Source: Pontiella desulfatans | GTDB lineage: Bacteria; Verrucomicrobiota; Kiritimatiellia; Kiritimatiellales; Pontiellaceae | DNA: 64,000 nucleotides | Reading direction: 5' to 3' | NCBI RefSeq assembly: GCF_900890425.1 | Contig: NZ_CAAHFG010000001.1 | Coordinates: 3,162,001-3,226,000, forward strand | Shown here: positions 1-64,000 of the stretch, one piece after another | Layout: each line of letters begins with the position of its first letter | How positions within the stretch are numbered: position 1 is the stretch's first letter | Translations under genes and position numbers: made by a program | The notes under the pieces: model-generated | Told to the model about the DNA's origin: nothing | The model's input: only the letters and a program-made list of their open reading frames with translations | Databases searched by the model: none

Positions 1-223
1 CTACGAACATTCCAAAATCCTGGAATATGGTTTTCACGTTGCCTTGCTGACGGAACTCCGTCAAAGCGTGCTTAATTATTCCTTTCCCCTGTGCTGCCAG
101 ACCCTCTATTGCTTCTAGTTCATCATCCTTTTCGTTGATACCGCTAGCGTCTACAAGATACGAACTAAGCAGAGAAGGAGTGAACGCATCCTTGCTACCT
201 GTTTTGTTCTCACCTGAATTCAT
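1..223 (-). CDS. Unknown protein, partial (N-terminal 74 residues)
   Basis: Reading leftward from an ATG at 223, an open frame begins MNSGENKTGSKDAFTP and stays open to the window edge. The start overlaps the last codons of the sigma-like gene by 14 bases, so the two are probably translationally coupled. The visible part is polar and acidic (for example NEKDDELEAIEG) with no recognisable motif or membrane segment. Its position directly behind a sigma-like gene would fit a regulator, anti-sigma factor or effector, but nothing in the sequence decides this. Confidence 0.6.
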   Translation of the reverse strand, partial: MNSGENKTGSKDAFTPSLLSSYLVDASGINEKDDELEAIEGLAAQGKGIIKHALTEFRQQGNVKTIFQDFGMFV

Positions 224-788
224 GGTTTTCTCCATTTTCGTTGTTGTCTAACTTTCTCCTAATTCGCTTCAAGATTCGGTTATAATTTCTATCATCCAAA
301 CTGAAGCTGTTCATTATGGCTTTTTTGCCTTTGCCACGAATCATTGATTCGAAGACATTCCAGGCGAGTTCATCGTCTGAAAAAAATAGTTTATGTGCAT
401 GATCAAAGGCGTCCTGCTCCCTAGCGCACTCGAATACTGGACTCGTATATGTTGCAATGCGTTCTTCACTAGCTTCTTTTTCTTCAAGTACCGTCGCTCC
501 TTGGGTCGATTTCAATCCTTTACCAGCCCACCTTCCGCCAATATTTCTGATTACCCACCAAAAATGCAACCTTAGTTCAATGCCCCGTTTCCATTTATGA
601 TCGCAATTTAAAGTCAACATAACGGCTTCATGCAAGATGTCATTTGCCGATCCATCTCGGGATTCTCGCAGATTAGCAACCTTCCACCTTCTTTTAGCCA
701 TTTTCATCAGATGCGCAGAATCTTCATCTGATATATTCTCTAAAAATCCGCTTATTTCTTCCTGAGTATAATATTCATTCGAGTCCAT
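210..788 (-). CDS. ECF-like sigma-70 family protein
   Basis: This 192-residue protein resembles small ECF sigma factors. A helical region around residues 48-85 (DILHEAVMLTL, then a WKRG/FWWVIRNI stretch) has the look of sigma region 2. The C-terminal 55 residues (AWNVFESMIRGKGKK through NRILKRIRRKLD) read like a region-4 helix-turn-helix with a basic end. It is transcribed away from the ubiquitin-like operon and shares the divergent control region 789-990. It may direct transcription of one or both flanking operons. The match is by pattern only; region 2 is weakly conserved. Confidence 0.6.
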   Translation of the reverse strand: MDSNEYYTQEEISGFLENISDEDSAHLMKMAKRRWKVANLRESRDGSANDILHEAVMLTLNCDHKWKRGIELRLHFWWVIRNIGGRWAGKGLKSTQGATVLEEKEASEERIATYTSPVFECAREQDAFDHAHKLFFSDDELAWNVFESMIRGKGKKAIMNSFSLDDRNYNRILKRIRRKLDNNENGENHEFR

Positions 789-990
789 TGTTCGTCACCC
801 TTTGTCATCTGGTTTGGAGCTCCCGTTCACATGTGTATGACAAGTTCAGCCAAATTGACGGACAAAAAAGTTCAATTTTCTTTTAGGCACGCATTTTTCA
901 AATTTGATGTCCGTTTTTTTCGCACTACCCGTCATACCGATTTGAAAGCTGCACATGGTGTGTAGCTAAGAAATTACAGGTGAAATTAGA
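789..990. promoter_or_regulatory. Divergent control region of sigma-like and Ubl genes
   Basis: A 202-base AT-rich spacer between divergent genes. It contains a 7-bp inverted repeat, ACGGACA at 858-864 and TGTCCGT at 908-914, each next to a run of A or T, which could be an operator pair. The Ubl gene has a plausible ribosome site AGGTGA seven bases before its ATG. I could not pick a confident -10/-35 pair. Confidence 0.4.
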
Positions 991-1299
991 ATGACAGAAA
1001 AACATAATGAAGCAGAAGTTGTAGAACTCGAGGTGTATGCCAAAGCCCGCAAGCCTGTACCAAAGGATTGCAAACTATTCCGTATCAGAATTGACCGGGA
1101 AAAATATCTCGTTCAGCAAGCAGCGCTTACTGGTGCGGAGTTGCTAAAGCTCGCCGACAAGAAACCGGATCAATACCGGATACTGTTTAAAAAATGCAAC
1201 GGTAAGACAGTTGAAGTCCCATTGGATACGCACTTCAGCTTCCTCGACCCCGGAATCGAACGCTTTATGACCCAAAAACGTACCGCTCAGGAGGGTTGA
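991..1299 (+). CDS. Ubiquitin-like modifier (multiubiquitin-domain family)
   Basis: This 102-residue protein matches the prokaryotic multiubiquitin (PF14452-type) pattern: FRIRIDREKYLV, then LTGAELLKLA, then YRILFKK and a C-terminal FSFLDPGIERFMTQ. That order is a single beta-grasp domain. The tail ends in a single glycine (QKRTAQEG), ready for activation without processing. It is the first gene of an operon with an E2, a JAB-E1 fusion and a DUF6527 protein, so it is presumably the conjugated modifier. It is shorter than multi-domain relatives, which carry two or more beta-grasp units. Confidence 0.85.
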   Translation: MTEKHNEAEVVELEVYAKARKPVPKDCKLFRIRIDREKYLVQQAALTGAELLKLADKKPDQYRILFKKCNGKTVEVPLDTHFSFLDPGIERFMTQKRTAQEG

Positions 1300-1302
1300 T
1301 CA

Positions 1303-1701
1303 ATGCGTCGCGACTTCACCCCCTATGACGAGGATCTTGCGTACCTAGAGAGCCTTGGGACACCCTGGGAAGCTGTGCGCGAAGGAAGCCGCCTCTGGTA
1401 TATTCTTCATGAATACCAGCCTCCTACGGGGTATATACCTGAAGCAGTTTCGGCAGCATTCATGCTGCCCCCGGCCTATCCTTCCACACAAATCGACATG
1501 GTTTATTTCCACCCACCCTTAAAGCGGGGCGATGGAAAAAATCCTGCCGCCCTTGCCAACCACAATCTCGATGGAAAGCAATGGCAACGCTGGTCACGGC
1601 ATCGCCCTGCCCCGGTGGATTGGAAAGACGGTGTCGATTTTCTAGGAACCCATGTGGCCTATATTGAAGGCGTCATCTCAGCCGAAGTCGAAGGAGCATA
1701 A
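1303..1701 (+). CDS. E2-like conjugating protein (prokaryotic E2 family E)
   Basis: A 132-residue protein starting three bases after the Ubl stop. It fits the prokaryotic E2 family E pattern: a hydrophobic core with PPTGYIP and AFMLPPAYPSTQIDMVYF, then DGKQWQRWSRHR, where the family usually has its active-site neighbourhood. The protein contains no cysteine at all, so a classical thioester is impossible. The serine in QRWSRH is the natural candidate nucleophile. The partner E1 also has serines where cysteine is expected, which supports an oxyester route. The family assignment is firm; the mechanism is inferred. Confidence 0.85.
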   Translation: MRRDFTPYDEDLAYLESLGTPWEAVREGSRLWYILHEYQPPTGYIPEAVSAAFMLPPAYPSTQIDMVYFHPPLKRGDGKNPAALANHNLDGKQWQRWSRHRPAPVDWKDGVDFLGTHVAYIEGVISAEVEGA

Positions 1702-1702
1702 A

Positions 1703-3088
1703 ATGCAGTACAAATTAAGAATAGCAGGCATTCATTATGCTGAATTAAGAGATGCGCTATATCCCGGCGACTGGAAAGAAGCAGGGGCTATCGCAGTTTG
1801 TGGCCGGCGTGGTTCAGAAGGATGCACCACCTTGCTCGTGCAGAAAATCCATGCAGTTCCATTTGGTGCGTATCAGTCCCGTGAACCCGACTATCTTGAG
1901 TGGGATACACAATGGATGATCGACGTTCTCAACCACGCTGAATCAGAGGATCTTTCCTTGATTAAATTCCATAGCCATCCAGGTGGCGGGTCTTTCTTTT
2001 CAGAACGGGATGATCTGACAGATATCGGCATTTTGAACGAATGGTCTATTTTGTATGACCGCGCCACGCCACACGGAAGTGTCATAATGCTGCCAGATGG
2101 CGAACTTTTTGGGCGAATGGGATATGCCGGTCATCAGTTTATCCCGATAGAATCAATAGCTGTTGCCGGCAATCAATTACATTATTGGCAGCCAACGGAT
2201 CAGGAGTGCGTCTTTAGCGATGCTGAGTCCCGAAACCTCCAGACCTTCGGTGCAGGAACCACCGCAATTCTGAAGCGACTTAAGGTTGGCGTGATCGGAT
2301 GCTCCGGCACTGGCAGTATAGTTGTCGAACAATTGGCGCGCCTGGGAGTCGGACATTTGGTTCTTGTGGATCCCGACATTGTCGAGAAAAAGAACCTAAA
2401 CCGAGTCCTTAACACGACCGAAGAGGACGCTGTTAACGAACGATCAAAGGTGGATGTATTAAGCGATGCGATTCAGAAAATGGGATTTGAAACGCAGGTT
2501 ACTCGCATTGCGACCAACCTGGTCGCACCAAAACCCATCCAAGAAATTGCGTCATGCGACGTGGTTTTTGGATGCGTGGATGGCGCAGAGGGTCGCCATA
2601 TCCTTAATCGGATTTCTTCATACTATGTGATTCCGTATTTTGATGTAGGAATTGATCTCCAGGCTAGCGAGCATGGAGGCATCTCCCAGGTTACAGGAGC
2701 CGTGCACTACATTCAGCCGGGAGGCTCAAGCCTGTTGAGCAGAGGTATCTACTCCCAGGAAGAGGTCGAAGCCGAAGCATTAAGAAGATCAGATCCTGAG
2801 CTCTACGCTAATCATCTGAAGCAAAACTATATTGCTGGCGTTAAAGAAGACAGCCCAGCCGTTCTGCCAATCAACATGCACTATGCCAGCCTGCTGGTGC
2901 TGGAGTTCCTTGCTAGAATCCACAAATACCGAATTACAGACGATGCCGAATTGGCAATACAGCAGTACAACCTTGAAGACGTTGATAATGTTTATCGGGC
3001 AGAAGACGGCTTACCTTGCGCTGCCCTGGCGAAGCGAGTCGGCCGAGGGGACACCACCCCGCTACTGGACATCATCGGATTGGAATGA
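1703..3088 (+). CDS. JAB deubiquitinase-E1 (ThiF) fusion protein
   Basis: The start at 1703 lies one base after the E2 stop (461 residues). Residues 1-150 form a JAB/JAMM metalloprotease with an intact H90-x-H92-x7-S100-x2-D103 motif. Residues 180-461 are an E1/ThiF adenylating domain: GCSGTG at 199-204, VDPD with D223, NLNR with R234, and GCVDG at 290-294. The usual catalytic-cysteine loop is PGGSSLLSR (339-347), which has serines only. One protein would therefore both activate the Ubl and remove or process it. It works with the upstream Ubl and E2 and the downstream DUF6527 protein. Confidence 0.9.
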   Translation: MQYKLRIAGIHYAELRDALYPGDWKEAGAIAVCGRRGSEGCTTLLVQKIHAVPFGAYQSREPDYLEWDTQWMIDVLNHAESEDLSLIKFHSHPGGGSFFSERDDLTDIGILNEWSILYDRATPHGSVIMLPDGELFGRMGYAGHQFIPIESIAVAGNQLHYWQPTDQECVFSDAESRNLQTFGAGTTAILKRLKVGVIGCSGTGSIVVEQLARLGVGHLVLVDPDIVEKKNLNRVLNTTEEDAVNERSKVDVLSDAIQKMGFETQVTRIATNLVAPKPIQEIASCDVVFGCVDGAEGRHILNRISSYYVIPYFDVGIDLQASEHGGISQVTGAVHYIQPGGSSLLSRGIYSQEEVEAEALRRSDPELYANHLKQNYIAGVKEDSPAVLPINMHYASLLVLEFLARIHKYRITDDAELAIQQYNLEDVDNVYRAEDGLPCAALAKRVGRGDTTPLLDIIGLE

Positions 3089-3089
3089 C

Positions 3090-3464
3090 ATGCCCCGATT
3101 TATCAAAAAAGCGTTTCTGTTTATTCGAAGGCGACGAAGGTTTCATAGAATCGAGCATGTAGAAGATCAACCATTCTCCCTTTTGCTAGACACCATATAC
3201 GTTGTAGGAAAACCATATCCATGGTCTTTGATGTTCAAATGTCCCTGTGGGTGTGGCGACCGTGTGGAGCTGAATATTCTCCAGGATTGTTGGCCATGCT
3301 GGCGTTATTCCGAACAGGAAACTGGATTGATGTCGATATATCCATCAGTATGGTTAATCCATGATTGCGGAGCACACTTTTCTGTCCACGGCAGCAGCAT
3401 TAAATGGCATTGGGGTGTGAACAGACATAGTTCTGGCTTTCAGCACTGCCAAGAGTCGGACTGA
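3090..3464 (+). CDS. DUF6527 family protein, last gene of ubiquitin-like operon
   Basis: A 124-residue protein starting at 3090, one base after the JAB-E1 stop. It has the DUF6527 look: a basic N-terminus (FIRRRRRFHRIEHV), LMFKCPCGCGDRVEL around residues 46-60, LMSIYPSVW, and HDCGAHFSVHGSSIKW near the C-terminus. The CPCGC and CGAHF cysteines could bind one zinc ion. The family is regularly found beside prokaryotic Ubl/E2/E1-JAB genes. A role as ligase-like adaptor or sensor is plausible but unproven. Confidence 0.75.
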   Translation: MPRFIKKAFLFIRRRRRFHRIEHVEDQPFSLLLDTIYVVGKPYPWSLMFKCPCGCGDRVELNILQDCWPCWRYSEQETGLMSIYPSVWLIHDCGAHFSVHGSSIKWHWGVNRHSSGFQHCQESD

Positions 3465-3680
3465 CCGCAGACCCTCTTTCTAATATTTTTTACTAGCCGG
3501 ACAAATCAGGACAGAGTTCGCACTCAACGCCTCCGTGCTGAATATTTGTCTTCGTGAAACAGTCCCCCATTCAGTAGTGGTTTTCCAGTGGAACTTGCCC
3601 CAGGTCTGACCTTGGCTGTTGAAATAGAATGAGAAAGCCGCTACCATCCGAGGCCAGTCAAATGCCGAGGGAGACATCAG

Positions 3681-3941
3681 ATGAACCTCAAAGATATAAA
3701 GCCGGAAGAGTTCGCCAGTGCTTTCGCGATGATGAATAATGAGCCTGAAAGGTTCCTGTACCTGCAGACTGAAGCGGTGGCCGAAGTCCCGCTGATTGAA
3801 TATTTCATGAAGGTTTACATGCACGACGTCGAGAGCAAGGCTCCCAAGCTCTCGGTTGAAACGGATAAATTAACACTTTCAATTCTGACGGCTTTGTACC
3901 TGCTGGAAAAGAATGCGGAAAACCCTGAAATCCAGGATTGA
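3681..3941 (+). CDS. Small acidic orphan protein
   Basis: An 86-residue, mostly helical, acidic protein (MNLKDIKPEEFASAF start, ILTALYLLEKNAENPEIQD end). The ATG is preceded by GAGGGAG at a suitable distance. I see no family. It stands alone, convergent with the HerA gene, and follows a 216-base spacer that holds a TTCCAGTGGAA motif at 3583-3593. A GC-rich inverted repeat at about 3962-3986 between it and the HerA gene could end transcription. Confidence 0.5.
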   Translation: MNLKDIKPEEFASAFAMMNNEPERFLYLQTEAVAEVPLIEYFMKVYMHDVESKAPKLSVETDKLTLSILTALYLLEKNAENPEIQD

Positions 3942-4044
3942 GTTTACTCAAGAAGCAAGAACGCCGCCTCGCGGGAGGGGCGGCGGGCGGGGTGATGGAA
4001 CAGCAGTTTGATAGAGGCGTCGGATCGCCGCACTGTTTCAAGAG

Positions 4045-6042
4045 CTAGAGGTTGTTGGGATCGGAAATGAACCGGAGGTTGTCGACGGATATATTCCGCG
4101 ACTTGAGATCGCGCAGGGTTTTGTGCTTTACGGATTCGGCGGTGCTGAAACTGATGATTTGATCAAAACCGAGTTCCAGCAGTTTCTGGATATTGTCGGC
4201 ACCCCGTGATCCGGTCTCGATTTCAACGGCCATGCGTTTCCCTTCCTTTTCGGCATGCAGGTCTATGCATTGGTTGTTGCCGATGGGCTTTTCCAGCTCA
4301 ACCGTCCAGCCCTCGCGGTCTAGCTTTCGGCGGATCTCGTTTTTCCAATAGTTATGGATGAGGCCGCCCTCTTTCCGCTTGGCCACCTCTACGTTGTTTC
4401 GTTTCATGGCGTCACGCATGTCCGGGGTAAAATCGAGCAGCACCACTTTTCCGGTTCGAGTTGGAATATCAACGGGATGGATAAGGCCCTTTAGAATAAG
4501 TCCCTGCTTGGCATGGTTGCCGCGTCTCCGGCTGATGGTCAACCGTGAATAGCGTTTTACGACTCCGTCAAACGGGTTTCGGTATATATCCTTCATGAGC
4601 TTTTTCTCCACTTCAGTAAGAGAGGTTCCAGGTTCGTTCTTTCCTATTCTATGAATATGGGGAACATCCTTGGTTGGGTTGGAATCCGCTTTATCCGGAG
4701 ATTCCCTTGAGGAATCCTTGGAATAGGTTCCGTATCGCTGAATGAGATGCGCGTCGGTGACGGAGCCCTTTTCGAGATCGACCTTGGGGATCTGAATCTC
4801 GAACGGGAAGATGAAGCGCGACTGGAGTTTTACGACGGCGTGGCCGATGGGCAGGAGTCCGAGCACCTCGCGGTGCTCCCGCGGGATACGCATCATTTCG
4901 GCAAGGGAATTGATGTCCTTGCTGTGCTTCATGTTGAGCGCGATGGTGCAGTAGGTATTACCGAGCGCCGGGACGGAAATCTGGCTGGGATGCTGGTCGA
5001 CCAGCACGATGGATTCGCCCATCTCCCTGATTTCACGCAGGAGGAGATCGATGACGGTTTCCTTGCCGGTGTTGGTGAGGATGTTGTGCGCCTCCTCAAC
5101 AATGACGCAGTGCTTGAAGGTTTCCCGGTCGGGTTCAAGCATCCGGCAGTGGTGGATCCAGACCATCAGCGTTTCTATAAGGAAGATCTTTTCGTTGTGC
5201 GCCAGTGAATTGAGTTCGAGGCAGACGTTTTTATCGAGCAGTTCCTGTATGCCGGATTGGGACTCGGTGTTGATGACGTCGGACACCTGTCCAAAGCAGA
5301 GGCTCTGAACGGCACGCATGGTGGAATCGAGCCACATGGCCTTCCGGCCTTTAACAGGCATCTTTTCGAGAAACTCCAGAACATCCTTCAAGGTCGGGAA
5401 CCGTTCAGGGTCGGCGGTGTAGCATCCGTATTTTGTGTAGACGGCATCGATGGCCTCCAGAAGAATGAACATGACCCCCTCCCCCAGAAAATACGCATGA
5501 CTGATAATCTCGATCAGTTTCTTGAGCCAGACCTTCAAGTCGGTGCCCGGCGGCGGGATCAGCGGATTGAAATGCAGCGGATGAACGGGTCGGCCAACGG
5601 TGTAGATTTCCAGTGGAACATCGTGCGCCAGCAGATCGCGGTAGTTCCGTTTCCAGTCGAAAATCAGGAAAGGCTTTTTGTGCCGTACCAGCTCTTTTAT
5701 GAGCAGGGCTACGGTGTTGGTTTTCCCCGCGCCGCTCCGGCCAAAAATCGCCATGTGCTGGATGAACTCGTCTTCGCAGATTCCAAAGGGATACAAGACC
5801 TGGTCGTGCGCCAGAACCTTTCCCAGCTCATACTGCCCGGCGGCATTCCCTTCCGGCGGAATATGGAGTCCGTTTTCAACGAGCGGGTTGACGCCGAATT
5901 TTCGTTCGAGCTGAAGCTCCACCAAGGCTTCGATATCGCGCTTGCCGGCGCTGTCGCTCAACTGGTGCTGGCGCCAGATTTTAAGCGCCTTGGATTTGCC
6001 GATATAGTCGGCCAGTTTCTTGAGCGATTCCTCAAAGATCAT
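4045..6042 (-). CDS. HerA/FtsK-type ATPase with winged-helix and nuclease-like tail
   Basis: A 665-residue ATPase. Walker A is GRSGAGKTN (101-109), Walker B is CVIVEEAH (312-319), and LVDQHPSQI (347-355) is a typical HerA-like sensor. After a low-complexity linker (440-470), residues 475-545 look like a winged helix (YRNPFDGVVKRYSRL, SRRRGNHAKQGLI). Residues 560-630 (IDLHAEKE, MAVEIETG) resemble PD-(D/E)xK-like modules. This layout is familiar to me from archaeal mobile-element and chromosomal HerA relatives. It probably pumps or processes element DNA. Its start overlaps the end of the upstream 185-residue gene by 11 bases, so they form one unit. Confidence 0.85.
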   Translation of the reverse strand: MIFEESLKKLADYIGKSKALKIWRQHQLSDSAGKRDIEALVELQLERKFGVNPLVENGLHIPPEGNAAGQYELGKVLAHDQVLYPFGICEDEFIQHMAIFGRSGAGKTNTVALLIKELVRHKKPFLIFDWKRNYRDLLAHDVPLEIYTVGRPVHPLHFNPLIPPPGTDLKVWLKKLIEIISHAYFLGEGVMFILLEAIDAVYTKYGCYTADPERFPTLKDVLEFLEKMPVKGRKAMWLDSTMRAVQSLCFGQVSDVINTESQSGIQELLDKNVCLELNSLAHNEKIFLIETLMVWIHHCRMLEPDRETFKHCVIVEEAHNILTNTGKETVIDLLLREIREMGESIVLVDQHPSQISVPALGNTYCTIALNMKHSKDINSLAEMMRIPREHREVLGLLPIGHAVVKLQSRFIFPFEIQIPKVDLEKGSVTDAHLIQRYGTYSKDSSRESPDKADSNPTKDVPHIHRIGKNEPGTSLTEVEKKLMKDIYRNPFDGVVKRYSRLTISRRRGNHAKQGLILKGLIHPVDIPTRTGKVVLLDFTPDMRDAMKRNNVEVAKRKEGGLIHNYWKNEIRRKLDREGWTVELEKPIGNNQCIDLHAEKEGKRMAVEIETGSRGADNIQKLLELGFDQIISFSTAESVKHKTLRDLKSRNISVDNLRFISDPNNL

Positions 6043-6589
6043 CGTTCAGCACCCTCTTAATCCTCCGCTCACCGGCATAGTCTGACCATGATTCGAATAT
6101 GTCGCCCAGCAACCGGTTGGTATCTCGCCAGCAGGCCACCTCTTCGGCATGCCTTTCCTTGGCCAGGGAATGAATCTGCTTTTCAAGCTCTGACTCGAAC
6201 CGGCTGTGAATGCCGTTATAGTTTGGCCAGTTCCGCAGCTCGGACAGGATGCCGTGAACCCGCAGCTGTTCGTATTCGGTGCTCTTTACAATGCCGTATG
6301 AAATCGCATGCCGTGCTTTGAGCTGCTTGACCAGTATATCGATGTGATCGCCATGCAGGTGCAGCCGGTCGGTCGCAAAATCCAGCGGCTCGACCTCGTA
6401 GGCGTTCCTGCTGTTGAAAATCTTCTCGGTCAGCTCGTCGGGATTCTTGAAGGGACTTTTGTCCGGCTTGATCTCCCGGATGATCTCGAAGGCGGGCTGC
6501 CCGGTTTCAACATGATAGTTGTATGCGTCCTGTTGGCGCTCCGCCTCGGCGTCATACAACGGTATTCCGTATTTGTCTTCAAATGCCAT
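6032..6589 (-). CDS. Unknown partner protein of HerA-type ATPase
   Basis: A 185-residue protein. The start at 6589 (MAFEDKYGIPLYDAE) is chosen because GGAG lies nine bases upstream; an upstream start at 6625 would fall inside the TATA-like box. The C-terminal half is rich in charged helices (RFESELEKQIHSLAKERHAEEV), suggesting coiled coil. No enzymatic motif is visible and it is not an obvious NurA nuclease. Its 3' end overlaps the ATPase start, so a complex with the ATPase is likely. An archaeal-like promoter box (6621-6639) precedes it. Confidence 0.65.
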   Translation of the reverse strand: MAFEDKYGIPLYDAEAERQQDAYNYHVETGQPAFEIIREIKPDKSPFKNPDELTEKIFNSRNAYEVEPLDFATDRLHLHGDHIDILVKQLKARHAISYGIVKSTEYEQLRVHGILSELRNWPNYNGIHSRFESELEKQIHSLAKERHAEEVACWRDTNRLLGDIFESWSDYAGERRIKRVLNDDL

Positions 6590-6620
6590 ATTACCACTCT
6601 CCGGTAGGAATAAATGGGTT

Positions 6621-6639
6621 GGCATTTATAAAGGTTTCG
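6621..6639 (-). promoter_or_regulatory. Archaeal-like BRE/TATA box before the HerA operon
   Basis: On the minus strand this reads CGAAACC-TTTATAAA-TGCC. A CGAAA stretch directly before TTTATAAA matches the archaeal BRE plus TATA pattern. There are 35 bases between the TATA box (6625-6632) and the ATG at 6589. The same CGAAACCTTTATA core with the same 35-base spacing precedes the gene at 13847-14074. Confidence 0.5.
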
Positions 6640-6743
6640 GTTCCGACGCAGATGTAGGCAAAAAAGACGCCCGGACAGCCGGGTTCGAGGTGACCATTCA
6701 CGTCGATAACCAGCTGGCCGGGCTTTGTCTGCTTGCCTGCCCC

Positions 6744-7028
6744 CTATCCGAAGCGATGACCGCCACCCAAGGAACCGCGCAGGGTTTGAAGCGCCTCGAT
6801 CGCATCATCCCACAGTCGAGTGCCATGCGTTCCCAGCACATGGGTCCGCGCCACAGCCTCGGCCACACGCCGGTCTCCGGATGAAAACAGAATGGAGTGG
6901 TTGCACCAGGGGCACTCCCATTCCCATTGATCCCCATAGGGGCTGGCCAGGCCTCCCTGCAAAACCATGCCGGAATCGGGATTCCGGCCGGCAATCGATG
7001 CAAAGAGGCGCTGTGACTCCATCCTCAT
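6744..7028 (-). CDS. Small zinc-knuckle protein (paralogue of 7995-8213)
   Basis: A 94-residue protein whose ATG overlaps the stop of the upstream gene in an ATGA arrangement, implying translational coupling. The core WECPWCNHSILFSS followed by HVLGTHG offers two cysteines and two histidines for one zinc. The same spacing occurs in the protein encoded at 7995-8213 (WHCPFCDHSLIYSE, then HVGRRHSG), so the two are paralogues within one cluster. A DNA- or RNA-binding role is a guess from the C2H2-like pattern. Confidence 0.65.
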   Translation of the reverse strand: MRMESQRLFASIAGRNPDSGMVLQGGLASPYGDQWEWECPWCNHSILFSSGDRRVAEAVARTHVLGTHGTRLWDDAIEALQTLRGSLGGGHRFG

Positions 7029-7285
7029 AAAGCATCACCTTCGTCCACCACTTCAAGGGACATGGTCTCGTACGCCTTGTTCAGCGCAAGAACCGCCTTC
7101 GGAACGTCCGCCATCCTGAGGGACGACGTACCCTTCCAGTCGCCACGCTTGTCCTTGTATCGCCGCTCAACCGTCACGTTGTGCAGCGTCTCTTCATTGC
7201 CGTCCCGACCGACGACCCGGTTCTCCCAGACAGCAACCTGGATACCGCCTGCCTTGAACTTTTTGATTGGTCTTTCGTTTGCCAT
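7025..7285 (-). CDS. Small conserved protein of archaeal-type mobile elements
   Basis: An 86-residue protein with the start at 7285, where GGAGG sits eight bases upstream. The pattern PIKKFKAGGIQVAVWEN, then VTVERRYKDKRGDWKGTSS and DVPKAVLALNKAYE, recalls small orphan proteins I associate with archaeal plasmids and integrated elements (from memory, unverified). A beta-rich first half and a helical end would suit a small nucleic-acid-binding fold. It is preceded by a 13-bp stem-loop leader (7315-7350) and followed by the coupled zinc-knuckle gene. Confidence 0.65.
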   Translation of the reverse strand: MANERPIKKFKAGGIQVAVWENRVVGRDGNEETLHNVTVERRYKDKRGDWKGTSSLRMADVPKAVLALNKAYETMSLEVVDEGDAL

Positions 7286-7350
7286 TTTATTTCCTCCGGT
7301 TGGTTGTGTCTTCTGCACAACCTGTCTTCACCTCGTGAGACAGGCTGTGC
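7286..7350 (-). promoter_or_regulatory. Stem-loop leader A
   Basis: On the minus-strand transcript, GCACAGCCTGTCT (7350-7338) pairs with AGACAGGTTGTGC (7327-7315) around a ten-base loop that contains GAGGTG. This gives a 13-bp stem with one G-U pair. It ends about 30 bases before the ATG at 7285. There is no T-run, so this is not a simple terminator. Related leaders precede three more genes of the cluster. Confidence 0.5.
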
Positions 7351-7361
7351 ACTCCAACCAA

Positions 7362-7913
7362 TTAGCGGCTTTTTCGCCGCTGCGGTTTCATCTGCACCGG
7401 GTAGATCAATATGCCCCCATCCAGCGCCTCCCAGTCCGGCTCCCTGCCAAGGAGGTTGATCTCAGCCAAGATCCGCCAGGAGGCGTTGGGGTCGCCGCTT
7501 CCGAACATGCCGATCATTTTCTGACCCTCCTCGATGAAAGATCCGAGCACCACCATCGTGTCGCCGTCGAAGGCATACACGTACTCAATGCCGCTGCCGG
7601 AGGCGTTCTTCTCGGTAACCCGCCAAGCGCTTTCGCTCCGGCCGCCGTGGCAGTAGCAACTTGGCGACCTAGACTCATCAGCGTCGCTCTGCCCGTCTTT
7701 GAACCGACATCCGACGATTGTGCTCCAACCCGCTCCATGTGCATCGATCAATGTCCGAAGCATAGCCTGCGTATCGCGTTGGAAGTCCTGGTTCCAGAGC
7801 TGGTAGAGCATGCGTCCCAGGCCGGACGGGTAGCTGTCCCAGTGATGGTAGACCCCCTCGAAACAAATCGGCGACCTGCTGGTCAATCGTGCAATACAAC
7901 CTCTTGTAGACAT
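7362..7913 (-). CDS. Conserved orphan protein of MSTRG...HWDSYPSGLG family
   Basis: A 183-residue protein starting MSTRGCIAR, then VYHHWDSYPSGLGRML. This N-terminal signature is shared by many phage and mobile-element hypothetical proteins that I recognise by pattern but cannot name. The end carries RREPDWEALDGG-like residues. A good ribosome site (GAGGTGGG) precedes the ATG. It belongs to the leftward small-gene cluster and has its own stem-loop leader. No catalytic motif is evident. Confidence 0.65.
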   Translation of the reverse strand: MSTRGCIARLTSRSPICFEGVYHHWDSYPSGLGRMLYQLWNQDFQRDTQAMLRTLIDAHGAGWSTIVGCRFKDGQSDADESRSPSCYCHGGRSESAWRVTEKNASGSGIEYVYAFDGDTMVVLGSFIEEGQKMIGMFGSGDPNASWRILAEINLLGREPDWEALDGGILIYPVQMKPQRRKSR

Positions 7914-7980
7914 TTTCCCACCTCATCAGCCACATCTCATGTGCGGCTTGTCTGCGAAGCAGGAAGACAAGCTGTGCGTG
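7914..7980 (-). promoter_or_regulatory. Stem-loop leader B
   Basis: On the minus strand GCTTGTCT (7972-7965) pairs with AGACAAGC (7953-7946) around an 11-base loop. The 20 bases at 7934-7953 are identical to 8235-8254 in leader C. Downstream of the hairpin a GAGGTG ribosome site precedes the ATG at 7913. Confidence 0.5.
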
Positions 7981-7994
7981 GGATGTACCACGGA

Positions 7995-8213
7995 CTACGA
8001 GCTGATGCTGTTGAGCAGAAGATTCCTTGGGGTGAAGTTTGCCCAGTAGCGGCCAGAATGTCGCCGACCGACATGGCTTTTTGCCGCCAGCCTTGCCACC
8101 TCACGGTGCTCTTCCGAATAGATCAACGAATGATCGCAGAATGGGCAGTGCCAGACACGCTGGCTTCGTGTGCCCACGTGTTCAGATCCTATGATAGCTG
8201 TCTGTGTCCTCAT
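7995..8213 (-). CDS. Small zinc-knuckle protein (paralogue of 6744-7028)
   Basis: A 72-residue protein with the ATG at 8213, eight bases after GAGG. A GTG start at 8222 would fall in the ribosome site. The core WHCPFCDHSLIYSEEH followed by AKSHVGRRHSG supplies two cysteines and two histidines, in the same arrangement as the protein at 6744-7028. The C-terminus differs (YWANFTPRNLLLNSISS). It is part of the leader-preceded small-gene cluster and may act with its paralogue. Confidence 0.65.
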   Translation of the reverse strand: MRTQTAIIGSEHVGTRSQRVWHCPFCDHSLIYSEEHREVARLAAKSHVGRRHSGRYWANFTPRNLLLNSISS

Positions 8214-8278
8214 GGATATCACCTCGACAACCGCATCTCATGTGCGGCTTGTCTTCCACCCCGCAAGGCAAGCCGTGT
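8214..8278 (-). promoter_or_regulatory. Stem-loop leader C
   Basis: On the minus strand CGGCTTG pairs with CAAGCCG around a 17-base loop. It shares the 20-base block 8235-8254 with leader B, and then GAGGTG lies directly before the ATG. Only the outer stem is conserved; loop sequences differ between copies. Confidence 0.5.
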
Positions 8279-8388
8279 CGATCCAGGGCATGCGACGGAG
8301 ATGCCGAAGATCCGACAGCCTTAAATGGCTAGCTCCGACAAAGTGAGTCGGAGTGCCTTTTAAGGGTTTCGGATCGAGAAAAGCGCAC

Positions 8389-8709
8389 CTAGGCCAGGTG
8401 CAGCTCCTCCATGAACTGAGCGGGAGAGATTGATGGTCTCTGCCGGGGAAGGCGTGTGTTTCGAACATGATCGATCCCAGACATGAGGCCCAGATCAACG
8501 ATCCGCTGCATCTCGGCGAGTTCTCCGCTGAGGGCAAGCTTGAGTAGATCACGAGTGATTTCGTGACGCTCCTGCTCATCGAGTTTCGGATGAAGGCCGA
8601 AGTAGCAGAGGACGTTGTCCAGCGACTCCTCGACGTCGATCGCGTCAAAGGGAAACTCCGGCTGCGTTTTGATGTACTCAACCATGTTGTGCGTATTGTA
8701 TCTATCCAT
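8389..8709 (-). CDS. Unknown acidic small protein
   Basis: A 106-residue protein with the start at 8709 (MDRYNTHNMVEYIKTQ), preceded by GAGGTGACC. The upstream extension to 8805 is rejected because it would run through a hairpin leader. The protein is acidic and helical (FPFDAIDVEESLDNVL, QERHEITRDLLKLAL). No family is recognised. It is the first gene of the leftward small-gene cluster. Confidence 0.55.
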   Translation of the reverse strand: MDRYNTHNMVEYIKTQPEFPFDAIDVEESLDNVLCYFGLHPKLDEQERHEITRDLLKLALSGELAEMQRIVDLGLMSGIDHVRNTRLPRQRPSISPAQFMEELHLA

Positions 8710-8775
8710 TTTGGTCACCTCGGACACCCCGTCTTTGCGGGGCATCTGACATCTGGAACAGATGCCCCGTGCGGG
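8710..8775 (-). promoter_or_regulatory. Stem-loop leader D
   Basis: On the minus strand GGGGCATCTG pairs with CAGATGCCCC around a ten-base loop. GAGGTGACC then precedes the ATG at 8709. The placement is like that of leaders A-C, but the stem sequence is unrelated. Confidence 0.5.
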
Positions 8776-9375
8776 TGGACGAAAGGGGATCGAAATGGAT
8801 TGCACAACATGGTTGGCATCCAGAGCAGCCGGCGGTTTCCCCCGATCGACGGACAGCCTTCGCGCGGCTTACGTTGCCCTTGCGGATCATGCTGATCGAG
8901 CTGATCAATCCGGCCATGATGATCGTGATGGTTATGCTGGTCACGCTGATTGTGTTGGTTACGCGATCATGCTGGCGATGCTGTTCAAGCTGCTCATACC
9001 GATCAAGCCGCTCTACCGATCAGGCCGCTCTACCGATCTAGCTGCTCATGCTGGTTACGCCGCTCTACCGATCAGGCCGCTCTACCGATCTAGCTGCTCA
9101 TGCTGGTTACGCCGCTCTACCGATCAGGCCGCTCTACCGATCTAGCTGCTCATGCTGGTTACGCCGCTCACGCTGATCTGATCCTAGATAGATCCCTGGT
9201 TCCCCTTCACAAATAGAAAATATTACCTAGTCGCTTTTTGATACTCTCCAATATCAATTGCCAACCAGGCACTTACGGGATTTCGAGGGGTAACGAAAAG
9301 ATACGGTTTCCGGGTTCCAAAGAGGCTTTTTGTTACTCTGAAGACCGATTATTGGTACTTGCGTTACTACCGCTA
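8776..9375. other. Gene-free repeat region between small-gene cluster and repressor
   Basis: About 600 bases without a convincing gene. From 8880 to 9007 the sequence is built from variants of GATCATGCTGATC and GATCAAGCCGCT, and then passes into a perfect 52-bp tandem repeat (9008-9163). Open frames across it are low-complexity products of the repeat. The stretch 9180-9375 is unremarkable and leads into the repressor gene's 3' end. It probably contains the promoter of the leftward cluster. Confidence 0.5.
9008..9163. repeat. 52-bp tandem repeat, three perfect copies
   Basis: Three consecutive identical 52-bp units (9008-9059, 9060-9111, 9112-9163), followed by the first seven bases of a fourth. 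Each unit contains CCGCTCTACCGATC twice, so there is also a shorter internal periodicity. Iteron-like arrays of this type are known at plasmid origins, partition sites and transfer origins. Which applies here is not visible. Confidence 0.9.
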
Positions 9376-9723
9376 TTACGAACGCTTGGACTGTTTTTTC
9401 TGGCGCAGGAAGTCACAGAAATCCGCCACCTGCTCCTGCATCCTGGGAGGCATGGATTCCATGGCATGGAGGACTCGTTGCATGTAGAGGCTCTGTTTTG
9501 AGGTTGGAACCACACCCGCGAGAAGATGATCCACGGAACACCCCAGGGCACCGGCCAGCCGGGCAAGCATCTCGGCCGAAGGCTTCCGTATGCCCCGTTC
9601 GATGTGGGAGACCGCGGACTCCGTGGTCTCTGCCTGGACTGCCAGATTTTTCTGAGACAGCCCGAGCGTTGTCCGCTGTGCCTTGATCGCCTTGCCTATT
9701 TTGTTGGATCCTGAACCACTCAT
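9376..9723 (-). CDS. XRE-family transcriptional repressor
   Basis: A 115-residue protein. Residues 8-65 form a typical Cro/C1-type helix-turn-helix (IGKAIKAQRTTLGLSQ, then TTESAVSHIERGIRKPS, then LARLAGALGCSVDHLL). The C-terminal 45 residues are charged helix and probably dimerise. It is divergent from the membrane-anchored coiled-coil gene at 9844, and the 120-base spacer holds a small inverted repeat that could be its operator. It is likely the copy-control or maintenance regulator of the element. Confidence 0.85.
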   Translation of the reverse strand: MSGSGSNKIGKAIKAQRTTLGLSQKNLAVQAETTESAVSHIERGIRKPSAEMLARLAGALGCSVDHLLAGVVPTSKQSLYMQRVLHAMESMPPRMQEQVADFCDFLRQKKQSKRS

Positions 9724-9785
9724 TTATTGAGCCGACATCCTACCGGCCGCCCGCAGACAAGTCAGGTAAAATCTGAATTCCCTTC

Positions 9786-9840
9786 TTGACGCACAACAGC
9801 TATATAGTATTGTTTCAACTATACTAAATGAAAGGAGTCG
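9786..9840 (+). promoter_or_regulatory. Promoter with candidate XRE operator
   Basis: TTGACG at 9786-9791 and TATTGT at 9808-9813 form a bacterial -35/-10 pair with a 16-base spacer. AGTAT (9806-9810) and ATACT (9821-9825) form an inverted repeat that overlaps the -10, a natural repressor site. AAAGGAG precedes the ATG at 9844. Confidence 0.45.
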
Positions 9841-9843
9841 AAA

Positions 9844-10572
9844 ATGAAATACATCATAGCAACCGCATTGGTCGTCCTGGCACTGGTAACGGTCTTCGAC
9901 GCCCACAAGCTCATCCCGATACCTCGGGCTGTAGGATCCATTGTCAACGGATCCCTCTCGAAGCACCTGCCCTTTGGGGCGAAGGTCGCCTACGCTGAAT
10001 CCTGCATGGCGGATCTGAATCGCGAACGCGACCAGGTGAGGTATGCCGTGTCGGACGCCTCAGTCCGCCTGCGGATTCTGGATGGCCGGATCGAAACTCT
10101 GAAACGGCGGCAATCGGAATGCAGGACTGCAATCCGTGACCTGGTCGATATGGGAGAAAGCACCGCCCCGGATTCCCTAGCCCGGACGGTTGAGCGGTAC
10201 GACCATCTCCTTGCCGAGATCGATCGGCTACATCATCTCAGGAATCGACTGGCTGACACGGCTTCCTCGCTTGAACTGGCCGAGACCCAGGTTAGCGCCG
10301 ACCTCAGGGAGCTTGACAACCGCCTCAAGATCGTGGCGATTGACCATGAACATAATGACGCCCGCGAACTCGCGTCGCAACTGGCCGGCACCTCCTCCTA
10401 TCCGGATCAATTCAACCGGGCGAGACAGTGCGCCGACCTGCTCGATACACTGGAGCACCGGGAACGGATTCGGGAGGATCTGCATAGCCGATATGGATAT
10501 GAATCCATTGACCTGATGCAGCGCCCCAATCCCGCGGAACGTGCCCGGGAGATTCTTGCCGGGGACTGCTGA
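9844..10572 (+). CDS. Membrane-anchored coiled-coil protein
   Basis: A 242-residue protein with one N-terminal hydrophobic segment (IIATALVVLALVTVF) that could be an anchor or uncleaved signal. It is followed by about 180 residues of charged helix with heptad-like leucines (LRILDGRIETLKRR, HHLRNRLADTASSLELAE, LRELDNRLKIVAI), predicted coiled coil. No enzyme motif is seen. It is controlled from the spacer it shares with the XRE gene. It may belong to a transfer or membrane-attachment apparatus together with the 12386-13528 protein. Confidence 0.7.
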   Translation: MKYIIATALVVLALVTVFDAHKLIPIPRAVGSIVNGSLSKHLPFGAKVAYAESCMADLNRERDQVRYAVSDASVRLRILDGRIETLKRRQSECRTAIRDLVDMGESTAPDSLARTVERYDHLLAEIDRLHHLRNRLADTASSLELAETQVSADLRELDNRLKIVAIDHEHNDARELASQLAGTSSYPDQFNRARQCADLLDTLEHRERIREDLHSRYGYESIDLMQRPNPAERAREILAGDC

Positions 10573-11138
10573 TTCCCAGCGAGAGTAAACTTCCACTGGA
10601 ACACTACGCAAGCGCGGTCGGTTCATCCCATTGAATCGGCCGCGCGTCTTTTCATTCCTCCAATAGATTTATAACTGTAGTCCTGTAGTAGTAGTATAGT
10701 AGTAGTTATAGATAGTAGTAAGTAGTAGTAGGCTCCACTGGAAATCTACTCCCACTGGCGGGCATGCCGCCTTATGCCATCTACGATCCATCAAGCATGA
10801 AGCCTTGAGCGGATTGTGAAATGTTGCCGCCGAGAATGTAGATGGAGGTTGCCACTCATTTCATTCGCTGCTTTCCTTCGGAAAGCCCCGCTTCGCGTCC
10901 AGCTCCATTGTCCAGGGGTGGCAAGCGGATGTCGCATGCATGGCGGAGCTGGAAGCTCCATCTACATTGTCTAAGCTTGGGCTTCGTTTTTTGGAGTTGT
11001 CCAGCCCTGAACTTGTTTCGAAGACCTATTTCGCCCGCAGGCGGTATCCATGTTTTCTGCCACTACACCCCAGTGACGCAAAAGATTTAAATAGTTCCCC
11101 CATCTACACTTCCACTGGAGTGTGATTTTCCAGTGGAA
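10573..11138. other. Candidate archaeal-type replication origin beside orc1/cdc6
   Basis: A 560-base gene-free stretch directly upstream of the Orc1/Cdc6 gene. It holds four copies of a TTCCASTGGAA-like motif: 10591-10601, 10733-10743, 11110-11120 and 11128-11138, one or two of them with one mismatch. The motif resembles the mini-ORB core (TTCCAGTGGAAAC) bound by archaeal Orc1/Cdc6. Between the first two copies, 10657-10732 is rich in A, T and TAG triplets and could be the unwinding element. The last copy overlaps the GTG start, which would allow autoregulation. Confidence 0.55.
10835..10968. repeat. 134-bp element with 13-bp terminal inverted repeats
   Basis: AATGTAGATGGAG (10835-10847) and CTCCATCTACATT (10956-10968) are perfect inverted repeats. 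No open frame of interest lies between them. The size and structure fit a miniature inverted-repeat element inserted into the candidate origin region. No target duplication was established. Confidence 0.5.
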
Positions 11139-12389
11139 AGCAATATACAACAACGCATATGGGCTGAAATAGAGCAGGCAACAGAGAATTCGGTTGTCGT
11201 CAATCAGGACTACTTGGACGACGAGCAGCTTACGCGCCAGCGCCAATTCGAAGTCCTGAGCGAAATATTTAATATGAACATCCGGAGCCAGGAGATCCGG
11301 ACGATCAGCAACCACTTCTCTCCTGTTTTTCGGGGCGGGCATCCCAACCACCTTGGACTTGGCGGCAAGACCGGCACGGGGAAGACCATCACGATTCTCT
11401 GGTTCCTTGCCCAGGTGGCCCAGCTCTGCAAAGAGCGGGACATTCCATTCCGGCAGGTGCATCTGGATTTTTGCTGCCCGGTTCCGTGTTTTCGTGCGCT
11501 CAACACATTGGCCTGTCTGCTGGATGCCAGCAAGGCCTACCGCAAAGGCATCAGCCTCGAAGAACTGATGGTTCGAATTGAGCGGAAGCTGGCTTCGCTA
11601 CGGGGATTTCTGGTGATCTTCATCGATGAGGCGGACAATGTCCGAACCGATTTCAACACCTTCTATCAGTTCCTCATCAAGCGGCTTCCACAGCGAATAT
11701 CGGCCAAGCTGATCTTGGTCTTTGCCTCCAACCGGCTGAATTGGATGGAGAACCTCGATCCCCGAGTAAAAAGCTGCCTAAAGCTGCGTGAGATGATCTT
11801 CCAGCCCTACGACGCAGACAGTCTGCACAGGATACTGGAAATCCGGGTCAAGAAGGCGATGCGTTCTGATCGAATTGAAGAAGGGGTGATTCCCAAGATC
11901 GCGGCGTTGGCCTCCCAGCAGCATGGCGATGCCCGGAAAGCGGTCAATCTGCTACGGCGTTCCGCGGAGTTGGCGGAGGAGGATCGGACTCCGATCTCTC
12001 TTGAGACCATTGGTCGCGCATATGAAGAAATCGAACGTGACAAGTACGTGGATATGATCCGGGGCAGCCCAAAGCAGCTTCAGGCCGCGCTCTATGCAGC
12101 GCTGACGGGCAAACCAAAGGGCGGGCGCGTCCTTCACACCGGTGATGCATATTTGGTCTACGAGCGATTCTGTGCAGAGTCCGGGCTTCGACCGGTAACC
12201 CAGCGGGCGTTCAGCGATCTGCTATGCGAACTGGATATGTATGGATACTTGAGGGCACGGACCGTATCCCGAGGTCGCTATGGCCGAAGCAAGGACATCC
12301 ACGTGACCTTGGCTCCCAACATTCACAAACGGCTTCTTCATGTTATCAGGAGCAATTTCGATCTGGATTCCGGGGTGAGCTACGCATGA
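11133..12389 (+). CDS. cdc6: Orc1/Cdc6-family replication initiator (archaeal type)
   Basis: A 418-residue AAA+ protein. Walker A is GKTGTGKT (78-85), Walker B is VIFIDEAD (161-168), sensor 1 is FASN (197-200), and sensor 2 GDARKAVNLLRRS (265-277) is diagnostic of Orc1/Cdc6. The C-terminal winged helix (about 305-395) carries TQRAFSDLLCELDMYGYL and VSRGRYGRSKDIHV, which match archaeal Cdc6 very closely. It should bind origin boxes and load a replicative helicase. The start is a GTG lying inside an ORB-like motif. A TTTAAATA box with AAAAGA before it lies 39 bases upstream. Its end overlaps the next gene (ATGA). A bacterial DnaA or RepA identity is excluded by the winged helix. Confidence 0.93.
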   Translation: MESNIQQRIWAEIEQATENSVVVNQDYLDDEQLTRQRQFEVLSEIFNMNIRSQEIRTISNHFSPVFRGGHPNHLGLGGKTGTGKTITILWFLAQVAQLCKERDIPFRQVHLDFCCPVPCFRALNTLACLLDASKAYRKGISLEELMVRIERKLASLRGFLVIFIDEADNVRTDFNTFYQFLIKRLPQRISAKLILVFASNRLNWMENLDPRVKSCLKLREMIFQPYDADSLHRILEIRVKKAMRSDRIEEGVIPKIAALASQQHGDARKAVNLLRRSAELAEEDRTPISLETIGRAYEEIERDKYVDMIRGSPKQLQAALYAALTGKPKGGRVLHTGDAYLVYERFCAESGLRPVTQRAFSDLLCELDMYGYLRARTVSRGRYGRSKDIHVTLAPNIHKRLLHVIRSNFDLDSGVSYA

Positions 12390-13528
12390 GCCGTGATCCA
12401 TTTGATGGCGTACTCGATCCCTTCGCATGGTGGGACATATCGGCCACCTATGAAAAATATTCCGGCTTTTTCGATCTGGTCATCTATTGCACGATCTTCA
12501 TTGCCCTGGCTCACGTTATATTCACGAAGCGGTTTAGCGGACGCGCCGGAAAAGCCATGGCCACCGCTATTGGTCTGGCTTTGGGTATTTCATTGACCCT
12601 GGCAGAGCAACAGTTCGGCATGAACCTGCGCCAGGCGGGTCCTATCGCCGTCTTCATTGCGATGCTTCTTGTCGGATTCCTGATACTGCATGTCCTGATC
12701 CGGGTGCATGTCAGCTGGAAGCTGGCGGTTCCGTTGACCTATATACTCATGTATCTTTTTGTCCGAGCAATGAGCCCGGCCTTGTGGCGGGCGATTACCG
12801 ACCGTGTTCCATTCATCGGTCTGCTGTCCGCTATCATCTTTCTCATCTGTGTCTGGCAACTGGGCGTGGCGATCTGGCCCAAGAGTAGTGGTCACCATGC
12901 AGCCAAGGACTCGGACTCGGCCTTCATCGCGACCTTGGACCGCAAACATGAGGATCGGGAGGTAAAGGTTGAGAAGCGTATTAAGCGGAAGCTGGTTCCT
13001 GAAGTTAGACGCGAAACGAAACGGATCGAGAGGAACCTGAAGGGTCTTTTGCGGGAACTGAAGCGCGACCCACCACGATGGCAAGCCATCGAACGCGCGC
13101 TATCCGATATCGGCCACGGTTCCGACGACGTGCTGAAGGCCATCGACCGTATTCGCACCCTGGACCGCCGCTTGAGAAATTTTGATTGGCATGAGCTGCA
13201 ACAGCTCAGCAGCTACTACCGTGATTTGAACGAGAACGACAAGGAACGATTGAAAGAACAGATTCTGCTGGAGCGCCGAAAGATCGTCCAGGAGCATGCA
13301 ATCGTGGAGCTCGCGGAGCGATGCGAACATCGTCATCAGCAGATCCGCCAAGGCCTGGACCAGGCATCCCGGGCATGTTCAATTGAAGACCGCGATGGTG
13401 CGGCACATAGTATTTCAAAGGCAATTCAGCTCGAAGAACAGCAAAAAAGCGACCTGGATCAACTCAAGTGCGCGGAAAAAAAGTTGCTGCAGCTGACACG
13501 CCTGAAAATCAAAAAAGAAAAAGGATGA
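12386..13528 (+). CDS. Multi-pass membrane protein with long coiled coil
   Basis: The ATG at 12386 overlaps the Orc1/Cdc6 stop (380 residues). Five hydrophobic segments occupy about residues 24-175 (for example LVIYCTIFIALAHVIF, AVFIAMLLVGFLILHVLI, LLSAIIFLICVWQLGV). After that come about 190 residues of highly charged helix (KVEKRIKRKLVPEV, RRLRNFDWHELQQLSSYY, QSDLDQLKCAEKKLL-like heptads). No known family is recognised. Coupling to the initiator gene suggests a role in maintenance, membrane tethering or transfer of the replicon. Confidence 0.75.
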   Translation: MSRDPFDGVLDPFAWWDISATYEKYSGFFDLVIYCTIFIALAHVIFTKRFSGRAGKAMATAIGLALGISLTLAEQQFGMNLRQAGPIAVFIAMLLVGFLILHVLIRVHVSWKLAVPLTYILMYLFVRAMSPALWRAITDRVPFIGLLSAIIFLICVWQLGVAIWPKSSGHHAAKDSDSAFIATLDRKHEDREVKVEKRIKRKLVPEVRRETKRIERNLKGLLRELKRDPPRWQAIERALSDIGHGSDDVLKAIDRIRTLDRRLRNFDWHELQQLSSYYRDLNENDKERLKEQILLERRKIVQEHAIVELAERCEHRHQQIRQGLDQASRACSIEDRDGAAHSISKAIQLEEQQKSDLDQLKCAEKKLLQLTRLKIKKEKG

Positions 13529-13538
13529 GGTGAGAGAT

Positions 13539-13829
13539 ATGAAAATTATATCAGGTTTATTTGTGATTATGCTGGTCCTGCTGACAGGCTGTGGAGAAAA
13601 TAGCGCGATCGGAGACATTGCGACCAACGTTTCTGCGCCAAAGATCTTCCGCTTGGTCATCCAATGCGGGGATACGCCGGAGCTGCCTATCCGCATTACA
13701 GGGGATGCCCACGTGGCGATGCCGGACTTCATGCAAAGCAACTGCTCGCTCCATGGTGATCGCGAGCAAATCGCCATACGATGCCCTCAGGATTTTTCAG
13801 TCTTGGAACCATTGGAAATGCAGCCCTAG
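13539..13829 (+). CDS. Small lipoprotein
   Basis: A 96-residue protein beginning MKIISGLFVIMLVLLTGCGE, a clear signal peptide with lipobox LTGC. The start at 13539 is chosen because GAGGTGAG precedes it; it follows the coiled-coil membrane gene after ten bases. The mature part is short and has no recognised domain. Its location suggests an envelope component of the same module. Confidence 0.7.
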   Translation: MKIISGLFVIMLVLLTGCGENSAIGDIATNVSAPKIFRLVIQCGDTPELPIRITGDAHVAMPDFMQSNCSLHGDREQIAIRCPQDFSVLEPLEMQP

Positions 13830-13846
13830 ATGGAGAAGGTTGTTAA

Positions 13847-14074
13847 TCAAAGCGGATAGGGCTTTCGGTCAATGCCGAACTCCCGCCTCACGATTTCAGA
13901 ATGTCGCCCAGCGAAAGCTTTCTGCCATGCATAGGCTTCGGGATCGACTTGAGAATGAATATCCCCGTTTGGGGACGAGGTCCATGAATCATCTGGAACT
14001 GGATCTCCCACAATGAGGTCATTCAATACGTGGTTCTCGTGCAGGTCGATCCAATTTTCATAAAATACAGACAT
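13847..14074 (-). CDS. Small orphan protein behind an archaeal-like promoter
   Basis: A 75-residue protein starting MSVFYENWIDLHENHVL, with GAGGTG upstream; an adjacent ATG at 14077 is the alternative start. It is acidic with several tryptophans and no recognised motif. It is convergent with the lipoprotein gene. It lies exactly 35 bases downstream of a TTTATATA box, the same geometry as for the HerA operon, which supports it being a real gene. Confidence 0.55.
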   Translation of the reverse strand: MSVFYENWIDLHENHVLNDLIVGDPVPDDSWTSSPNGDIHSQVDPEAYAWQKAFAGRHSEIVRREFGIDRKPYPL

Positions 14075-14090
14075 CATAGGCACCTCTAAC

Positions 14091-14133
14091 ACCTGCGAAG
14101 ATGCCGAAATATATAAAGGTTTCGTTTTCGAGG
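14091..14133 (-). promoter_or_regulatory. Archaeal-like BRE/TATA box; 43-bp repeat copy 1
   Basis: On the minus strand the core is CGAAACC-TTTATATA-TTTCGG (14104-14124), with 35 bases from the TATA box to the ATG at 14074. The surrounding 43 bases match 16609-16651 at 40 positions. The plus-strand frame starting at 14101 is an artefact of this repeat. Confidence 0.5.
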
Positions 14134-14442
14134 GACGATGTCATAGAAGCTGAAACCACGCGAAAGGCACTTCTCTTTCTCTTCCCTTGGCGGTTCGAAC
14201 TGGATCATGAGCAGCGAATCTACCGGAGATGGTACAGCAATGCAGATTTAAACAGAAATTTTTGCAAACGCATGAATAATAAACGCCACCACGCGACGTA
14301 GTAGTTCACATACATCTACAGAGTGCTGTGGTATTTCAGTGGTACTTCGAACGATCAGACAGTTTGATCTGGTAGAAACAGTTGAGGGTTTTTGAGAACA
14401 ACGCTTTGCGGACTTAGCCCTTGAAACAGGCATAAAAGGTAA

Positions 14443-14503
14443 TGGTGCCGGAGGTGGGACTCGAACCCACACAGATTTCTCCGCGGGATTTTGAATCCCG
14501 TGC
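14443..14503 (-). tRNA. tRNA-Leu (CAA) 3' part only, truncated; candidate att site
   Basis: On the minus strand the sequence gives an anticodon stem CGGGA-TTCAAAA-TCCCG (anticodon CAA), a variable arm, T arm GTGGG-TTCGAGT-CCCAC, and an acceptor strand CTCCGGC-A-CCA. The 5' acceptor strand GCCGGAG and a normal D arm are missing, so it is not a functional gene. Such 3' parts are what site-specific integration into a tRNA leaves behind. By polarity, element DNA should lie to its right, towards the integrase. Confidence 0.75.
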
Positions 14504-14728
14504 ACCAATAATTCCCCCTTTATTTAAAGATATTTAGCCGATCACAGCATCAGAGAGAGGCATTAGCTCCAACAAACACTCAACTCCGGTAAAGTTTGTG
14601 AGATAGAAACCAACTATTAGCTAACTGACGCTGGTCATGGGTCGAATACTTACTAGTCTCGAGCGCTAAAGATATTATACTCATCATCCAAGGGTTTCGC
14701 ACCCATACGAACAAACTGGGGCTCATAA
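14504..14728. other. AT-rich spacer behind integrase
   Basis: No gene or clear repeat is seen. Together with 14134-14442 it makes an almost gene-free stretch of about 600 bases around the tRNA-Leu fragment, consistent with an attachment region or eroded integration junction. Confidence 0.4.
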
Positions 14729-16210
14729 TTATCTTTGCAGTAATTCCTCCTTAAGCTGCTTCCAGTTTTTTTCGGTCATAGCCTCGAGCTTATCCCGCAC
14801 CCACCGAGGCAATGGATCTGTGATGACTTCAGCCTCGGCATCCTTCACATCGTCTCCAATATACAGCGTTGCTCTTTTTGCAGCATCGTCCGAAACATGG
14901 GCATACAAACCGGTCATCGCCGAGCTTCCATGACCTGCTATTTTCTGCACGATAATCTGCGACGTCCCCTTGTTCGCCTGCATGGATATGAAGGTGTGCC
15001 GAAGGGAGTGAAACCCGACGGCAACAACGGCCTTTTCCCCTGTATACACCTTGATGTACTTCCCTTTATTTTCGGGATCTGGTTCGACCTTGTATCCAGT
15101 ACCGTCGGCATGGATCTGTATACCGCATGATACGAAATGATTTTGAATCCGGTTCGTTATGCGGGTGCGATGCGTATTCTTCCCCTTTTCAGAAACGTAG
15201 TTGTAATCCGCAGCGCACTCTGGCAGCACATAACCTCTCCGTTTTGACTTTGGGGTTTCCAACAACCGACGAACCAATCTTGGAGGTATGCCGATTTTCA
15301 CCGCTTCAGACTGCGTCTTACTTGGAACTCGTTTGATCATTGGCATATCGAGCAGGCACTCATCCCATTTCAATGTGCAGCAATCTCCCAAGCGCAATCC
15401 CGTATAAGCTCCAAGCATGAACAATGTCTGGAAATCCCCTTCTGCCCTATCAAGAACCATCACCAATTCCTCCTCGGTCAAATCCCTGCGTGTATGCTCC
15501 TTGGCACGGGCTTTCGCCTTGGCCTTCGATAAGCTCTTAGTCGTAAGGTCGGCAAATGGCGAAACATCACCCCGTATCTCTTCCTTCATCACGTAGTAGA
15601 TAAGTTTAAGGAAATTGATGTGTTTGTTGTAGGTGCCAGAGGCAGCTTTTCGACCCAACAATCTGGCATATTCAAATGCGGCCTTTCTATCGATATCTCG
15701 CATGTAGACAACTTCTGAGTCATACGACGTCAACCACCCCACAAACTGATTCCAATGACCGTGGTAGTTGTAGAGCATCGTCGATCCGCAATCCAATGCG
15801 GGATGATCCTTAAAGCAGCTCCACGCGTCCTCGACAGTCAAAGGTGGGTCTGCATCTTCTATTACGGATAGATGCCTGGCCTCGACCCTTTGCAGTTCAG
15901 CCTTAAGGAGCCCGACCCTGTCACCCGTGACATACTGCGCCATGAGTTTCTCCTGAGCAATACGGGCTTTTTTAAGCGTCGTGATCGGATTTCCATCCTC
16001 ATCCAGAAGCTTCTCCCGCTTTTTATTTTTAATGGGTTTCTCTGTAACCGGGTCTGTCTTGCCGGTTGGTTTCTGATACTCGATCCAGTAAACTCCACCA
16101 TTGACCCCCGGAGTTCCTGCGGGAAAATCACGTTTATCTCTTGAGCGAATATATAACCGCCCCATCCCGCGCTTGGCGCGGCCTGCACTGCCTTGCTTCC
16201 CGGTGGTCAT
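14729..16210 (-). CDS. int: Tyrosine recombinase (phage-type integrase)
   Basis: A 493-residue recombinase. The catalytic set is complete: R273 (TGLRLGD), H401-x-x-R404 (HSLRHTF), H427 (AGHGSS) and Y436 (LYAHV). The N-terminal half contains an arm-binding region and a SAM-like core-binding domain (about 125-215). It is longer than most phage integrases owing to a charged N-terminal extension and inserts in the catalytic domain. GGAG precedes the ATG. It lies between truncated tRNA-Leu and tRNA-Tyr 3' parts and presumably catalyses integration at one of them. Confidence 0.92.
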   Translation of the reverse strand: MTTGKQGSAGRAKRGMGRLYIRSRDKRDFPAGTPGVNGGVYWIEYQKPTGKTDPVTEKPIKNKKREKLLDEDGNPITTLKKARIAQEKLMAQYVTGDRVGLLKAELQRVEARHLSVIEDADPPLTVEDAWSCFKDHPALDCGSTMLYNYHGHWNQFVGWLTSYDSEVVYMRDIDRKAAFEYARLLGRKAASGTYNKHINFLKLIYYVMKEEIRGDVSPFADLTTKSLSKAKAKARAKEHTRRDLTEEELVMVLDRAEGDFQTLFMLGAYTGLRLGDCCTLKWDECLLDMPMIKRVPSKTQSEAVKIGIPPRLVRRLLETPKSKRRGYVLPECAADYNYVSEKGKNTHRTRITNRIQNHFVSCGIQIHADGTGYKVEPDPENKGKYIKVYTGEKAVVAVGFHSLRHTFISMQANKGTSQIIVQKIAGHGSSAMTGLYAHVSDDAAKRATLYIGDDVKDAEAEVITDPLPRWVRDKLEAMTEKNWKQLKEELLQR

Positions 16211-16429
16211 TCCTGTCTCCTTTGTTCGCTACTGATGCATTGAGATGCAAACAGAATACGGATTTGGAGGTAAGATGCAAGTTAATCACACCCATGTCAC
16301 ACCCGAGACACAAGAAGTCCGATCATTCTTTAATAAAATGATTGAGGAAATATGTAGTTATACTGCCTTATTATTATAGTAAATATGAATACTACCTGAA
16401 AGATCTCTATCTGAACTGAGCAATATTAC
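16211..16429. other. Integrase upstream region
   Basis: AT-rich DNA between the integrase start and the tRNA-Tyr fragment; no gene seen. It probably holds the integrase promoter and the arm sites of attR. Confidence 0.4.
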
Positions 16430-16488
16430 GGCAGACTGTAAATCTGCCCTCTCTGAGTTCGATGGTTCGAATCCATCCCCCACCACCA
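16430..16488 (+). tRNA. tRNA-Tyr (GTA) 3' part only, truncated; candidate attR
   Basis: GCAGA-CTGTAAA-TCTGC is the anticodon arm (anticodon GTA). A variable arm, the T arm GATGG-TTCGAAT-CCATC and the acceptor strand CCCCACC-A-CCA follow. No GGTGGGG 5' strand or D arm exists upstream. A terminator follows directly, so the right side is the original chromosomal flank. Integration into the tRNA-Tyr 3' end explains the structure. Confidence 0.8.
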
Positions 16489-16497
16489 TCTTGACCC

Positions 16498-16530
16498 CCC
16501 CGTAAAACAGCGTTTTTACGGGGTTTTTTT
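16498..16530 (+). terminator. Rho-independent terminator of tRNA-Tyr
   Basis: CCCCGTAAAA and TTTTACGGGG form a 10-bp stem around a short loop, followed by seven T. Confidence 0.85.
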
Positions 16531-16608
16531 ATTCTTTACACAAAACTCCCTGCTCGAAACTGATCAAACGAGTTTGCTACTGAGTCATCTGTACTATGCC
16601 GAAATAAT

Positions 16609-16651
16609 ACCTGAGAAGATGCCGAAATATATAAAGGTTTCGCTTTCAAGG
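16609..16651. repeat. 43-bp repeat copy 2 (orphan BRE/TATA-like box)
   Basis: Matches 14091-14133 at 40 of 43 positions, including the CGAAACCTTTATATATTTCGG core on the minus strand. Here the downstream frame is only MTQ and a stop, so it drives no visible gene. It lies on the chromosomal side of the tRNA-Tyr fragment, suggesting a relic of a second element. The rest of 16531-16874 shows nothing else of note. Confidence 0.7.
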
Positions 16652-16874
16652 CTGCGAACTACAGGACTTGCACCAACAATCAGATCTCAAGACTCAACGC
16701 CACTCCACAACGGAGTGTTGTCCTGCACGGAGAGCAACACAGATTTCGGCAGGTATTTCCGGGGGTATTTCGGGGGTATAAATGCACCTTAAACAGATCG
16801 ATCTTAAGCGCACAGGTTGTATCACTCGCGAACAACACCCCTGACGGAAAAGCCAGCACACATCGTATATATCG

Positions 16875-17519
16875 CTATTTTTCGCCTGTTTTCGCCAAAC
16901 TGGTCTCGGCAAAGTGGATGTTGTAGAAGAGATTTTCGATTTCCTGCTCAATGTTCATGTTGTGGACGAGGAAATCGTCGGAACTCTTGAGGGAGACGGG
17001 GGCGAAATTGATGACGCCTTTGACGCAGGTTTTCTTGAGGGTGTCGATCATGCCTTGCGCGGCGGGCTCGGGGACGGTGAGCGCGGCAACGCGGATTTGG
17101 TTTTCCTCGATGAAATCGCGGATCGTTTTCACATGCAGGATCGGGATGGGGGCTTCGGGATCGAGCACCTCGGGATCGGAGTCGAACGCGGCGACGACGC
17201 GGATGCCGACGCGCGGAAAGCCGTTGTGGTTCATGAGCGCCTGCCCGAGCTTGCCGCATCCGACGATGATGATTTTCTGCTTCCGGTCTTTTCCGAGCAG
17301 CACGTTGAGCTTGGTTACGAGCTCGTCGATGCGGTAGCCGCCACGCTTGTTGCCGGTGAGGTTGAACATGGAAAAGTCCTTGCGCACCAGCGAAGGTGAA
17401 ACGCCGATGGCATCGGCCAAGTTGTCGGAGAAGACCTTGACGAGCCCGAGCGCTTTCATCTTGCGCATGACGTTGCGGTATCTGGAAAGGCGCCTAATCA
17501 CTTCCTGGTTCGAGTTCAT
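16875..17519 (-). CDS. rex: Redox-sensing transcriptional repressor Rex
   Basis: A 214-residue protein. An N-terminal winged helix (RRLSRYRNVMRKMKALG through SPSLVRKDFS) is followed by a Rossmann domain with GCGKLGQAL for NAD(H), and the C-terminal domain-swapped helix ends in NLFYNIHF. Rex senses the NADH/NAD+ ratio and usually represses fermentative and hydrogenase genes. It is divergent from the HydABC operon, which uses NADH and reduced ferredoxin, so that operon is the obvious target. The ATG at 17519 is preferred over an upstream GTG because GGGGAG lies at the right distance. Confidence 0.95.
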   Translation of the reverse strand: MNSNQEVIRRLSRYRNVMRKMKALGLVKVFSDNLADAIGVSPSLVRKDFSMFNLTGNKRGGYRIDELVTKLNVLLGKDRKQKIIIVGCGKLGQALMNHNGFPRVGIRVVAAFDSDPEVLDPEAPIPILHVKTIRDFIEENQIRVAALTVPEPAAQGMIDTLKKTCVKGVINFAPVSLKSSDDFLVHNMNIEQEIENLFYNIHFAETSLAKTGEK

Positions 17520-17543
17520 GCCATACACTCCCCTACCGTTTTA

Positions 17544-17560
17544 ATGTTATTCCGTAACAT
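17544..17560. promoter_or_regulatory. Candidate Rex operator
   Basis: ATGTTA-TTCCG-TAACAT is a perfect 6-bp inverted repeat lying 24 bases upstream of the rex ATG. The TGTTA...TAACA core resembles Rex sites, but the spacer is one base shorter than the common form. A related half site CCGTAACGTATTGTTG follows at about 17572. The rest of the 300-base divergent spacer should hold the hydrogenase promoter. Confidence 0.5.
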
Positions 17561-17818
17561 ATTATCGAGCCCCGTAACGTATTGTTGTCATTAATATTAC
17601 CGACATTGCGTATAAACAACGCAAAACGCTCTTTTTTTGTTTACCGTCCCTTGCGTTCCTATATGTTCCCGCGAATTTGTTGAACGAAAGAAGTTGCCGG
17701 AAGGTGTTGCCAAGGCAAGGCAAAGGACTAGAGTTTCCCGCTTAAGCTGTTCGGGGATAACACCAACCGAAAACAATAGCCGGCGGCCTCGGGTCGCGCA
17801 CGGAGGATAAATAAAGAA

Positions 17819-18304
17819 ATGACTGCAACTGCTGAGAAAGAAAGACTGCTGACACCGGAAATCGACGCTTTCATTGGAAAGTGGATCGACAAGCCGGGCA
17901 ACCTAATCATGGTCCTTCACCGTGTTCAGGAAGAATTTGGCTTCATCCCGCGCCAAGCCGCGTTCGAAGTGGCCGCCGCCCTGGATATTCCGGTCGCGAA
18001 GATCTATGGCGTAATTACCTTCTACCACTTCTTTAAGCTAACGAAGCCGGGCAGGAACCAGATTGCGGTCTGCATGGGCACCGCCTGCTACCTTAAGGGT
18101 GGGCAGGATTTGATCGACGAGTGCGAGCGCAAGCTTGGCGTTGGCCTCAATACGGTTACCGAAGACGGCGAATTCTCCGTTGAAGCGGTTCGCTGCATCG
18201 GTTGCTGCGGCCTCGCCCCGGTTCTGACCGTCAACGGCGAAGTGTTCGGCTGCGTTGAAACCAAGCAGATGGGCAAGATCATCGACCAGTTTGAAGGGAA
18301 GTAG
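17819..18304 (+). CDS. hydC: HydC/NuoE-type [2Fe-2S] subunit of bifurcating hydrogenase
   Basis: A 161-residue thioredoxin-fold [2Fe-2S] protein. The cluster cysteines are C85 and C90 (CMGTAC), C126 and C130 (CIGCCG). The N-terminal helical part (LIMVLHRVQEEFGFIP) is typical of NuoE. In trimeric HydABC it docks to the flavoprotein subunit and takes part in electron bifurcation between NADH and ferredoxin. It is the first gene of the operon, divergent from rex. Confidence 0.93.
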   Translation: MTATAEKERLLTPEIDAFIGKWIDKPGNLIMVLHRVQEEFGFIPRQAAFEVAAALDIPVAKIYGVITFYHFFKLTKPGRNQIAVCMGTACYLKGGQDLIDECERKLGVGLNTVTEDGEFSVEAVRCIGCCGLAPVLTVNGEVFGCVETKQMGKIIDQFEGK

Positions 18305-18374
18305 GGAATGACGAGTGAGCCGTGAGGCGTGATCCACTACATATCACGAATCACGTTTCACGCATCAGGAAACC

Positions 18375-18920
18375 ATGCATGCCACGATTTGCGATTTAAT
18401 TACGGACTTGGTCCAAAACTCAATCGAGGCAAGCGCGAGTGAAATCACCCTTAACGTCGAGGAGACCGGAACCAATCTTAAAGTCGTGATTGCGGACAAC
18501 GGAAAAGGAATGAGCGCCGAAACGCTGGAGAAGGCCAAAGATCCCTTTTGGTCGGACGGACTCAAGCATAAGCACCGCAAGGTAGGCCTGGGCCTCCCCT
18601 TCCTCTTCCAAACCTCGGAAATGACCGGGGGCACCGCGGGGATCGAATCGGAGGAAGGCGTTGGAACAACGGTGACCTTCAACCTCGATCCGGCGAATGT
18701 GGACTTGCCGATGTTCGGCAACTTCACCACGGCGGCGGTCACGCTGATGACCTATGGATTCGACGGGAACCTGACGATCAGACGAAGTTTAGGCGGAAAA
18801 GAATACGAAGTGAGCAAACATGAACTGATAGAGGCACTGGGCGATCTGAACGATCTGGAAAGCCTGACCCTGCTGAAGCAGTTCATCTGCTCACAAGAAG
18901 AGGAATTGGGAACTTTATAA
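18375..18920 (+). CDS. HATPase-domain protein in hydrogenase operon
   Basis: A 181-residue protein with a GHKL/HATPase fold: N-box DLVQNSIEA, G1 DNGKGM, GLGLPFL and a GVGTTV G2 box. There is no histidine-kinase dimerisation domain. Stand-alone HATPase genes occur in many HydABC-type operons and are presumed regulatory, possibly anti-sigma-like; the function is not established. The 70-base spacer before it contains short GTGA/TCAC repeats. It sits between hydC and the thioredoxin-like ferredoxin gene. Confidence 0.8.
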   Translation: MHATICDLITDLVQNSIEASASEITLNVEETGTNLKVVIADNGKGMSAETLEKAKDPFWSDGLKHKHRKVGLGLPFLFQTSEMTGGTAGIESEEGVGTTVTFNLDPANVDLPMFGNFTTAAVTLMTYGFDGNLTIRRSLGGKEYEVSKHELIEALGDLNDLESLTLLKQFICSQEEELGTL

Positions 18921-18936
18921 AGGAAAGGTGGGCAAC

Positions 18937-19326
18937 ATGGCTAAAATGACACTTGAAGAACTGCGCAACCTGCGCGAATCAAAAAAGAAAGAGATGACCC
19001 AGCGCGACAGCAACGACAAGTCGGCGCAGATCATCATCGGAATGGGCACCTGCGGGATCGCGGCCGGCGCGAAGGAAGCATTCGATGCCTTCCTCGACGA
19101 GCTGAACAGCCACGAGATCAAGGATACCAAGATCACGCAGACCGGCTGCATGGGGCTTTGCTTCTCCGAGCCGACGGTTGAAGTGGATGTGCCGGGCATG
19201 CCGCGCGTCATCTACGGCAACGTCGATGGCAAGGTGGCTCGCCGCATCGTTCGCGAGCACATCATCGAGAAGTCGCTGGTTTCCGACCACATCTTCGACA
19301 AACCCGCAGTAGACATCATCAAATAG
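18937..19326 (+). CDS. Thioredoxin-like [2Fe-2S] ferredoxin (HndB-like)
   Basis: A 129-residue protein. The start at 18937 is preceded by AGGAAAGGTGGG. A helical N-terminus (LEELRNLRESKKKEM) precedes a thioredoxin-like ferredoxin domain with GMGTCGIAAGAKEA and TGCMGLCFSEP supplying the cluster cysteines. Such proteins accompany NADP- or NAD-reducing [FeFe]-hydrogenases as an extra electron carrier. It shares fold and motifs with the N-terminus of the following HydB. Confidence 0.88.
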   Translation: MAKMTLEELRNLRESKKKEMTQRDSNDKSAQIIIGMGTCGIAAGAKEAFDAFLDELNSHEIKDTKITQTGCMGLCFSEPTVEVDVPGMPRVIYGNVDGKVARRIVREHIIEKSLVSDHIFDKPAVDIIK

Positions 19327-19338
19327 GCAGGCACAACC

Positions 19339-21117
19339 ATGGCATACAAAAACTATATCCTCGTTTGTGCTGGAACCGCTTGTGAATCCAGCAAAGGCAT
19401 CGCGCTCTACGACGAGCTCGAAAAAGAACTCAAGGCGCAGGGCGTCGAAACCGAAGCCCAGCTCGTAAAGACCGGCTGTTTCGGCTTCTGCGAACAGGGC
19501 CCGATCGTCAAGATCCTCCCCGACGAATCGTTCTACGTTAAAGTGGGACCGGACGACGCCAAGAAAATCGTCTCCGAGCACATCGTCAAGGGCCGCCAGG
19601 TCGAAGAACTCCTCTACGACAAAGACCAGAAAGGTTCTTCCGACAACATCGACTTCTACCAGAAGCAGCAGCGCATCGTGCTGCGCAACTGCGGCGTCAT
19701 CAACCCCGAGTACATCGACGAATACATTGCCCGCGACGGCTACGCCGCCCTGGAAAAAGTGGTGTTCGAGATGTCGGCCGACGAAGTGATCGAAGAGCTC
19801 AAGGCCGCCGGACTCCGCGGCCGCGGCGGCGCCGGCTTCCCGACCGGCGTCAAATGGGGCTTCACCAAGAACGCCGTGAGCGACCAGAAATACATCGTCT
19901 GCAACGCCGACGAAGGCGACCCCGGCGCCTACATGGACCGCTCCACCTGCGAAGGCGACCCCCACTCGGTTCTCGAAGCCATGGCCATTGCCGGCCGCAC
20001 CGTTGGCGCCAACCAGGGCTTCATCTACATCCGTGCGGAATATCCGCTCGCGATCGAGCGCCTCAACAACGCCATCGACCAGGCCCGCGAATACGGCCTG
20101 CTCGGCGACAACATCCTCGGTTCCGACTTCAGCTTCGACATCGAGCTGCGCCTCGGCGCCGGCGCGTTCGTCTGCGGCGAAGAGACCGCCCTGCTCGCCT
20201 CGATCGAAGGCAAGCGCGGCATGCCGATCCCGCGTCCTCCCTTCCCCGCCGTCAAAGGCCTGTGGGGCAAGCCGACCGTGATCAACAACGTTGAAACCTG
20301 GGCGAACATTCCGATGATCATCCTGAAGGGTTCCGCCTGGTTCAGCAATATCGGCACCGAAACCACCAAGGGCACGAAGGTTTTCGCCCTGACCGGCAAG
20401 ATCAACAACTCCGGCCTCATCGAGGTGCCGATGGGCACCACGCTGCGCGAAATCATCTACGACATCGGCGGCGGCATCCGCGGCGGCAAGAAGTTCAAGG
20501 CCGCCCAGACCGGCGGCCCGTCCGGCGGCGTGATCACCGAGGAATACCTCGACACCCCGATCGACTACGAAAGCCTGCAATCCATCGGCTCTATGATGGG
20601 TTCCGGCGGCATGATCGTGATGGACGAAGACGACTGCATGATCGACGTTACCAAGTTCTACCTCGAGTTCACGGTTGACGAATCGTGTGGCAAGTGCGCC
20701 CCCTGCCGTATCGGCGGACGCACCAACTACAACATTCTCAACAAGATCTCCAAGGGCCAAGGCTCCATGGAAGACCTCGAAACGCTCAAGACCCTCGCCC
20801 AGGCCATGCGCAAGGCATCGCTCTGCGGACTGGGCCAGACGGCGCCGAACCCGATCATGTCGACCATGAACTACTTCGAAGACGAATACCTGGCGCACAT
20901 CAACGACAAACAGTGCCCGGCCGGCAAGTGCAAAGACCTGCTCGCCTACACCATCGTCGAAGACAAGTGCATCGGCTGCACCGCCTGCGCCCGGGTTTGC
21001 CCGGTCCACTGCATCAGCGGTGAAGTGAAAGCCGCGCACGTGATCGACCAGGACACGTGCATCAAGTGCGGACAGTGCTTCGAAAAATGTAAATTTGACG
21101 CAATCCTCAAGGGATAA
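19339..21117 (+). CDS. hydB: HydB/NuoF-type NADH-binding flavoprotein subunit
   Basis: A 592-residue protein. An N-terminal thioredoxin-like ferredoxin (CAGTACESSKG, TGCFGFCEQGP) precedes the NuoF core: GRGGAGFPTGVKW for NADH, CNADEGDPGAYMDR for FMN, and GEETALLASIEGKRG. A [4Fe-4S] site SCGKCAPCRIGG follows, then a C-terminal 2[4Fe-4S] ferredoxin domain (CIGCTACARVCP, CIKCGQCFEKC). The domain set is that of bifurcating HydB, where the flavin splits electrons between NAD and ferredoxin. It is flanked by the other subunits with short spacers. Confidence 0.95.
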   Translation: MAYKNYILVCAGTACESSKGIALYDELEKELKAQGVETEAQLVKTGCFGFCEQGPIVKILPDESFYVKVGPDDAKKIVSEHIVKGRQVEELLYDKDQKGSSDNIDFYQKQQRIVLRNCGVINPEYIDEYIARDGYAALEKVVFEMSADEVIEELKAAGLRGRGGAGFPTGVKWGFTKNAVSDQKYIVCNADEGDPGAYMDRSTCEGDPHSVLEAMAIAGRTVGANQGFIYIRAEYPLAIERLNNAIDQAREYGLLGDNILGSDFSFDIELRLGAGAFVCGEETALLASIEGKRGMPIPRPPFPAVKGLWGKPTVINNVETWANIPMIILKGSAWFSNIGTETTKGTKVFALTGKINNSGLIEVPMGTTLREIIYDIGGGIRGGKKFKAAQTGGPSGGVITEEYLDTPIDYESLQSIGSMMGSGGMIVMDEDDCMIDVTKFYLEFTVDESCGKCAPCRIGGRTNYNILNKISKGQGSMEDLETLKTLAQAMRKASLCGLGQTAPNPIMSTMNYFEDEYLAHINDKQCPAGKCKDLLAYTIVEDKCIGCTACARVCPVHCISGEVKAAHVIDQDTCIKCGQCFEKCKFDAILKG

Positions 21118-21129
21118 GGAGATAAACAA

Positions 21130-22878
21130 ATGTCTATGATTGAATGTGAAATCAATGGAATTCCAGTAACCGTCCCGGCAGGAACCACCATCCTGGATGC
21201 TGCCAAGGAAGTGGGCGTTGAGATTCCGAAATTGTGCTACCACTCCGACCTCGACGCCTGGGCCGCCTGCGGCATCTGCGTCGTGAAGGTGGAAGGATCC
21301 CCGAAAATGCTGCGCGCCTGCGCCACACCCGTCGGCCCCGGCATGAAGGTCATCACCCACGACCCGGAAGTGGTGGAAGTCCGCCGCACGGTTCTGGAGC
21401 TGATCCTCTCCACGCACCCGAACGACTGCCTCAAGTGCGGCCGCTCCGGCAACTGCGAGCTGCAGGACCTCTCCGCCGACTTCGGTATCCGCGAGATCCC
21501 GTTCGAAGAGCGCGTCGAGCGCATCGAACCCGACACCTCGACCCCGTCGATCGTGCTGAATCCTGAAAAGTGCGTCAAGTGCGGCCGCTGCGTGCTGGTC
21601 TGCCAGGACATGCAGGGCGTACACGCCCTCGAATTCATCGGCCGCGGCGACGGCACCCGCCTTGCCCCGGCAGCGGATGTGAACCTCGAAGAAAGCCCCT
21701 GCATCAAATGCGGCCAGTGCTCCGCGCACTGCCCCGTCGGCGCGATCTACGAGAGCGACGATACCAAGCATGTATGGAACGAAATCAAGGAAGACAAGAA
21801 GCACGTGGTGGTGCAGATCGCCCCGGCGGTCCGCGTTGCCCTCGGCGAAGCGTTCGGTATGGAGCCGGGTGCCCTCGTGACCGGCAAGATCTATACCGCG
21901 CTACGCCGCCTCGGTTTCGACGCCGTGTTCGACACCAACTGGGCGGCCGACCTCACGATCCTCGAGGAAGGCTCCGAGTTCGTGAAGCGCTTCACCCAGA
22001 ATGGCCCGTTGCCGCTGATCACCTCCTGCTGCCCGTCCTGGACGGACTACATGGAAAAGTTTGCGCCGGACTTCACCGAAAACTTTTCAACGGCCAAGTC
22101 GCCGCAGGAAATGCTCGGGGTCATGTCGAAGACCTACTATTCGGAAAAGGCCGGCATCGATGCCAAAGACATCACGATGGTATCGGTGATGCCCTGCACC
22201 TCGAAGAAGTACGAGATCACCCGTTCCGACGAAATGTTCGCTTCGGGCTACCAGGACATCGACTATTCGATCACCACCCGCGAGCTCGCCCGCATGATCA
22301 AGCAGGCTGGCATCGACTTCGTGAACCTGCCGGACTCGGAAGTGGACAGCATTCTCGGCCAGTACACCGGTGCGGGCACCATCTTCGGCGTGACCGGCGG
22401 CGTGATGGAAGCGGCGTTGCGTTCGGCCTACTACCTCATCACCAAGGAAGACCTTGAAAAGGTTGAGTTCGAAGCCGTCCGCGGTATGGAAGGTGTGAAG
22501 GCAGCCGAGATCGACATCAAGGGAACGAAAGTGCGCATTGCGGTCGCCCACCAGATGGGTAACTGCCAGGCGGTCATCGACCAGGTTCGTGAAGCGCGCG
22601 ACAAGGGCGAAGAGCCTCCCTACCACTTCATCGAAGTGATGGCTTGCCGCGGCGGTTGCATCGGTGGTGGCGGACAGCCCCATGGCGCGACGGACGAAAT
22701 CCGCGCCCAGCGCACCAAGGGAATCTACACGGACGACGAAAAATCCGTGCTGCGCTGCTCGCACCACAACCCGGAAATCACCCGAGTGTACGAAGAGTTC
22801 CTCGGCGAACCCCTGGGCCACAAGGCGCACGAGCTACTGCACACCACCTACAAAAAGCGCCCGATCTACCAGCGCTAA
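21130..22878 (+). CDS. hydA: [FeFe]-hydrogenase catalytic subunit HydA
   Basis: A 582-residue catalytic subunit. N-terminal [2Fe-2S] ferredoxin (LCYH, AACGICVV), His-ligated [4Fe-4S] (HPNDCLKCGRSGNC), and two [4Fe-4S] clusters (CVKCGRCVLVC, CIKCGQCSAHC). The H-cluster motifs are complete: TSCCPSW, MPCTSKK and ACRGGCIGGGGQP. The TSCC cysteine needed for proton transfer is present. This is the group A, M3-like architecture found in trimeric bifurcating enzymes. No HydE, HydF or HydG maturase is in the window. A strong terminator follows. Confidence 0.97.
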   Translation: MSMIECEINGIPVTVPAGTTILDAAKEVGVEIPKLCYHSDLDAWAACGICVVKVEGSPKMLRACATPVGPGMKVITHDPEVVEVRRTVLELILSTHPNDCLKCGRSGNCELQDLSADFGIREIPFEERVERIEPDTSTPSIVLNPEKCVKCGRCVLVCQDMQGVHALEFIGRGDGTRLAPAADVNLEESPCIKCGQCSAHCPVGAIYESDDTKHVWNEIKEDKKHVVVQIAPAVRVALGEAFGMEPGALVTGKIYTALRRLGFDAVFDTNWAADLTILEEGSEFVKRFTQNGPLPLITSCCPSWTDYMEKFAPDFTENFSTAKSPQEMLGVMSKTYYSEKAGIDAKDITMVSVMPCTSKKYEITRSDEMFASGYQDIDYSITTRELARMIKQAGIDFVNLPDSEVDSILGQYTGAGTIFGVTGGVMEAALRSAYYLITKEDLEKVEFEAVRGMEGVKAAEIDIKGTKVRIAVAHQMGNCQAVIDQVREARDKGEEPPYHFIEVMACRGGCIGGGGQPHGATDEIRAQRTKGIYTDDEKSVLRCSHHNPEITRVYEEFLGEPLGHKAHELLHTTYKKRPIYQR

Positions 22879-22893
22879 CCCGGTGTTTTCACC

Positions 22894-22926
22894 CAAAAAC
22901 CGCTCCTTCCGGGGGGCGGTTTTTTT
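22894..22926 (+). terminator. Rho-independent terminator of hydrogenase operon
   Basis: AAAAACCGCTCC and GGGGCGGTTTTTTT form a GC-rich stem followed by a T run, 16 bases after the hydA stop. Confidence 0.9.
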
Positions 22927-23001
22927 GTGCCCCCGTCTTGCTTTATTAATTAAGGCAACTAGACTGCAATAAATCGACAACCACAGGGTTATATTGCACC
23001 T

Positions 23002-25464
23002 ATGAATCATAGAAATCTCTTATTATTGGCTCTTTCGATTACCGTGTTGACCACCATGCGCTCCGGTGCCCAGGGGGGGCCGCCCGCCGCGCCTGCGGGG
23101 AGGCCGTCCGCTCCGGCGCCCACGGCGAAACCCACCCCGGCCACCGCCCAGACCGTTCGCCCAACGCCCGCCATCGCGGCGGCGCCGGCCCCCAAGACCA
23201 GGCCTTCCTCCAAAAAGGAGGGGGAACTCGTTACGTTTGCCATGGAGCAAATGGACCTTGACCTGGTGATGGAGCAGTATTGCGACTGGACGGACAAGAT
23301 CTACCTGAAGACCGATGCCGTTAAAGCCAGCATCACGCTCCGCTCGGATAAGAAGATCCCCGTTTCAGAGGCCATTGAAGTGGTGGAGGCCATCCTCGCC
23401 ATGAACAACATCGCCTTGGTCCCCATGGGTGAAAAATATCTTAAGGTGGTCTTGGCGACGGCTGCCGATCTGACCGCCCAGGGGCTCGACATCAACATGG
23501 ATCCGAGTTTGGCATTCAATGCCTCGGACAAGTTTATCACGACCATCATCCAGCTGAAGAACGTTACGATTCCGGAAGTCCAGGCCGCCGTCCAGCATGT
23601 CCTGCACACCTATGGCAAAATCCTGACGCTGGAGCGTAGCAACAGCATTATGATCACGGATACGGAGGCGAACATCAAACGCGCCCGCGAACTGATCGAG
23701 TTCATCGACCAGGCCACCGCCCAGGTTGAGCCGAAGATCTACCAGATCCTCTATGCCGATGCGACCGAGATTGCGTCGAAGATCAATGAGATTGTTGCGG
23801 CGGCGCAGGGCGATCAAAAAACAGCCACCCAGATTCCCGTCGGCAACCCCTATGCCCGCACCCCCCCCGGCGTCATCCGCGCGGGAAGCCGTTCTTCAGC
23901 CGAAGCGGCCCCGACCGCAGCCACGGTCACGGGCACGGAGAGCGGCAGCAATGTCATCATCCAAGGAACCGTCAAGGTGATGGCCGACGACCGCACCAAC
24001 ATTATCATCATCTTTTCGCTGGAAGATAACTTCGCCTTCTTTGACAAAATCATCAAGGTGCTTGACGTTGAGGTTGAACCGGCCACCACGTTCGAGGTCA
24101 TCAACCTCGAATATGCTGATGCCGTTGAGCTTTCGGGAACCATTAACGACCTCATTGGCGCGGCCAGCAGTTCGCGCTCTTCGGGATCGAGCTCCAGTTC
24201 CCGCACGGGTTCGAGCAGTTCCCGCACAGGTTCGAGCAGTTCCCGCACCACGGGTTCCGGCAGCTCGCGGTCGACGGCACCCGGCAGCTCGTCCTCCTCC
24301 TCCCGCATCACACCCAACGCCCTTCCCGCCGCCGGAGCAGCATCCATTGAAAACCTCAACCGCCTTTCGGAAGACACCAAGGTGCTGGCCGACGAAAGAA
24401 CCAACGCCATTCTGCTGATGGGCAGCAAGAGCGACATTGCAGCCATCAAGCAACTGATCAAAAGCCTGGACGTGATGCTTGAACAGGTGGTGATCGAGGC
24501 CGCCATCTTCGAGATCGGCCTTTCCGACTCCCTTCGCCACGGAATCGACTGGCTCTACAAATCCTCCGACCTGGATAAGGTCGGCGCATGGGATGGCAAC
24601 AACCTCATCACCAACGGAGGCATCGAATCCGTTGCATCCGGAGCCCTCACCTATTACCAGAACATCACCGGCATCAACACCGAGATTGCGATCAACCTCG
24701 CTGCAACCGACAACGATGCAACCCTGCTCGCCACGCCGGTTATCATGACCACCGACAACACGGAAGCAACGCTGAGCATTGGCGAACAACGCCCCGTCGT
24801 GACCTCCACCGATTCCTACGTCAGCGGCTCAGGATCGCAACGCTCGAACTATGAATACAAGGATATCGGCATCCAGCTGACCGTGACACCGCGCATCAAC
24901 CCCCAAAGGTTTGTCGTGATGGAACTGGAACAGAAGGCCGACCAGCTTGGCGGAAACGTCAGCATCGACGGCAACGAGGTTCCGATCATCCTAAACCGCG
25001 AGTTCGGTGCATCCATCGCCGTCCCCGACGGTGGCACCGTTGCCCTGGGGGGTCTGATCACCACCGAAAAGAGCGACAATGTCACAAAAATTCCCATTCT
25101 AGGCGACATCCCTTTTCTCGGCCGCTACCTGTTCAGCTCGGTCAGCAAATCAGAAACGCAACGGGAACTCGTCGTCCTGATGACGCCCTATGTCATGTCG
25201 AACATGAGCGAAATGGGTAGCCAAACCAAGCGCCTATACAAGGGAACGAACCTAAGGCAGGAAAATTGGAAAGGCTCCTGGTCCGAGAGCCAGCTTCGCG
25301 ATATCCCCGACCCCATCGAAGGCGAGGAAGCGATGGAGCCCGACTACCAACCGACCCAACCGGTTATCACCCCGGAGCCCAACCCCGCCACAGCCCAAGC
25401 ACCGATGGACATGAGCGCGGATGAAATTCTGAGAATGATGGAAGAGCTTGAGGACGCGGAGTAA
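23002..25464 (+). CDS. Secretin (type II/IV-type outer membrane channel)
   Basis: An 820-residue protein. A signal peptide (LLLLALSITVLTT) is followed by a proline/alanine-rich stretch (25-70). Repeated N-domains follow (FITTIIQLKNVTIPEVQAAV, FEVINLEYADAVELSGTI), then the secretin core with VPDGGTVALGGLI and a C-terminal YVMSNMSE region. A serine-rich linker (about 390-440) is built from GSSSSRT-like repeats. It forms the outer-membrane gate for type II secretion or pilus assembly. No other secretion genes are adjacent, so the system cannot be named. Confidence 0.88.
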   Translation: MNHRNLLLLALSITVLTTMRSGAQGGPPAAPAGRPSAPAPTAKPTPATAQTVRPTPAIAAAPAPKTRPSSKKEGELVTFAMEQMDLDLVMEQYCDWTDKIYLKTDAVKASITLRSDKKIPVSEAIEVVEAILAMNNIALVPMGEKYLKVVLATAADLTAQGLDINMDPSLAFNASDKFITTIIQLKNVTIPEVQAAVQHVLHTYGKILTLERSNSIMITDTEANIKRARELIEFIDQATAQVEPKIYQILYADATEIASKINEIVAAAQGDQKTATQIPVGNPYARTPPGVIRAGSRSSAEAAPTAATVTGTESGSNVIIQGTVKVMADDRTNIIIIFSLEDNFAFFDKIIKVLDVEVEPATTFEVINLEYADAVELSGTINDLIGAASSSRSSGSSSSSRTGSSSSRTGSSSSRTTGSGSSRSTAPGSSSSSSRITPNALPAAGAASIENLNRLSEDTKVLADERTNAILLMGSKSDIAAIKQLIKSLDVMLEQVVIEAAIFEIGLSDSLRHGIDWLYKSSDLDKVGAWDGNNLITNGGIESVASGALTYYQNITGINTEIAINLAATDNDATLLATPVIMTTDNTEATLSIGEQRPVVTSTDSYVSGSGSQRSNYEYKDIGIQLTVTPRINPQRFVVMELEQKADQLGGNVSIDGNEVPIILNREFGASIAVPDGGTVALGGLITTEKSDNVTKIPILGDIPFLGRYLFSSVSKSETQRELVVLMTPYVMSNMSEMGSQTKRLYKGTNLRQENWKGSWSESQLRDIPDPIEGEEAMEPDYQPTQPVITPEPNPATAQAPMDMSADEILRMMEELEDAE

Positions 25465-25474
25465 GAAAGCCCCG

Positions 25475-26755
25475 ATGCGGCGCGTCCATTTTATCGGAAT
25501 TGGCGGGGTCGGAATGAACGGCCTCGCCCAGCTCGCCGCCCAATCCGGATATTCCGTCAGCGGCTCCGACCGCTCCTACGCCCCCGAGGCCGGGCTTTTC
25601 CAATGTCTGGAAAAGCTCGGCATTAAGATTTTTCCACAGAACGGTTCCGGTATCTCCAATACCACGGATCAAGTGGTGTTCAGCACCGCCATCGAGTCCG
25701 ACAATCCCGACATTCAAGCCGCCCAAACCCAAGGCGCTCCCCTGCTCCACCGCGCGGAATTCCTCAAGGAACTCATTGGAGACGACGAACTGATCGCCGT
25801 TGCCGGAACCGCCGGAAAAACCACGACCACCGGGTTGCTCGGTTGGATTTTCGAACATCTTGGCAAAGATCCTTCCGTCTACAACGGCGCGGCGGTGCTC
25901 AATTGGAAAACAAACGGTGTGCTTGGAAACGTCCGCAAAGGCAACTCCAAGCTATGGATCATCGAGGCCGACGAATCCGACAAGTCGTTCCTCAACTTCC
26001 ACCCCGCCCACTCCATCATCACCAACATCTCAAAAGACCACTACGAACTCGACGAGCTCCACGACCTCTTCGACCAGTTTGAATCCCAAACCAGCGGCAT
26101 CACCATCAGGGGTCGCATCAGGGGTCGGTCCTCGGATTTAAGCGACCCCTTAAACCCGAGGACCGACCCCTCCCGCATTCAAATGCTCGGGAAACACAAT
26201 GCAGAGAACGCCCTGTGCGCCATGCGGCTTTGCGAGACGCTTGGCTTGGACATGGATCGGGTGAGGGAGGCCGTAGGCACCTTCCGCGGCATCGAACGCC
26301 GACTGGAAATCGCCGGGAAGACCAACGGCATTACCGTGATCGACGACTATGCCCACAACCCCGCCAAAATCAAGGCAGCGCTGTTGGCGGTTGCGGAGAA
26401 ATATGGAACCGTTCACGCGTTTTGGCGTCCACATGGATTTACCCCTCTCTTCCAGAATATGGAGGAGTTGATCCAGGTTTTTTCCGAGCACTGGAACCAG
26501 CATGGCGGATCGATTTTCATACTGCCGGTCTTTTATGCGGGAGGAACGGTGCAGCGGAATGCGAGTTCGGAGGATCTGGTCGACCGGCTTGAATCGACTG
26601 GCGTTGCGGCGAAGCTTGTGCAAGATTATGACGCACTGCAATGCGAACTGGAAACATGCGCGGCCGCGGGCGATGCCATCCTGGGAATGGGCGCCCGAGA
26701 CCCCGAACTGCCACAGTTCGCGAAACGACTGGTTTATGGATGGAAGAACAGCTGA
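25475..26755 (+). CDS. MurC-like Mur ligase with in-frame palindrome
   Basis: A 426-residue Mur ligase with an ATG at 25475. GIGGVGMNGLAQL begins the nucleotide-sugar domain. GTAGKTTTTG is the ATP loop (MurC usually has GTHGKTTTT), then EADESDKSFL, TNISKDH, GKHNAENAL and DDYAHNPAKIKAAL. Between TNISKDH and GKHN I would expect about 60 more residues in typical MurC. That stretch is short and partly made of a perfect palindrome (26121-26170). It could be a UDP-N-acetylmuramate-alanine ligase, a related Mpl-type enzyme or a paralogue. The 3' end overlaps the next gene. Confidence 0.8.
   Translation: MRRVHFIGIGGVGMNGLAQLAAQSGYSVSGSDRSYAPEAGLFQCLEKLGIKIFPQNGSGISNTTDQVVFSTAIESDNPDIQAAQTQGAPLLHRAEFLKELIGDDELIAVAGTAGKTTTTGLLGWIFEHLGKDPSVYNGAAVLNWKTNGVLGNVRKGNSKLWIIEADESDKSFLNFHPAHSIITNISKDHYELDELHDLFDQFESQTSGITIRGRIRGRSSDLSDPLNPRTDPSRIQMLGKHNAENALCAMRLCETLGLDMDRVREAVGTFRGIERRLEIAGKTNGITVIDDYAHNPAKIKAALLAVAEKYGTVHAFWRPHGFTPLFQNMEELIQVFSEHWNQHGGSIFILPVFYAGGTVQRNASSEDLVDRLESTGVAAKLVQDYDALQCELETCAAAGDAILGMGARDPELPQFAKRLVYGWKNS
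26121..26170. repeat. 50-bp palindromic element inside the MurC-like gene
   Basis: GGGGTCGGTCCTCGG (26121-26135) and CCGAGGACCGACCCC (26156-26170) are perfect 15-bp inverted repeats. Inside, TTTAAG and CTTAAA pair again. It is read in frame, contributing GRSSDLSDPLNPRTDP to the protein. Confidence 0.85.
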
Positions 26756-27552
26756 CAATCGAGAGTCCGAAAAACCCGCGAGTGAAGGCGGCGGTGAAAT
26801 TGCGCAAGGGCAAGGTCCGGACAGAAACCGGGCACACCCTCGTTGAGGGGTGCCGGGAAATGAGCCGCGCATTCGAGAGTGGTTGGCGATTCATCGAGCT
26901 ATACTACTGCCCGGAACTCTATCTTGCCATCGATGAAGACCAACTGGTTTCGAAAATCCGTTTGAGCGGCGTGCCGGCCTTCCGGTGCTCGGAGGAGGCC
27001 TTCCGCAAAATGTCGTACCGGACCACACCGGACGGTTTAATGGCACTCTCCCCGCTGGTTGGCAAGAAACTCGCTGAGCTCGATCTACCTGAAAATCCGC
27101 TGATCCTGGTTGCAGAGGATTTGGAAAAACCCGGCAACCTGGGCACAATCCTTCGGACGGCCGATGCCACCGGGGTGGATGCAGTAATCGCTTGCGACCA
27201 CAAAACCGACATCAACAACCCCAATGTAATCCGCGCGAGTATTGGCACCTTGTTTTTTATGCCGGTGGCTGAAGCCTCAACAGAGGAAACCCTGCAATGG
27301 TTGGCGGAGCGTGGAATCCAGTCGCTTGCCGCGGTTCCGGGAACGGAGCAGGAATACACGGAAGTTGATATGACTAGAGGCACCGCCATTGTCGTGGGAG
27401 CAGAGGACGAAGGGCTTACGGAGCAATGGAAAAATGCGGCCGACATCCGGGTTGGCATACCGATGTTGGGGAAAAACGACTCGCTGAACGTCTCCACCGC
27501 CGCCGCCATCCTGCTGTACGAGGCCGTTCGCCAGCGCCGAAAGGTGAGATAG
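26740..27552 (+). CDS. SpoU/TrmH-family RNA 2'-O-methyltransferase
   Basis: A 270-residue SPOUT methyltransferase. The N-terminal substrate-binding domain (SPKNPRVKAAVKLRKGKVR) is followed by the knot motifs EDLEKPGNLGTILRTADATG, IVVGAEDEGL and LNVSTAAAILLYEA. It methylates a ribose in rRNA or tRNA using SAM; the exact site is not readable. The ATG at 26740 overlaps the MurC-like 3' end by 16 bases; upstream starts lie deep inside that gene. Confidence 0.9.
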   Translation: MEEQLTIESPKNPRVKAAVKLRKGKVRTETGHTLVEGCREMSRAFESGWRFIELYYCPELYLAIDEDQLVSKIRLSGVPAFRCSEEAFRKMSYRTTPDGLMALSPLVGKKLAELDLPENPLILVAEDLEKPGNLGTILRTADATGVDAVIACDHKTDINNPNVIRASIGTLFFMPVAEASTEETLQWLAERGIQSLAAVPGTEQEYTEVDMTRGTAIVVGAEDEGLTEQWKNAADIRVGIPMLGKNDSLNVSTAAAILLYEAVRQRRKVR

Positions 27553-27741
27553 CGCGCCACATTTCCTGAAATTTGTAAATATTGACAAAATACTCAACGT
27601 TTCTTACTTCACTTGCCCGCAATTGGCGAAAAGATTTTTTGGCACTCCAGACCGAATCAAGAGTTTATTATTCAACGAAAAACATTGCATTAGGAAGGAT
27701 CGGCTGTACGCTTCAGGAAAACGGACGGAAGGAGGTTGGTT

Positions 27742-27921
27742 ATGGCTACCAATCCAGCAGGAAAAGGAACAAAGACCATTGGCATCAACATGAAGTTGGA
27801 GATGGCCAAGGAGCTGGAACGCCGCGCAGCGTCGATGCAGCTCTCAACCGGTGCCTATTGCAAAATCATCCTGGGAGAATGGATTAAGTCCGGAAGGAAG
27901 CTTAAGCTCCAGGAAATGTAG
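27742..27921 (+). CDS. Small basic RHH-like protein
   Basis: A 59-residue protein starting MATNPAGKGTKTIGINM, with GGAGG upstream. A short strand (KTIGINMKL) followed by two helices (MAKELERRAASM, STGAYCKIILGEWI) is the plan of ribbon-helix-helix DNA-binding proteins. It stands alone with its own terminator, so a small transcription regulator is plausible. Confidence 0.6.
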   Translation: MATNPAGKGTKTIGINMKLEMAKELERRAASMQLSTGAYCKIILGEWIKSGRKLKLQEM

Positions 27922-27945
27922 GGCACCATTCGCATACCGCTAGAT

Positions 27946-27986
27946 AAAACCGATGGCCTTCAGCAAGGGCATCGGTTTTTATTTTT
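27946..27986 (+). terminator. Rho-independent terminator
   Basis: AAAACCGATG and CATCGGTTTT form a 10-bp stem with an inner GCCTT/AAGG pair, followed by a T-rich tail. Confidence 0.85.
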
Positions 27987-28016
27987 TCAGCCGTCTGCAT
28001 ATGACATGATGATTGC

Positions 28017-28952
28017 ATGCGTGATGAAAATCATTTTTCCATAGTAGGGACCGGGGCGGTTGGCGGCTATTATGGCGGCTTGCTGCAAAAAGCCGGATTC
28101 GATGTCCATTTTCTTCTGAACTCGGATTACGACCATGTTCGAAAGCATGGACTTGCGATCGATTCCCCCAATGGCAACTTTGAGCTGGCACCCGTTAATG
28201 CCTATGACGATCCCCGTAACATGCCCCGGTGCGATGTGGTGGTGGTTGCCCTCAAAACGACGGCCAATGCAGTCCTCCCCTCGATTTTGCCCCATTTGGC
28301 AAAGGATGACGGGATTGTGCTGACCTTGCAAAATGGACTTGGAAGCGAGGAGGAAATTGCGGAGATCGTCGGGCCGGACAAGGTCATCGGCGGCCTCTGT
28401 TTCCTTTGTTCGAACAAGGTTGCCCCCGGGCATATCCGGCATCTTGACTATGGGCTGATCACCCTTGGTGAATACAGGAAGGACGGTTCGGCGGGGGGGA
28501 TCACGCCCAGGCTTGAAAAACTAGGTGGAAACCTGCAGGCCGCCGGAATCCCCATTCGCCTGGTCGACGATCTTGCCCTCGCCCGCTGGAAAAAACTGGT
28601 CTGGAACATTCCCTTCAACGGGCTTTCCGTTGTCCGGAACGAACTGACGAACGAACTCATTGCGAATCCGGAAACAAGGGCGCTCTGCGAAACGCTGATG
28701 AACGAGGTTGCCGCCGGAGCCAAGGCCTGCGCCCGTCCGATCGACCCCGCTTTCATGGAAAAGATGATCGCGGACACCGAAAGAATGGAACCGTATGCGC
28801 CCAGCATGAAACTGGATTTCGACCGAGGCAACCCGATGGAGATCGAAAGCATCTATGGCAACCCGATCCGGGCGGCCCGTGCCGCCGATGTGGCTATGCC
28901 GGAGACCGAAAAACTCTACCGCCAGCTACTGGCAAGCCACCTCGCTATTTAG
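28017..28952 (+). CDS. panE: Ketopantoate reductase family protein
   Basis: A 311-residue protein with the N-terminal NADP-binding GTGAVGGYYGGLL, then VVALKTTANA and TLQNGLGSEEEI. The helical C-domain contains KLVWNIPFNGLSV and a DRGNPMEIESIYGNPIR signature. This is the PanE (2-dehydropantoate 2-reductase) pattern, giving pantoate for coenzyme A. Paralogues with other substrates are common, so the symbol is tentative. It may be co-transcribed with the reductase gene at 29012. Confidence 0.85.
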   Translation: MRDENHFSIVGTGAVGGYYGGLLQKAGFDVHFLLNSDYDHVRKHGLAIDSPNGNFELAPVNAYDDPRNMPRCDVVVVALKTTANAVLPSILPHLAKDDGIVLTLQNGLGSEEEIAEIVGPDKVIGGLCFLCSNKVAPGHIRHLDYGLITLGEYRKDGSAGGITPRLEKLGGNLQAAGIPIRLVDDLALARWKKLVWNIPFNGLSVVRNELTNELIANPETRALCETLMNEVAAGAKACARPIDPAFMEKMIADTERMEPYAPSMKLDFDRGNPMEIESIYGNPIRAARAADVAMPETEKLYRQLLASHLAI

Positions 28953-29011
28953 ACGGAGTTGCATTTAGCCGATCAATCGTGGATAACCTCCGGCAACAAC
29001 ACGAGGTTTCC

Positions 29012-29674
29012 ATGCTTAATCTGGACTATACCGAGCACGCTGTTCTCGATGTGCGAATGGCCAACGACGATCTTTTTGAACTGGTTCTCAAGCGCGATGG
29101 CCTTGAATTCTCGCCGGGGGATTGCGTTGCCATCTACACCGATCAAGAAAAGTCGCGCCCCTACAGCATTGCCTCCGGGCCGGATGAAGAGGAACTGCGC
29201 TTCGTGGTTCGCTCGATGGATGGGGGGGAGGTTTCCCCGTGGCTAATGCGGCAACGGCCAGGCGGTTCCGTCCGCATCACCCCGCCCTTCGGCTGGTTTC
29301 GGCCGGGCCAGGATATCGGAACGGCCGACTTTGCCTTTATTGCCACGGGGACGGGCATTGCCCCCTTCCTCTCCTACATGAAGAGCGGTGCACGCGCACC
29401 CACGCAATGCCTCTATGGGGTGCGACACGAGACCGACTCCGTGGGCTTCGGGGATCTCAAAGCTTTCTGCCCCACCCGGCTCGCGGTCTCCAGGGAGCAA
29501 AGCGGGCATCATTTCGGGCGGGTCACGGACTTGCTCGACACGCTTCCGCTTAACGAGCAGGTTCACTATTACTGCTGCGGGCTGGAGAGCATGGTCAACG
29601 ATGTTTCCGCCTGGTTGCAGGCAAAAGGGATTGACCTATCCAGGATCCACCGCGAAGTCTTCTTCCATGGATAG
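29012..29674 (+). CDS. Ferredoxin-NADP reductase-like flavoprotein
   Basis: A 220-residue protein with an FNR fold. RPYSIAS is the flavin-binding motif, FAFIATGTGIAPFLSY the nucleotide-binding loop, and YYCCGLESMVNDVSAWL the C-terminal region; the last residues are REVFFHG. The start at 29012 has GAGG at the right distance. It probably transfers electrons between NAD(P)H and a ferredoxin-like partner. Confidence 0.82.
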   Translation: MLNLDYTEHAVLDVRMANDDLFELVLKRDGLEFSPGDCVAIYTDQEKSRPYSIASGPDEEELRFVVRSMDGGEVSPWLMRQRPGGSVRITPPFGWFRPGQDIGTADFAFIATGTGIAPFLSYMKSGARAPTQCLYGVRHETDSVGFGDLKAFCPTRLAVSREQSGHHFGRVTDLLDTLPLNEQVHYYCCGLESMVNDVSAWLQAKGIDLSRIHREVFFHG

Positions 29675-29734
29675 GACTTATTTTCACCTATTGTTCATTG
29701 CTTTGCCGGAGGCCCGGCGCTAAACACCCCCGCC

Positions 29735-30718
29735 ATGAACCCGATTGTTGTATGCGCACTCTATAAATTCGTGGCGTTGGATGATTATGAAACCATGCGC
29801 CAGCCCCTATTGGATTTTTTGAATGAACAAGGAATCCGGGGAACGATTCTGCTTGCGAACGAAGGAATGAATGGAACGGTGGCCGGGAGCCGGTCGGCCA
29901 TCGACGCCCTCCTGCACCGCCTAAAATCGGATCCCCGGCTTGCGGGGCTGGAACACAAGGAATCATTCCACGCAACCCATCCGTTCTACCGCACGAAGGT
30001 TCGACTCAAGAAAGAGATCGTCACGCTCGGGGTGGAAGGCATCAACCCCCGCCATGCTGCGGGAACCTACGTTGCCCCCGGTGACTGGAACCAGCTCATC
30101 AGCGATCCGGAAACGGTCTTGATCGACACCCGCAACGACTATGAGGTGGGCATCGGGACATTCAGGAACGCCGTGAATCCCAATACGGAAACGTTTCGGG
30201 AGTTTCCGGAATATGTTGCCAAGAACCTTGATCCGGCCAAGCACCGGAAAGTGGCCATGTTCTGCACGGGCGGCATCCGTTGCGAGAAGTCCACCGCCTA
30301 TCTAAAGAAGCTTGGCTTCGAGGAAGTCTACCACCTGAAAGGCGGCATCCTGAACTATCTGGAGGAAGTGCCCGAAGAGGAGTCGCTGTGGGAAGGCGAA
30401 TGCTTCGTGTTCGACAACCGAACGTCCGTTCGCCATTCCCTTGAAAAAGGAAGCTATGGCCAGTGCCATGCCTGCCGCATGCCGATTACGGAGGCGGACC
30501 GGCAAAGCGAGCACGATCAGGAAGGGGTCGGCTGCCCCCATTGCCACGGGAAATTCTCGGAAGAGCGCAAGCAACGCTACCACGAGCGCGAACGCCAGGT
30601 TGAACTCGCGCGCAAGCGTGGCGAGGAGCACATTGGCGGAACCGTCTGCGCAACGGCAGAGCACCGGCGAAAACAAAAGCGCGCGAGGAAGGAAGCGGCA
30701 TCAGGACAGCGCGGTTAG
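29735..30718 (+). CDS. trhO: tRNA uridine 5-hydroxylase TrhO (rhodanese fold)
   Basis: A 327-residue YceA/TrhO-type protein. The N-terminal acylphosphatase-like domain ([16 protein letters not shown]) and rhodanese domain ([16 protein letters not shown]) lead to the active-site loop [11 protein letters not shown] cysteine-rich end ([15 protein letters not shown]) is typical. It hydroxylates U34 of certain tRNAs using O2-independent or prephenate-unrelated chemistry in the known family. The last 18 bases overlap the convergent ComEC gene. Confidence 0.92.
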
Positions 30719-32233
30719 CACAACGGCACCGCAAACCCCGGCCGCGGCGAACCAACACTGCCGCCGGCTGCTTGCATGGGTGAAAAGATAGATCAGGCTT
30801 CCATACCAGGCAAGCACCGCAAGCAACGGCGGAGGCGACACCTGCCAGGATGATCCAGGAAGCCGGTCCAGCCAACGCACGCACCCCAGCAACAGATCGA
30901 TGAAAACCATGCCCGAAAAGTTGAATACGGAAGAGGCGACCGGCAATAGGATCGACAACCATCCGGACAACACAATGCAGAACGTCAGAGGAACCACAAT
31001 GAGATTGCCAACCAAGGCTATGGGCGAAAACATGCCGAAATAAAGCGCAGCCAACGGGATGGAGGCCAGGCTTGCCGCAAACGATGTAACCACCAGCGAT
31101 CCGGTATAGCCCTTTATCCATCCGCCCTTCAAAAGCCTGTCCGGAACCTTCGAAAACACCATCACGATAAAGACAACCACCGTGAAGGAAAAAATGAAAC
31201 CTGCCGAAAGGAGCTCGGCCGGCCGCATGATCAAAAGGAGTACGGCAGCAAGAGCCACCGACGAGGGAACATCGGGCTTGCGGCGGAACAGCGGGGCCAG
31301 CACAAAGACGCCGGCCATCGCCAAGGCCCGCATGGCACTGGGCTTCATCCCCGTCGAAACGACGTAGAAGAGAAGCAATGGCAAGAGCCAGACCCCGATC
31401 CAGTCGCGCGGAACGCCGAGCGACTTCAGCACAATGGAAAGAAGCAACCCGACAATGCACACGTGCAGGCCGGAGATGGCGAAAACATGGACTGATCCGG
31501 TGCGACGGAAACGGGAAAGCGTCTCCTGAGGAATCTCCTTTCGATACCCCAGCACCAAGGCCTTCATTACCGCCTGCTGCAAGGGATAGCCCCCGACTCC
31601 CGCTTCAAGGCGCCGAGCGGCGGACTCCCGCCACGCCCGCCCCCAAACGACAGGCGAAAACCGGTTCCTTTCGGAAAGAACCACCTGGCGCCCATCATGA
31701 TCCAACTCTAATTGGATAGTGCTCCCGCCGGGATACAAGCTACGGCAAAGCCGGCCCTCGAGCAGAACCCGCTGCCCATGGCCGACCAGCGATTCCGGGC
31801 GGGCCCCCGTTATGCGGACATCGATCACCCCCCGGCTTTTCACCCAGCCCGAGGATATCGATATGCCCTCCAATCGAAGCGGGAACGTCCAGGTTCCGCG
31901 CGCGCCCGAGCGGTAGGGATGGTATTCGGGGAACCCCGAAACATGGCCAACCACGCCGACGCCGCCCAATGGCAGACGATCCCGGAGTCGATCCACGGAT
32001 GCCCCGCCCTCGAGCCGCGAACCGGAAACCAGGAAATGGCTGGCGGCAACCATCGCAACCACCAGAAAGGTCAACAGGGAGGAGAATCGATTCTGTCGAA
32101 AGAGAAAAGCGAGACCGATCAAAAACAATGTGCCGAAGAAAAACAAGCCAATGGGAACCAACCCCAGGGACGCAAAAAGCATACCCCCTGCAACTGCGCA
32201 GGCCCCCCCAACCATTGGACGCCGGAGCACCAT
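30701..32233 (-). CDS. comEC: ComEC/Rec2-related membrane protein, short form
   Basis: A 510-residue multi-pass membrane protein. N-terminal hydrophobic segments (res 5-60) precede an OB-like soluble part ([14 protein letters not shown]). The competence domain follows, with [31 protein letters not shown] and [16 protein letters not shown]. ComEC carries DNA across the inner membrane in transformation. The C-terminal metallo-beta-lactamase domain of full ComEC (about 750 residues) is absent. It is convergent with trhO and upstream of nothing else in competence. Confidence 0.88.
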
Positions 32234-32263
32234 CGCTGGACACGATTCGTTGATGCCATCCTC

Positions 32264-33385
32264 CTAATCCTTCTTCAGCAAGCCATGATAGACCATGCGT
32301 ACTTTGTGCTTAAAGCTGGAAAAGGAATAGTTATCGGCGATCAACTGCTGCCCTTCGGTCGCGATTCCTAGGGAAAAAAGCGGTTCCTGGATTGCGCGCA
32401 GCAAGCCTTCGGCCATGGCTTCGGAACTGGGCAAAACCTGGATGCTATTGAGATCGGTCAGCAACTTGCCGTACGCCGGACTCTGAACGGCCACCAGCGG
32501 CGCCGGAGCCTGGAGGAGTGTGAAAACCTCCTGGTGCAGGTAGCGTCCCCCCGGCTGAGGGACCAGCAGCACGGCATCGGCAATGTCGAGCGCGGAAAGG
32601 AAGGCTTCGGTTTCCTCTGGCAACAGGAACGAACAGCGGCCAAGGATGTCCAGATTGGCCGCCATTTTTTCGGCCTCCTCAACCAGGCTCCCCTTGAAAA
32701 AGAACGAAGCATGGGGAATGGATTCTATGACTTTACGGGTGGCCATCAACAGCTTGCGCAATTCCTTGCGGTTTCCGGGGAGAATACTGCAGACAACCAC
32801 CGAGGAACTTTTGCCTTTGAACCGGTCCAACAAAGCGGAACGGCCAAGGATTCTGCCGCAGAACATCGACTGGGCAGGGATATCCTCGATTTGGTTGATT
32901 CTTGTTTCCTGTGCAAGCCCACGCAAATCGGAGCTTAAGGCGGGACACGAAGACAGCACCATCGAAGCCTGCAAAAGGATGCGTTTTTCCAATCGGGAAA
33001 AATATCCGGGCAAAAGATTCCATAGCCTCGATGGAGCAATGCCCATCGTTCCCGTAAAGCAGCGCGAGGCGGCGTAGACCAACTTGGTTTTCCGGAACCG
33101 GGCAATCCGGGAAAGAAAGACAACCGCCTCATCGACGCCATGCAGACAGTCGTAGCTTTTCCGCCCCGTTGCCCGGAGAACCGCCATGCGCAACCGGTGC
33201 CGGGATGCGGATGCCGTTCCCCCGCCCTCGATAATCCCTATGTTGGGATGCTCCTGCAGCTCGGCATCTGCGGCAACGATATCAATCCGATGCCCCGCTT
33301 CGGCAAGTGCGCGCACCATCGAGACGGCGCGCATTGCCCCGCCCTTGATTGACAGTTCCCCAAAGCATACGAATAGAATATTCAT
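32264..33385 (-). CDS. Glycosyltransferase family 4-like protein
   Basis: A 373-residue protein. The start FVCFGELSIKGGAMRAVSMVRALAEAGH is the typical donor-site opening of GT-B glycosyltransferases. VVCSILPGNRKELRKLL and DAVLLVPQPGGRYLHQEVFTLLQAPAPLVAV correspond to the C-terminal Rossmann half. The EX7E motif is altered. Its substrate is unknown. It lies leftward with the TPR gene upstream and ComEC downstream. Confidence 0.75.
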   Translation of the reverse strand: MNILFVCFGELSIKGGAMRAVSMVRALAEAGHRIDIVAADAELQEHPNIGIIEGGGTASASRHRLRMAVLRATGRKSYDCLHGVDEAVVFLSRIARFRKTKLVYAASRCFTGTMGIAPSRLWNLLPGYFSRLEKRILLQASMVLSSCPALSSDLRGLAQETRINQIEDIPAQSMFCGRILGRSALLDRFKGKSSSVVVCSILPGNRKELRKLLMATRKVIESIPHASFFFKGSLVEEAEKMAANLDILGRCSFLLPEETEAFLSALDIADAVLLVPQPGGRYLHQEVFTLLQAPAPLVAVQSPAYGKLLTDLNSIQVLPSSEAMAEGLLRAIQEPLFSLGIATEGQQLIADNYSFSSFKHKVRMVYHGLLKKD

Positions 33386-33413
33386 AGCCCCCCTATTGTG
33401 ATGGATCGTCTAT

Positions 33414-34688
33414 TTAATTAGACGGCTTCAGCAGATCCTGCTCAAGCATGTCGGTTTCCGGCAACTTTAGCTGAGGAGCCACGTCCTCGCGGTCCTTGCC
33501 TTCCATGGTCTTGGCCACTTGCTCAAGCCATTTCCGGAACTCCTCGCCGCCCACCCGATCGGCAAAGGCCTGGAACGTGCGGTCTTCCCGCACGGGATCC
33601 AGCTTCGGGTCCTGAACCCAGCCAATGACCACTTGCTGGCCAAACAAATGGGCGGCTTTCCCAAGCGTTTGAACCGTTTCGGTGCTGTTCCCCAACTGCG
33701 CATTGCAGATGGCGATATCGTGGTAGTAGTTCGGGTCGCGGTAATTCGTTTCTCGCAGCGCCTCCAGCGAAACAAGAGCCTTGTCATACTGTTCAAGCAA
33801 CATATAGCACTCGGCCAGCTTCTCCCGGGCGGCAATATCGTGCGGGGCATCTTTCAGGGCGCGCACATAGGCTTCGGCGGCCCCCGAGAAATCCTCCTGC
33901 TTGAAGAGCGCATTCGCCATGTAGCGCTGCACATTTTCATTGTAGGTGTTTTGCTCAAGGTACCATTTCGCCATGAAGACGACGGCCTTCGCATCGTCGT
34001 GGGCATCCAGCGCCTTGATCAAGCGCTCCTGCAGCTCCTTGCGCGAAGGATCGACACTCAACAACCGGATGTAGGAATTGATGGCCTCGACATACAGCCC
34101 CTTTTTGTAGTAAAGGTCGCCCAAGCGCTCAAGGGCGCCGATGTGGGCAGCGTCCAGCCGCAATGCATCCTGACAACGGGCAATGGCCTGGTCCACATTG
34201 CCGCGCAGCAGCAACCCATCGGCCGACCGAACCAGACGCTCGGACTCCTTCCAAACCTCGACCCGCTCGGCGAACATTTCCCGGGCATCCTGGTTCTCGA
34301 TATCGAATTCCTGAACCAAAACAACTTCACGGAGAACCGGCGACACCTCTTCCGAACCGTGCGTATCCATCCAAACCTTTTCCTCGTAAAGGCTAATGCC
34401 CTTCCTGAGCATGAAAAAGGCAATGATCAAGAGCAGGATCATGATGGCGGATTTGAGAATGGCCAAGAGGGCCATTTTTTCGCGGGGGTCGATGGCTTCC
34501 TTGCGGCGCCCGCTGACGGCCTGGTGACGGCCCGTCTTGCGAACTTCGCGGGAGCTTGAGACCGGCCGATCCTGATAAAGGGGTTGTTCCTCGGGGGCGC
34601 CACCGGAATAGAAATCGGCGTTGGCGGCTAGATGCTCAAAGCCGCCCGACCCTTGATTGTGGCTGTGTTTTTGGTGTTTTTTTCTCAT
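33414..34688 (-). CDS. TPR-repeat protein with one membrane segment
   Basis: A 424-residue protein if started at 34688 (MRKKHQKHSHNQ); a longer start at 34724 is possible. A disordered N-terminus (about 1-75) and one transmembrane segment (ILKSAIMILLLIIAFFML) precede at least five TPR-like helix pairs (ALERLGDLYYKKGLYVEAI, YMANALFKQEDFSGAAEAY, KLAECYMLLEQYDKALVSL). It is probably a cell-envelope scaffold. A shorter plasma-membrane-anchored role is inferred from topology only. Confidence 0.82.
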   Translation of the reverse strand: MRKKHQKHSHNQGSGGFEHLAANADFYSGGAPEEQPLYQDRPVSSSREVRKTGRHQAVSGRRKEAIDPREKMALLAILKSAIMILLLIIAFFMLRKGISLYEEKVWMDTHGSEEVSPVLREVVLVQEFDIENQDAREMFAERVEVWKESERLVRSADGLLLRGNVDQAIARCQDALRLDAAHIGALERLGDLYYKKGLYVEAINSYIRLLSVDPSRKELQERLIKALDAHDDAKAVVFMAKWYLEQNTYNENVQRYMANALFKQEDFSGAAEAYVRALKDAPHDIAAREKLAECYMLLEQYDKALVSLEALRETNYRDPNYYHDIAICNAQLGNSTETVQTLGKAAHLFGQQVVIGWVQDPKLDPVREDRTFQAFADRVGGEEFRKWLEQVAKTMEGKDREDVAPQLKLPETDMLEQDLLKPSN

Positions 34689-34823
34689 AAACCTATCAAT
34701 TGCAAACCCATGGAGATGAAGCAAAAAACCTTTCCGTATACAAAAGGGGTTGCAGTATCATTCAGCTAAGGGTAAGTGTCAAGTGTTGCTCCGATCAGGC
34801 ATTATTTAATTATCAGGTAAAAA

Positions 34824-35036
34824 ATGACTTCTTTTCTCACATTATTCATCGCCGCGTTGATTTTCGTTGGGATTCCCCTTGCGCTTCTTGCAACCATCAA
34901 CGCCATGCGAAAAAAACAACCCGGCTGTTCAGGGAACCACGACTGCGTCGTCTACAAGGGGGAAAAAGTCCAGTGCCCATCCTGCGAACTGCGGGAATTC
35001 AAGGCCCAGCTAGACGTGCAGAAACAGAGCGCATAA
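34824..35036 (+). CDS. Small membrane protein with cysteine cluster
   Basis: A 70-residue protein. The N-terminal half is one transmembrane helix (LTLFIAALIFVGIPLALLA). The rest carries CSGNHDC and CPSC, four cysteines that could bind a metal or cluster. It ends nine bases before the convergent fur gene and lies near a small ferredoxin, so an iron- or redox-linked role is possible. No family is recognised with certainty. Confidence 0.65.
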   Translation: MTSFLTLFIAALIFVGIPLALLATINAMRKKQPGCSGNHDCVVYKGEKVQCPSCELREFKAQLDVQKQSA

Positions 35037-35044
35037 GACGGCGG

Positions 35045-35524
35045 CTAGGCCTTTTCAGCGCAATTGTGGCAGGTTCCGAATACCACAATCCGGTGGGTAC
35101 GCTCCCCGAACTGGTGCGCTTTGCAGGATTTGGTGATCAATTCCATGATTTTGTCGTCGGAAAACTCGATGAACGTTCCGCATTTGTCGCAAATCATGTG
35201 CTCGTGATGCGGGTGGTTGAACGTGTGCTCATAGTGCGCATGAACATCGGTATCGCGAATAACCCGAACCAGGTTGGCCTCCTCCATCAAGGCCAGCGTG
35301 CGGTATACCGTCCCCCGGCTCACATGGTTTGTTCCGCTCGAAAGCTCCGCCGCCAGGTCATCGGCACAAAAGTGGTCGTGGCGCGAAAAGACCTGCGTCA
35401 GCACAATCTTCCTCGCCTGGGTTATGCGCGCCTCTTTTTTCTTTAGGAAATCGACAAACAACGGCCAAGCCTCTTCCACCGACTGCTTAACCTCTTCGGG
35501 CAAATTCTGTTCATCAACACTCAT
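35045..35524 (-). CDS. Fur-family transcriptional regulator
   Basis: A 159-residue protein with a winged helix (RITQARKIVLTQVF, SRGTVYRTLALMEEANLV) and the metal-binding region NHPHHEHMICDKCG. A second CxxC (TCHNCAEK) at the C-terminus completes a structural zinc site. It could be a Fur, PerR or Zur homologue; the HPHHEH sequence does not decide which. It is divergent from the 2[4Fe-4S] ferredoxin gene, a likely target. Confidence 0.9.
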   Translation of the reverse strand: MSVDEQNLPEEVKQSVEEAWPLFVDFLKKKEARITQARKIVLTQVFSRHDHFCADDLAAELSSGTNHVSRGTVYRTLALMEEANLVRVIRDTDVHAHYEHTFNHPHHEHMICDKCGTFIEFSDDKIMELITKSCKAHQFGERTHRIVVFGTCHNCAEKA

Positions 35525-35560
35525 CGCGGCGCTCGTTCCTTCTTTGAATTGAATCTATAT

Positions 35561-35574
35561 ATAAACATGTTTAT
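35561..35574. promoter_or_regulatory. Candidate operator for the Fur-family regulator
   Basis: ATAAACATGTTTAT is a perfect 14-bp palindrome lying 36 bases before the fur ATG, in the spacer shared with the ferredoxin gene. It does not match the classical Fur box closely. Confidence 0.4.
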
Positions 35575-35668
35575 GGCGCACAATTGATGATGTAATCAAG
35601 GTTTTTGCTGGTATATTGCAACGCTTTCAGCAAAAAGATATGTAATTAACCAATAAAGGAGTAAGACC

Positions 35669-35839
35669 ATGGCCTATGTAATTTCTAGCGAGTGCATTTC
35701 CTGCGGCGCATGCGAGTCCACCTGTCCGGTGGAAGCCATCAGCCAGGGCGATGACCAGTTCGTTATCGATGCAAACACCTGCACCGATTGCGGCGCTTGC
35801 TCCGATTCCTGCCCGGTAGACGCGATCTCCGCAGGCTAA
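35669..35839 (+). CDS. 2[4Fe-4S] ferredoxin
   Basis: A 56-residue ferredoxin, MAYVISSECISCGACESTCP start and CTDCGACSDSCPVDAISAG end. Both CxxCxxCxxxCP motifs are complete, so two [4Fe-4S] clusters are expected. AAAGGAG precedes the ATG and a terminator follows at once, making it a single-gene transcript. It is a plausible electron carrier for the bifurcating hydrogenase, which needs reduced ferredoxin, and is likely regulated with the divergent Fur-family gene. Confidence 0.95.
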   Translation: MAYVISSECISCGACESTCPVEAISQGDDQFVIDANTCTDCGACSDSCPVDAISAG

Positions 35840-35861
35840 ATCGGAAATTCGGCACAATGAA

Positions 35862-35890
35862 AAGCGGCCCATTCGGCCGCTTTTTTTTTG
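35862..35890 (+). terminator. Rho-independent terminator of ferredoxin gene
   Basis: AAGCGGCC and GGCCGCTT form an 8-bp stem around CATTC, followed by a long T run. Confidence 0.9.
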
Positions 35891-35957
35891 TGTCCTAACA
35901 CCACCATCGGGAGCAAACTGCACGGCAACAAGCAAAACAAGGAAGGGAAAGTCGGTC

Positions 35958-36890
35958 ATGAAAAAACCCAAGCGCTCCAAATCGGCAATCCTTCCCCTCT
36001 GGCTTCTGATTACCGCTTGCCCCACCGGCTGGGCGGAAACAAACCACCCCCCGGATTACCGGAAGGTGATGGAGGAACTTCGGGAAATCAGAAAGCTGCT
36101 CGAACAGCATGACACAAAACTGTCCCGGATCTACGATGCCCTTGAACCGCACCTGGACGAGATCGAACAGGAAGGAAAGAAGGAAAAACCACGCTACCGG
36201 AACCAGGACGATGCGCTCGAGGTACTGGCGAAACAATTGCTTCCGCTTCCAGCGGAACCCCGTCTTCCGGAGAACGGCCTGATCCGCCGCTTTTCTTTCA
36301 CCGAAGGATTCTTCGATGAAGTCGATCCCTTCGATGAGCTGATGCAAAAGCGCACGCAGTTGATCGAGGGAACGCTCTACCTGAACGGATGCTATGAACA
36401 CAGCTCGGCTCCAGGCTACAAGGCGGTTGCCTACCTTCCCGGGCTGGATTTCAAAGGGTTTACCTTCGCCCATCATTTCTGGCCGATCGATATTCGGCAA
36501 GGGGATGTGGTCGTCATGGGCGGAACCTCGTACCGATGGTTCGGGATCGTTGCCGGCAAGGAGAACGAGGCGACCATCTCCATGAACAATGGACGGTTCA
36601 GGCATGGGCTGGGCATCAGGATCGAACCGCAAAAGTGGCACCACATCATCTGTTCGGTGAATCCCGCAACCAAGACCATCAACATTTCCTACGACGGAAA
36701 CCTGCTCCCGCCCGTCTCGCTTCCCGAAGACTTCAAGTTGGAAGTGGTCGGATCCAAAAGGGAACAGCTCGATAAAAACATCACCTTCACCAACTATTCG
36801 AACGGCAGCGCCTTCCACGGTTTCGTGGACAATCTGCGGGTATACAATCATGCGTTGACGGCCGATGAGTTGAAGCCTGCCGCCGAGTAA
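35958..36890 (+). CDS. Secreted LamG/concanavalin-like domain protein
   Basis: A 310-residue protein with a signal sequence (AILPLWLLITACPTGWA). A coiled-coil stretch (VMEELREIRKLLEQHDTKL) is followed by a C-terminal LamG-type domain: FKGFTFAHHFWP, KWHHIICSVN, FVDNLRVYNHALTADEL. Such domains bind carbohydrate or protein in the envelope. No catalytic module is present. It precedes the DUF3857 gene by 115 bases, which contain no further feature. Confidence 0.75.
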   Translation: MKKPKRSKSAILPLWLLITACPTGWAETNHPPDYRKVMEELREIRKLLEQHDTKLSRIYDALEPHLDEIEQEGKKEKPRYRNQDDALEVLAKQLLPLPAEPRLPENGLIRRFSFTEGFFDEVDPFDELMQKRTQLIEGTLYLNGCYEHSSAPGYKAVAYLPGLDFKGFTFAHHFWPIDIRQGDVVVMGGTSYRWFGIVAGKENEATISMNNGRFRHGLGIRIEPQKWHHIICSVNPATKTINISYDGNLLPPVSLPEDFKLEVVGSKREQLDKNITFTNYSNGSAFHGFVDNLRVYNHALTADELKPAAE

Positions 36891-37005
36891 ATCCCATTCC
36901 CAAAGCTTTCCCTCAACGTATCCCGATCGACGTTGTCGTATAGAAAGAGTTTGCGGGATGTTTGCCACACCGGTAGTTTTTCCCGAGTTTACCATGGAGA
37001 TCTGT

Positions 37006-40000
37006 ATGAAGAATATTGTTCGCGTCGGCTTGTCTGTTCTTACCCTAATTCTGTTCACCGCCCCCCTTTCCGCCAAGGAACTGCTCTCCATCGACAGGAT
37101 CATCGAGTATGCAGCAGGCGCCTCGACGGAAAAGTATCCCGACTCGGACGATGTCCTGCTCGATGATTTCACCCAGATCCAATACCAACCCGACGGTACG
37201 TCGGATTCGTGGAGCGACACCGCCATCAAGATCCTCACCGAAAAAGGCAAGCGCGACAACCGCACCCTCTCGCTCGGGTTCGACGTCGCATACGGCACGA
37301 ACTATTTCACCAAGGTACAGGTCATCAAACCCGACGGCTCCGTGAACGAAATCGATACCGAGATCAACAGCAAGGTCATGGTTGACCCGAGCCAGATGGG
37401 ATCGAACATCTACAACCCCAACTCAAAGGTGCTTCGGCTTTCCGTTCCCGGACTGGAAATCGGCGACACGCTACGCTACATCGCCCACCGCATACGAACG
37501 AAGACGGTGGTCCCGAATGTGTGGAGCGACTACCAGGTCTTCGAACACTCCAGCCCGATCGAGCGCACCACCTACCAGGTGATCGCCCCGAAGGAGCGCC
37601 CGCTCGTGAAGACCGCCCTCAAGGCCGAGGTGCCGGGCACGGTGACCTATCACGAAATGAAGAGCGAGCAGAGCGGGCAGATCGTCTACACATGGGAAGT
37701 GCGCGATGTTCCGCGCATGTTCGACGAACCCAACATGCCCACGCGCTATACCGTTGTCCAGCGCCTGCTCGTGAGCACCATGAAGGAATGGGAAAACCTG
37801 TCGAAATGGTATTGGGACTTGTGCAAGCCTCGCCTGGAAGCCACCACTCCCGAAATGGAGGCCAAGGCCAGGGATCTCGTGAAGGACTGCACCTCAACGA
37901 TGGACAAGATTAAGAGCGTCTTCAACTTTGTCTCGCAGGACATCCGCTATATGGGCATCACCACCGAAGACGAAGCCCCCGGCTATGAACCGCACGATGT
38001 CTCCATCACCTTCGAAAACCGCTACGGCGTTTGCCGCGACAAGGCGGCGTTGCTTGCCGCCATGCTGCGCATCGTGGATGTCGAAGCCTTCCCGGTCATC
38101 ATCATGGCCGGCCCCAAAAAGGATGAAGAGGTTCCGCAAGCCTTCTTCAACCACGCCGTAACCGCCGCGCTCGACGACCATGGTGAATATGTCCTGATGG
38201 ACCCAACCGATGAAAACACCAAGGACATCTTCCCCTCCTACCTCCAGAACACCAGCTACATCGTCGCCCGCCCCGAAGGCGAAACGCTCCTCACCGCCCC
38301 CACCATTCCGGCCATCGACAACCTGCTGGAAATCACCTCCACCGGATCGCTCGATAAACTGGGCAATCTGGAAGCCCAAAGCAAACTGGTCTTCGAAGGC
38401 ATCAACGACACCGTCTACCGCGGCTACTTCTCGCGCATCAAGCCCGAGGAACGCCGCCGCTTTTTCGAAGGCCACATCAAGAAATCAATGCCCACCGCCG
38501 AGCTGCAATCGTTCGAAATCCTCCCGAAGGAATTGCGCGACACCTCGCAGCCGATGACCATCGAACTCTCCTACACCGCCGACAACCTGCTGATCGAAGG
38601 CGAGGCAAACAAGATGCTCAACCTGCCGCGCCTCGGCGGCTCCCTGGGCTACGCCAACTTCCTCCTCGGCCAGACCGGACTCGAAAAACGCAAGTATCCC
38701 CTCTTCAACCGCATGACCGCCGGCATTCGCGAGACCCTTGAACTCGCAGTTCCCAACGGCATCGGAACCATTAAGATTCCCGAATACGAAAAAATCGCCT
38801 CCGAAGACCTGACCTGGAACGTCGAAGTCGGGCAAGCGGACGGCAAGGTTGTTGCCACCAACACCTTCCTGCTCAACACGGTGGAGTTTAGCCCGGAGGA
38901 ATACCTGGCGCTCAAAAAGAGCCTGAAGGAAATCGAATACAACCTGCGCAAGAAACTCATCCTCGATCTCCCCGCAGCCGGCAATCAAATTGACTCCGAT
39001 GTCCGCATCCTCTCGAGCGAAACCGTCATCGAACTCGAAAGCCCGACCCAGTGGAAAGAAACCTCCCGCTCCAAGATCGAGATCCTCACCTACGCGGGAA
39101 AGAAAAGCAATTCGGAGATCAAGCTCACCTACAACCCGGCATGGCAGGACATCAAGCTGACCATGGCAAAGGTCACGCAACCCGATGGCACGGTCAAGGA
39201 AATCAGCGAGGAGGAAATCAACATCATGGATTCAAGCTGGGTCGCCTCCGCCCCGCGCTATCCGGCATCGAAAATCCTCGTGGCCAACCTGCCGGGCGTC
39301 GAGATCGGCAGCATCCTGGAATACGAGTTCATCTCGACCGTCGACGGCAAGCCCTTCTTCTCAACCGGCAAGACCTTCAACGGCCATGAACCGGTCGATC
39401 GCAAGACATTCACCGTGTCGGCCCCCGGCTCCATCGATCTAGCTATCCGCAACAACGGCGTGGCGGAGAATAAAACCGAAAGCGAAGGAACCATCACCTA
39501 CACCTGGAGCGCGGCAGACGAACCCGCCGTCAAGGTCGAGGAGGCATTGCCGCAATGGCACACCTTCAATCCCTCGGTCTTCATTTCAACCGGCAAATGG
39601 AAAACGTACGGCAACGAAATCCGCGACCACCTCCTTGCGGCATCCAAGGATCAACCAGCAACAGAGGCGCTCGCCAAGCAACTCACCTTCGGCATCCGCA
39701 GCGAAAAAAACAAGGCCATCGTCATTCGCGACTGGGTGGCAAAGAACCTGCGGGCCGCCGGCCCGGCACTCACGAGTCTGCCGCTCTCGGCCATTACCCC
39801 GGCCGACCAAACGCTCATCGACCGCTACGGAAACAATGCCGACCGAATGGTCGTGCTCTACACCTTGCTCAAGGCGGGAAAGTTCAAACCGGAATTCGTG
39901 CTATCCGGAGCCACCTCCTTCATCCCCGAAGAATCGGCACCCACGCTGGAAGTGCCTTCGCGCAACGCATTCAACGCGGTGCTCGTCAAGGTGGATGTGG

Positions 40001-40809
40001 ACGGAGAAACCCTCTACATGAATGGTTCGTCCCAATATGCCGAACTCGGCACCTCCAGCTACCACCGCCGCAACATGCTCGATCTCGACAACGGGGATAT
40101 TGGCAAGGTCCAGGTCGCTCCCGGCAAGGACGACCGCTCACGCACCGTCTACGAAATGAGCATCTCGGAAAACGGACAGGTCGGCCTGACGCAAAGCACC
40201 ATTGAGCAAGGAACCGCCTTCGCAGGGTTCCATCAGGGCTATGCCGAAATCACCCCCGAAAACCGTCGGCGCCACTATCTCGAGCTGGTTTCCGGCATAT
40301 CGCAGTCGGCCAAGGCCGCATCCGATCTGATCACCGACTTTGAAAGCTATCCCGGAAAAATGGAATACTCCGTCGTTGCCGACCGCTACGCCGTGGCCGA
40401 TGGCGACTACCTCTATTTCACCGTGCCCGGCGGACTCGGCGGCCTGCTGAAATACCGTTCCAACGAACGCACCCTGCCGCTGGCCTGGAACAGCCATGTC
40501 GATAGTGTCATCGAATACAACATCGTCCTTCCCGATGGTTATGAACCCGTCATCATGCCCAAAAAGTTTTCGTGGCAGGCGCCCAAGGGGGCCGGCATGG
40601 TCGAGGTGGCGGTGGAATATTCCGAACGGGCCAACGCCATCCGCATGGTGCACATCGCCGACCTCAAACCAGCGCTCATTCCCGCCGAAGCCTTCCCGGA
40701 AATCGTCGCCGCCTCCAAGCAGCTCGCCCACCCCGACATGCGCACGATTCTGCTAAAAAGAAAATCGTCCTCGTCCTCCTACATCGAACGCTCGTCCTCG
40801 AATCGATAA
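37006..40809 (+). CDS. Giant DUF3857/transglutaminase-like protein, duplicated
   Basis: A 1267-residue secreted protein; the start at 37006 has GGAG upstream and opens a signal peptide (GLSVLTLILFTAPLSA). It consists of two tandem DUF3857 plus transglutaminase-like units (about 20-640 and 650-1260). The first unit keeps the triad: C in GVCRDKA, H in FNHAVTA, D in LMDPTDE. In the second unit the same places read GNNADRM, FNAVLVK and YMNGSS, so the triad is lost. The role is unknown; envelope protein processing is a guess. Confidence 0.88.
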   Translation: MKNIVRVGLSVLTLILFTAPLSAKELLSIDRIIEYAAGASTEKYPDSDDVLLDDFTQIQYQPDGTSDSWSDTAIKILTEKGKRDNRTLSLGFDVAYGTNYFTKVQVIKPDGSVNEIDTEINSKVMVDPSQMGSNIYNPNSKVLRLSVPGLEIGDTLRYIAHRIRTKTVVPNVWSDYQVFEHSSPIERTTYQVIAPKERPLVKTALKAEVPGTVTYHEMKSEQSGQIVYTWEVRDVPRMFDEPNMPTRYTVVQRLLVSTMKEWENLSKWYWDLCKPRLEATTPEMEAKARDLVKDCTSTMDKIKSVFNFVSQDIRYMGITTEDEAPGYEPHDVSITFENRYGVCRDKAALLAAMLRIVDVEAFPVIIMAGPKKDEEVPQAFFNHAVTAALDDHGEYVLMDPTDENTKDIFPSYLQNTSYIVARPEGETLLTAPTIPAIDNLLEITSTGSLDKLGNLEAQSKLVFEGINDTVYRGYFSRIKPEERRRFFEGHIKKSMPTAELQSFEILPKELRDTSQPMTIELSYTADNLLIEGEANKMLNLPRLGGSLGYANFLLGQTGLEKRKYPLFNRMTAGIRETLELAVPNGIGTIKIPEYEKIASEDLTWNVEVGQADGKVVATNTFLLNTVEFSPEEYLALKKSLKEIEYNLRKKLILDLPAAGNQIDSDVRILSSETVIELESPTQWKETSRSKIEILTYAGKKSNSEIKLTYNPAWQDIKLTMAKVTQPDGTVKEISEEEINIMDSSWVASAPRYPASKILVANLPGVEIGSILEYEFISTVDGKPFFSTGKTFNGHEPVDRKTFTVSAPGSIDLAIRNNGVAENKTESEGTITYTWSAADEPAVKVEEALPQWHTFNPSVFISTGKWKTYGNEIRDHLLAASKDQPATEALAKQLTFGIRSEKNKAIVIRDWVAKNLRAAGPALTSLPLSAITPADQTLIDRYGNNADRMVVLYTLLKAGKFKPEFVLSGATSFIPEESAPTLEVPSRNAFNAVLVKVDVDGETLYMNGSSQYAELGTSSYHRRNMLDLDNGDIGKVQVAPGKDDRSRTVYEMSISENGQVGLTQSTIEQGTAFAGFHQGYAEITPENRRRHYLELVSGISQSAKAASDLITDFESYPGKMEYSVVADRYAVADGDYLYFTVPGGLGGLLKYRSNERTLPLAWNSHVDSVIEYNIVLPDGYEPVIMPKKFSWQAPKGAGMVEVAVEYSERANAIRMVHIADLKPALIPAEAFPEIVAASKQLAHPDMRTILLKRKSSSSSYIERSSSNR

Positions 40810-40855
40810 CGAGGAAGCCCGACCGGACATACTTGCTTGTTCTTGCTTGAGCGCG

Positions 40856-41941
40856 CTATTGACCTGGGGGCAAGACCACCCGGAAGCCCACGGTTCTGGG
40901 GGCGAAGCCCGGGCGGTTGAAGAAGCGATTGGCCGCGCGGCAGAGGTTGGCGGAGTTGCCATAACAGCCGCCGCGAAGCACGCGGCGGGAGCCCGAAGAC
41001 GCCCCGCGCGGATTCGACGAGGGCGAGGTGCCATAATACGCGCCGTCGTACCAGTCCCCGCACCATTCCCACTCATTGCCCGCCATCTCGTACAGCCCGT
41101 AGCCGTTCGGCGCGAAAGAACCCACCGGACTGGTGTATGGGGAAACCCCGTCGTGGTAGGTGGGGTGGTCGCCGCGCGTGGAGCTGGCGTCGTAGCTGTA
41201 TGAAGTGGAACTGATATAGTTCGCCCGCGTGTGCTGAATGGTGTCGCCCCACGGGAAGCGCTTGCCGGAAAGGTTGCCTCGTGCGGCCTTTTCCCACTCG
41301 GCCTCGGTCGGCAGGCGGTAGCCGTTGGCGTTGTAGTTGCAGCTCCAGGTCGACAGGTTGTAGCACGGCGTCTTGTTCTCCTTTTCGCTCCGCGCGTTGC
41401 ACCATTTCACCACATCGTACCAGCTCACCGTATGCACCGGATGGTTCGACGCCTTGCCCGACCCGGCATGGTCGAAGCTGTAGCCGTTCGCAATGGCCCA
41501 TTTGTACACCTCGTCCCACTGCGCCTTCGTCACCTCGGTCTTGCCCATGTAAAACCCATTGACATAAACCGAGTGGACCGGTTGGGCAGACGACAAGCCA
41601 TCAAGATTGTCGCCCATGCTGAAGCTGCCGCCGGGGATGTAGGCCATGCCTTCGGGCGGGCTAAGATCGATGATTTTTTCCGAAGAGACCGCTCCGGTTG
41701 AAACCAGCTGGACAAAATCCACCCAGTTGCTGGTTCCAATCAAGTCATACGCCCGCTGGAGCTGGTTCGTCACCCCGGCCACACCGTTCGACCACGTGAT
41801 GGTCCCCGCCATCAGATCGAATTGCGTGATCACCGCATTCGATGGACTCGATATCCGGAAAAACGCCGCGTCATTGGTTTGTCCGAAAACCCCGGAAACC
41901 GCACACCAAAACAGAAACAAACCTATCCGCATCTTCTTCAT
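40856..41941 (-). CDS. Secreted SUMF1/FGE-fold protein
   Basis: A 361-residue protein with a signal peptide (GLFLFWCAVSGVFG) and a start at 41941 behind GGGGG. An N-terminal immunoglobulin-like part (30-100) precedes the SUMF1 domain: YIPGGSFSMGD, VTKAQWDEVYKWA, RLPTEAEWEKAARG, GNEWEWCGDWY and RVLRGGCYGN. Only one of the two catalytic cysteines of true formylglycine-generating enzymes seems present, so sulfatase activation is doubtful. Such paralogues are frequent in PVC genomes. Confidence 0.85.
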   Translation of the reverse strand: MKKMRIGLFLFWCAVSGVFGQTNDAAFFRISSPSNAVITQFDLMAGTITWSNGVAGVTNQLQRAYDLIGTSNWVDFVQLVSTGAVSSEKIIDLSPPEGMAYIPGGSFSMGDNLDGLSSAQPVHSVYVNGFYMGKTEVTKAQWDEVYKWAIANGYSFDHAGSGKASNHPVHTVSWYDVVKWCNARSEKENKTPCYNLSTWSCNYNANGYRLPTEAEWEKAARGNLSGKRFPWGDTIQHTRANYISSTSYSYDASSTRGDHPTYHDGVSPYTSPVGSFAPNGYGLYEMAGNEWEWCGDWYDGAYYGTSPSSNPRGASSGSRRVLRGGCYGNSANLCRAANRFFNRPGFAPRTVGFRVVLPPGQ

Positions 41942-42060
41942 GGAAACCCCCTGTTGGTTTACGGCATTTCGAATAAAGAAAACCAAATCGCAATTATTAT
42001 TTATGGAAACTTAATCTATTTTCCTTCCGTCAAATGGATTCCAAATGCCTACCCCAGCAG
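41942..42060. other. Spacer upstream of SUMF1-like gene
   Basis: AT-rich, no gene. With the repeat copy at 42061-42289 it makes a gene-free stretch of about 415 bases up to the MNT gene. Confidence 0.4.
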
Positions 42061-42289
42061 AGCCGGAACCAAATTTTACCACCCGGTTGCCGCTTCGCTG
42101 CCGTCGCTTCGCGCCAGCCTCACTTCGTGTCGCTAGAGAGCACCGAGACACAGAGAACTCCATCCCTCTGTGCCTCCGTGTCCTCAGTGGTAAAAAAATC
42201 CGTCGCCGCGAAGCATCATTTTCTGAAAGAAAATAGGGAGCAACGCGATCGATTCAACATGATAGGATTTGAATAGAGAGGGACTAATA
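42061..42289. repeat. Duplicated leader copy 1 (long form)
   Basis: Shares its ends and core with 43165-43303: AGCCGGAACCAAATTTTACC, CACCGAGACACAGAGAAC, CTCTGTGCCTCCGTGTCCTC, and GATTTGAATAGAGAGGGACT. It contains two extra stretches absent from copy 2. The core is a well-known type of imperfect palindrome (CCACTGAGGACACGGAGG family). Confidence 0.85.
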
Positions 42290-42357
42290 GGTCCGACTGG
42301 AAACATAGGAGCAACAATCCCCTTGGTTCCCCGTCCCGATTCAATTAATAATGCGCC

Positions 42358-42753
42358 ATGGTAATGACGACGGACAAGTTGATGAAGGCAAGGCAGATTC
42401 TGGAAAAACACCCCATGATCCTAGCCGCCTATCTCCATGGATCAACAGCCAAGGGAACCGCCCGGCAGGACAGCGACATCGACATCGCCTTGCTTCCGGA
42501 ACCGGGACATCGGTTGCCGCTAAGGCAGCGGCTGGAATATGCAGCGGAATTGGAAGCCCAACTCGGTGCCGCGGTAGATGTTGGTGAACTGAGTTCGGGC
42601 AATGTGGTTTATGCCAAGGAAGTCGTTGCCCATGGCCGCGAAATATTCACGCGCAACCGTTTCAAATCCGATCTGTTCATGGCTACCAGCCTAGCCATGT
42701 ATGCCGAACTGCAACAGCAACGCAAGGAGGTTCTGGATGCCTACACCGCCTAA
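42358..42753 (+). CDS. MNT-type nucleotidyltransferase (antitoxin-like)
   Basis: A 131-residue minimal nucleotidyltransferase. GS at 28-29 and D40, D42 in GSTAKGTARQDSDIDIALL give the family motif. In HEPN/MNT pairs the MNT protein neutralises the HEPN RNase by modifying it. Its 3' end overlaps the HEPN start by 17 bases. The pair is framed by a duplicated leader sequence. Confidence 0.9.
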   Translation: MVMTTDKLMKARQILEKHPMILAAYLHGSTAKGTARQDSDIDIALLPEPGHRLPLRQRLEYAAELEAQLGAAVDVGELSSGNVVYAKEVVAHGREIFTRNRFKSDLFMATSLAMYAELQQQRKEVLDAYTA

Positions 42754-43198
42754 CGATGTCCTGCTGAACAAGGCCGCAATCATTGAGCGCTGCATTCGCC
42801 GCATTAAGGAAGAGTATGCCGCATCCCCCGACCTTAGGAACCAAACCCATGTGGATGCCCTGACACTGAATATTGAACGTGCCTGCCAAGCGGCGATCGA
42901 CATGTCTATGCATCTTGTTTCGACCGGACATCTTGGCCTTCCCCAAAACAGTGCCGAAGCCTTCGACCTCCTGCGCAAAGGTGACTTAATCCCGACCTCA
43001 CTAGCTAAATCCCTCCGGGCGATGACTGGATTTAGGAACGTTGCGATCCATGAGTATCAGGAACTGGATACGGACATCCTCCACTACATCGCGCGGGAAG
43101 GCTATCTGGACTTTGTCAAACTGTGCACTGCACTAGGCATGACGATTGTTGCCCAACCCGGCGGAGCCGGAACCAAATTTTACCACCCGCTCCGCTAG
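42737..43198 (+). CDS. HEPN-domain protein (toxin-like RNase)
   Basis: A 153-residue protein with the start at 42737 (GGAGG upstream). The RNase motif R-x4-H is R100-NVAI-H105 (GFRNVAIHEY). The fold is DUF86/HEPN: helical bundle with LTLNIERACQAAIDMSMHL. It forms a toxin-antitoxin module with the upstream MNT protein. The last residues (GGAGTKFYHPLR) are encoded by repeat copy 2, so the original C-terminus may have been replaced. Confidence 0.9.
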   Translation: MPTPPNDVLLNKAAIIERCIRRIKEEYAASPDLRNQTHVDALTLNIERACQAAIDMSMHLVSTGHLGLPQNSAEAFDLLRKGDLIPTSLAKSLRAMTGFRNVAIHEYQELDTDILHYIAREGYLDFVKLCTALGMTIVAQPGGAGTKFYHPLR

Positions 43199-43303
43199 AG
43201 AGCACCGAGACACAGAGAACCCCATCCCTCTGTGCCTCCGTGTCCTCAGTGGTAAAAAAATCCGTCGCAAACATGATAGGATTTGAATAGAGAGGGACTA
43301 ATA
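43165..43303. repeat. Duplicated leader copy 2 (short form)
   Basis: Second copy of the leader repeat. It encodes the HEPN C-terminus at one side and the ribosome site of the amidotransferase (AGAGGG) at the other. The MNT/HEPN pair lies exactly between the two copies. Confidence 0.85.
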
Positions 43304-43977
43304 TGAAACTCCACTGGCTACAACATGTCCCGTTCGAGGGACTCGGATATATCGAAGAATGGGCAAACGCCAACGGGGCGCAGCTTTCCTGCACCCGGTT
43401 GTTTGCCGGAGAAACACCCCCGGGAATCGACTCCTTCGACCTGCTGGTTGTCATGGGCGGCCCGATGGGCATTTACGACCATGCCGAACACCCGTGGCTC
43501 ATCGCCGAAAAGGAATTCATCCGGCAATCCATCGATGCCGGGAAAAGGGTACTGGGCATCTGCCTGGGCGCACAGCTGATGGCCGATGTTCTCGGCGCAA
43601 GGGTCTACCCCGGCCCGCTCAAGGAGATTGGCTGGTTTCCCATCGAGCGCTCGCCGGATGCACCGGAATTGATTCCCCAAAAGCCAACCGTCTTCCACTG
43701 GCACGGCGACACCTTCGACATTCCGCAGGGCGCCATTCCGCTGGCCACCAGCGAACCGGGCATCAACCAAGGCTTTATCCACGGCAACAAGGCCATAGGA
43801 CTCCAGTTCCACATGGAAACCACACCGGCAAGCATGGAGGCCCTGATCAACAACTGCGGCCACGAGTTGGTCGAAGCCCCCTACATCCAGTCCGCCAACC
43901 AAATACGGGATGGCCTCCGCCATATCCCATCGATAAACACCGCCATGAAAAACCTGCTGGACGCGCTTACCCACTAA
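43303..43977 (+). CDS. Class I glutamine amidotransferase-like protein
   Basis: A 224-residue protein of the GMP-synthase-like GATase family. GGPMGIYDHAEHPWL and the nucleophile elbow GICLGAQLMA (catalytic Cys) are followed by FHWHGDTFDIP and QFHMETT (His and Glu of the triad). It removes ammonia from glutamine or acts as a gamma-glutamyl hydrolase; the synthase partner is not present. AGAGGG precedes the ATG within the repeat. Confidence 0.88.
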   Translation: MKLHWLQHVPFEGLGYIEEWANANGAQLSCTRLFAGETPPGIDSFDLLVVMGGPMGIYDHAEHPWLIAEKEFIRQSIDAGKRVLGICLGAQLMADVLGARVYPGPLKEIGWFPIERSPDAPELIPQKPTVFHWHGDTFDIPQGAIPLATSEPGINQGFIHGNKAIGLQFHMETTPASMEALINNCGHELVEAPYIQSANQIRDGLRHIPSINTAMKNLLDALTH

Positions 43978-44009
43978 ACCCGCACCCCTCCCAAGCTCTT
44001 CACGTCCAA

Positions 44010-44059
44010 GAAGTATATCATCCAACCACCACGATCGTGGTGGTTGGATGATATACTTC
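44010..44059. repeat. 50-bp perfect palindrome
   Basis: GAAGTATATCATCCAACCAC begins a fully self-complementary 50-base sequence centred at 44034/44035 (CGATCG) with no loop. It lies between the amidotransferase stop and the Gfo/Idh ATG. Without a T run it is not a normal terminator; it might be a bidirectional terminator, a protein-binding site or a mobile palindrome. Confidence 0.9.
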
Positions 44060-44152
44060 CGGGATGGTCCGTTTCCGTGATTTCGTATCGACCCGACGGT
44101 TGACATGACCACGTCCACATTGTTACTTTAAATGACAAATTAGGGGTTCACT

Positions 44153-45298
44153 ATGAAATTTGGCATTATCGGACTCGGCAACATTGGCCGTGTCCACGCA
44201 AAAAACATACAGGATGGATTGGTCGGCAACGCCGAACTCGTGGCGGTTGCGAACCAACCCATTGAATCAATGGATGATTTCAAGGCACAAGGCATTGCCT
44301 GTTTCGGGGATGCGTCCGAGCTTATTGAATCAGGACTATGCGATGCCGTGATTGTGGCGCTACCCACCCACCTGCACGCGCCGATCGGCATCCAGGCGCT
44401 GGAAGCCGGCTTGCATCTGATCATGGAAAAACCGCTCGCCTGCCATAAGGCCGAGGGCGAGCGTATTCTTGCGGCGCGTCAAAGCGAAAGCCAAACCATC
44501 GGCCTGATGATGAACCAGCGCACCCACCCTTGCTATGTGAAGATCAAGCAGTGGATTGATGCCGGCGAAACCGGCGAACTGCAACGCGTTTCATGGACGA
44601 TGACCAACTGGTTCCGCCCGGAAATCTACTACCAGTCCAGTCCATGGCGCGCCACTTGGAAAGGCGAAGGCGGCGGTGTTTTAATGAACCAGTGCCCGCA
44701 CAATATCGACGTATTGCAATGGCTGGTTGGCATGCCGTCCAATGTCAGGGCCCAATGCTCTTTCGGTAAATACCATGATATTGAAGTAGAGGATGAAGTG
44801 AATGCCTACTTCGAATTCCCGAACGGTGCCACCGGGCAATTTTCCGCCAGCACCGGCGAGGCCCCCGGAAGCAACCGGCTCGAAATTGTCGGCGATCTCG
44901 GCACCATCATCACCGACGGCAACGAAGCGCGGCTACTCCGAAACAGCGAATCGGTTTCGGGGTTCAGCCGCCGAACGGATGAAATGTTCGGCGCACCGGA
45001 AACCACTGAAGAGGTCTACCGCCCAACGGAAGCGGTCAACCAACACGCCGCCATCCTCAACAACTTTGTGCAAGCCGCCAACGGCGAGGCGGAATTGATT
45101 GCCCCGGCCGATGCCGGCCTCGAGTCGCTGCAGCTGGCGGGGGCCATGATTTTTTCCACCTGGATCCAGGATGAGGTTTCATTGCCCCTCGACAGCATGG
45201 CCTATGAAAAGGCGATTCTGGAAAAAATTGCGCAGTCGAAACCCCGCGAAGTGCTTCAGACCGCAGCCAAAGTAGACATGTCGAAATCATACCGGTGA
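44153..45298 (+). CDS. Gfo/Idh/MocA family oxidoreductase
   Basis: A 381-residue protein. The N-terminal Rossmann motif is GIIGLGNIGRVHAKNI; EKPLACHKAEGERI carries the EKP signature, and HNIDVLQWL the family C-terminal motif. It oxidises or reduces a sugar, inositol or sugar-derived substrate with NAD(P). It is followed by a second member of the same family, probably co-transcribed. The nearby uronate locus suggests a sugar-acid-related substrate. Confidence 0.92.
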   Translation: MKFGIIGLGNIGRVHAKNIQDGLVGNAELVAVANQPIESMDDFKAQGIACFGDASELIESGLCDAVIVALPTHLHAPIGIQALEAGLHLIMEKPLACHKAEGERILAARQSESQTIGLMMNQRTHPCYVKIKQWIDAGETGELQRVSWTMTNWFRPEIYYQSSPWRATWKGEGGGVLMNQCPHNIDVLQWLVGMPSNVRAQCSFGKYHDIEVEDEVNAYFEFPNGATGQFSASTGEAPGSNRLEIVGDLGTIITDGNEARLLRNSESVSGFSRRTDEMFGAPETTEEVYRPTEAVNQHAAILNNFVQAANGEAELIAPADAGLESLQLAGAMIFSTWIQDEVSLPLDSMAYEKAILEKIAQSKPREVLQTAAKVDMSKSYR

Positions 45299-45357
45299 CC
45301 CCCAAGCACACTTGCGCAAGTGTGCTTGAGCCCACCGACCCCAACCAGGACACAACC

Positions 45358-46437
45358 ATGAGCAAAACACAGATTTCCAGCGGCGCCGACTATGCGCCGA
45401 CCGCAGAAGCCGAAAAAGTCGTTGAGCCGGGCGAGTTTGTCTTTGCCTCGGCCTTTCTGGACCACGGCCACATCTATGGCCAAACCAACGGATTGAAGGA
45501 TTCGGGCGCAACGCTGAAATGGGTCTACGATCCCGACCCTAAAAAGGTGGCGGACTTTGTTGCAAAGAACCCCGAAGCGCAGGTGGCCGAATCCTACGAA
45601 CAAATCCTGGAGGACCCGGAAGTCAAGTTGGTGGCCTCGGCTGCGGTTCCGAGCGAGCGCGCGGAAATCGGCTTCAAGGCCATGAAAGCGGGCAAGGATT
45701 ATTTCACCGACAAGGCGCCCTTCACGACGCTCGGGCAGCTCGATACGGCCCGTCGACTGGTGGCGGAAACCGGGCAGAAATACATGGTTTACTACAGCGA
45801 GCGCCTACATAACGAAGCGAGCATGAAAGCGGGTGAGCTGATTGCCAACGGCGCGATCGGCCGTGTATTGCAGGTGATCAATCTCGCGCCGCATCGGTTG
45901 AGCAAGTCGATCCGTCCCGACTGGTTTTTTGATAAGGAAAAGTATGGCGGCATCCTGACCGATATCGGCTCGCACCAGTTCGAGCAATTCCTGCACTACA
46001 CGGGCGCAAAGGATGCAACCATCAATTTTGCGCGCGTCGAGAACTTCAACAATGCCGACACGCCCGGGCTGGATGATTTCGGCGAAGCCTCGTTGACGGC
46101 CGACAATGGCGCATCGTTCTACTGCCGCCTGGATTGGTTCACGCCCGACGGTTCCCCCGTCTGGGGCGACGGGCGCGTTTTTGTGGTGGGAACCGAAGGC
46201 ACGCTGGAAGCGCGTAAATACATGGATGTCGGCCGCAAGGCGCCGGACAGCCGCATTTTCCTGACGACCGGGGACGAGGTGCAGGAAATCGAGTGCTTCG
46301 AAAATGTTGGCTTCCCCTTCTTCGGCGAGCTGATTCTCGACTGCATCCACCGCACCGAAAACGCCATGACCCAGGAGCATGCCTTCAAGGCCGCCGAGCT
46401 TTCGCTCCAGGCACAGGCCATGGCCGACCGCTCGTAA
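45358..46437 (+). CDS. Gfo/Idh/MocA family oxidoreductase, second copy
   Basis: A 359-residue protein with a start at 45358 (AGGA upstream). The nucleotide motif is degenerate at the N-terminus (FASAFLDHGHIYGQTNGL), which departs from GxGxxG, but YFTDKAPFTTLGQLDTARRL and GGILTDIGSHQFEQFLHYT match the family. It follows the first oxidoreductase gene after 59 bases. It may act on the same sugar-derived compound or on its epimer. Confidence 0.88.
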   Translation: MSKTQISSGADYAPTAEAEKVVEPGEFVFASAFLDHGHIYGQTNGLKDSGATLKWVYDPDPKKVADFVAKNPEAQVAESYEQILEDPEVKLVASAAVPSERAEIGFKAMKAGKDYFTDKAPFTTLGQLDTARRLVAETGQKYMVYYSERLHNEASMKAGELIANGAIGRVLQVINLAPHRLSKSIRPDWFFDKEKYGGILTDIGSHQFEQFLHYTGAKDATINFARVENFNNADTPGLDDFGEASLTADNGASFYCRLDWFTPDGSPVWGDGRVFVVGTEGTLEARKYMDVGRKAPDSRIFLTTGDEVQEIECFENVGFPFFGELILDCIHRTENAMTQEHAFKAAELSLQAQAMADRS

Positions 46438-46471
46438 GCGCGCCCCCGTCATCGAGGCGGATGCCCCTTAA

Positions 46472-47980
46472 TCAAGGAGCGGCGGCCTCGCCGACGGGGT
46501 CGTCCGCGTTGCGGTTCATGAAATCGCACTTCTGGACATCCTCGGCCTTGAGCTGCTTGGTTTTCACCGGCAGCCACAGTGACGTGGCGGGAATGTAGGT
46601 GACGACCATCAACGCGGCGATCATGGCGCCGAAGAAGGGAAGCAACGTCCCCGTAACCTTCGCAATCGTGGTCTTGCCCACCCCGCAGCCAATGAACAGG
46701 CAGGTACCCACGGGCGGCGTGCAGAGGCCGATGCAAAGGTTGGCGATCATCATGATGCCGAAATGGACCGGGTGCATGCCCAACTGTGAAACCACGGGCA
46801 GAAAGATCGGCGTGAAGATCAGCACGGCCGGAGTCATATCCATGAAGGTGCCGACCACGATCAGCAGCAGGTTGATCGTCAGCAGAATGATAATCGGGTT
46901 TTCGGAAAGCCCAAGCAATGCGGCGCTGACCGTCTGGGGAATGTTGGCCATGGTCATGATCCAGCTCATACCGGAGCTGGCGCCGATGAGTAGCATGACG
47001 ACAGCGGTGGTGATGCCCGTATCGAGCAGGATTTGCGGCAGTTCCTTCAGCTTGATTTCGCGGTAGATGACGACGGAAAGCAGATAGGAATATACCACGG
47101 CAATCGCGGCCGCTTCGGTGGCGGTGAAGACACCGCCCAGGATACCGCCGATGACGATCACGATCAGCAGCAATGTGAAATAGGCCCGCCGGAATGTCTT
47201 GAAGCAGGCACAGCACACGACAGACCAGATCAGGAACCAGATGATCCCGTTGGGCAACATCCAGAATCCAAGATCCATCAGACCTTTCTGCGACAAAATG
47301 ATCTGGATGATCATGAGCGCGATGACGGACGTTGCAGCAATGGGCTTCCAGCGGGGCATTTCCAGCGCTTCGCCCTTGTAGCCCTTCATGATGGAAATGA
47401 CGCCGCCTACGAGCATGATGAAGAGCCCGGTGATCAGGCCGGGCAGGAAGCCCGCCATGAACATGGCGGCGATGGAAACCGAACCGGCGGCGACCGAATA
47501 GACGATCATAATGTTACTGGGCGGAATCAGCAGGCCGGTTGTGGCGGCCGTGGTGGTGACCGCCACGTTGAACTCGCGGCCATACCCCTTGCGGTTCATT
47601 TCGGGAATCATGAACCCGCCGACCGATGAAACCGCGGCGGCGGCCGAACCGGAGATGGAACCGAACAGCATGCAGGTGAGCGTGTTCACGTAGCCCAAGC
47701 CCCCGGGCAGCCGGCCCACGAGCGTGGCGGCAAAATCAATCAGGCGCCGGGCAAGCCCGCCCTTGCCCATCAAGTGGCCGGAGAGAATAAAGAAGGGGAT
47801 GGCGAGCAGGGCAAAGCTGTTTACCCCGTTGGCCATTTTGGCCGCCACCATGACCGTCGGATCGGATCCGTCCGCCAAGATCGCGAAAAAGGTGGCCAGC
47901 GCGATCGATACCGCAATCGGCACGTTCATGACGAGCAGCAGGACAAAGACAACCACTAGAACAAGAGCAACGGTTCCCAT
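46472..47980 (-). CDS. dctM: TRAP transporter large permease DctM-like
   Basis: A 502-residue membrane protein with 12 or more hydrophobic segments. The family pattern is AIPFFILSGHLMGKGGLARRLIDF and FGSISGSAAAAVSSVGGFMIP, with GLLIPPSNIMIVYS. It is the ion-coupled channel subunit. The protein is longer than usual because of a membrane insert around residues 210-270. It overlaps dctQ by one base (TAATG) and ends the uptake operon. Confidence 0.95.
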   Translation of the reverse strand: MGTVALVLVVVFVLLLVMNVPIAVSIALATFFAILADGSDPTVMVAAKMANGVNSFALLAIPFFILSGHLMGKGGLARRLIDFAATLVGRLPGGLGYVNTLTCMLFGSISGSAAAAVSSVGGFMIPEMNRKGYGREFNVAVTTTAATTGLLIPPSNIMIVYSVAAGSVSIAAMFMAGFLPGLITGLFIMLVGGVISIMKGYKGEALEMPRWKPIAATSVIALMIIQIILSQKGLMDLGFWMLPNGIIWFLIWSVVCCACFKTFRRAYFTLLLIVIVIGGILGGVFTATEAAAIAVVYSYLLSVVIYREIKLKELPQILLDTGITTAVVMLLIGASSGMSWIMTMANIPQTVSAALLGLSENPIIILLTINLLLIVVGTFMDMTPAVLIFTPIFLPVVSQLGMHPVHFGIMMIANLCIGLCTPPVGTCLFIGCGVGKTTIAKVTGTLLPFFGAMIAALMVVTYIPATSLWLPVKTKQLKAEDVQKCDFMNRNADDPVGEAAAP

Positions 47981-48480
47981 TATTCACCCTCCCCAACCGG
48001 TGTCACCAGCGTCTCAACGAGGTTTTCAATGGTGTAGATGATCATGAAAACCCCGGCAATGGGCAGCGCCAGATAGACATACCCCATTTTCCAACCCAGC
48101 GCGGGCGTGGTCTGCTCCATGGTTAGCGCGTCGGCCACGACACGGCCTCCTCCATACACAAAGATGGCCGCGGCGAAGAAGAGCACCACCAAGTGCGAAA
48201 CGATGGCCATGAGCCGCTGGGTTTCCGGATGGAATTTTCCGACAAAATAATCGACCCCGAGATGCCCCTTGGTTCCGAAGGCGACGGCACCGCCGAGCAG
48301 CGAAACCCAGACGAGCAGAAAGCGCGCAAGCTCTTCCGTCCACTTGGTCTGTTCCCCCAGCACGTGGCGGGAGAACACGCCCCAGACCACATCAACGACC
48401 AACAACGCAACGACAATAATCAATACGAAGTTGAGCGCGGAGGTCATCCACTTTTTAAATTTCAGCAAGCCCTCCAGCAT
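47980..48480 (-). CDS. dctQ: TRAP transporter small permease DctQ-like
   Basis: A 166-residue protein with four hydrophobic segments (FVLIIVVALLVVDVVWGVFS, LVWVSLLGGAVAFG, VSHLVVLFFAAAIFVYG, YLALPIAGVFMIIYTI). This is the classical DctQ fold that supports the large permease. It overlaps both neighbours by one base, so the three transporter genes are translated together. Confidence 0.93.
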   Translation of the reverse strand: MLEGLLKFKKWMTSALNFVLIIVVALLVVDVVWGVFSRHVLGEQTKWTEELARFLLVWVSLLGGAVAFGTKGHLGVDYFVGKFHPETQRLMAIVSHLVVLFFAAAIFVYGGGRVVADALTMEQTTPALGWKMGYVYLALPIAGVFMIIYTIENLVETLVTPVGEGE

Positions 48481-49496
48481 TACTTGACCTCGGAAATCTG
48501 TTTCAGCAGTGCGCGGACTTCAGGATTTGGGATTTCCGCAAGCATCGGCGCAACCCGGGCGGCAAAGGCGGCGGTGTCCACTTCGTAAACCTCGACGCCC
48601 TCTTCCTTTGCCTTTTCCAGAGCAACCACCGTTTCCTTTTTCCACAGCTCGCGCTGGAACTCCGAGGACTCGTCGGCGGCCTGCTGCACCCAGGCCTGCA
48701 CCTGCGGGTCGAGTTTTTCCCATACCTTGGAACTGATCAACAGCATGTCGGGAATGCGGGTGTGCCCGTCGAGCGTGAAGTGCTTGCACACCTCGTAGTG
48801 CTTGTTGGAGGTAAAGCTGGGCGGATTGTTTTCCGCGCCATCCACGGTGCCCTGCGCAAGGGCGGAATAGAGCTCGCCCCACGCGATCGGCGTCGGCGCC
48901 CCGCCCATGGCCTTGACCATATCCATGGCGGTCTTGGAATTCATGACGCGGATCTTAAGCCCCTTGAGATCCTCCGGCGTGCGGATCGGCTTTTCCTTGG
49001 TGTAGAAGTTCCGGCTTCCGCCATCGTAATAGCAAAGTCCGCGAAGGAATTTGGATTCGCCCTGCTGCAACATACCCCGGCCAATTTCGCCGTTGAGCAC
49101 GCTCCAATAGTGCTCCGAATCCCGGAACACATAGGGAAGCCCGTAGACGGACATTGCGGGGATGAAATTTTCCATGGCGGCGGCCGAGGTTTTCGTCATG
49201 GCCAGTGCGCCGTTTTGCAGTTGCTCGATGCACTGCGTTTCGGAGCCGAGCACCGAGCTCGGATAGATATCGACCGTGACCGATCCACCGGAAAGCTCTT
49301 CAATCCGTTGTTTCATAAACTCCATGGCCTTATGCACCGGATGTCCGGTATCCAGCCCATGCCCCAGCTTCAAGACCATCTGGCCCTGGCGGCCGCCCCT
49401 CGCCTGCTGGCCACGCAAATACACTGAAAATCCGGCGGTCGCCAACATGGCCCCTACCAGGATTCCCCCCACAAACATGGATGTCGCTTTATTCAT
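48480..49496 (-). CDS. dctP: TRAP transporter solute-binding protein DctP-like
   Basis: A 338-residue protein with a signal peptide (MFVGGILVGAMLATAGFSVY). MVLKLGHGLDTGHPVHKAMEFM starts the binding domain; PEDLKGLKIRVMNSKTAMDM contains the conserved arginine that grips the carboxylate of the substrate. TRAP systems of this type carry uronates or related acids, which fits the KduI and unsaturated glucuronyl hydrolases upstream. It is the first gene of the transporter unit. Confidence 0.93.
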   Translation of the reverse strand: MNKATSMFVGGILVGAMLATAGFSVYLRGQQARGGRQGQMVLKLGHGLDTGHPVHKAMEFMKQRIEELSGGSVTVDIYPSSVLGSETQCIEQLQNGALAMTKTSAAAMENFIPAMSVYGLPYVFRDSEHYWSVLNGEIGRGMLQQGESKFLRGLCYYDGGSRNFYTKEKPIRTPEDLKGLKIRVMNSKTAMDMVKAMGGAPTPIAWGELYSALAQGTVDGAENNPPSFTSNKHYEVCKHFTLDGHTRIPDMLLISSKVWEKLDPQVQAWVQQAADESSEFQRELWKKETVVALEKAKEEGVEVYEVDTAAFAARVAPMLAEIPNPEVRALLKQISEVK

Positions 49497-49529
49497 AAAA
49501 CCCCTTTCAAAACATACATTGATACTTAT

Positions 49530-49541
49530 TCAAACGTTTGA
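49530..49541. promoter_or_regulatory. Candidate operator before TRAP operon
   Basis: TCAAACGTTTGA is a perfect 12-bp palindrome 33 bases upstream of the dctP ATG. It resembles LacI-type operators by its CG centre. The IclR regulator at 58401 is the nearest regulator. Confidence 0.45.
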
Positions 49542-49585
49542 GGTCAAGATCTTCTCATCCTCCGAACGCATGACCCGCGCTCCGC

Positions 49586-52500
49586 TCAGGGGCGCTCGAG
49601 GATCATGCCTATGGCATCGGTTTCATAGTCGCAGAAGTTTCTCCACGGCGCACCGCCGAGCCACATCAGCACCTTATGGCCTCCGCCGGCCACGACGATC
49701 GGGCGGATGTTCCTATGCGTGGAATCGAAGGTCAGCTGCTTCCACTCAATGGAGCCCACATCGTCGTTGGCTCCGATTTTCGCGGCATAGATTTCGTGGA
49801 CACCTCCGAGGCTCTTGCCGGTCTTTGGATCGACGTCCGTGGAGATGTAGACCCTGGTCGGGTCGGTCGGATCAAAAGCCAGGAGGCCCGTGTAGCTGCT
49901 CTCCCGGGGATAGAGGCAGGTGCCGCCAAAGGCGATTTGGCGGTCGTTCCACTTTGTGCCATCCCAGGAGGCGATGCGGTAGTGGTGGTCGTCGTGCGTG
50001 TGGTAGACGGTGTAGCCGATGTGCGGGTTCCCTTGCGCATCCTTTTCAATTGCAACCGTCCAGGCCGCATTGGAAACACTGTGGTTGTTGCCCTTCCATT
50101 CCTTGATCTCGCTGCCTTTATAAACCTTCTCCGCCTGAACGGTTACGAGCGGGCCATCCGACAGCTCCTTGATCGTTGTGCCATCGACGTTATAAAAGGT
50201 CCCGTTCCGGAACTCCGCATAGTACAGGCTGTTGCCGTACTGGCGCGGATGGGCGTCGGTGAACGAAATGCCGACCGTGTTTTCATCCACCTGGTGGTAA
50301 CGGGCATACGGACGCTGGCGGCTTCCGATGTCGTGCGTGATGAAGTGCGTGTAGTTCCCCCACGTCTCCCCGTTGTCCGACGACGTGATGAAGGCCGGAT
50401 TGAAGTTCTGGCCATCGCGGAAGAAGCAGTAGAGCAGCCCTTCGTCCTTCATGGTGTAGAGGTTCATATAGGTCGCACCGCGCTTATCTTCGTAGGTATG
50501 ATGAAATTCCTTGCGCGCGCCCCACTTCAGATAATCCTTCGGATCGGAAATGTGGTAGTGGTGGATCTTTTCCTTCCCGTGCTTGGCATAGACCGTCAGC
50601 AGGCTGCCGTCGGGACGGACATGGAACACCGGGGAATCGTGGTCGTCGCGCTCGAACTTGGGATAGAGCACGGTTGAACCAAGAAGCTGGTCGGCCTTCA
50701 GATCATAAACGCCAACCTTGGCATCCCCGTTCTTCCCACTGATGCCGCCGACCACCAGCTTGCCGTTATGGATGATCGCCCGCGGATCCTCGTACCAGCA
50801 CCAGCCGGTATCCTTCATGAAGGTGGTCAGCTGATTACCTGACTTTTTTCCAGAGGCCTGCTTGCCCGCCGTAGCCTTGGCGAAGGCGGGAACCTCGCCT
50901 CCCACCAACTTGAAGACCTCGGAACCGGCGGCAAGGAATGCGCCGATGCCATACACCTCGGTCTTGTCGCCGAACGACTCGCCCGGCGCCGCCCCGACCG
51001 GTTGCACCCAGGCCAGCATGCCCTCGGGTGTCACGCACGCGGTCAAGGCATTCCACGCCTTGAGCACCACCGGCTCATAGGTGGCGCGATCGAGCAACCC
51101 GTTGTTGATGCCCCACGCCATGCCAAAGGTATAGAACGACGTACCGCTGGTCTCCTTGTTCGGATAGGCTTCGGCACCGCCGAGCAGTCCCATGCTCCAG
51201 GTTCCGTCCTCGCGCTGGCAGTTCTTCAGGCTCTTTGCCATTTGCTTGTAGAGGTCGATGTAGAACGGCCGCCCTTCCCACTCCTCCGGCAGGTCGGGAA
51301 TCATCAAGGCCAGGCCTCCAAACACCCAACCGTTTCCGCGCGCCCAGTAAAGCTTGCGCCCGTTCGCCTCGCGTTTCTTGAAATAGGAGGAGTCGCGCCA
51401 GAAGAAATGGTCGTCCTTGTCCCACAGCAGGTCGTAGGTGGCATGGTATTCCTGATCCATGAAATCGAGGTATTTTTTCTCGCCCGTCACCTTGGCCAAG
51501 CGCGCCCAGACCGGCGGCGCCATGAAGAGCGCATCGCACCAGCCCCAGCGGTTATGCGCATCCGTCGGCTTCGCCTTCCATTCCAACGTCCCGGTTTTCG
51601 GATTGGCGAGGATCCAGTCAAATTGCTCCTGGGTCGGTTTCAGCATCACTGGATCTTTCGTCTCTTCATAGAGGGAAAGATAAAATTGCCCGACCGTGTG
51701 GTCGTCGGCATTGTACGGGCGCTTGAACAGCTTCCAGTCGTTGCGTTTCCCGATCTTCATCAGGAAGGCCTCCGCGTCGGGATCGCCCGAAACCTTGCGC
51801 CATTGGTTCATTCCGGCAAAGAGCGCGCCGTTGTGCCATTCGAGGTCGTGCCATTTGTTGGCCGTCCGCCTAACGCCCCACTCGGAATCATATTTGGGAT
51901 CGTCTGGATTGGCATGGTACCTGGCAATCGACTTTTTCGTACCGGCGCTCTGCGCGCGATACTGGAGCTGGTCTTCAAACGTTTCAATCTGCCAATCGGC
52001 CACCTTCTTCGTCAGCTGCGCCACCTGCTTCGGCGTCGGCCGTCCGCCGCTCACCATTTTATAAACCTCGGTCCCGGCCGCAAGGAAGGCCCCCACGCCA
52101 TAGACCTCCGACTTGTCGGGATAGGACTCGCCCGGTGCCGCGCCGACCGGCTGGACGTGACCCAGCAAACCATCGTCTTGAACACACGCCGTAAGCGCCG
52201 CCCAGGCCTTGAGCACCACCGGCTCGTAGGTTGCCCGATCCAGCAAACCGTTGTTGATGCCCCACGCCAGCCCGTGCGTGAAGAACGACGTGCCGCTGGT
52301 TTCGGGAATCGGATAATCCTTAGGATCGCCCAGCAGCCCCATCGACCAAGTGCCGCCATCGCGCTGGGTGTTCCTCAGCGTTTCCGCCATCTGCTTGAAC
52401 GTTTCGATGTAGAACCGCCGGCCCTCCCAATCAGCGGGCAGGTCGGGGATCATCAACGCCAGGCCGGAAAAGACCCAGCCGTTGCCGCGCGACCAGAAAA

Positions 52501-53245
52501 CCTTTTCTCCATTGGCTTCGTTTTTCACGAAATACCGGGAGTCGCGGAAAAAGAGATGATGCTCCTTGCTCCACAGCAGGTCGTAGGTGGCATGGTATTC
52601 CTGATCCATGAAATCGAGGTATTTCCTTTCGCCTGTGATCCTGGCCATGCGCGCCCAAACCGGCGGCGCCATGAAGAGCGCATCGCACCAGCCCCAACGG
52701 GTATGGGCATCCGTTCCCTTCTTCATTTCCAACGACCCGGTTTTCGGGCTTGCCAAAATCTCATCGAAACGCGCCCGCATCGGCGCAATCTTTTTCGGAT
52801 CGGGCGAATCCTGGTAAAGCGCAAGATAGAAGTGCCCGACCGCGTGGTCATCCGCATTGTATTTACGATTATGCGGCTGCCAGTCGTTGCGCTCGCCGAT
52901 CATGCTCAGCCAATCCGTGTAGGCCTGGCCATCGTCCGCGACCTTCCGCCATTCGTTCATGCCCGCATAAAGCGCGGCGTTGTGCCATTCCAGGTCGTGC
53001 CATTTTTTCGCAAAGGTTAGCGTATACCAATCCGGTTTGAATTCCGGATCCTTCCTGGCCCGCTCGAGCTTCTCCCGTTTATCGGAAGCCACGGCGCGAT
53101 ACTTCACCTGATCCTCGAAGGTTTCCATCTGCCAATCGGCGACCTTTTTCGTGACCGCCTTCACGTCGCCCGGCGTTGGTTTTTCCACTGCAAAGCAGCT
53201 GCCCGCCACGGCAGCTGAAAGAATCATCATCACATAACACTTCAT
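49586..53245 (-). CDS. Triple-domain enzyme: two GH88/105 domains plus BNR_4 propeller
   Basis: A secreted protein of 1219 residues (signal MILSAAVAGSCFA). Two consecutive GH88/105 units (about 25-390 and 395-765) share HDLEWHNAALYAGM/HDLEWHNGALFAGM and RWGWCDALFMAPPVWAR, with the catalytic aspartates in NADDH and WCDAL present in both. The C-terminal 430 residues form a BNR_4-type beta-propeller (FHVRPDGSLLTVYAKHG, NPAFITSSDNGETWGNY), a fold related to ulvan-lyase-like PL24/25 enzymes. The GH domains remove unsaturated uronyl residues left by lyases. A linker contains the FAKATAGKQ palindrome (50865-50890). Starts at 53248 or 53245 are both possible. Confidence 0.88.
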   Translation of the reverse strand: MKCYVMMILSAAVAGSCFAVEKPTPGDVKAVTKKVADWQMETFEDQVKYRAVASDKREKLERARKDPEFKPDWYTLTFAKKWHDLEWHNAALYAGMNEWRKVADDGQAYTDWLSMIGERNDWQPHNRKYNADDHAVGHFYLALYQDSPDPKKIAPMRARFDEILASPKTGSLEMKKGTDAHTRWGWCDALFMAPPVWARMARITGERKYLDFMDQEYHATYDLLWSKEHHLFFRDSRYFVKNEANGEKVFWSRGNGWVFSGLALMIPDLPADWEGRRFYIETFKQMAETLRNTQRDGGTWSMGLLGDPKDYPIPETSGTSFFTHGLAWGINNGLLDRATYEPVVLKAWAALTACVQDDGLLGHVQPVGAAPGESYPDKSEVYGVGAFLAAGTEVYKMVSGGRPTPKQVAQLTKKVADWQIETFEDQLQYRAQSAGTKKSIARYHANPDDPKYDSEWGVRRTANKWHDLEWHNGALFAGMNQWRKVSGDPDAEAFLMKIGKRNDWKLFKRPYNADDHTVGQFYLSLYEETKDPVMLKPTQEQFDWILANPKTGTLEWKAKPTDAHNRWGWCDALFMAPPVWARLAKVTGEKKYLDFMDQEYHATYDLLWDKDDHFFWRDSSYFKKREANGRKLYWARGNGWVFGGLALMIPDLPEEWEGRPFYIDLYKQMAKSLKNCQREDGTWSMGLLGGAEAYPNKETSGTSFYTFGMAWGINNGLLDRATYEPVVLKAWNALTACVTPEGMLAWVQPVGAAPGESFGDKTEVYGIGAFLAAGSEVFKLVGGEVPAFAKATAGKQASGKKSGNQLTTFMKDTGWCWYEDPRAIIHNGKLVVGGISGKNGDAKVGVYDLKADQLLGSTVLYPKFERDDHDSPVFHVRPDGSLLTVYAKHGKEKIHHYHISDPKDYLKWGARKEFHHTYEDKRGATYMNLYTMKDEGLLYCFFRDGQNFNPAFITSSDNGETWGNYTHFITHDIGSRQRPYARYHQVDENTVGISFTDAHPRQYGNSLYYAEFRNGTFYNVDGTTIKELSDGPLVTVQAEKVYKGSEIKEWKGNNHSVSNAAWTVAIEKDAQGNPHIGYTVYHTHDDHHYRIASWDGTKWNDRQIAFGGTCLYPRESSYTGLLAFDPTDPTRVYISTDVDPKTGKSLGGVHEIYAAKIGANDDVGSIEWKQLTFDSTHRNIRPIVVAGGGHKVLMWLGGAPWRNFCDYETDAIGMILERP
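50865..50890. repeat. In-frame GC palindrome coding FAKATAGK
   Basis: CCCGCC...GGCGGG with an inner GCCTT...AAGGC pair. It codes AFAKATAGK in the linker between the second GH105 domain and the propeller. The same peptide string is known to me from other genomes as the translation of a dispersed palindromic repeat. Confidence 0.75.
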
Positions 53246-53284
53246 CATCAATCCCTCAAAGCGTAGGCGAGTTCCGCGAACTCG

Positions 53285-53339
53285 CTCCGCGATCATGGAT
53301 CGCGGCTACATACTCCGCGATCATGGATCGCGGCTACAT
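53285..53339. repeat. Two tandem 27-bp palindromic repeats
   Basis: CTCCGCGATCATGGATCGCG plus GCTACAT occurs at 53285-53311 and 53313-53339. Each unit is an imperfect palindrome around CATG. A short palindrome GCGAGTTCCGCGAACTCGC precedes them. This looks like a REP-type dispersed repeat in the spacer between kduI and the large hydrolase. Confidence 0.85.
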
Positions 53340-53356
53340 TCCCTGGAGCCTATCCC

Positions 53357-54184
53357 CTACTTCAAATCCCCAATGGCAATATGATCCATATCATCAAAGC
53401 GCTGGTTTTCGCCGCCCATGCCCCAGCAGAAGGTATAAGCCTTCGTGCCGCAACCGGAGTGGATCGACCACATCGGCGAAATCACCGCCTGTTCGTTGCC
53501 GACCACAATATGGCGCGTCTCTTCACCCGGCCCCATCATATGGAACACCTTCGATGCTTCGTCGAGTCCGAAATACATATAGACCTCGGTGCGGCGTTCG
53601 TGCGTGTGGCATGGCATGGTGTTCCAGACCGACCCCGGCTCCAGCGCCGTGAAGCCCATCACCAACTGGCAGCTCTTGATGCCGTTCTCGTGGATGTACT
53701 GGTAGATGGTGCGCTTGTTGGCATCTTCCACCGAACCGAGCTCGAGCGCATTGGCATCGGCCTTCTTCGCCTGCGTGGTCGGATACTCGGCATGCGCCGG
53801 ATAGGAGATCAGGTAGAAGCGCGCCGGCTCTTCGCCGCTGACGCTATCGAACACAATTTCCTTCGATCCCCGGCCGATGTAGAGGCCATCGAGGTTTTCC
53901 ATGGTATATTCGGTTCCATCGACCGTCACCGTTCCGTTGCCGCCAATGTTCAGCACGCCCACTTCCCGGCGCTGGCAGAAATAGTCGGAAGCGAGTTCCT
54001 TGCCGGCCTCCAGCTTCAGGCTTCCAACGGTTGGAACCGCGGCGCCAACAATGGAACGCTCCACTTCGCAATAGAGCAGGTTGATCGTTCCGGTTTCAAA
54101 GAGGTTAACCAGAAACGCTTCGCGCAGCTCATCGGTGGTCATCCGCTTATATTCGTTTTTTCCAACAGTGTATCGTACGTCCAT
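53357..54184 (-). CDS. kduI: 5-dehydro-4-deoxy-D-glucuronate isomerase
   Basis: A 275-residue cupin-fold isomerase. LGVLNIGGNGTV-like residues and CHTHERRTEVYMYFGLDE hold the zinc-binding histidines; IVVGNEQAVISPMWSIHSGCG and FCWGMGGENQRFDDMD are typical of KduI. It converts the 5-keto-4-deoxyuronate released by GH88/105 enzymes into 3-deoxy-D-glycero-2,5-hexodiulosonate. It lies between the two hydrolase genes. KduD, KdgK and KdgA are not in the window. Confidence 0.95.
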   Translation of the reverse strand: MDVRYTVGKNEYKRMTTDELREAFLVNLFETGTINLLYCEVERSIVGAAVPTVGSLKLEAGKELASDYFCQRREVGVLNIGGNGTVTVDGTEYTMENLDGLYIGRGSKEIVFDSVSGEEPARFYLISYPAHAEYPTTQAKKADANALELGSVEDANKRTIYQYIHENGIKSCQLVMGFTALEPGSVWNTMPCHTHERRTEVYMYFGLDEASKVFHMMGPGEETRHIVVGNEQAVISPMWSIHSGCGTKAYTFCWGMGGENQRFDDMDHIAIGDLK

Positions 54185-54204
54185 AATTCTACTCCGTATT
54201 GATT

Positions 54205-54249
54205 ATTGCGTACTGCGTATTACGTATTTCCTAATACGCAGTACGCAAT
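54205..54249. repeat. 18-bp inverted repeat upstream of kduI
   Basis: ATTGCGTACTGCGTATTA (54205-54222) and TAATACGCAGTACGCAAT (54232-54249) are perfect inverted repeats with a nine-base loop. The sequence resembles dispersed (ACGCAATAC)-type repeats rather than a terminator, since no T run follows. Confidence 0.85.
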
Positions 54250-54267
54250 ATGCAGTATATATATATA

Positions 54268-56664
54268 TTAAAACTCCATGCTCATCATGATTTCACAATC
54301 ATATTCCTGGTAGCGCCTGTATTCACCCGCAAACCAGAAGAGGGCGTTTTCCTTGCCGCGCACAATCACGGGGCGCAGGTGGTTGTTCACCGGGTCGTGC
54401 GTCAGCTGTTCCCACGTCCAACCCCTGGAAGTTTTCGAGCCTTTGAACAACTGATAGACCCGCTTCGGCAACGGTTTTCCAGAGTCTGGAAAAACATCGG
54501 CCGCAATGATGATCTCCTGATCATTTTCCGGATGCAGCGCAATGCCGCCGGCATAGTGCTGCTCCTTCGGATAAAGATTGCTTCCGGCAAATGCGATCTG
54601 TTCGCACGTCCACCGGCCATCCGAAAAACGGGCCGTCCAGTAGCGCATGTCCGTGCCCATCTGCCCGCTGGGCGATGAGATAAACGCACCGAACGGTTGT
54701 CCTTTGGAATCATATTCCAGATCCCACACCCAGCCGCGGCCGTTCGGGGTCGAGCCGTCGAACACCAGCGTCCCCTCCTCCGGCGTCATGGGATCGGCCT
54801 TCAGCTCTTCCAATGTCCGGATAACCGAACCGTCCGACCGGCGGAAGGCGCCATCGGAATAGAACATGTGATACACATTGTTCTGCGTGCAAATGCGTGG
54901 ATGGCCGTCGGTGTAAAGAAGATCGATGCGGTTGCGGCCGTTCGAAGCATACTTGATGTAAGGCCGGTCGTTCCCCTGCCCGATGCGAATCAACTGGATG
55001 GGCTTGCTCCACGATTCCGCTTCGTCGTCGGAAAAAACAAAGTGCGGATTAAAATTGTTGCCCCGGAAAAAGTTGTAGATCCGGCCGTTCTCATCCTCCA
55101 CCCGATGCAGATTCTGATAGCTCAAGCCCCGTTTGGTTTCCACCACCTCGAAGCTTTGCTCATCGCTGGCCTTGGCTTCCTTCCACTGCGAGAGCGTCAG
55201 TTTGCGTTGATAGAACGACTTGGTCATGTTGTGCGTGCCGTAGCAGGCCAGCAGACGCCCATCCTTCAGCGGGAGGAATGCGGCATTGTTGTGGTCGTCC
55301 TTTTGTTCCCTCGAGCTGAGCACCATCTCCTTACGGGCATGGGCGCTGGGCATCTTTTCCAGGCCGAATGCGGTCAGCGCGGTCTTTCCATCGCTCTTCA
55401 CATAGCTCGCATAGAAGACCCCGTTGTGGAACACCACGCGCTCGTCGTTATACCACGTCCATGCGCCGTCGTCGGCCACGGAGCGCGGCTTAAACGGCCT
55501 GAGGATCTCCGCCTGCATCTTTTCCAAGGGTTGGAACTTCAGCATTTCCACTCCGGCCAGGATGAAGGCACCGACGCCATAATCCTTCGTATCCTCGGCT
55601 CGCGCCTCGTGGGGCGACCCGGCCACCAACTGGCACCAGCCCAACCGGCCTTCCGGCGACACGCAGTCCACCAGACCGCACCAGCCACGCATCACTACCG
55701 GCTCAAAATATTTGCGCGGCAGCCAGCCTTCGTTCACGCCCTTGGCCAGGGCATAGACAAAGAACGCGGAGCCGGTCGTCTCCTTCATCTGGTGCCACTC
55801 CGGATCGTTGACGCACGGGCGCCAGAGGCCGTCCCCGCCTTGGTACTTCGCGAGGCTGTATGCGAGGTCGTTAAACAGTTCGATATACTTTGGCCGCATC
55901 GGATCGTCTTCGGCCAAATAGGGAATCAACCTCGCCAGTCCGCCGATCACCCAGCCGTTGCCACGGCCCCAGAACACCTGTTTTCCGTTGGGCGTTTTGA
56001 GTTTTTCGGTCTGCGCCTTGCTGTTGCGATAAAAGAGCTGCTCATCCCGATCGTAGAGGAAGTCGACCGAGTCCCAGTAGAGTTTATGCAGCTGAGCGTA
56101 GTAACGGGCATCGCCCGTTGCCTTGCCCATGCGGGCATAGACCGGCGGCGCCATGTAGAGCGCATCGCACCAGCTCCAGATGTTGCGACCGATGAACGGC
56201 TTGTCCTTCTTCTCCCAATCATGAAGCTCGCCCGGCTTGATCACGTCACGATCCAGCAGCGGCTCGAGCTTCGCCTTCAGGTTGGCCATCTTTTCATCGC
56301 CGCCCTTCAGGAACCAGATATCGAGATAGGTCTGCCCCGGGCAGACATCGTCGGCATGAAACTCATTATTGATATCCCACTCCGAAGCGTCGCTCCACTT
56401 CAGCGCTTGCTGCAGATACCATGCATCTCCGGTCTGTTCAGAGGCTGCCACAAACGACGAGAAAAACGTTCCAACCAGCCAGTTTTTCGTCGGGATGTTT
56501 TTCCCGTACAACCCCAGCTGATACTCCGCCGCTGAGCGGATCGTCGATTCAATCGTCTCCGACCGGAACGCATATTCGTCCAGCTTCGAATATGGCTGCG
56601 CCTCTACAGAGGTTTTAGCCACAAAAAAGCACAAAAAAGCACAAAGGAAACTTCCGACCGTCAC
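54268..56664 (-). CDS. GH88/105 plus BNR_4 beta-propeller enzyme
   Basis: A 798-residue secreted protein (GTG start, GGGG upstream, signal FLCAFLCFFVAKTSVEA). Residues 25-395 form a GH88/105 domain with NNEFHADDVCPGQTYLDIW and WSWCDALYMAPPVYARMG, including the catalytic aspartates. Residues 405-798 form a BNR_4 propeller (SYQNLHRVEDENGRIYNFFRG, NDRPYIKYASNG, TDGHPRICTQNN). It is a simpler version of the 1219-residue protein and sits in the same unit. Its start overlaps the stop of the DUF4861 gene, so the two are coupled. Confidence 0.88.
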   Translation of the reverse strand: MTVGSFLCAFLCFFVAKTSVEAQPYSKLDEYAFRSETIESTIRSAAEYQLGLYGKNIPTKNWLVGTFFSSFVAASEQTGDAWYLQQALKWSDASEWDINNEFHADDVCPGQTYLDIWFLKGGDEKMANLKAKLEPLLDRDVIKPGELHDWEKKDKPFIGRNIWSWCDALYMAPPVYARMGKATGDARYYAQLHKLYWDSVDFLYDRDEQLFYRNSKAQTEKLKTPNGKQVFWGRGNGWVIGGLARLIPYLAEDDPMRPKYIELFNDLAYSLAKYQGGDGLWRPCVNDPEWHQMKETTGSAFFVYALAKGVNEGWLPRKYFEPVVMRGWCGLVDCVSPEGRLGWCQLVAGSPHEARAEDTKDYGVGAFILAGVEMLKFQPLEKMQAEILRPFKPRSVADDGAWTWYNDERVVFHNGVFYASYVKSDGKTALTAFGLEKMPSAHARKEMVLSSREQKDDHNNAAFLPLKDGRLLACYGTHNMTKSFYQRKLTLSQWKEAKASDEQSFEVVETKRGLSYQNLHRVEDENGRIYNFFRGNNFNPHFVFSDDEAESWSKPIQLIRIGQGNDRPYIKYASNGRNRIDLLYTDGHPRICTQNNVYHMFYSDGAFRRSDGSVIRTLEELKADPMTPEEGTLVFDGSTPNGRGWVWDLEYDSKGQPFGAFISSPSGQMGTDMRYWTARFSDGRWTCEQIAFAGSNLYPKEQHYAGGIALHPENDQEIIIAADVFPDSGKPLPKRVYQLFKGSKTSRGWTWEQLTHDPVNNHLRPVIVRGKENALFWFAGEYRRYQEYDCEIMMSMEF

Positions 56665-57536
56665 TACAGCCCCTTTGAAAAGTCAGTCAGGTACGTGTTC
56701 CACTCCTTGGACGTTTTGATTTCGCCGGCCTTTTTCCAGCCGTAGCCAGCATAATACTCCAGCTGCCCGGCGGCGTCGGTTTTGGTGATGATGAGCGCAT
56801 GGTCTTCGAGCGTCTTGCCGGTTTCCAAAAGCTGGAAGTCTGCGATCCGCTTCGGATCAATCACCACGCCCGTTCCCAGCTCCGAATCATCCATCGGTTC
56901 CCAGATGGCCATCCACCCTTTTTCCAGATCCTTGGAAACCAGATCCGTTTTATGATGCCGCACCAGCCCGATGGCAATCGGAAGGTCTGCCGCAATCTTG
57001 CCGTTCTTCTTAAAGGTGGAGGTGGATTTAAACAGGCGATCGCCCAGCTTGATGGAGATTTCCTTCTCTTCGGTGTAGGTGTCGCCGCCGACCTTGTATT
57101 CATAGCTCAGCACAAAGACGGATTCTTCCGGGGTGCACTTGATGACCTTTGAATCGGTGAAAACATTGGAGATTTCCATTTTTCCGTCGATCCAAAGCGC
57201 GAGCCCGCCACAGCCGCGGGAGGAGCCCACCTTGTAGGGATCGTATCCTTCGCCATGATCCTTGTGGTAGGACTTGCCCTCGGTGTTTTCCTTATACCAC
57301 TTGTTGACGATCGGATAATCAACGCGCTTGAGCCAGCAGTCGAACCCACTGTCCTCGCCCTTTTCTTTCAGCGCCGGGCCATAGGCGCGGAAGGCGATCT
57401 TGTCGTTCTCCCACGCGAAGTCGTCCGCGCGCTCCGGAACAAAGCGGCAGAAGGTTGCAGGTTTCGGGGTCTCGGCGCATGCGGCAAACACAACCCCCAG
57501 CAGCGCCACCAACGGAATAAGGATTTTAGTTTTCAT
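56664..57536 (-). CDS. DUF4861 family secreted protein
   Basis: A 290-residue protein starting MKTKILIPLVALLGVVFAAC, a signal peptide ending near a cysteine. FRFVPERADDFAWENDKIAFRAYGP-like opening residues, DCWLKRVDYPIVNKWY and HGEGYDPYKVGSSRGCGGLALW are characteristic of DUF4861. Such proteins occur in uronate and pectin loci near GH88/105 enzymes; a carbohydrate-binding or isomerising role is suspected. It is the first gene of the leftward set. Confidence 0.9.
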   Translation of the reverse strand: MKTKILIPLVALLGVVFAACAETPKPATFCRFVPERADDFAWENDKIAFRAYGPALKEKGEDSGFDCWLKRVDYPIVNKWYKENTEGKSYHKDHGEGYDPYKVGSSRGCGGLALWIDGKMEISNVFTDSKVIKCTPEESVFVLSYEYKVGGDTYTEEKEISIKLGDRLFKSTSTFKKNGKIAADLPIAIGLVRHHKTDLVSKDLEKGWMAIWEPMDDSELGTGVVIDPKRIADFQLLETGKTLEDHALIITKTDAAGQLEYYAGYGWKKAGEIKTSKEWNTYLTDFSKGL

Positions 57537-57612
57537 AGTCCCGTAATTTACTCCGCTTTTTCCGGAACGCAACGGGCCGATTCAACTTTTGCCAAAATTG
57601 TTCAAATATGAA

Positions 57613-57996
57613 CTACACCATCGGCGCGGCGCGGTGGCAGAGCTGGATGGCCAGTCCCCATGGATCGCGCAGCATGGCAAGGGTGTCGCCATGGGGCGTG
57701 GCATCCATCGTCAGCAGGTTTGCGCCTGCATCCATCAGGCGCTCGATGGCCCCCTCGATGTCGTTGCAGATGAACGCCAGATGCAGGATCAGCGGATCCA
57801 TGGAGGCATAGTCGGGGGTTTCGACCGCGGGGTTGTTGTAGATTTCGATCATCACATCGCCCGTTTCGTCCGCCAGGAAACGAACCGGGACAGGCGCGTC
57901 CGCTGAACGCTTAACCGTAAAACCGAAGTGCTCCACGTACCATGCGGCAACGTCCGCCGGTTCCTCAACCTGAAATGCAAAATGTTCGATTTTCAT
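57613..57996 (-). CDS. VOC-family (glyoxalase/dioxygenase fold) protein
   Basis: A 127-residue protein. KIEHFAFQVEEPADVAAWYVEHFGF starts the first beta-alpha-beta-beta-beta unit, and HLAFICNDIEGAIERLMDAGA the second. Metal-binding residues are plausible (H and E) but the substrate is unknown. It lies upstream of the DUF4861 gene, leftward, with AGGAATAAGT before its ATG. It may share control with the carbohydrate genes. Confidence 0.88.
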   Translation of the reverse strand: MKIEHFAFQVEEPADVAAWYVEHFGFTVKRSADAPVPVRFLADETGDVMIEIYNNPAVETPDYASMDPLILHLAFICNDIEGAIERLMDAGANLLTMDATPHGDTLAMLRDPWGLAIQLCHRAAPMV

Positions 57997-58044
57997 ACTT
58001 ATTCCTTTTTGGCAACCCTTGGAGCAAGAGTGATTGAGAGCAAC

Positions 58045-58311
58045 CTAAATTTCAGCATTTTTCACGGCGGAGTTAGCAGCGATGAGCAGCTTCCTCATAC
58101 CCCCCTTAAGCACAACCATTTTGGGGCGTTGGCCTGCAGAGTCCACGTCCGCCCACGTTCCATCGGTTCGCATCGTATCCAGATGGCGCCCGACCACGGT
58201 ATCGCACGTGAACTGTTCGATGCATTGTTTACGGACGATTTCTGCATCGTTCGCAGGGGCCGTAAGGCAGGACAGAAGCAAAGCACATGCAGCAAAGGTA
58301 TTCTTTTCCAT
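58045..58311 (-). pseudogene. Remnant of a secreted polysaccharide lyase (PL8-like N-terminus)
   Basis: An 88-residue frame with a signal sequence (FAACALLLSCLTAPAN). The stretch RTDGTWADVDSAGQRP followed by MRKLLIAANSA recalls the DGTWxDxDYxDQxxxxWxxxxHLxRLLxLA region of chondroitin-AC/PL8-type lyases. Only the N-terminal tip is left; a full enzyme would be about 700-1000 residues. It sits between the VOC gene and the divergent IclR gene. The assignment rests on a short stretch. Confidence 0.5.
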
Positions 58312-58400
58312 GATGGTGCAATTTGCTCCGATTCAATTCCCACCTCAACTTTTGCGTTCAAAAAATTTTACTTTGATTCAAATATGGACAGACTGCACCC

Positions 58401-59159
58401 ATGAACAAATACCACATCCCCAACCTTGGGAAGGCGTGCGAGGTGCAGGAGCTCATCTCCAATACGCCCGGCGGATGCTTGTTGAAGGACATTTCGGCCA
58501 AACTGGATATCCCCCGAACGACCGCGCTCCGCATTACCCAAACCCTGCTGGGAGCCGGCTTTCTTGCAGCAAGCGAAGATGGAAAGCTGACGCTCGGAAC
58601 CACGCTGGTGCAGATTGGCGTGAAGGCGCTCGACAACCTCGATATCCGCGGATTCGCCCGCCCCGCGCTCCAGGCGCTCTCGGCCGACACAGGCGAATCG
58701 TCGCACCTCGCCATGCTCAATGGCGACAAATCGATGCTCGTCGAAGTGGCCGACAGTCCCCACCCCGTTCGCATCGCCTCGCGCCCCGGCACCCTGGTGG
58801 AGTTGCACTGTTCCTCCACCGGCAAGGTTTTCCTGGCCTTCAGCATTCCCGAGCCGGGAACGTTTTGCCAGACGCTCGAGTTTACCCCGCACACCCCAAA
58901 CACGGACACCACGGTGGAAGCCGTGCTAGCCAGCATCGAACAAACCCGCAAACAGGGTTATGCCATGGACGAAGAGGAATATGTCCTCGGCGTACGCTGT
59001 ATTGCCGCGCCCGTCACGAACGCCTTTGGCAAAACCATCGCCGCCGTCGGCATCACCGCCTCCACCAGCACCTTCACCAAGGCAAAGATTTCCACCATGG
59101 CCACCAAGATCAAGGATGCGGCGGCCGAAATTTCCGCAAACATGGGCTTCGAGCACTAG
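58401..59159 (+). CDS. IclR-family transcriptional regulator
   Basis: A 252-residue regulator. The N-terminal winged helix (LGKACEVQELISNTPGGCLLKDISAKLDIPRTTALRI in pieces) precedes the effector domain: ESSHLAMLNGDKSMLVEVAD, HCSSTGKVFLAF, GYAMDEEEYVLGVRCIAAPV. KdgR-type IclR members sense keto-deoxy-gluconate and repress pectin genes. Its position divergent to the uronate locus suggests a similar role. A direct pair of TTTGCGTTC-like bases precedes the gene, too weak to call an operator. Confidence 0.92.
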   Translation: MNKYHIPNLGKACEVQELISNTPGGCLLKDISAKLDIPRTTALRITQTLLGAGFLAASEDGKLTLGTTLVQIGVKALDNLDIRGFARPALQALSADTGESSHLAMLNGDKSMLVEVADSPHPVRIASRPGTLVELHCSSTGKVFLAFSIPEPGTFCQTLEFTPHTPNTDTTVEAVLASIEQTRKQGYAMDEEEYVLGVRCIAAPVTNAFGKTIAAVGITASTSTFTKAKISTMATKIKDAAAEISANMGFEH

Positions 59160-59682
59160 AACCTGGGCCAACACGGCGAGCGGTGCGAAAGGTGGAAGGA
59201 GTGCCCCGCCACGGATGGGCGAGCACACGCATTCCCCAACCAACCGCTTCAATCCTGCCCTTCAAGAGAAGCATCATCGACTCGAAGCCGGGAGCAAATC
59301 ATCATACTTGCATAAGTATGATATTCACTATTTTTTTGGGTTTACTTAGATTTTTATGGGAGCAATCCATAGCTCATGTGCCAACGGCACATTTTTCCCC
59401 ACACAATTCCACGAAGAACCTTCTTTTCAAGGATCGGAACCGGTCCCTCCAAATGTGGAGCGGGTTTTCTTGCCTGCTCATGGCCGGGATGGGCAGACAG
59501 GAAAGCCTGCCCGCGTGGCGGCGGGCGGCTCGGATGGAACCTCGCCCTCCACACAGAGTCTTGAGATTCATGAACCTAAATGCGGGAAAGGAATCACCAC
59601 GAAACTTTTGCCTCCATGGACGGATCAAAAAAAAAGCCACCCTGTTCAAGGATGGCCCATGTTGTCTTCCGAAAAGATCCGT
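59160..59682. other. Intergenic region with three hairpins
   Basis: Gene-free. ATCATACTT-GCAT-AAGTATGAT near 59303-59325, then ATGTGCC-AAC-GGCACAT with a T run at 59376-59397, which should terminate the rightward iclR transcript. On the minus strand GCCATCC...GGGTGGC with nine T (59626-59656) terminates the thioredoxin gene. Between them, GGGCAGACAGGAAAGCCTGC is a short palindrome of dispersed type. Confidence 0.75.
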
Positions 59683-60135
59683 CTACTTTTCCGGTTTGAC
59701 GTCGGCAATGAGTTTCTTGACGTGCGTGACGTAGGCTTCGGGACCGCCGGCCTGGTATCCGGTCTTAGCCACGGTTTCCCCATCGGGTCCGAGAATGAAG
59801 ACGGTCGGGAATCCGCGAACGCCGAATTTCTTGGACAGCTCCTCGTTCTGCTTCTGGAGGGCGCTGCTTTGCTTGGACTTGTCGCGCGGGAAATCGGCCA
59901 AGACCAGCACCAGGTTGTCTTTTGCATAATCCTTGAAAGCCTGCTTCGAGAAGACCTCCTTATCGAGCTTGATGCACCATCCGCACCAGTCGGACCCGCT
60001 GAAATCAATCAGGATGTGCCGTTTTTGTTCCTTTGCCAGCTCCTTGGCTTTTTCAAAGTCGGTCATCCAACCGTCCGCCGCAAACGCCCCGGCGCTGATT
60101 GCCACCGCCGCTATTACCATCAACCATTTCTTCAT
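59683..60135 (-). CDS. Secreted thioredoxin-fold protein
   Basis: A 150-residue protein with a signal peptide (VIAAVAISAGAFA) and a thioredoxin domain carrying the SDWCGWCIKLDKEVF active site. FSKKFGVRGFPTVFILGP is the cis-proline strand. It is probably a periplasmic disulfide oxidoreductase or DsbD-gamma-like. GGGAGG precedes the ATG. It stands alone, with its own terminator. Confidence 0.9.
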   Translation of the reverse strand: MKKWLMVIAAVAISAGAFAADGWMTDFEKAKELAKEQKRHILIDFSGSDWCGWCIKLDKEVFSKQAFKDYAKDNLVLVLADFPRDKSKQSSALQKQNEELSKKFGVRGFPTVFILGPDGETVAKTGYQAGGPEAYVTHVKKLIADVKPEK

Positions 60136-60241
60136 GCTGCCCTCCTGGGGGGATTAGTATTTTTCACCAAACAACCGACTGCCAGTTCATAAGATACATC
60201 ATTAACGACAGCCTATCGGGCAATATGTTCATTTGCGATAC

Positions 60242-60274
60242 AAAAAAAAGCCGCCCCGAAGGACGGCTTTTTTT
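60242..60274 (-). terminator. Rho-independent terminator of aldolase gene
   Basis: AAAAAAAAGCCGCCC and GGACGGCTTTTTTT form a stem with one mismatch. The T run works on both strands. Confidence 0.8.
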
Positions 60275-60294
60275 GCAACCCATCTGAAAACAGA

Positions 60295-61365
60295 TTAGTT
60301 GACGCCAACGGCGTTGAGGTCGGAATAGGCCTGCTTGATGCGCTCGACGAGACCTTCCTGGCCCTTGCGCAACCATACGCGCGGGTCGTAGAATTTCTTG
60401 TTCGGCTTGTCTTCGCCTTCCGGGTTTCCGAGCTGTCCCTGGAGGTAGGCTTCGTTGGCCTTGTAGAAGTTCAGGATGCCTTCCCAAGTGGCCCACTGCG
60501 TGTCGGTGTCGATGTTCATCTTGATGACGCCGTATCCGATGGACTCTTCGATTTCGGCCGGGGAAGAACCGGAACCACCGTGGAACACGAAGTTCAGCGG
60601 CTGGGCATCGGTGCCGAATTTTTCGGACACATAGGCCTGGGAGTCGCGCAGGATGGTTGGGGTCAGCTTAACATTGCCCGGCTTGTAAACACCGTGCACG
60701 TTGCCGAAGGAAGCCGCAATGGTGAAGTTGGGGCTAATGGCAGAGAGCTTTTCATAAGCGTATGCCACGTCTTCGGGCTGGGTGTAGAGCTTGGACTCGT
60801 CCATGTCGGAGTTATCGACGCCGTCTTCCTCGCCGCCGGTGCAGCCGAGTTCGATTTCGAGGGTCATGCCGATCTTGGACATGCGCTCCAGGTATTTGGC
60901 GGAGATCTCGATGTTTTCTTCGAGCGACTCTTCGGAGAGGTCGAGCATGTGGGAAGAGAATAGCGGGCGGCCGGTTTCCTCAAACATTTTTTCGCCGGCT
61001 TCGAGCAGGGCATCGATCCACGGGAGGAGTTTCTTGGCCGCATGGTCGGTGTGAAGGATTACCGGAACGCCATAGGCTTCGGCCATCATGTGAACGTGCT
61101 GGGCACCGGAGATTGCACCGAGAGCCGCGCCGTTGGCCGGGCAACCTTTACCAGCGGTGAAGGCGGCACCACCGTTGGAGAACTGGATGATTACGGGGGA
61201 GTTGACCGAAGCAGCCGCTTCGAGAACCCCGTTGATGGAGTCGGAGCCAACAACGTTGACGGCCGGCAGGGCGAATTTGTTTTCCTTGGCAATCTGGAAC
61301 ACCTTGGCAACGTCGTCACCAAACAGAACACCGGGTTTTACAGCGTCAAGAACCTTAGTAGACAT
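60295..61365 (-). CDS. fba: Class II fructose-bisphosphate aldolase
   Basis: A 356-residue aldolase. VVGSDSINGVLEAA, PVILHTDHAAKKLLPWID (metal histidine and catalytic aspartate), LEIELGCTGGEEDGVDN and FVFHGGSGSSPAEIEE (phosphate-binding) are class IIA marks. It splits fructose 1,6-bisphosphate in glycolysis using zinc. It starts the cluster's downstream end, with a terminator behind it. Confidence 0.96.
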   Translation of the reverse strand: MSTKVLDAVKPGVLFGDDVAKVFQIAKENKFALPAVNVVGSDSINGVLEAAASVNSPVIIQFSNGGAAFTAGKGCPANGAALGAISGAQHVHMMAEAYGVPVILHTDHAAKKLLPWIDALLEAGEKMFEETGRPLFSSHMLDLSEESLEENIEISAKYLERMSKIGMTLEIELGCTGGEEDGVDNSDMDESKLYTQPEDVAYAYEKLSAISPNFTIAASFGNVHGVYKPGNVKLTPTILRDSQAYVSEKFGTDAQPLNFVFHGGSGSSPAEIEESIGYGVIKMNIDTDTQWATWEGILNFYKANEAYLQGQLGNPEGEDKPNKKFYDPRVWLRKGQEGLVERIKQAYSDLNAVGVN

Positions 61366-61593
61366 GATATTTCCTTCCTGGTTATGGGGTTGGATTATTC
61401 TTTAAAGCCAATGTATTTGGCAAAAATTCGCGGGAACTATACCAGTAAACGAACGGGGGTCAACCCCGGTGGGGGATTATATGAGGGGGATAAAACATGA
61501 GTGGGAGACGGGGGGAATCGGAGACAGGGAGAATCATCCCCCACTCGCCCCCTCACCGCTTCCCCCACTCTAGGCCGGCTCCGGAGGAACCGG
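61366..61593. other. Spacer with short G/C inverted repeats
   Basis: Between the aldolase start and the HPr stop. It holds CGGGGGT-CAA-CCCCGG-like and CCGGCTCC-GGAGG-AACCGG hairpins, the latter close to the HPr stop. No gene. Confidence 0.4.
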
Positions 61594-61866
61594 CTACTGC
61601 GGGGGAAAGTCGAAGTGGGTTTCAAAGAGCTCAACAAGCTTTTTGCCAAACCCGTCTTCATCGGGGCCGGTCACCTGGATGGTTACTTCGGCTCCCTTTT
61701 CCAGCCCCAGCATGATGCATTCAAGGGCGGAGGTCAGGGTGCATGCGCCGCTGGCGGCCTTCACGAGGATCTCGCCGGAATAGGCCGAGCCTTCCCGGAC
61801 CAGAATAGCAGAAGGCCGGCAATGGATGCCGGCCTCGTTTTGAACGACTGCCTGAGCTTCGAACAT
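61594..61866 (-). CDS. HPr-family phosphocarrier protein
   Basis: A 90-residue protein with the HPr fold. The active-site histidine is in AGIHCRPSA and the regulatory-serine region is GACTLTSALECIMLGL, where the serine is present but its surroundings differ from Firmicute HPr. The family transfers phosphate in PTS or regulates carbon metabolism. It overlaps the upstream lipoprotein by one base (TAATG). Proximity to the aldolase suggests regulation of sugar use. Confidence 0.92.
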   Translation of the reverse strand: MFEAQAVVQNEAGIHCRPSAILVREGSAYSGEILVKAASGACTLTSALECIMLGLEKGAEVTIQVTGPDEDGFGKKLVELFETHFDFPPQ

Positions 61867-62345
61867 TACATCTCTTCAACTGGCTCTGCAGCCGAAGCGT
61901 CTTCGGCTTCGAGCTCTTTGACGGCTTCGGGATTCTCGGCCTCATCCACCTGCTCAAGCTCTTGCTTCTGGGCTTCACGCTCTTGTTCAACATTACCGCT
62001 CTTCTGCGCGGAACGGATCATTTTTTCATAAACGACCTCGTTGTTCATCGCGTAGATGTAGGGACGGGCAATGATTCCATTGTCATTGCGGCTTTCGTCG
62101 CATTTCTTAACCGCAACGCGGGCGGCTTCCTTGAGGGTCGACTTGCCATAGTCGTAGGCATAGGCAAAGTCGCCGCCCGGATCGATGGCAATGATGAACA
62201 CCTTGTTATCGGGTTTTTCAAAATAATCGAGCAATTTAGCCTGCGCTTCCGGGGGGATGCGCGGGATATAGGCCGTGTCGCTGGCACACCCAGCAATCAC
62301 GGTCGCGATGGTTACAAAAACAAAAAACTTAGCCAACACCTTCAT
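61866..62345 (-). CDS. Lipoprotein with acidic tail
   Basis: A 159-residue protein with signal and lipobox VIAGC. The middle (RIPPEAQAKLLDYFEKPDNKVFIIAIDPGGDFAYAYDYGKS) suggests a small alpha/beta domain, and the C-terminal 45 residues are acidic and repetitive (EQEREAQKQELEQVDEAENP, EDASAAEPVEEM). No family is recognised. It overlaps the HPr gene by one base, so they are co-transcribed. Confidence 0.75.
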   Translation of the reverse strand: MKVLAKFFVFVTIATVIAGCASDTAYIPRIPPEAQAKLLDYFEKPDNKVFIIAIDPGGDFAYAYDYGKSTLKEAARVAVKKCDESRNDNGIIARPYIYAMNNEVVYEKMIRSAQKSGNVEQEREAQKQELEQVDEAENPEAVKELEAEDASAAEPVEEM

Positions 62346-62407
62346 GTAATGCCTCCATATCGTAGGTTTCGGACTACAATCTAAGTATTTAACCCCTTTT
62401 AGTCAAC

Positions 62408-63229
62408 CTAGCAAACCAAGGAAAACGCAATATCCTTGAACGGCATTCCGGCGGCATCCCCGGCCACAACCATCCCCCGGACCACCTCCATCGGCAACCC
62501 GTTGATTTGCAAAGAAAACCGCGGAGTCGCGCCGTAGCGCCAAACGTCGGACTGCTGGAGATCGACCAACCCGCGAATGCCCGACTGCGGAAATTCATCG
62601 TCCAAAAACCGGGGAATTCCGCCATTGCCATAGAAAATGCCGAAGCTTTTTTTCAGCGCATCGGCAACGGACGGGAGATCGAGCCCCAAGTTTGCCACCG
62701 ATGCGGGGACGGAGGCAATCGCATGGGTTTGAATGCCCTCCAGCATGGTTCCCAGATAGCGGCCGAGCCGTTCCATATCCGTATTGAGCAGCAATGTTCC
62801 GTGGTGCAGCGCCCTCCCCTGGCGAAACGCGAATGCATTTCCCGAAAACTTCAGCCCGTCCACGCTCAGATTGCTCTTGCCCGTCCTCTCGGCCCGGACG
62901 CCGAAGGTTTCCAAGGCATGGAAAACCATTTCATAGGCCCGCTCCTCGCGATATTCCTCACGCCCGACGATTACGCAATAGTTCAAGTTGCCCGTATCGT
63001 GATAAACCGTGCCGCCCCCCGAAATGCGCCGCGCCAGCGGAACGCCCTCCTGCTCCATCAGGTCCAGCCGGCATTCGCGCCACGGATTCTGGTTCTTGCC
63101 CATCACCACCGCGCACTCGCTCCTCCAAAGGAACAGCACCGGCCCCTGGTCGTGCACCGTATCCATGAGATATTGTTCGATCGCCAGGTTGCGGTAGACG
63201 TCCAGGCTCTGGGATTCAACTATCAGCAT
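62408..63229 (-). CDS. lplA: Lipoate-protein ligase A-like protein
   Basis: A 273-residue protein. NLAIEQYLMDTV, VVMGKNQNPWRECRLDLMEQ and ARRISGGGTVYHDTGNLNY with DGLKFSGNAFAFRQGRALHHGTLLLNTD are the LplA signature (catalytic lysine in LKFSGNA region). It attaches scavenged lipoate to lipoyl domains such as GcvH. A LipB or biotin-ligase reading is less likely. It is divergent from the deaminase gene with a short spacer. Confidence 0.9.
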   Translation of the reverse strand: MLIVESQSLDVYRNLAIEQYLMDTVHDQGPVLFLWRSECAVVMGKNQNPWRECRLDLMEQEGVPLARRISGGGTVYHDTGNLNYCVIVGREEYREERAYEMVFHALETFGVRAERTGKSNLSVDGLKFSGNAFAFRQGRALHHGTLLLNTDMERLGRYLGTMLEGIQTHAIASVPASVANLGLDLPSVADALKKSFGIFYGNGGIPRFLDDEFPQSGIRGLVDLQQSDVWRYGATPRFSLQINGLPMEVVRGMVVAGDAAGMPFKDIAFSLVC

Positions 63230-63275
63230 TTTTTATTTTGTCCGGTTTCTTGTTGGCGGCTAAAGTAGCGCAACA

Positions 63276-64000
63276 ATGTCAAAGATCACTGAACAATTCA
63301 TTCGAAAAATCCCGAAGACCGACCTGCACCTGCATCTCGATGGCTCGTTGCGCCTGCAAAGCCTCATTGAAATGGCGAAGGCCGGGAAGGTTGGACTGCC
63401 CTCCTACGAGGAGGCCGGCCTGAATGAGCTGGTGTTCAAGGAACGCTACGCCAACCTGGGCGAATACCTGGCCGGCTTCGCCTACACCGTCGGCGTGCTG
63501 CAAAACCACGAAAACCTCGAACGCGCCGCGTTCGAGCTGGCCGAGGATTCGCATGCCGAGGGCGTCCGCTACATCGAAGTGCGCTTCGCCCCGCAGCTGC
63601 ACATCACCCACGGCACCGAAATTGGCGACGTCGTCCGGGCCGTCTGCCGGGGACTTGGGAGGGCCAAACAACACCTCAACGCCTCGGTGGCGGAGAACGA
63701 CATGCCGTTCGAGTGCGGCGTCATCCTGTGCGCCATGCGGCGCTTCAACCGCCAGATGTCGCCCTACTACGACCGGCTCATCAACCGCGTCGGCAAAACC
63801 AACATCCGCTACACCTATGCCCGCGCGTCGCTCGGGCTTGCCAAGGAAGCCGTCAAACTACGCGACGAAGGCCTTCCGGTCGTCGGGTTCGATCTGGCCG
63901 GCGAAGAAGCCGGCTATCCCGCCATCCACCACAAGGAAGCCTTTGATTATTCGCACAAACATTTCCTGCGAAAGACCGTGCACGCCGGCGAGGCCTACGG
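63276..64000 (+). CDS. add: Adenosine deaminase family, partial (C-terminus outside window)
   Basis: The frame from the ATG at 63276 is open to the window end (241 residues seen). PKTDLHLHLDGSL holds the first zinc histidines; EGVRYIEVRFAPQLH, GVILCAMRRF, VVGFDLAGEEAGYP and KTVHAGEAYG (zinc and catalytic positions) follow. It deaminates adenosine, or adenine in close relatives. The remaining SDDP-type motif must lie to the right of the window. Confidence 0.94.
   Translation, partial: MSKITEQFIRKIPKTDLHLHLDGSLRLQSLIEMAKAGKVGLPSYEEAGLNELVFKERYANLGEYLAGFAYTVGVLQNHENLERAAFELAEDSHAEGVRYIEVRFAPQLHITHGTEIGDVVRAVCRGLGRAKQHLNASVAENDMPFECGVILCAMRRFNRQMSPYYDRLINRVGKTNIRYTYARASLGLAKEAVKLRDEGLPVVGFDLAGEEAGYPAIHHKEAFDYSHKHFLRKTVHAGEAY

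Follow-up and report, generated by a model that had tools for sequence, protein, structure and literature searches.

This locus raises the question of how a ubiquitin-like protein (Ubl) could be conjugated by an operon whose E2 has no cysteine at all and whose E1 has none where the catalytic one would be expected. The operon lies within a 64,000-nt stretch of Pontiella desulfatans DNA (NZ_CAAHFG010000001.1), here denoted the window, and coordinates are window positions unless given otherwise. The initial annotation had proposed a four-gene Ubl operon at 991-3464 with serine-based oxyester transfer, completed by a DUF6527 protein and a divergent sigma-like gene. All four genes were found at these places as open frames, closely packed in the order Ubl, E2, JAMM-E1 and DUF6527, so that the operon is complete. 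The sigma-like gene is also present, and heads a larger cassette. The features of the locus are the following.

1-235, minus strand: XRE-type protein of 183 aa, 3' neighbour of the sigma gene, extending beyond the window
G000:C1:3160758-3161678, outside the window: ImmA/IrrE (CapP-like) peptidase, next after the XRE-type gene
210-788, minus strand: ECF-like sigma factor gene, divergent from the operon (remote sigma-70 profile signal, structure-model matches)
789-990, no strand assigned: predicted divergent promoter region, containing an imperfect inverted repeat
991-1299, plus strand: Ubl (BubA-like), single beta-grasp domain, 102 aa (PF14452, Multi_ubiq, 1.5e-08)
1303-1701, plus strand: E2 (BubB-like), 132 aa (PF14462, Prok-E2_E, 3.5e-32)
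1591-1593 and 1597-1599, plus strand: codons of E2 S97 and H99
1703-3088, plus strand: JAMM protease-E1 adenylation fusion (BubCD-like), 461 aa, ATG at 1703 (PF14464 and PF00899)
1970-2011, plus strand: JAMM motif H90-x-H92-P...S100-x-x-D103, with the E26 codon at 1778-1780
2717-2743, plus strand: PGGSSLLSR loop, E1 residues 339-347
2828-2830, plus strand: E1 Y376
3090-3464, plus strand: DUF6527 protein, 124 aa, ATG at 3090 (PF20137, 4.2e-13)

By homology and gene content, the operon is a fresh copy of an already described system, Bub ('bacterial ubiquitination-like'), of which 544 operons have been counted (EMBO J 2026, PMC13373217). It encodes a JAMM-E1 of BubCD length, a Prok-E2_E protein with a WSRH motif and without cysteine, a Multi_ubiq Ubl with its Gly, and DUF6527. 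The JAMM-E1 matches Citrobacter BubCD from the PDB end to end (residues 14-457, E=7.4e-80) and the E2 matches Citrobacter BubB (E=3e-22). All four Bub proteins co-occur in 40 loci, and DUF6527 was present in 40 of the 40 Bub loci whose sequence extends far enough to reveal it. The mechanism of Bub is credited to Ye et al. 2026 (NSMB 33:71) in the publication that made the count, according to which phage protection by Bub as a class is still unproven (PMC13373217).

The window Ubl ends in ...QKRTAQEG, exactly at the conserved C-terminal Gly, and would thus need no maturation. Most standalone Ubls of the family likewise end exactly in ...TEG or ...QEG, and the BubA fragment 155-229 of PDB 9ea8 ends in ...VNNG, at its Gly; Ubl-E2 fusions run on past the Gly. 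The JAMM site had been described as intact, and E26, H90, H92, S100 and D103 are indeed present and kept in 35-36 of 36 sequences; one PDB chain bears the name BubCD D104A, and the altered residue aligns to window D103. Since the Ubl is already mature and the JAMM is fully conserved, deconjugation is the likelier task of the protease, which is probably a deconjugase here. A Ubl born mature would mean that the operon separates JAMM deconjugation from maturation. Two standalone Ubls from other loci (L028:5661-5996 and L034:5477-5989) carry a short tail after EG (SCG and CGLGQELC), so that cutting would be needed there even without fusion to an E2.

The E2 contains no cysteine in its 132 residues, as had been noted. 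Absence of cysteine says little by itself, because among 35 distinct E2 domains, drawn from several phyla, 13 have none and 17 have one; no alignment column holds Cys in more than 5 of the 35 rows. More telling is the WSRH motif, whose serine had been put forward as the acceptor site: S97 and H99 are invariant (35/35) and W96 is kept in 34 of 35, although these E2s otherwise have few residues in common, and relatives have solved Bub structures. By conservation a serine E2 is well supported, the chemistry itself being a proposal built on sequence; a structural role of S97 and H99 would also fit their conservation. A very divergent E2/E1 pair (L060, G167, 4507-7196) has ISYH for WSRH and so keeps S-x-H; its E1 reads PELPCACCC in the loop, has no equivalent of Tyr376 and possibly belongs to a separate family.

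Iyer, Burroughs and Aravind predicted this kind of operon in 2006, under the name type 6e, and considered its E2-like domain inactive for want of Cys (PMC1779556). Following that reading, the E2-like protein would be a dead, RWD-like domain that binds the Ubl, and Ubl-AMP on the E1 would go directly to targets or be handed to another E2. Such invariance of two residues amid otherwise divergent sequences is, however, unusual for a dead domain, and the operon's E2 is the sole Prok-E2_E in the genome, with no Prok-E2_B match found by a search whose control was silent. We regard this reading as unlikely. A separate cysteine E2 acting with this Ubl, which the initial annotation had named as evidence against its proposal, appeared in neither search; the result holds for Prok-E2_E, and for Prok-E2_B it is to be read with the silent control.

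The E1 half retains the adenylation residues N231, R234, K249 and D293, each found in 36 of the 36 E1s compared. It contains seven cysteines, none of them in the catalytic-Cys segment; the sole one that is nearly invariant, C291, belongs to a 'CxD' motif also present in MoeB and ThiF. That the E1 is without a catalytic cysteine stands, and residues 339-347 read PGGSSLLSR as had been reported, but this loop is not the site from which the catalytic cysteine was lost. Alignment with MoeB and ThiF places it opposite the zinc-knuckle CxxC (GEPCYRCL in E. coli MoeB, GCYRCL in ThiF), and three relatives (L032, L033 and L035), which resemble ThiF in this, have CLLC or CLMC in the loop together with a C-terminal CPVC or CPCC. 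In the window E1 both pairs are degenerate.

The three loop serines had been suggested as nucleophiles, and one can imagine a double relay in which the Ubl is bound as an oxyester first by a serine of PGGSSLLSR and then by the E2 serine. The sequence does contain these residues, and one or two of the loop serines recur in many relatives. Yet S342, S343 and S346 are serine in only 26, 23 and 17 of the 36 E1s, the columns varying as S/A/P/E/T/N, S/T/C/G/N and S/D/C/G/Q, respectively, and two loci that lack all three (L028, PDGAGLVQR; L054, PDGPNLSDR) are otherwise intact, complete operons. Variable conservation and equivalence to a former zinc knuckle led us to discard the loop serines as nucleophile, and a double serine relay appears very improbable. 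Serine-based oxyester transfer is thus backed by conservation for the E2 and not for the E1 loop.

The E1 segment in which ThiF and MoeB have their catalytic Cys contains Y376, a tyrosine in 35 of the 36 E1s, those of the zinc-knuckle type included. It lies 9 residues ahead of a conserved Pro, whereas the MoeB/ThiF Cys lies 8 residues ahead of the matching Pro, so that the pairing of Tyr with Cys, anchored on this Pro, is approximate. Profile-profile alignment to MoeB/ThiF was dropped as a means of exact pairing, being unreliable past residue 307. In the aligned region the BubCD chains of PDB 9ea4, 9ea5 and 9eav differ only by the JAMM D-to-A change and, in 9eav, by Y-to-F, which puts Phe at the position of Y376; the depositors therefore appear to have targeted the tyrosine. 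Tyr376 is, on conservation, a better E1 candidate than the loop serines.

The same genome carries a second JAB-E1 fusion (L062:4227-5732, minus strand; G000:C1 around 1567000) that shares the GYxSG tyrosine motif and carries CxxC pairs. It adjoins a 154-aa protein without Pfam match and has a HerA-like ATPase nearby; HerA/DUF87-type ATPases are close to both Ubl operons of the genome (window 4045-6042 and L062:1043-3139, both on the minus strand).

From gene content, homology, residue conservation and linkage we infer the following chemistry, targets and regulation. The E1 half of JAMM-E1, by homology, would adenylate the C-terminal Gly of the already mature Ubl, which would then form an oxyester with Ser97 of the cysteine-free E2, the neighbouring His99 being a likely general base or stabiliser, and move on from there to a target amine. 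As the catalytic segment of the E1 has neither a Cys nor a conserved Ser nucleophile and carries the near-invariant Tyr376 instead, Ubl-AMP may be transferred to Ser97 directly, or via or assisted by Tyr376. The intact JAMM would remove the tag. Oxyester intermediates for Bub are reportedly what Ye et al. proposed in 2026, a point that was given no weight here. We consider it likely that this is a Bub protein-tagging operon working in the proposed way as a whole, which would strengthen the case for ubiquitin-like conjugation that does not need cysteine.

The DUF6527 protein, which had been counted as part of the system on the initial reading, has four invariant columns, C51, C55, C93 and H96, which suggest one zinc site, predicted to have the form C51-x3-C55...C93-x2-H96. 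The metal-binding signature published in 2006 matches these ligands except for the order of the last two (PMC1779556). A comparison of an AlphaFold model (pLDDT 73) with the PDB returned nothing significant. A serine in an 'SHF' motif was considered as a protease serine and ruled out, the window protein reading CGAHF and others CxCHF. Our guess is that DUF6527 is a zinc-binding accessory, probably handling targets or products. In Argonema antarcticum (L015:4799-5590) a single frame runs from the JAMM straight into DUF6527 and the E1 domain is missing entirely, whether by in-frame deletion, through an assembly error or as a natural variant.

The distribution of the operon is sporadic. In the phylum sample a Prok-E2_E match over the cut-off was found in 5 of 388 genomes, and among same-genus genomes 1 of 11 carries the operon, the window's own genome being counted. 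Its nearest E1 lies outside the phylum and is encoded by a plasmid of Abditibacteriota, at 49% identity and with 87/92 support, and 98 plasmid records hold relatives; together with the sporadic distribution these findings fit horizontal gain. Of the phage and viral collections, one gave only generic ThiF matches and the other none. The single occurrence in the genus, and the existence of the Argonema frame without E1, could also be taken as signs of a degenerate operon that is decaying and inactive. Against this, all frames are open, the genes are closely packed, the JAMM, adenylation and E2 residues and the C-terminal Gly are kept, and the E1 still shares 49% identity with its plasmid relative. 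Open frames, kept residues and this identity indicate selection, and decay seems highly improbable.

The divergent cassette consists of the sigma gene, the XRE-type gene and the peptidase gene. The model of the sigma gene product (pLDDT 64) shows two sets of four helices joined by a linker. Its matches are for the most part sigma factors, led by ECF types, and the best Z, 7.6, falls short of the 8 needed to convince by itself; among relatives of the protein Sigma70_r2 rises above the Pfam cut-off (L034). The XRE-type middle protein gave HTH_3 at 0.022, below the cut-off, and in PADLOC only an HTH match at 0.0034. The ImmA/IrrE peptidase matched PADLOC capP at 1.4e-9 and Peptidase_M78 at 3.6e-4, just under the cut-off, and its gene is adjacent and divergent to the operon, as expected of CapP. 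The region between operon and sigma gene includes an inverted repeat at 891-952, with 13-nt arms (891-903 and 940-952) 36 nt apart, a possible operator.

Of the 40 Bub loci, 19 have an ImmA/IrrE gene alongside, the window's own counted, in agreement with the reported association of Bub with CapH+CapP: 219 of 544 Bub operons are linked to CapW or CapH+CapP, and the CapH+CapP controller is activated by ssDNA or DNA damage (PMC13373217). Sigma relatives were found beside nine other Bub loci, L068 counted and L030 weak. In L066 the same three-gene cassette is divergent to a CBASS operon, with a cyclase and a SAVED effector as neighbours, a peptidase that is a clear CapP (3e-67) and a middle protein that matches capH (4.9e-5); in L065 and L067 the cassette adjoins other genes. 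A Bub-specific sigma gene is ruled out by these relatives beside CBASS and unrelated genes. The cassettes lie at L066:3971-5756, L065:3995-5780, L067:3965-5786, L068:3980-5717 and L028:3546-5546, and the middle protein of those in L065-L068 has no recognised HTH.

Expression of the window operon would probably be under this sigma, XRE and CapP-like cassette, most likely on DNA damage. Tentatively, a modular controller of sigma, CapH-like and CapP-like proteins might switch on Bub, CBASS and other defence operons, and in L065-L068 the middle protein could act as an anti-sigma factor that the peptidase, once activated by DNA damage, destroys. This would be a possible further mode of defence-gene control common to Bub and CBASS. 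No mention of a sigma-bearing version was found in PMC13373217, and of the whole finding the sigma cassette has the best chance of being new.

Compared with known systems, the operon has a cassette of Ubl, E2, E1 and JAMM in common with Bil (BilABCD), in which the catalytic Cys of BilB sits in a CEHH motif (PMC11354881); the cysteine-free E2 sets the window operon apart. Type II CBASS (Cap2/Cap3) has an E1-E2 fusion beside a cyclase, whereas the E2 here is a separate gene, and no PADLOC match to a cyclase was found among the eight proteins tested. With type 6e the operon has in common the Ubl, the E2-like domain without Cys, the JAB-E1 fusion and the zinc-finger protein, and the invariance of S97 and H99 speaks against inactivity of that domain. 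Closest is Citrobacter Bub (PDB 9ea4, 9ea5, 9ea8, 9eae and 9eav), with a Ubl, a Cys-free WSRH E2 and a JAMM-E1 fusion that has both the conserved Tyr and a PGGS loop. A relative on a Citrobacter freundii plasmid (L026) shows the same gene order with DUF6527 adjoining, but its Ubl is multi-domain and fused to the E2, whereas the window Ubl is a single domain with its own gene ending at Gly. The controller also differs from that of Citrobacter Bub. The window cassette resembles the CapH+CapP controller known from CBASS and other immune operons in having genes for an XRE-type protein and an ImmA/IrrE peptidase adjacent to the operon, and departs from it in the extra ECF-like sigma gene at its head.

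Follow-up and report, generated by a model that had tools for sequence, protein, structure and literature searches.

The window analysed here is a 64,000-nucleotide stretch within a 4.37-Mb bacterial contig of Pontiella desulfatans, whose genome comprises 8.66 Mb in 6 contigs. The 665-residue open reading frame at 4045-6042 is a real gene of the minus strand, a strand that an earlier sequence-only reading of this DNA had left unstated; stop codons interrupt the plus strand over the same interval. Its product is designated HerANuc. The genes, protein domains, repeats and tRNA fragments in and around it are listed here.

991-3464, plus strand: cargo genes encoding multi-ubiquitin, E2-type, JAB-ThiF (E1) and DUF6527 proteins (profiles)
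4045-6042, minus strand: HerANuc, HerA-type ATPase with winged helix and PD-(D/E)xK tail, 665 aa (profiles, alignment, model)
4066-4377, minus strand: PD-(D/E)xK-like domain of HerANuc, residues 556-659, with D594, E607 and E609 (alignment, model, weak profile matches)
4408-4614, minus strand: winged-helix region of HerANuc, residues about 477-545 (secondary structure of the model, conservation across relatives)
4753-5838, minus strand: HerA/FtsK-type ATPase core of HerANuc, residues 69-430 (DUF87, 4.5e-14; fold matches)
6032-6625, minus strand: p197, coiled-coil hairpin partner (kept upstream of most HerANuc homologues; model)
9376-9723, minus strand: XRE-type regulator (HTH_3, 5.5e-14)
9844-10572, plus strand: 242-aa protein with an N-terminal transmembrane (TM) segment and a coiled coil, matching coiled-coil models only
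11133-12389, plus strand: orc1/cdc6-type initiator with AAA+, lid and C-terminal winged helix (TIGR02928, Cdc6_C, Cdc6_lid)
12386-13528, plus strand: memCC, with 3-5 predicted TM helices followed by a coiled coil
13847-14077, minus strand: small open reading frame, 76 aa, convergent with memCC
14087-14133, plus strand: 47-bp direct repeat (91%) on both sides of the integrase, copy 1
14443-14506, minus strand: 3' fragment resembling tRNA-Leu(CAA), on the other side of the integrase
14729-16210, minus strand: tyrosine integrase (Phage_integrase, 3.7e-13)
16430-16488, plus strand: tRNA-Tyr(GTA) 3' fragment with terminator, presumed attachment site
16605-16651, plus strand: 47-bp repeat, copy 2, containing a second archaeal-type motif at 16630-16641 (minus strand)

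The three-part architecture proposed by the sequence-only reading stands up. The core gives a significant match to the HerA central domain DUF87 in Pfam (4.5e-14). An AlphaFold model built from 20 natural relatives (mean pLDDT 84) shows a helical N-terminus (residues 1-49), the core at about 69-430, the predicted winged helix at about 477-545 and, at 560-659, a predicted alpha-beta-beta-beta-alpha-beta arrangement, which is the PD-(D/E)xK topology. Among the 20 aligned relatives, tail residues H563, W566, G578, E584, D594 and E607 are invariant, and E609, N617 and K620 nearly so. Profile matches of the tail, each of them weak, converge on PD-(D/E)xK enzymes: Hjc, AHJR-like, BamHI, Mrr and Cas4. 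The putative catalytic set is D594 with E607-x-E609, in which a Glu takes the Lys position of the D...(D/E)xK motif; BamHI also carries Glu at that position. The sequence blocks quoted earlier as resembling the tails of archaeal mobile-element ATPases can all be located: YRNPFDGVVKRYSRL spans residues 487-501, SRRRGNHAKQGLI 504-516 and MAVEIETG 604-611.

The solved folds nearest to the HerANuc core are the C-terminal part of DndH (7es4, Z 34.8), VirB4 (Z 31.2) and HerA (Z 30.0). Re-alignment to PDB structures covers the HerA core only and therefore carries no information on the tail. HerANuc scores below every curated HerA, CedD and VirB4 cut-off: the best NCBIfam match, CedD model NF053655 (5.6e-25), reaches 88 bits against a cut-off of 600, while the anti-phage HerA models NF042943 and NF042944 give 31.1 bits against 800 and 19 against 850. 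No TM segment is predicted in the protein. Comparison of the copies in two elements described below, A and B, gives a dN/dS of 0.083, indicating purifying selection. Across the family three architectures occur, namely core only, core plus winged helix, and core plus winged helix plus nuclease.

The p197 reading frame overlaps the start of HerANuc, and its true start is likely near 6589. A gene of this type, encoding 120-280 aa, overlaps or directly precedes the HerA gene in most loci, bacterial and archaeal alike. The p197 model consists of a disordered N-terminus and then a long predicted coiled-coil hairpin. Judged by sequence, HerANuc is a new HerA subfamily, nearly always with coiled-coil p197 upstream; from domain content and model we infer a motor that pumps DNA, fused to a domain that cuts it, both activities being predicted.

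HerANuc shares its ring-ATPase core fold and motifs with HerA of the HerA-NurA system and with anti-phage HerA. It differs from the former in having a helical N-terminus and no HAS barrel, with a neighbour, p197, that is a coiled coil and not NurA, and from both in its fused winged helix and PD-(D/E)xK tail and in scores that fall short of the curated cut-offs. CedD/CedB and VirB4, of Ced import and type IV secretion (T4SS), supply the best profile match (CedD) and a close core fold (VirB4); unlike these, HerANuc has no TM domain, no VirB4-type N-terminal domain, and no Ced or T4SS partners were seen. The C-terminal ATPase of DndH is the closest solved fold, but its flanking domains are different, and no DndF or DndG partner occurs among the scanned genes.

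The genome encodes exactly four full-length HerANuc proteins, with identities of 100, 93, 79 and 78%, and its four HerANuc, four p197 and four Orc1 genes coincide at four sites. These are elements A to D, element A being that of the window. Their common core consists of the p197-HerANuc pair, a divergently arranged orc1-memCC pair and a tyrosine integrase. In three of the elements (A, B and D) tRNA 3' fragments adjoin the integrase; a matching far-end copy of the tRNA-derived attachment site was not found for these three elements, nor did we find a circular form, an empty site or an intact tRNA for the elements. Comparison of the integrase end with the HerANuc end of elements C and D gave no significant direct att repeats, and in an empty-site comparison downstream of rex the rex flank varied among relatives. 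In element A the 47-bp repeat, with its archaeal-type promoter, brackets the integrase and two tRNA fragments, and may be what is left of a tandem element. Element D has, on the side opposite the core, two identical 39-bp tRNA 3' fragments that are oriented alike and separated by 14.7 kb (G000 C2:496957-496995 and C2:511648-511693), possibly marking a second, tandem element.

Cargo differs among the four: multi-ubiquitin, E2 and JAB-ThiF genes in A, JAB-ThiF-type genes in C and D, and MoxR-VWA genes in A and B. In the ubiquitin-like operon at 991-3464 the JAB-ThiF gene is a fusion, and JAB-ThiF-like genes are also found at loci L025, L028 and L141. A set of VWA (DUF2201), MoxR-type AAA and SAP-domain genes recurs beside HerANuc across phyla (L034:13217-17834 in A, L035:5046-8697 in B, and L009, L010, L011 and L026). 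Elements B, C and D carry a second, distant HerA with a similar winged-helix and nuclease tail, together with a gene for an SprT-like protease; each of these three second HerA genes also has a Cys-rich partner gene (L036:8170-10805, L037:8042-10817, L040:12103-14731). Tandem 52-bp repeats lie in GC-rich DNA between p197 and the XRE regulator, at 8875-9177 of the window.

Between A and B, HerANuc is 93% identical and Orc1 62%, a mosaic which indicates that modules recombine; since HerANuc-p197 has here recombined apart from orc1, functional coupling of the two is not strict. A viral or common-plasmid origin was considered and is unsupported, as plasmid, phage and IMG/VR viral collections contain no full-length HerANuc match.

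The sequence-only reading had also grouped HerANuc with an Orc1/Cdc6 initiator and membrane coiled-coil proteins, and had linked its tail to archaeal mobile elements. The initiator of the window scores 249.7 bits against TIGR02928 (curated cut-off 181.3), all four copies of the genome pass, and Walker A and B motifs are intact. Predicted TM segments and coiled coils occur nearby, in memCC among others. HerANuc shares its element with a cdc6 gene in each of the four copies of this genome, as it does in many further bacterial genomes. The dN/dS of Orc1 between C and D, 0.044, again indicates purifying selection. The Orc1 copies of the elements split into several divergent lineages, which means that the initiator slot was refilled more than once; divergent lineages in other phyla fall under the TIGR02928 cut-off. 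The memCC gene, listed as an open reading frame starting at 12224, overlaps the orc1 stop, and memCC accompanies Orc1 in most other loci. For MCM, only a generic AAA fragment was found in the host genome, and nothing among the scanned element proteins; an Orc1-fired origin would therefore need another helicase in the bacterium. A 67-aa protein of element B with a TFB-like Zn-ribbon was rejected as a TFB, being transposase-like by eye.

Two kinds of short motif surround these genes in the window, dyads resembling archaeal origin recognition boxes (ORB) and motifs resembling the archaeal BRE-TATA promoter.

6627-6638, minus strand: archaeal-type BRE-TATA motif CGAAACCTTTATA, ahead of p197-HerANuc
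10591-10601, plus strand: ORB-like dyad TTCCACTGGAA
10662-10731, plus strand: AT-rich TAGTAGTA stretch between two ORB-like dyads
10733-10743, plus strand: ORB-like dyad CTCCACTGGAA(AT)
11080-11091, plus strand: BRE-TATA-like motif AAAAGATTTAAA, 53 bp ahead of orc1
11110-11120, plus strand: ORB-like dyad TTCCACTGGAG
11128-11138, plus strand: ORB-like dyad TTCCAGTGGAA, overlapping the orc1 start and perhaps coincidental
14112-14123, minus strand: archaeal-type BRE-TATA motif, ahead of the 76-aa open reading frame

The 600 bp upstream of orc1 in element A contain four exact copies of TCCASTGGA, against two in the remaining 121 kb, and TTCCASTGGAA with at most one mismatch is found 10 times in the whole window against 0.94 expected. 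Two exact dyad copies lie elsewhere in the element, at 3583 and, inside HerANuc, at 5608. The dyad at 10733-10743 with its right flank GGAAAWYTACTCNCAC, and the TAGTAGTA-rich stretch between dyads, recur in elements B and C and at L009 and L010. Overall the dyads are strong in A, partial in B and L009, weak or degenerate in C and D, and essentially missing ahead of the divergent Orc1 lineages. The ORB consensus published for archaea starts CTTCCAGTGGAAAC (PMC4153887); the archaeal 3' G-string (AGGGGT) is absent after the dyads described here.

The BRE-TATA pattern RAAANNTTTAWA, allowing one mismatch, precedes 13 of 20 orc1 genes and 14 of 242 other open reading frames of the same loci (P 3e-10); as the pattern had been chosen after some of the sequences were viewed, the test was repeated by unbiased motif discovery. 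This returned AAGnTTTATAAAC upstream of orc1, with a log-likelihood of 63.2 against 38.1 +/- 3.4 in controls, and nACCGAAAnnTnT upstream of p197, with 55.0 against 37.3 +/- 2.4. The exact archaeal BRE-TATA sequence CGAAANNTTTATA is found 10 times in 106 kb of element DNA, against 0.035 in simulation, and not once in 146 kb of host DNA. The window contains four exact matches to RAAANNTTTAWA, all of which fall between 6.6 and 16.65 kb; one lies about 140 bp past the tRNA-Tyr fragment, in copy 2 of the 47-bp repeat. A small open reading frame with the same kind of motif stands at the equivalent place in B, C and D. The integrase and the ubiquitin-type cargo are without the motif, and no sigma-70-like site was found ahead of orc1 or p197. 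In sequence, the motifs ahead of genes are of the type of the archaeal core promoter known from textbooks, a BRE and then, at a fixed distance, a TATA box.

The association of HerANuc with Orc1 extends to other genomes. Among 337 genomes of the phylum to which this Kiritimatiellota bacterium belongs, 4 encode Orc1 (E<=1e-15) and 4 encode full-type HerANuc; in 3 genomes the two occur together, a few kb from each other at most. In Planctomycetota, 6 of 392 genomes have Orc1, at eight loci, six of which have HerANuc within about 10 kb; of the other two loci, one lies at a contig end and one on a 6-kb contig. Two of these genomes (G351 and G356) were already known HerANuc carriers, and without them the linkage is three of four loci. 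Orc1 is present in 13 of 20 bacterial genomes, all picked through HerANuc.

Archaeal relatives occur in DPANN, where 26 of 236 genomes of the phylum that contains Nanoarchaeia have a family member and most of the examined relatives have p197 upstream. Most DPANN relatives have no nuclease tail; they are surrounded by chromosomal genes (ribosomal proteins, OapB/OapC) and make up a separate clade. In one genome the HerA-p197 pair adjoins OapB/OapC. Where a tail-less DPANN relative and the main orc1 share a contig, the two are 11-69 kb apart in six of seven cases, a proximity that is suggestive only, because the genomes are partly related. Outside this clade, four archaeal sequences group among the bacterial element sequences; at least three of the four have the tail, and an integrase gene adjoins one of the four (L112). 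With these relatives, the origin boxes and the promoters, the archaeal mobile-element link is stronger than the sequence-only reading had made it; a tail matching some ordinary bacterial HerA or restriction protein unconnected with archaea, which would have spoken against that reading, was not what emerged. The elements probably began in archaea and entered bacteria horizontally.

HerANuc is the hallmark of a mobile-element family, apparently not described before, that resides in bacterial chromosomes. The conserved core of these elements, as read from the sequences compared, is p197-HerANuc and orc1-memCC; to it are joined a tyrosine integrase, attachment sites at tRNA fragments and cargo that can be exchanged. 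The replicon looks archaeal in type: archaeal-type Orc1, ORB-like dyads and BRE-TATA motifs suggest that a shell of bacterial integration and cargo genes encloses an archaeal-type replicon. The best overall explanation, to which we give a probability of about 0.5, is an integrative element of archaeal origin with an archaeal-type replicon whose DNA is pumped by HerANuc. The element would be excised by its integrase and then replicate as an archaeal-type replicon, for which Orc1 would bind to the dyads and open the AT-rich stretch. HerANuc would form a hexameric ring on double-stranded DNA, placed there by its winged helix and p197, and would pump element DNA during or after replication, in segregation, decatenation or resolution. 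The PD-(D/E)xK tail might cut junctions or ends, and would be optional, relatives on DPANN chromosomes being without it. The most likely role of HerANuc is therefore as a double-stranded DNA pump that acts after replication to segregate or resolve the element, a role favoured by conservation that is linked to the replicon and not to the cargo, by the common promoter type and by the DPANN proximity to orc1.

The strongest rival, owing to the similarity to CedD and VirB4 and to the membrane protein beside Orc1, is that HerANuc-p197, perhaps with memCC as a channel, is a motor for cell-to-cell DNA transfer, a VirB4/CedD-like or TraB-like double-stranded DNA pump, with Orc1 establishing the element in the recipient. 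CedD, the best NCBIfam match, is an archaeal DNA-import ATPase (PMC11868833), the VirB4 fold is near, memCC has TM helices and a coiled coil, and the elements are spread over many phyla and archaea. The CedD score, however, is far from its cut-off, HerANuc has no TM segment, memCC is missing from many HerANuc loci and is not near the DPANN p197-HerA pair, and the scanned core genes include no relaxase, pilus or pilin, coupling, mating-pair or T4SS gene; we regard transfer as somewhat unlikely. Known HerA defence complexes join HerA with nucleases, and a HerA ring with a fused nuclease could likewise be an anti-phage or anti-plasmid effector carried as defence, in keeping with weak matches to anti-phage HerA, DndH and mad8 models and with defence-like cargo (the ubiquitin-like system, MoxR-VWA). 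That HerANuc is found in every element of the set, unlike cargo, shares the initiator's promoter type, lacks the nuclease tail in many relatives and has DPANN relatives that are chromosomal genes beside housekeeping genes makes this quite improbable.

The archaeal character of the motifs can itself be questioned. Bacteria are not known to possess TBP or TFB, so that archaeal promoters should be silent there, yet the genes are under purifying selection; the elements also encode HTH regulators, and the motifs might be operators or promoters of such element-encoded bacterial regulators, or promoters of an alternative sigma factor. This we consider unlikely, given that the pattern is the textbook one, stands at about -50 in several bacterial phyla and before divergent orc1 lineages, recurs at the p197 gene of DPANN archaea, and does not occur in the host DNA scanned, with no sigma-70-like site in its place before orc1 or p197. 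Mis-assembly or contamination, which the short MAG contigs of some distant loci (L013-L017, L030) might suggest, is scarcely credible for four copies in a six-contig genome, embedded in a megabase-scale bacterial contig beside rex and respiratory genes, with a further copy in a Pontiellaceae genome (L009).

We rate the elements as integrative elements with an unusual archaeal core. To see them as inter-domain elements still shuttling between archaea and bacteria would go further, and is a tentative and rather doubtful proposal. In archaeal hosts TBP, TFB and RNA polymerase would transcribe the replication and HerA module and the ORB-type origin would fire; in bacteria an integrase adapted to bacterial tRNA genes would keep the element in the chromosome, its archaeal module silent or differently used.

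Orc1/Cdc6 initiators are regarded as archaeal and eukaryotic. Archaeal Orc1/Cdc6 replicons with ORB boxes, such as haloarchaeal plasmids and integrated elements, resemble the present elements in initiator family, dyads by the initiator gene, an AT-rich stretch between boxes and the BRE-TATA promoter. The elements differ from them in residing in bacterial chromosomes, in boxes without the G-string, in the linked HerANuc-p197 and memCC, and in their bacterial-type integrase, tRNA fragment and cargo. The pT26-2 plasmid family, which has seven core genes, is likewise archaeal and integrative and encodes a HerA-like ATPase as well as membrane proteins; it is reported from Thermococcales and Methanococcales only, and from no bacterium (PMC6972569). 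The likeness to the present elements is one of description (integrative, HerA-like ATPase, membrane proteins). The open-access literature gave no account of Orc1-HerA elements in bacteria. If the archaeal signals are true, the recurrent elements would show that archaeal-type replicons enter bacteria as a whole and not just as isolated genes. They suggest an exchange of entire replicons between the two domains of life, and would be natural material for testing whether an archaeal initiator fires in a bacterium without MCM. The elements also define a HerA-nuclease subfamily with a conserved partner common to DPANN archaea. Core-only HerA relatives of about 445 aa (L056-L060) occur in other genomes of the phylum, some with several per genome; these genomes have no Orc1 match, and the relatives possibly belong to another element family.

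Follow-up and report, generated by a model that had tools for sequence, protein, structure and literature searches.

A compact leader RNA with two overlapping hairpins, repeated ahead of small genes on cdc6/HerA mobile elements in bacteria

Four small minus-strand genes, A to D, are each preceded by a structured leader in the window, that is, in the whole stretch of 64,000 nucleotides that was analysed, and these leaders form one RNA family. It seems to be a structured RNA family not described before, with a compact three-strand switch, and as far as has been seen it is restricted to mobile elements carrying an archaeal-type replication initiator in bacteria. Elements related to this one in other bacteria carry the leader too, which makes it a probable RNA switch, as yet undescribed, for setting the amount of each protein made. 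The leaders are best read, with modest confidence, as cis-acting bistable elements that gate translation initiation gene by gene on cdc6/HerA mobile elements.

A reading of the sequence alone had reported hairpins in the 5' leaders of genes A to D, and these are indeed present in all four. They are leader RNA structures. None is followed by a T run, as had also been noted, and intrinsic terminators were rejected as an identity for them on that account. The perfect 20-base match between leaders B and C (7934-7953 = 8235-8254) and the GAGGTG ribosome site of B, C and D were likewise confirmed; the SD of A is GGAGG. Overlooked, however, was the presence in each leader of two overlapping hairpins with one strand in common. 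The common frame, already visible on aligning the four leaders, runs 5' to 3' as x, loop 1, x', a short loop 2, x'', SD and ATG, where x is about 12 nt, x' 12 nt, loop 2 5-8 nt and x'' 9 nt, followed by about one base before the SD. Hairpin 1 (H1) is formed by x and x' and hairpin 2 (H2) by x' and x''; since both use strand x', full H1 and full H2 are mutually exclusive. The features concerned are as follows.

7283..7349, minus strand: leader A, with x 7338-7349, loop 1 7328-7337, x' 7316-7327, loop 2 CAGAAGA 7309-7315, x'' 7300-7308, SD GGAGG 7293-7297 and ATG 7283-7285; predicted energies H1 -26.2 and H2 -8.3 kcal/mol
7911..7976, minus strand: leader B, with x 7965-7976, loop 1 7954-7964, x' 7942-7953, loop 2 CATGAGA 7935-7941, x'' 7926-7934, SD GAGGTG 7919-7924 and ATG 7911-7913
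8211..8277, minus strand: leader C, with x 8266-8277, loop 1 8255-8265, x' 8243-8254, loop 2 CATGAGA 8236-8242, x'' 8227-8235, SD GAGGTG 8220-8225 and ATG 8211-8213
8707..8769, minus strand: leader D, with x 8758-8769, loop 1 8750-8757, x' 8738-8749, loop 2 CAAAGA 8732-8737, x'' 8723-8731, SD GAGGTG 8716-8721 and ATG 8707-8709; predicted energies H1 -20.6 and H2 -15.4 kcal/mol
7025..7285, minus strand: gene A, 86 aa, beta4-alpha protein with a weak PUR/PC4-like fold match; homologues in E1-E4 (defined below), L058, L070, L072 and L076
7362..7913, minus strand: gene B, 183 aa, weak phrog_1987/phrog_23089 match; window element only, with a homologue in the IMG/VR contig L004
7995..8213, minus strand: gene C, 72 aa, zinc-ribbon-like CPFC protein; window element only
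8389..8709, minus strand: gene D, 106 aa, helical; homologues in E1-E4 and L107, with the leader in all
6744..7028, minus strand: zn7028, a second zinc-ribbon product (CPWC), whose start overlaps the stop of A; without its own leader

The 3' end of H1 lies 26-31 nt upstream of the ATG, and H2 ends about 7-16 nt upstream, flush with the SD, which is not paired in H2 and sits just outside it. In most Pontiellaceae copies the distance from loop 2 to the SD is 10 nt, and loop 2 is CANAAGA-like in this family, with lower conservation elsewhere. By a repeat finder, 58 nt of leaders B and C (7919-7976 and 8220-8277) are 79% identical, and the 20-base block that they share is essentially strand x' plus loop 2. 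Upstream of gene D there is in addition a 52-bp tandem repeat of 3.5 copies (96%) at 8985-9169. Single-sequence statistics are uneven across the four leaders, with MFE z-scores of -5.4 for A, -2.6 for D, -0.9 for B and -0.2 for C. Two overlapping hairpins are also possible at 37 of 147 control gene starts under a loose energy test, and 12-25% of control starts pass loose overlap tests. Such z-scores and descriptors do not set B and C apart from background, and the family is therefore argued from comparison.

The element that carries genes A to D is integrated and encodes an initiator of the orc1/cdc6 family, an ATPase of HerA/CedD-like type and a tyrosine recombinase, located in the window as listed here.

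11133..12389, plus strand: orc1/cdc6-family replication initiator, the marker of the element family (TIGR02928, E 4e-74)
4045..6592, minus strand: gene T and the HerA/CedD-like ATPase, the conserved core of the element; without the leader, and with an archaeal-promoter-like box ahead at 6625-6638
14729-16210: XerA-like integrase gene (tyrosine recombinase)

The cdc6 elements comprise the window copy (W), three sisters in the same genome and one in the same-genus Pontiellaceae bacterium B12227, and the copies outside the window are named E1 (L010/L041), E2 (L011), E3 (L012) and E4 (L013). A, D, T, HerA and cdc6 are common to W and E1-E4, while B, C and zn7028, which have no homologue in E1-E4 by tblastn, occur in W only; the gene order is D-C-B-A-zn-T-HerA in W versus A-D-T-HerA in E1-E4. 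Relatives of HerA are spread over many phyla, reaching Nanoarchaeota and Pacearchaeota.

Several further observations concern the elements themselves. An Orc1/Cdc6-type initiator is carried here on bacterial mobile elements, in four copies in one genome and coupled to HerA-family ATPases (sister cdc6 copies in L007, L008, L009 and L006). Boxes of the form GAAACCTTTATAWA, resembling archaeal BRE+TATA promoters, are found on the minus strand of the window at 6625-6638, 14110-14123 and 16628-16641, and also in L010-L013. The three in the window, against 0.28 expected with one mismatch allowed, all lie within the element or at its border, and the one ahead of the T-HerA operon recurs in sister elements. 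The sequence TTCCANTGGAA is present in four copies in the window (3583-3593, 5608-5618, 10591-10601 and 11128-11138; 0.12 expected), one of which lies just upstream of cdc6, and the sequence recurs at cdc6 in E2; these copies may be boxes by which the Orc1/Cdc6 protein recognises an origin. A 47-bp direct repeat, 91% identical, flanks the integrase gene at 14087-14133 and 16605-16651. E2 has a second HerA-like ATPase (L011 18776-20806) beside a CxxC protein (18210-18779), and this ATPase is also found in E4. Window positions 991-3088 hold what look, from the sequence alone, like a small ubiquitin-like ORF, a possible E2-like ORF and an adjoining JAB/E1-like fusion.

Comparison among these copies was decisive for the leader family, as judged at the sequence level, through the same layout and compensatory changes in the sisters together with restriction across the genome. 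The A and D leaders have the same layout in 5/5 elements (W and E1-E4), and both hairpins covary. The sequence-only reading hung on homologous elements keeping the hairpins with compensatory changes, and E1-E4 do keep both hairpins and carry such changes. Because the leaders were aligned by hand and padded with N, the following counts lean towards structure. Over 15 leaders, 80.6% of cells are paired in H1, compared with 51% when shuffled and 26-44% when slid; over the 9 bp of H2, 86.7% are paired, compared with 60% shuffled and 27-36% slid, and two-sided changes occur at 9/9 H2 positions. The outer half of H2 is crucial for exclusivity, since its x' bases are the same as those of the H1 core, and here 76% of cells are paired versus 44% shuffled and 21-41% slid. 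Leaders found as held-out matches are free of the hand-registration bias. These comparisons indicate two alternative helices with a common strand, both conserved, in which outer H1 is weak: pairs -1 to -4 reach 60%, versus 50% shuffled and 58% slid by one.

The weakness of the outer H1 pairs means that a non-exclusive stack of short H1 and short H2 is possible. In such an arrangement a static double hairpin, which does not switch, would serve a protein of the host or of the element (an RNase or an RNA-binding protein) as a site for binding or cutting, and would set mRNA stability or processing between operon genes. This explanation is unlikely, yet it deserves to be kept in view: its non-overlapping version (H1 -5 to -12, H2 -1 to -4) fits the model leaders and was used in the covariance models, and a conserved loop 2 is likewise in keeping with it. 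On the other hand, covariation is strong in the extended H2 pairs, which invade the core of H1, and the near-constant SD spacing favours translation initiation over cutting.

A covariance search in related elements, which the sequence-only reading had proposed, recovered leaders in the sister elements and beyond. The next-best sensible matches of model R1, trained only on the leaders of A, B, C and D, stand directly ahead of S (a SprT-like protease, PF10263) and Q in sister elements. Across the entire 8.66 Mb genome, the matches of a second model, R2, with E < 0.01 are confined to the four cdc6 elements, and all of them are leaders apart from an echo of leader B on the opposite strand. The contig L070, which was binned as Chloroflexi, contains leaders that R2 matches at E 5e-8 and 6e-7, one of them preceding a homologue of A; by eye, similar leaders stand ahead of a further two genes of this contig. 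In L107, which comes from a different family of the host's phylum, an R2 match with E 0.013 lies directly ahead of a D homologue; in Lentisphaerae (L058), the layout ahead of an A homologue was recognized by eye, and the model gave no score. The leader is absent from A homologues in L072, L076 and a second subfamily, and from the B homologue in the IMG/VR contig L004. The B probe found one viral-contig relative and none in genome contigs, and probes for A, zn7028, Cdc6 and HerA had no match in viral contigs. Weak model matches in other Kiritimatiellota genomes (e.g. L033-L039) were rejected as chance, since no leader layout was seen by eye (L053 and L054 left out). No Rfam 15 family scored above its gathering threshold, a relaxed E giving spurious matches only, and no description of the leader was found in a literature search conducted mostly outside subscription journals.

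The leader keeps its position ahead of different genes (A, B, C, D, S, Q and those of L070). That the small genes behind it change, that its structure is conserved above its sequence, as in attC, and that a XerA-like integrase gene lies nearby would all be expected of a site acting in DNA, either an integron attC-like single-stranded recombination site used with the tyrosine recombinase of the window or an operator or replication site. The RYYYAAC or GTTRRRY core sites, however, occur in 0/19 leaders, and integron attC sites were rejected on this account; a double-stranded operator fits poorly with sequence that varies while pairing is kept, and the spacing to SD and ATG is fixed. Cassette exchange is also at odds with same-gene leaders across elements being slightly more alike (mean 0.56) than different-gene leaders within an element (0.51). 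A DNA-level role is accordingly considered very unlikely.

Control of transcription has to be weighed as well, since the genes on either side of a leader run in the same direction (D-C-B-A; A-D) and attenuators typically have alternative hairpins. They could thus be antitermination sites (nut/boxB-like), attenuators or Rho-blocking sites between genes of one operon. However, with no T runs they would not be intrinsic terminators, and it is the SD and ATG, not the ends of genes, that fix where they lie. Most copies showed no boxA on inspection by eye, and nothing resembling a gene for N or LoaP was identified, which leaves this explanation improbable.

What comparison of the sequences does support is the layout, the covarying hairpins on x', the SD spacing, the unrelated gene families and the restriction within the genome. 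From these we infer action at translation, the direction of the switch and a trans-acting binder. In ensemble calculations, several leaders are near balance between H1 and H2, such as E1_A (0.49/0.52) and W_D (0.69/0.31), and the extremes are all H1 in W_A and both L070 leaders tested and all H2 in the E2 and E4 S leaders; as the predicted populations vary so widely, the equilibrium balance is not conserved. In the nascent RNA, H1 is predicted first in all leaders except E2 and E4 S. No conserved upstream ORF was found at the leaders, and leader-peptide attenuation was rejected for this reason. The hairpin geometry, the ensembles and the lack of a conserved upstream ORF therefore favour a bistable leader that gates translation.

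In the bistable switch, x' would pair either with the upstream x in H1 or with the downstream x'' in H2. The 30S footprint extends from about -20 to +15. H1, which is expected to form first during transcription, would lie about 28 nt from the ATG, outside the usual 30S footprint, and would represent the open state. When H2 is stabilised, most simply by a loop-binding protein for which loop 2 is the likely contact site, the ribosome site would be closed. The footprint would thus be free with H1 and crowded with H2, and occlusion would be steric, the SD itself being unpaired. Repetition of the leader ahead of each gene would place the whole set under one signal.

The sequence-only reading had suggested binding sites for an RNA-binding protein, perhaps the zinc-knuckle proteins of the same cluster; processing sites or insulators, its alternatives, may also apply. 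A binding site fits the conserved H2 loop and the near-fixed SD spacing; the choice of partner is not supported. C and zn7028 are encoded beside the leaders in the window, but E1-E4 have the same leaders and no homologue of either protein (tblastn and motif scan), so the zinc-knuckle proteins are not the general partner, and leaders serving as their binding sites are extremely unlikely. As a whole, that earlier reading is partly supported.

A more suitable candidate for the binder is the product of A, which might act in autogenous control; alone among the proteins, it turned up near leaders in all of the elements examined. It is predicted to fold as beta4-alpha (pLDDT 85), and its top structural neighbours are PUR-alpha chains, with a Foldseek E of 0.09 to Borrelia Pur-alpha. 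The best comparison, with human PURA, gives Z 6.1 (2.6 A over 62 residues), which is below the level showing a shared fold. PC4 and Whirly chains are low-scoring or absent in the fold list of A. A Z of less than 8 need not indicate more than a common arrangement, and the PUR/PC4 match is therefore to be taken as a lead. PUR-alpha proteins belong to the PC4-like family of nucleic-acid-binding proteins (PMC7990775). The predicted structure of D is poor (pLDDT 68).

It may be speculated, with considerable doubt, that the leaders constitute a mobile-element RNA regulon, in which one compact switch RNA, copied to positions ahead of many small genes unrelated to one another, answers to the element's own product A as a binder of single-stranded nucleic acid. 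The element would thereby read its own replication or single-strand state and set the translation of its accessory genes, and the system would have spread with cdc6/HerA elements across phyla of bacteria. If the switch is real, elements of this kind can place many accessory genes under one RNA-level signal. Moreover, the leader offers a short, testable model RNA with a candidate protein partner, and the covariance model is usable as a marker for further elements of this kind.

By analogy, the leader would work like a translational switch or operator, and no membership of a named family is claimed. Mobile neighbourhoods of HerA/FtsK and Orc/CDC6 (PMC10853773) have the same pairing of two ATPases as here; in the parts of that work consulted, they centre on nucleases and conflict systems, and leader RNA is not mentioned. 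The leader resembles integron attC in having structure conserved above sequence and small genes adjoining, but it lacks core sites and keeps a fixed place relative to the SD and ATG of the gene that follows. Erm-type translational attenuators need a translated leader peptide. Like them, the leader has overlapping hairpins upstream of a gene that exchange strands, whereas it has no conserved upstream ORF and its SD is not sequestered. Hairpins that exclude each other near the SD can gate 30S binding in translational riboswitches and in the autogenous leaders of ribosomal-protein genes. The leader shares with these its mutually exclusive hairpins near the SD, and differs in having no ligand-binding core, a length of only about 58 nt, no Rfam match and, as far as seen, a residence on mobile elements. 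The translational operators of T4 and RB69 (the gp43 hairpin and gp32 pseudoknot; PMC3014915) are likewise structured RNAs near the ribosome site in a mobile genome, and T4 gp32 and gp43, both of which bind nucleic acids, regulate their own synthesis at translation via structured leaders (PMC3014915). In a T4-type operator the encoded protein binds the leader, whereas A is a candidate binder only; and while each of those operators has been described for one autoregulated gene, the leader reported here stands ahead of at least six gene families and carries two competing hairpins.
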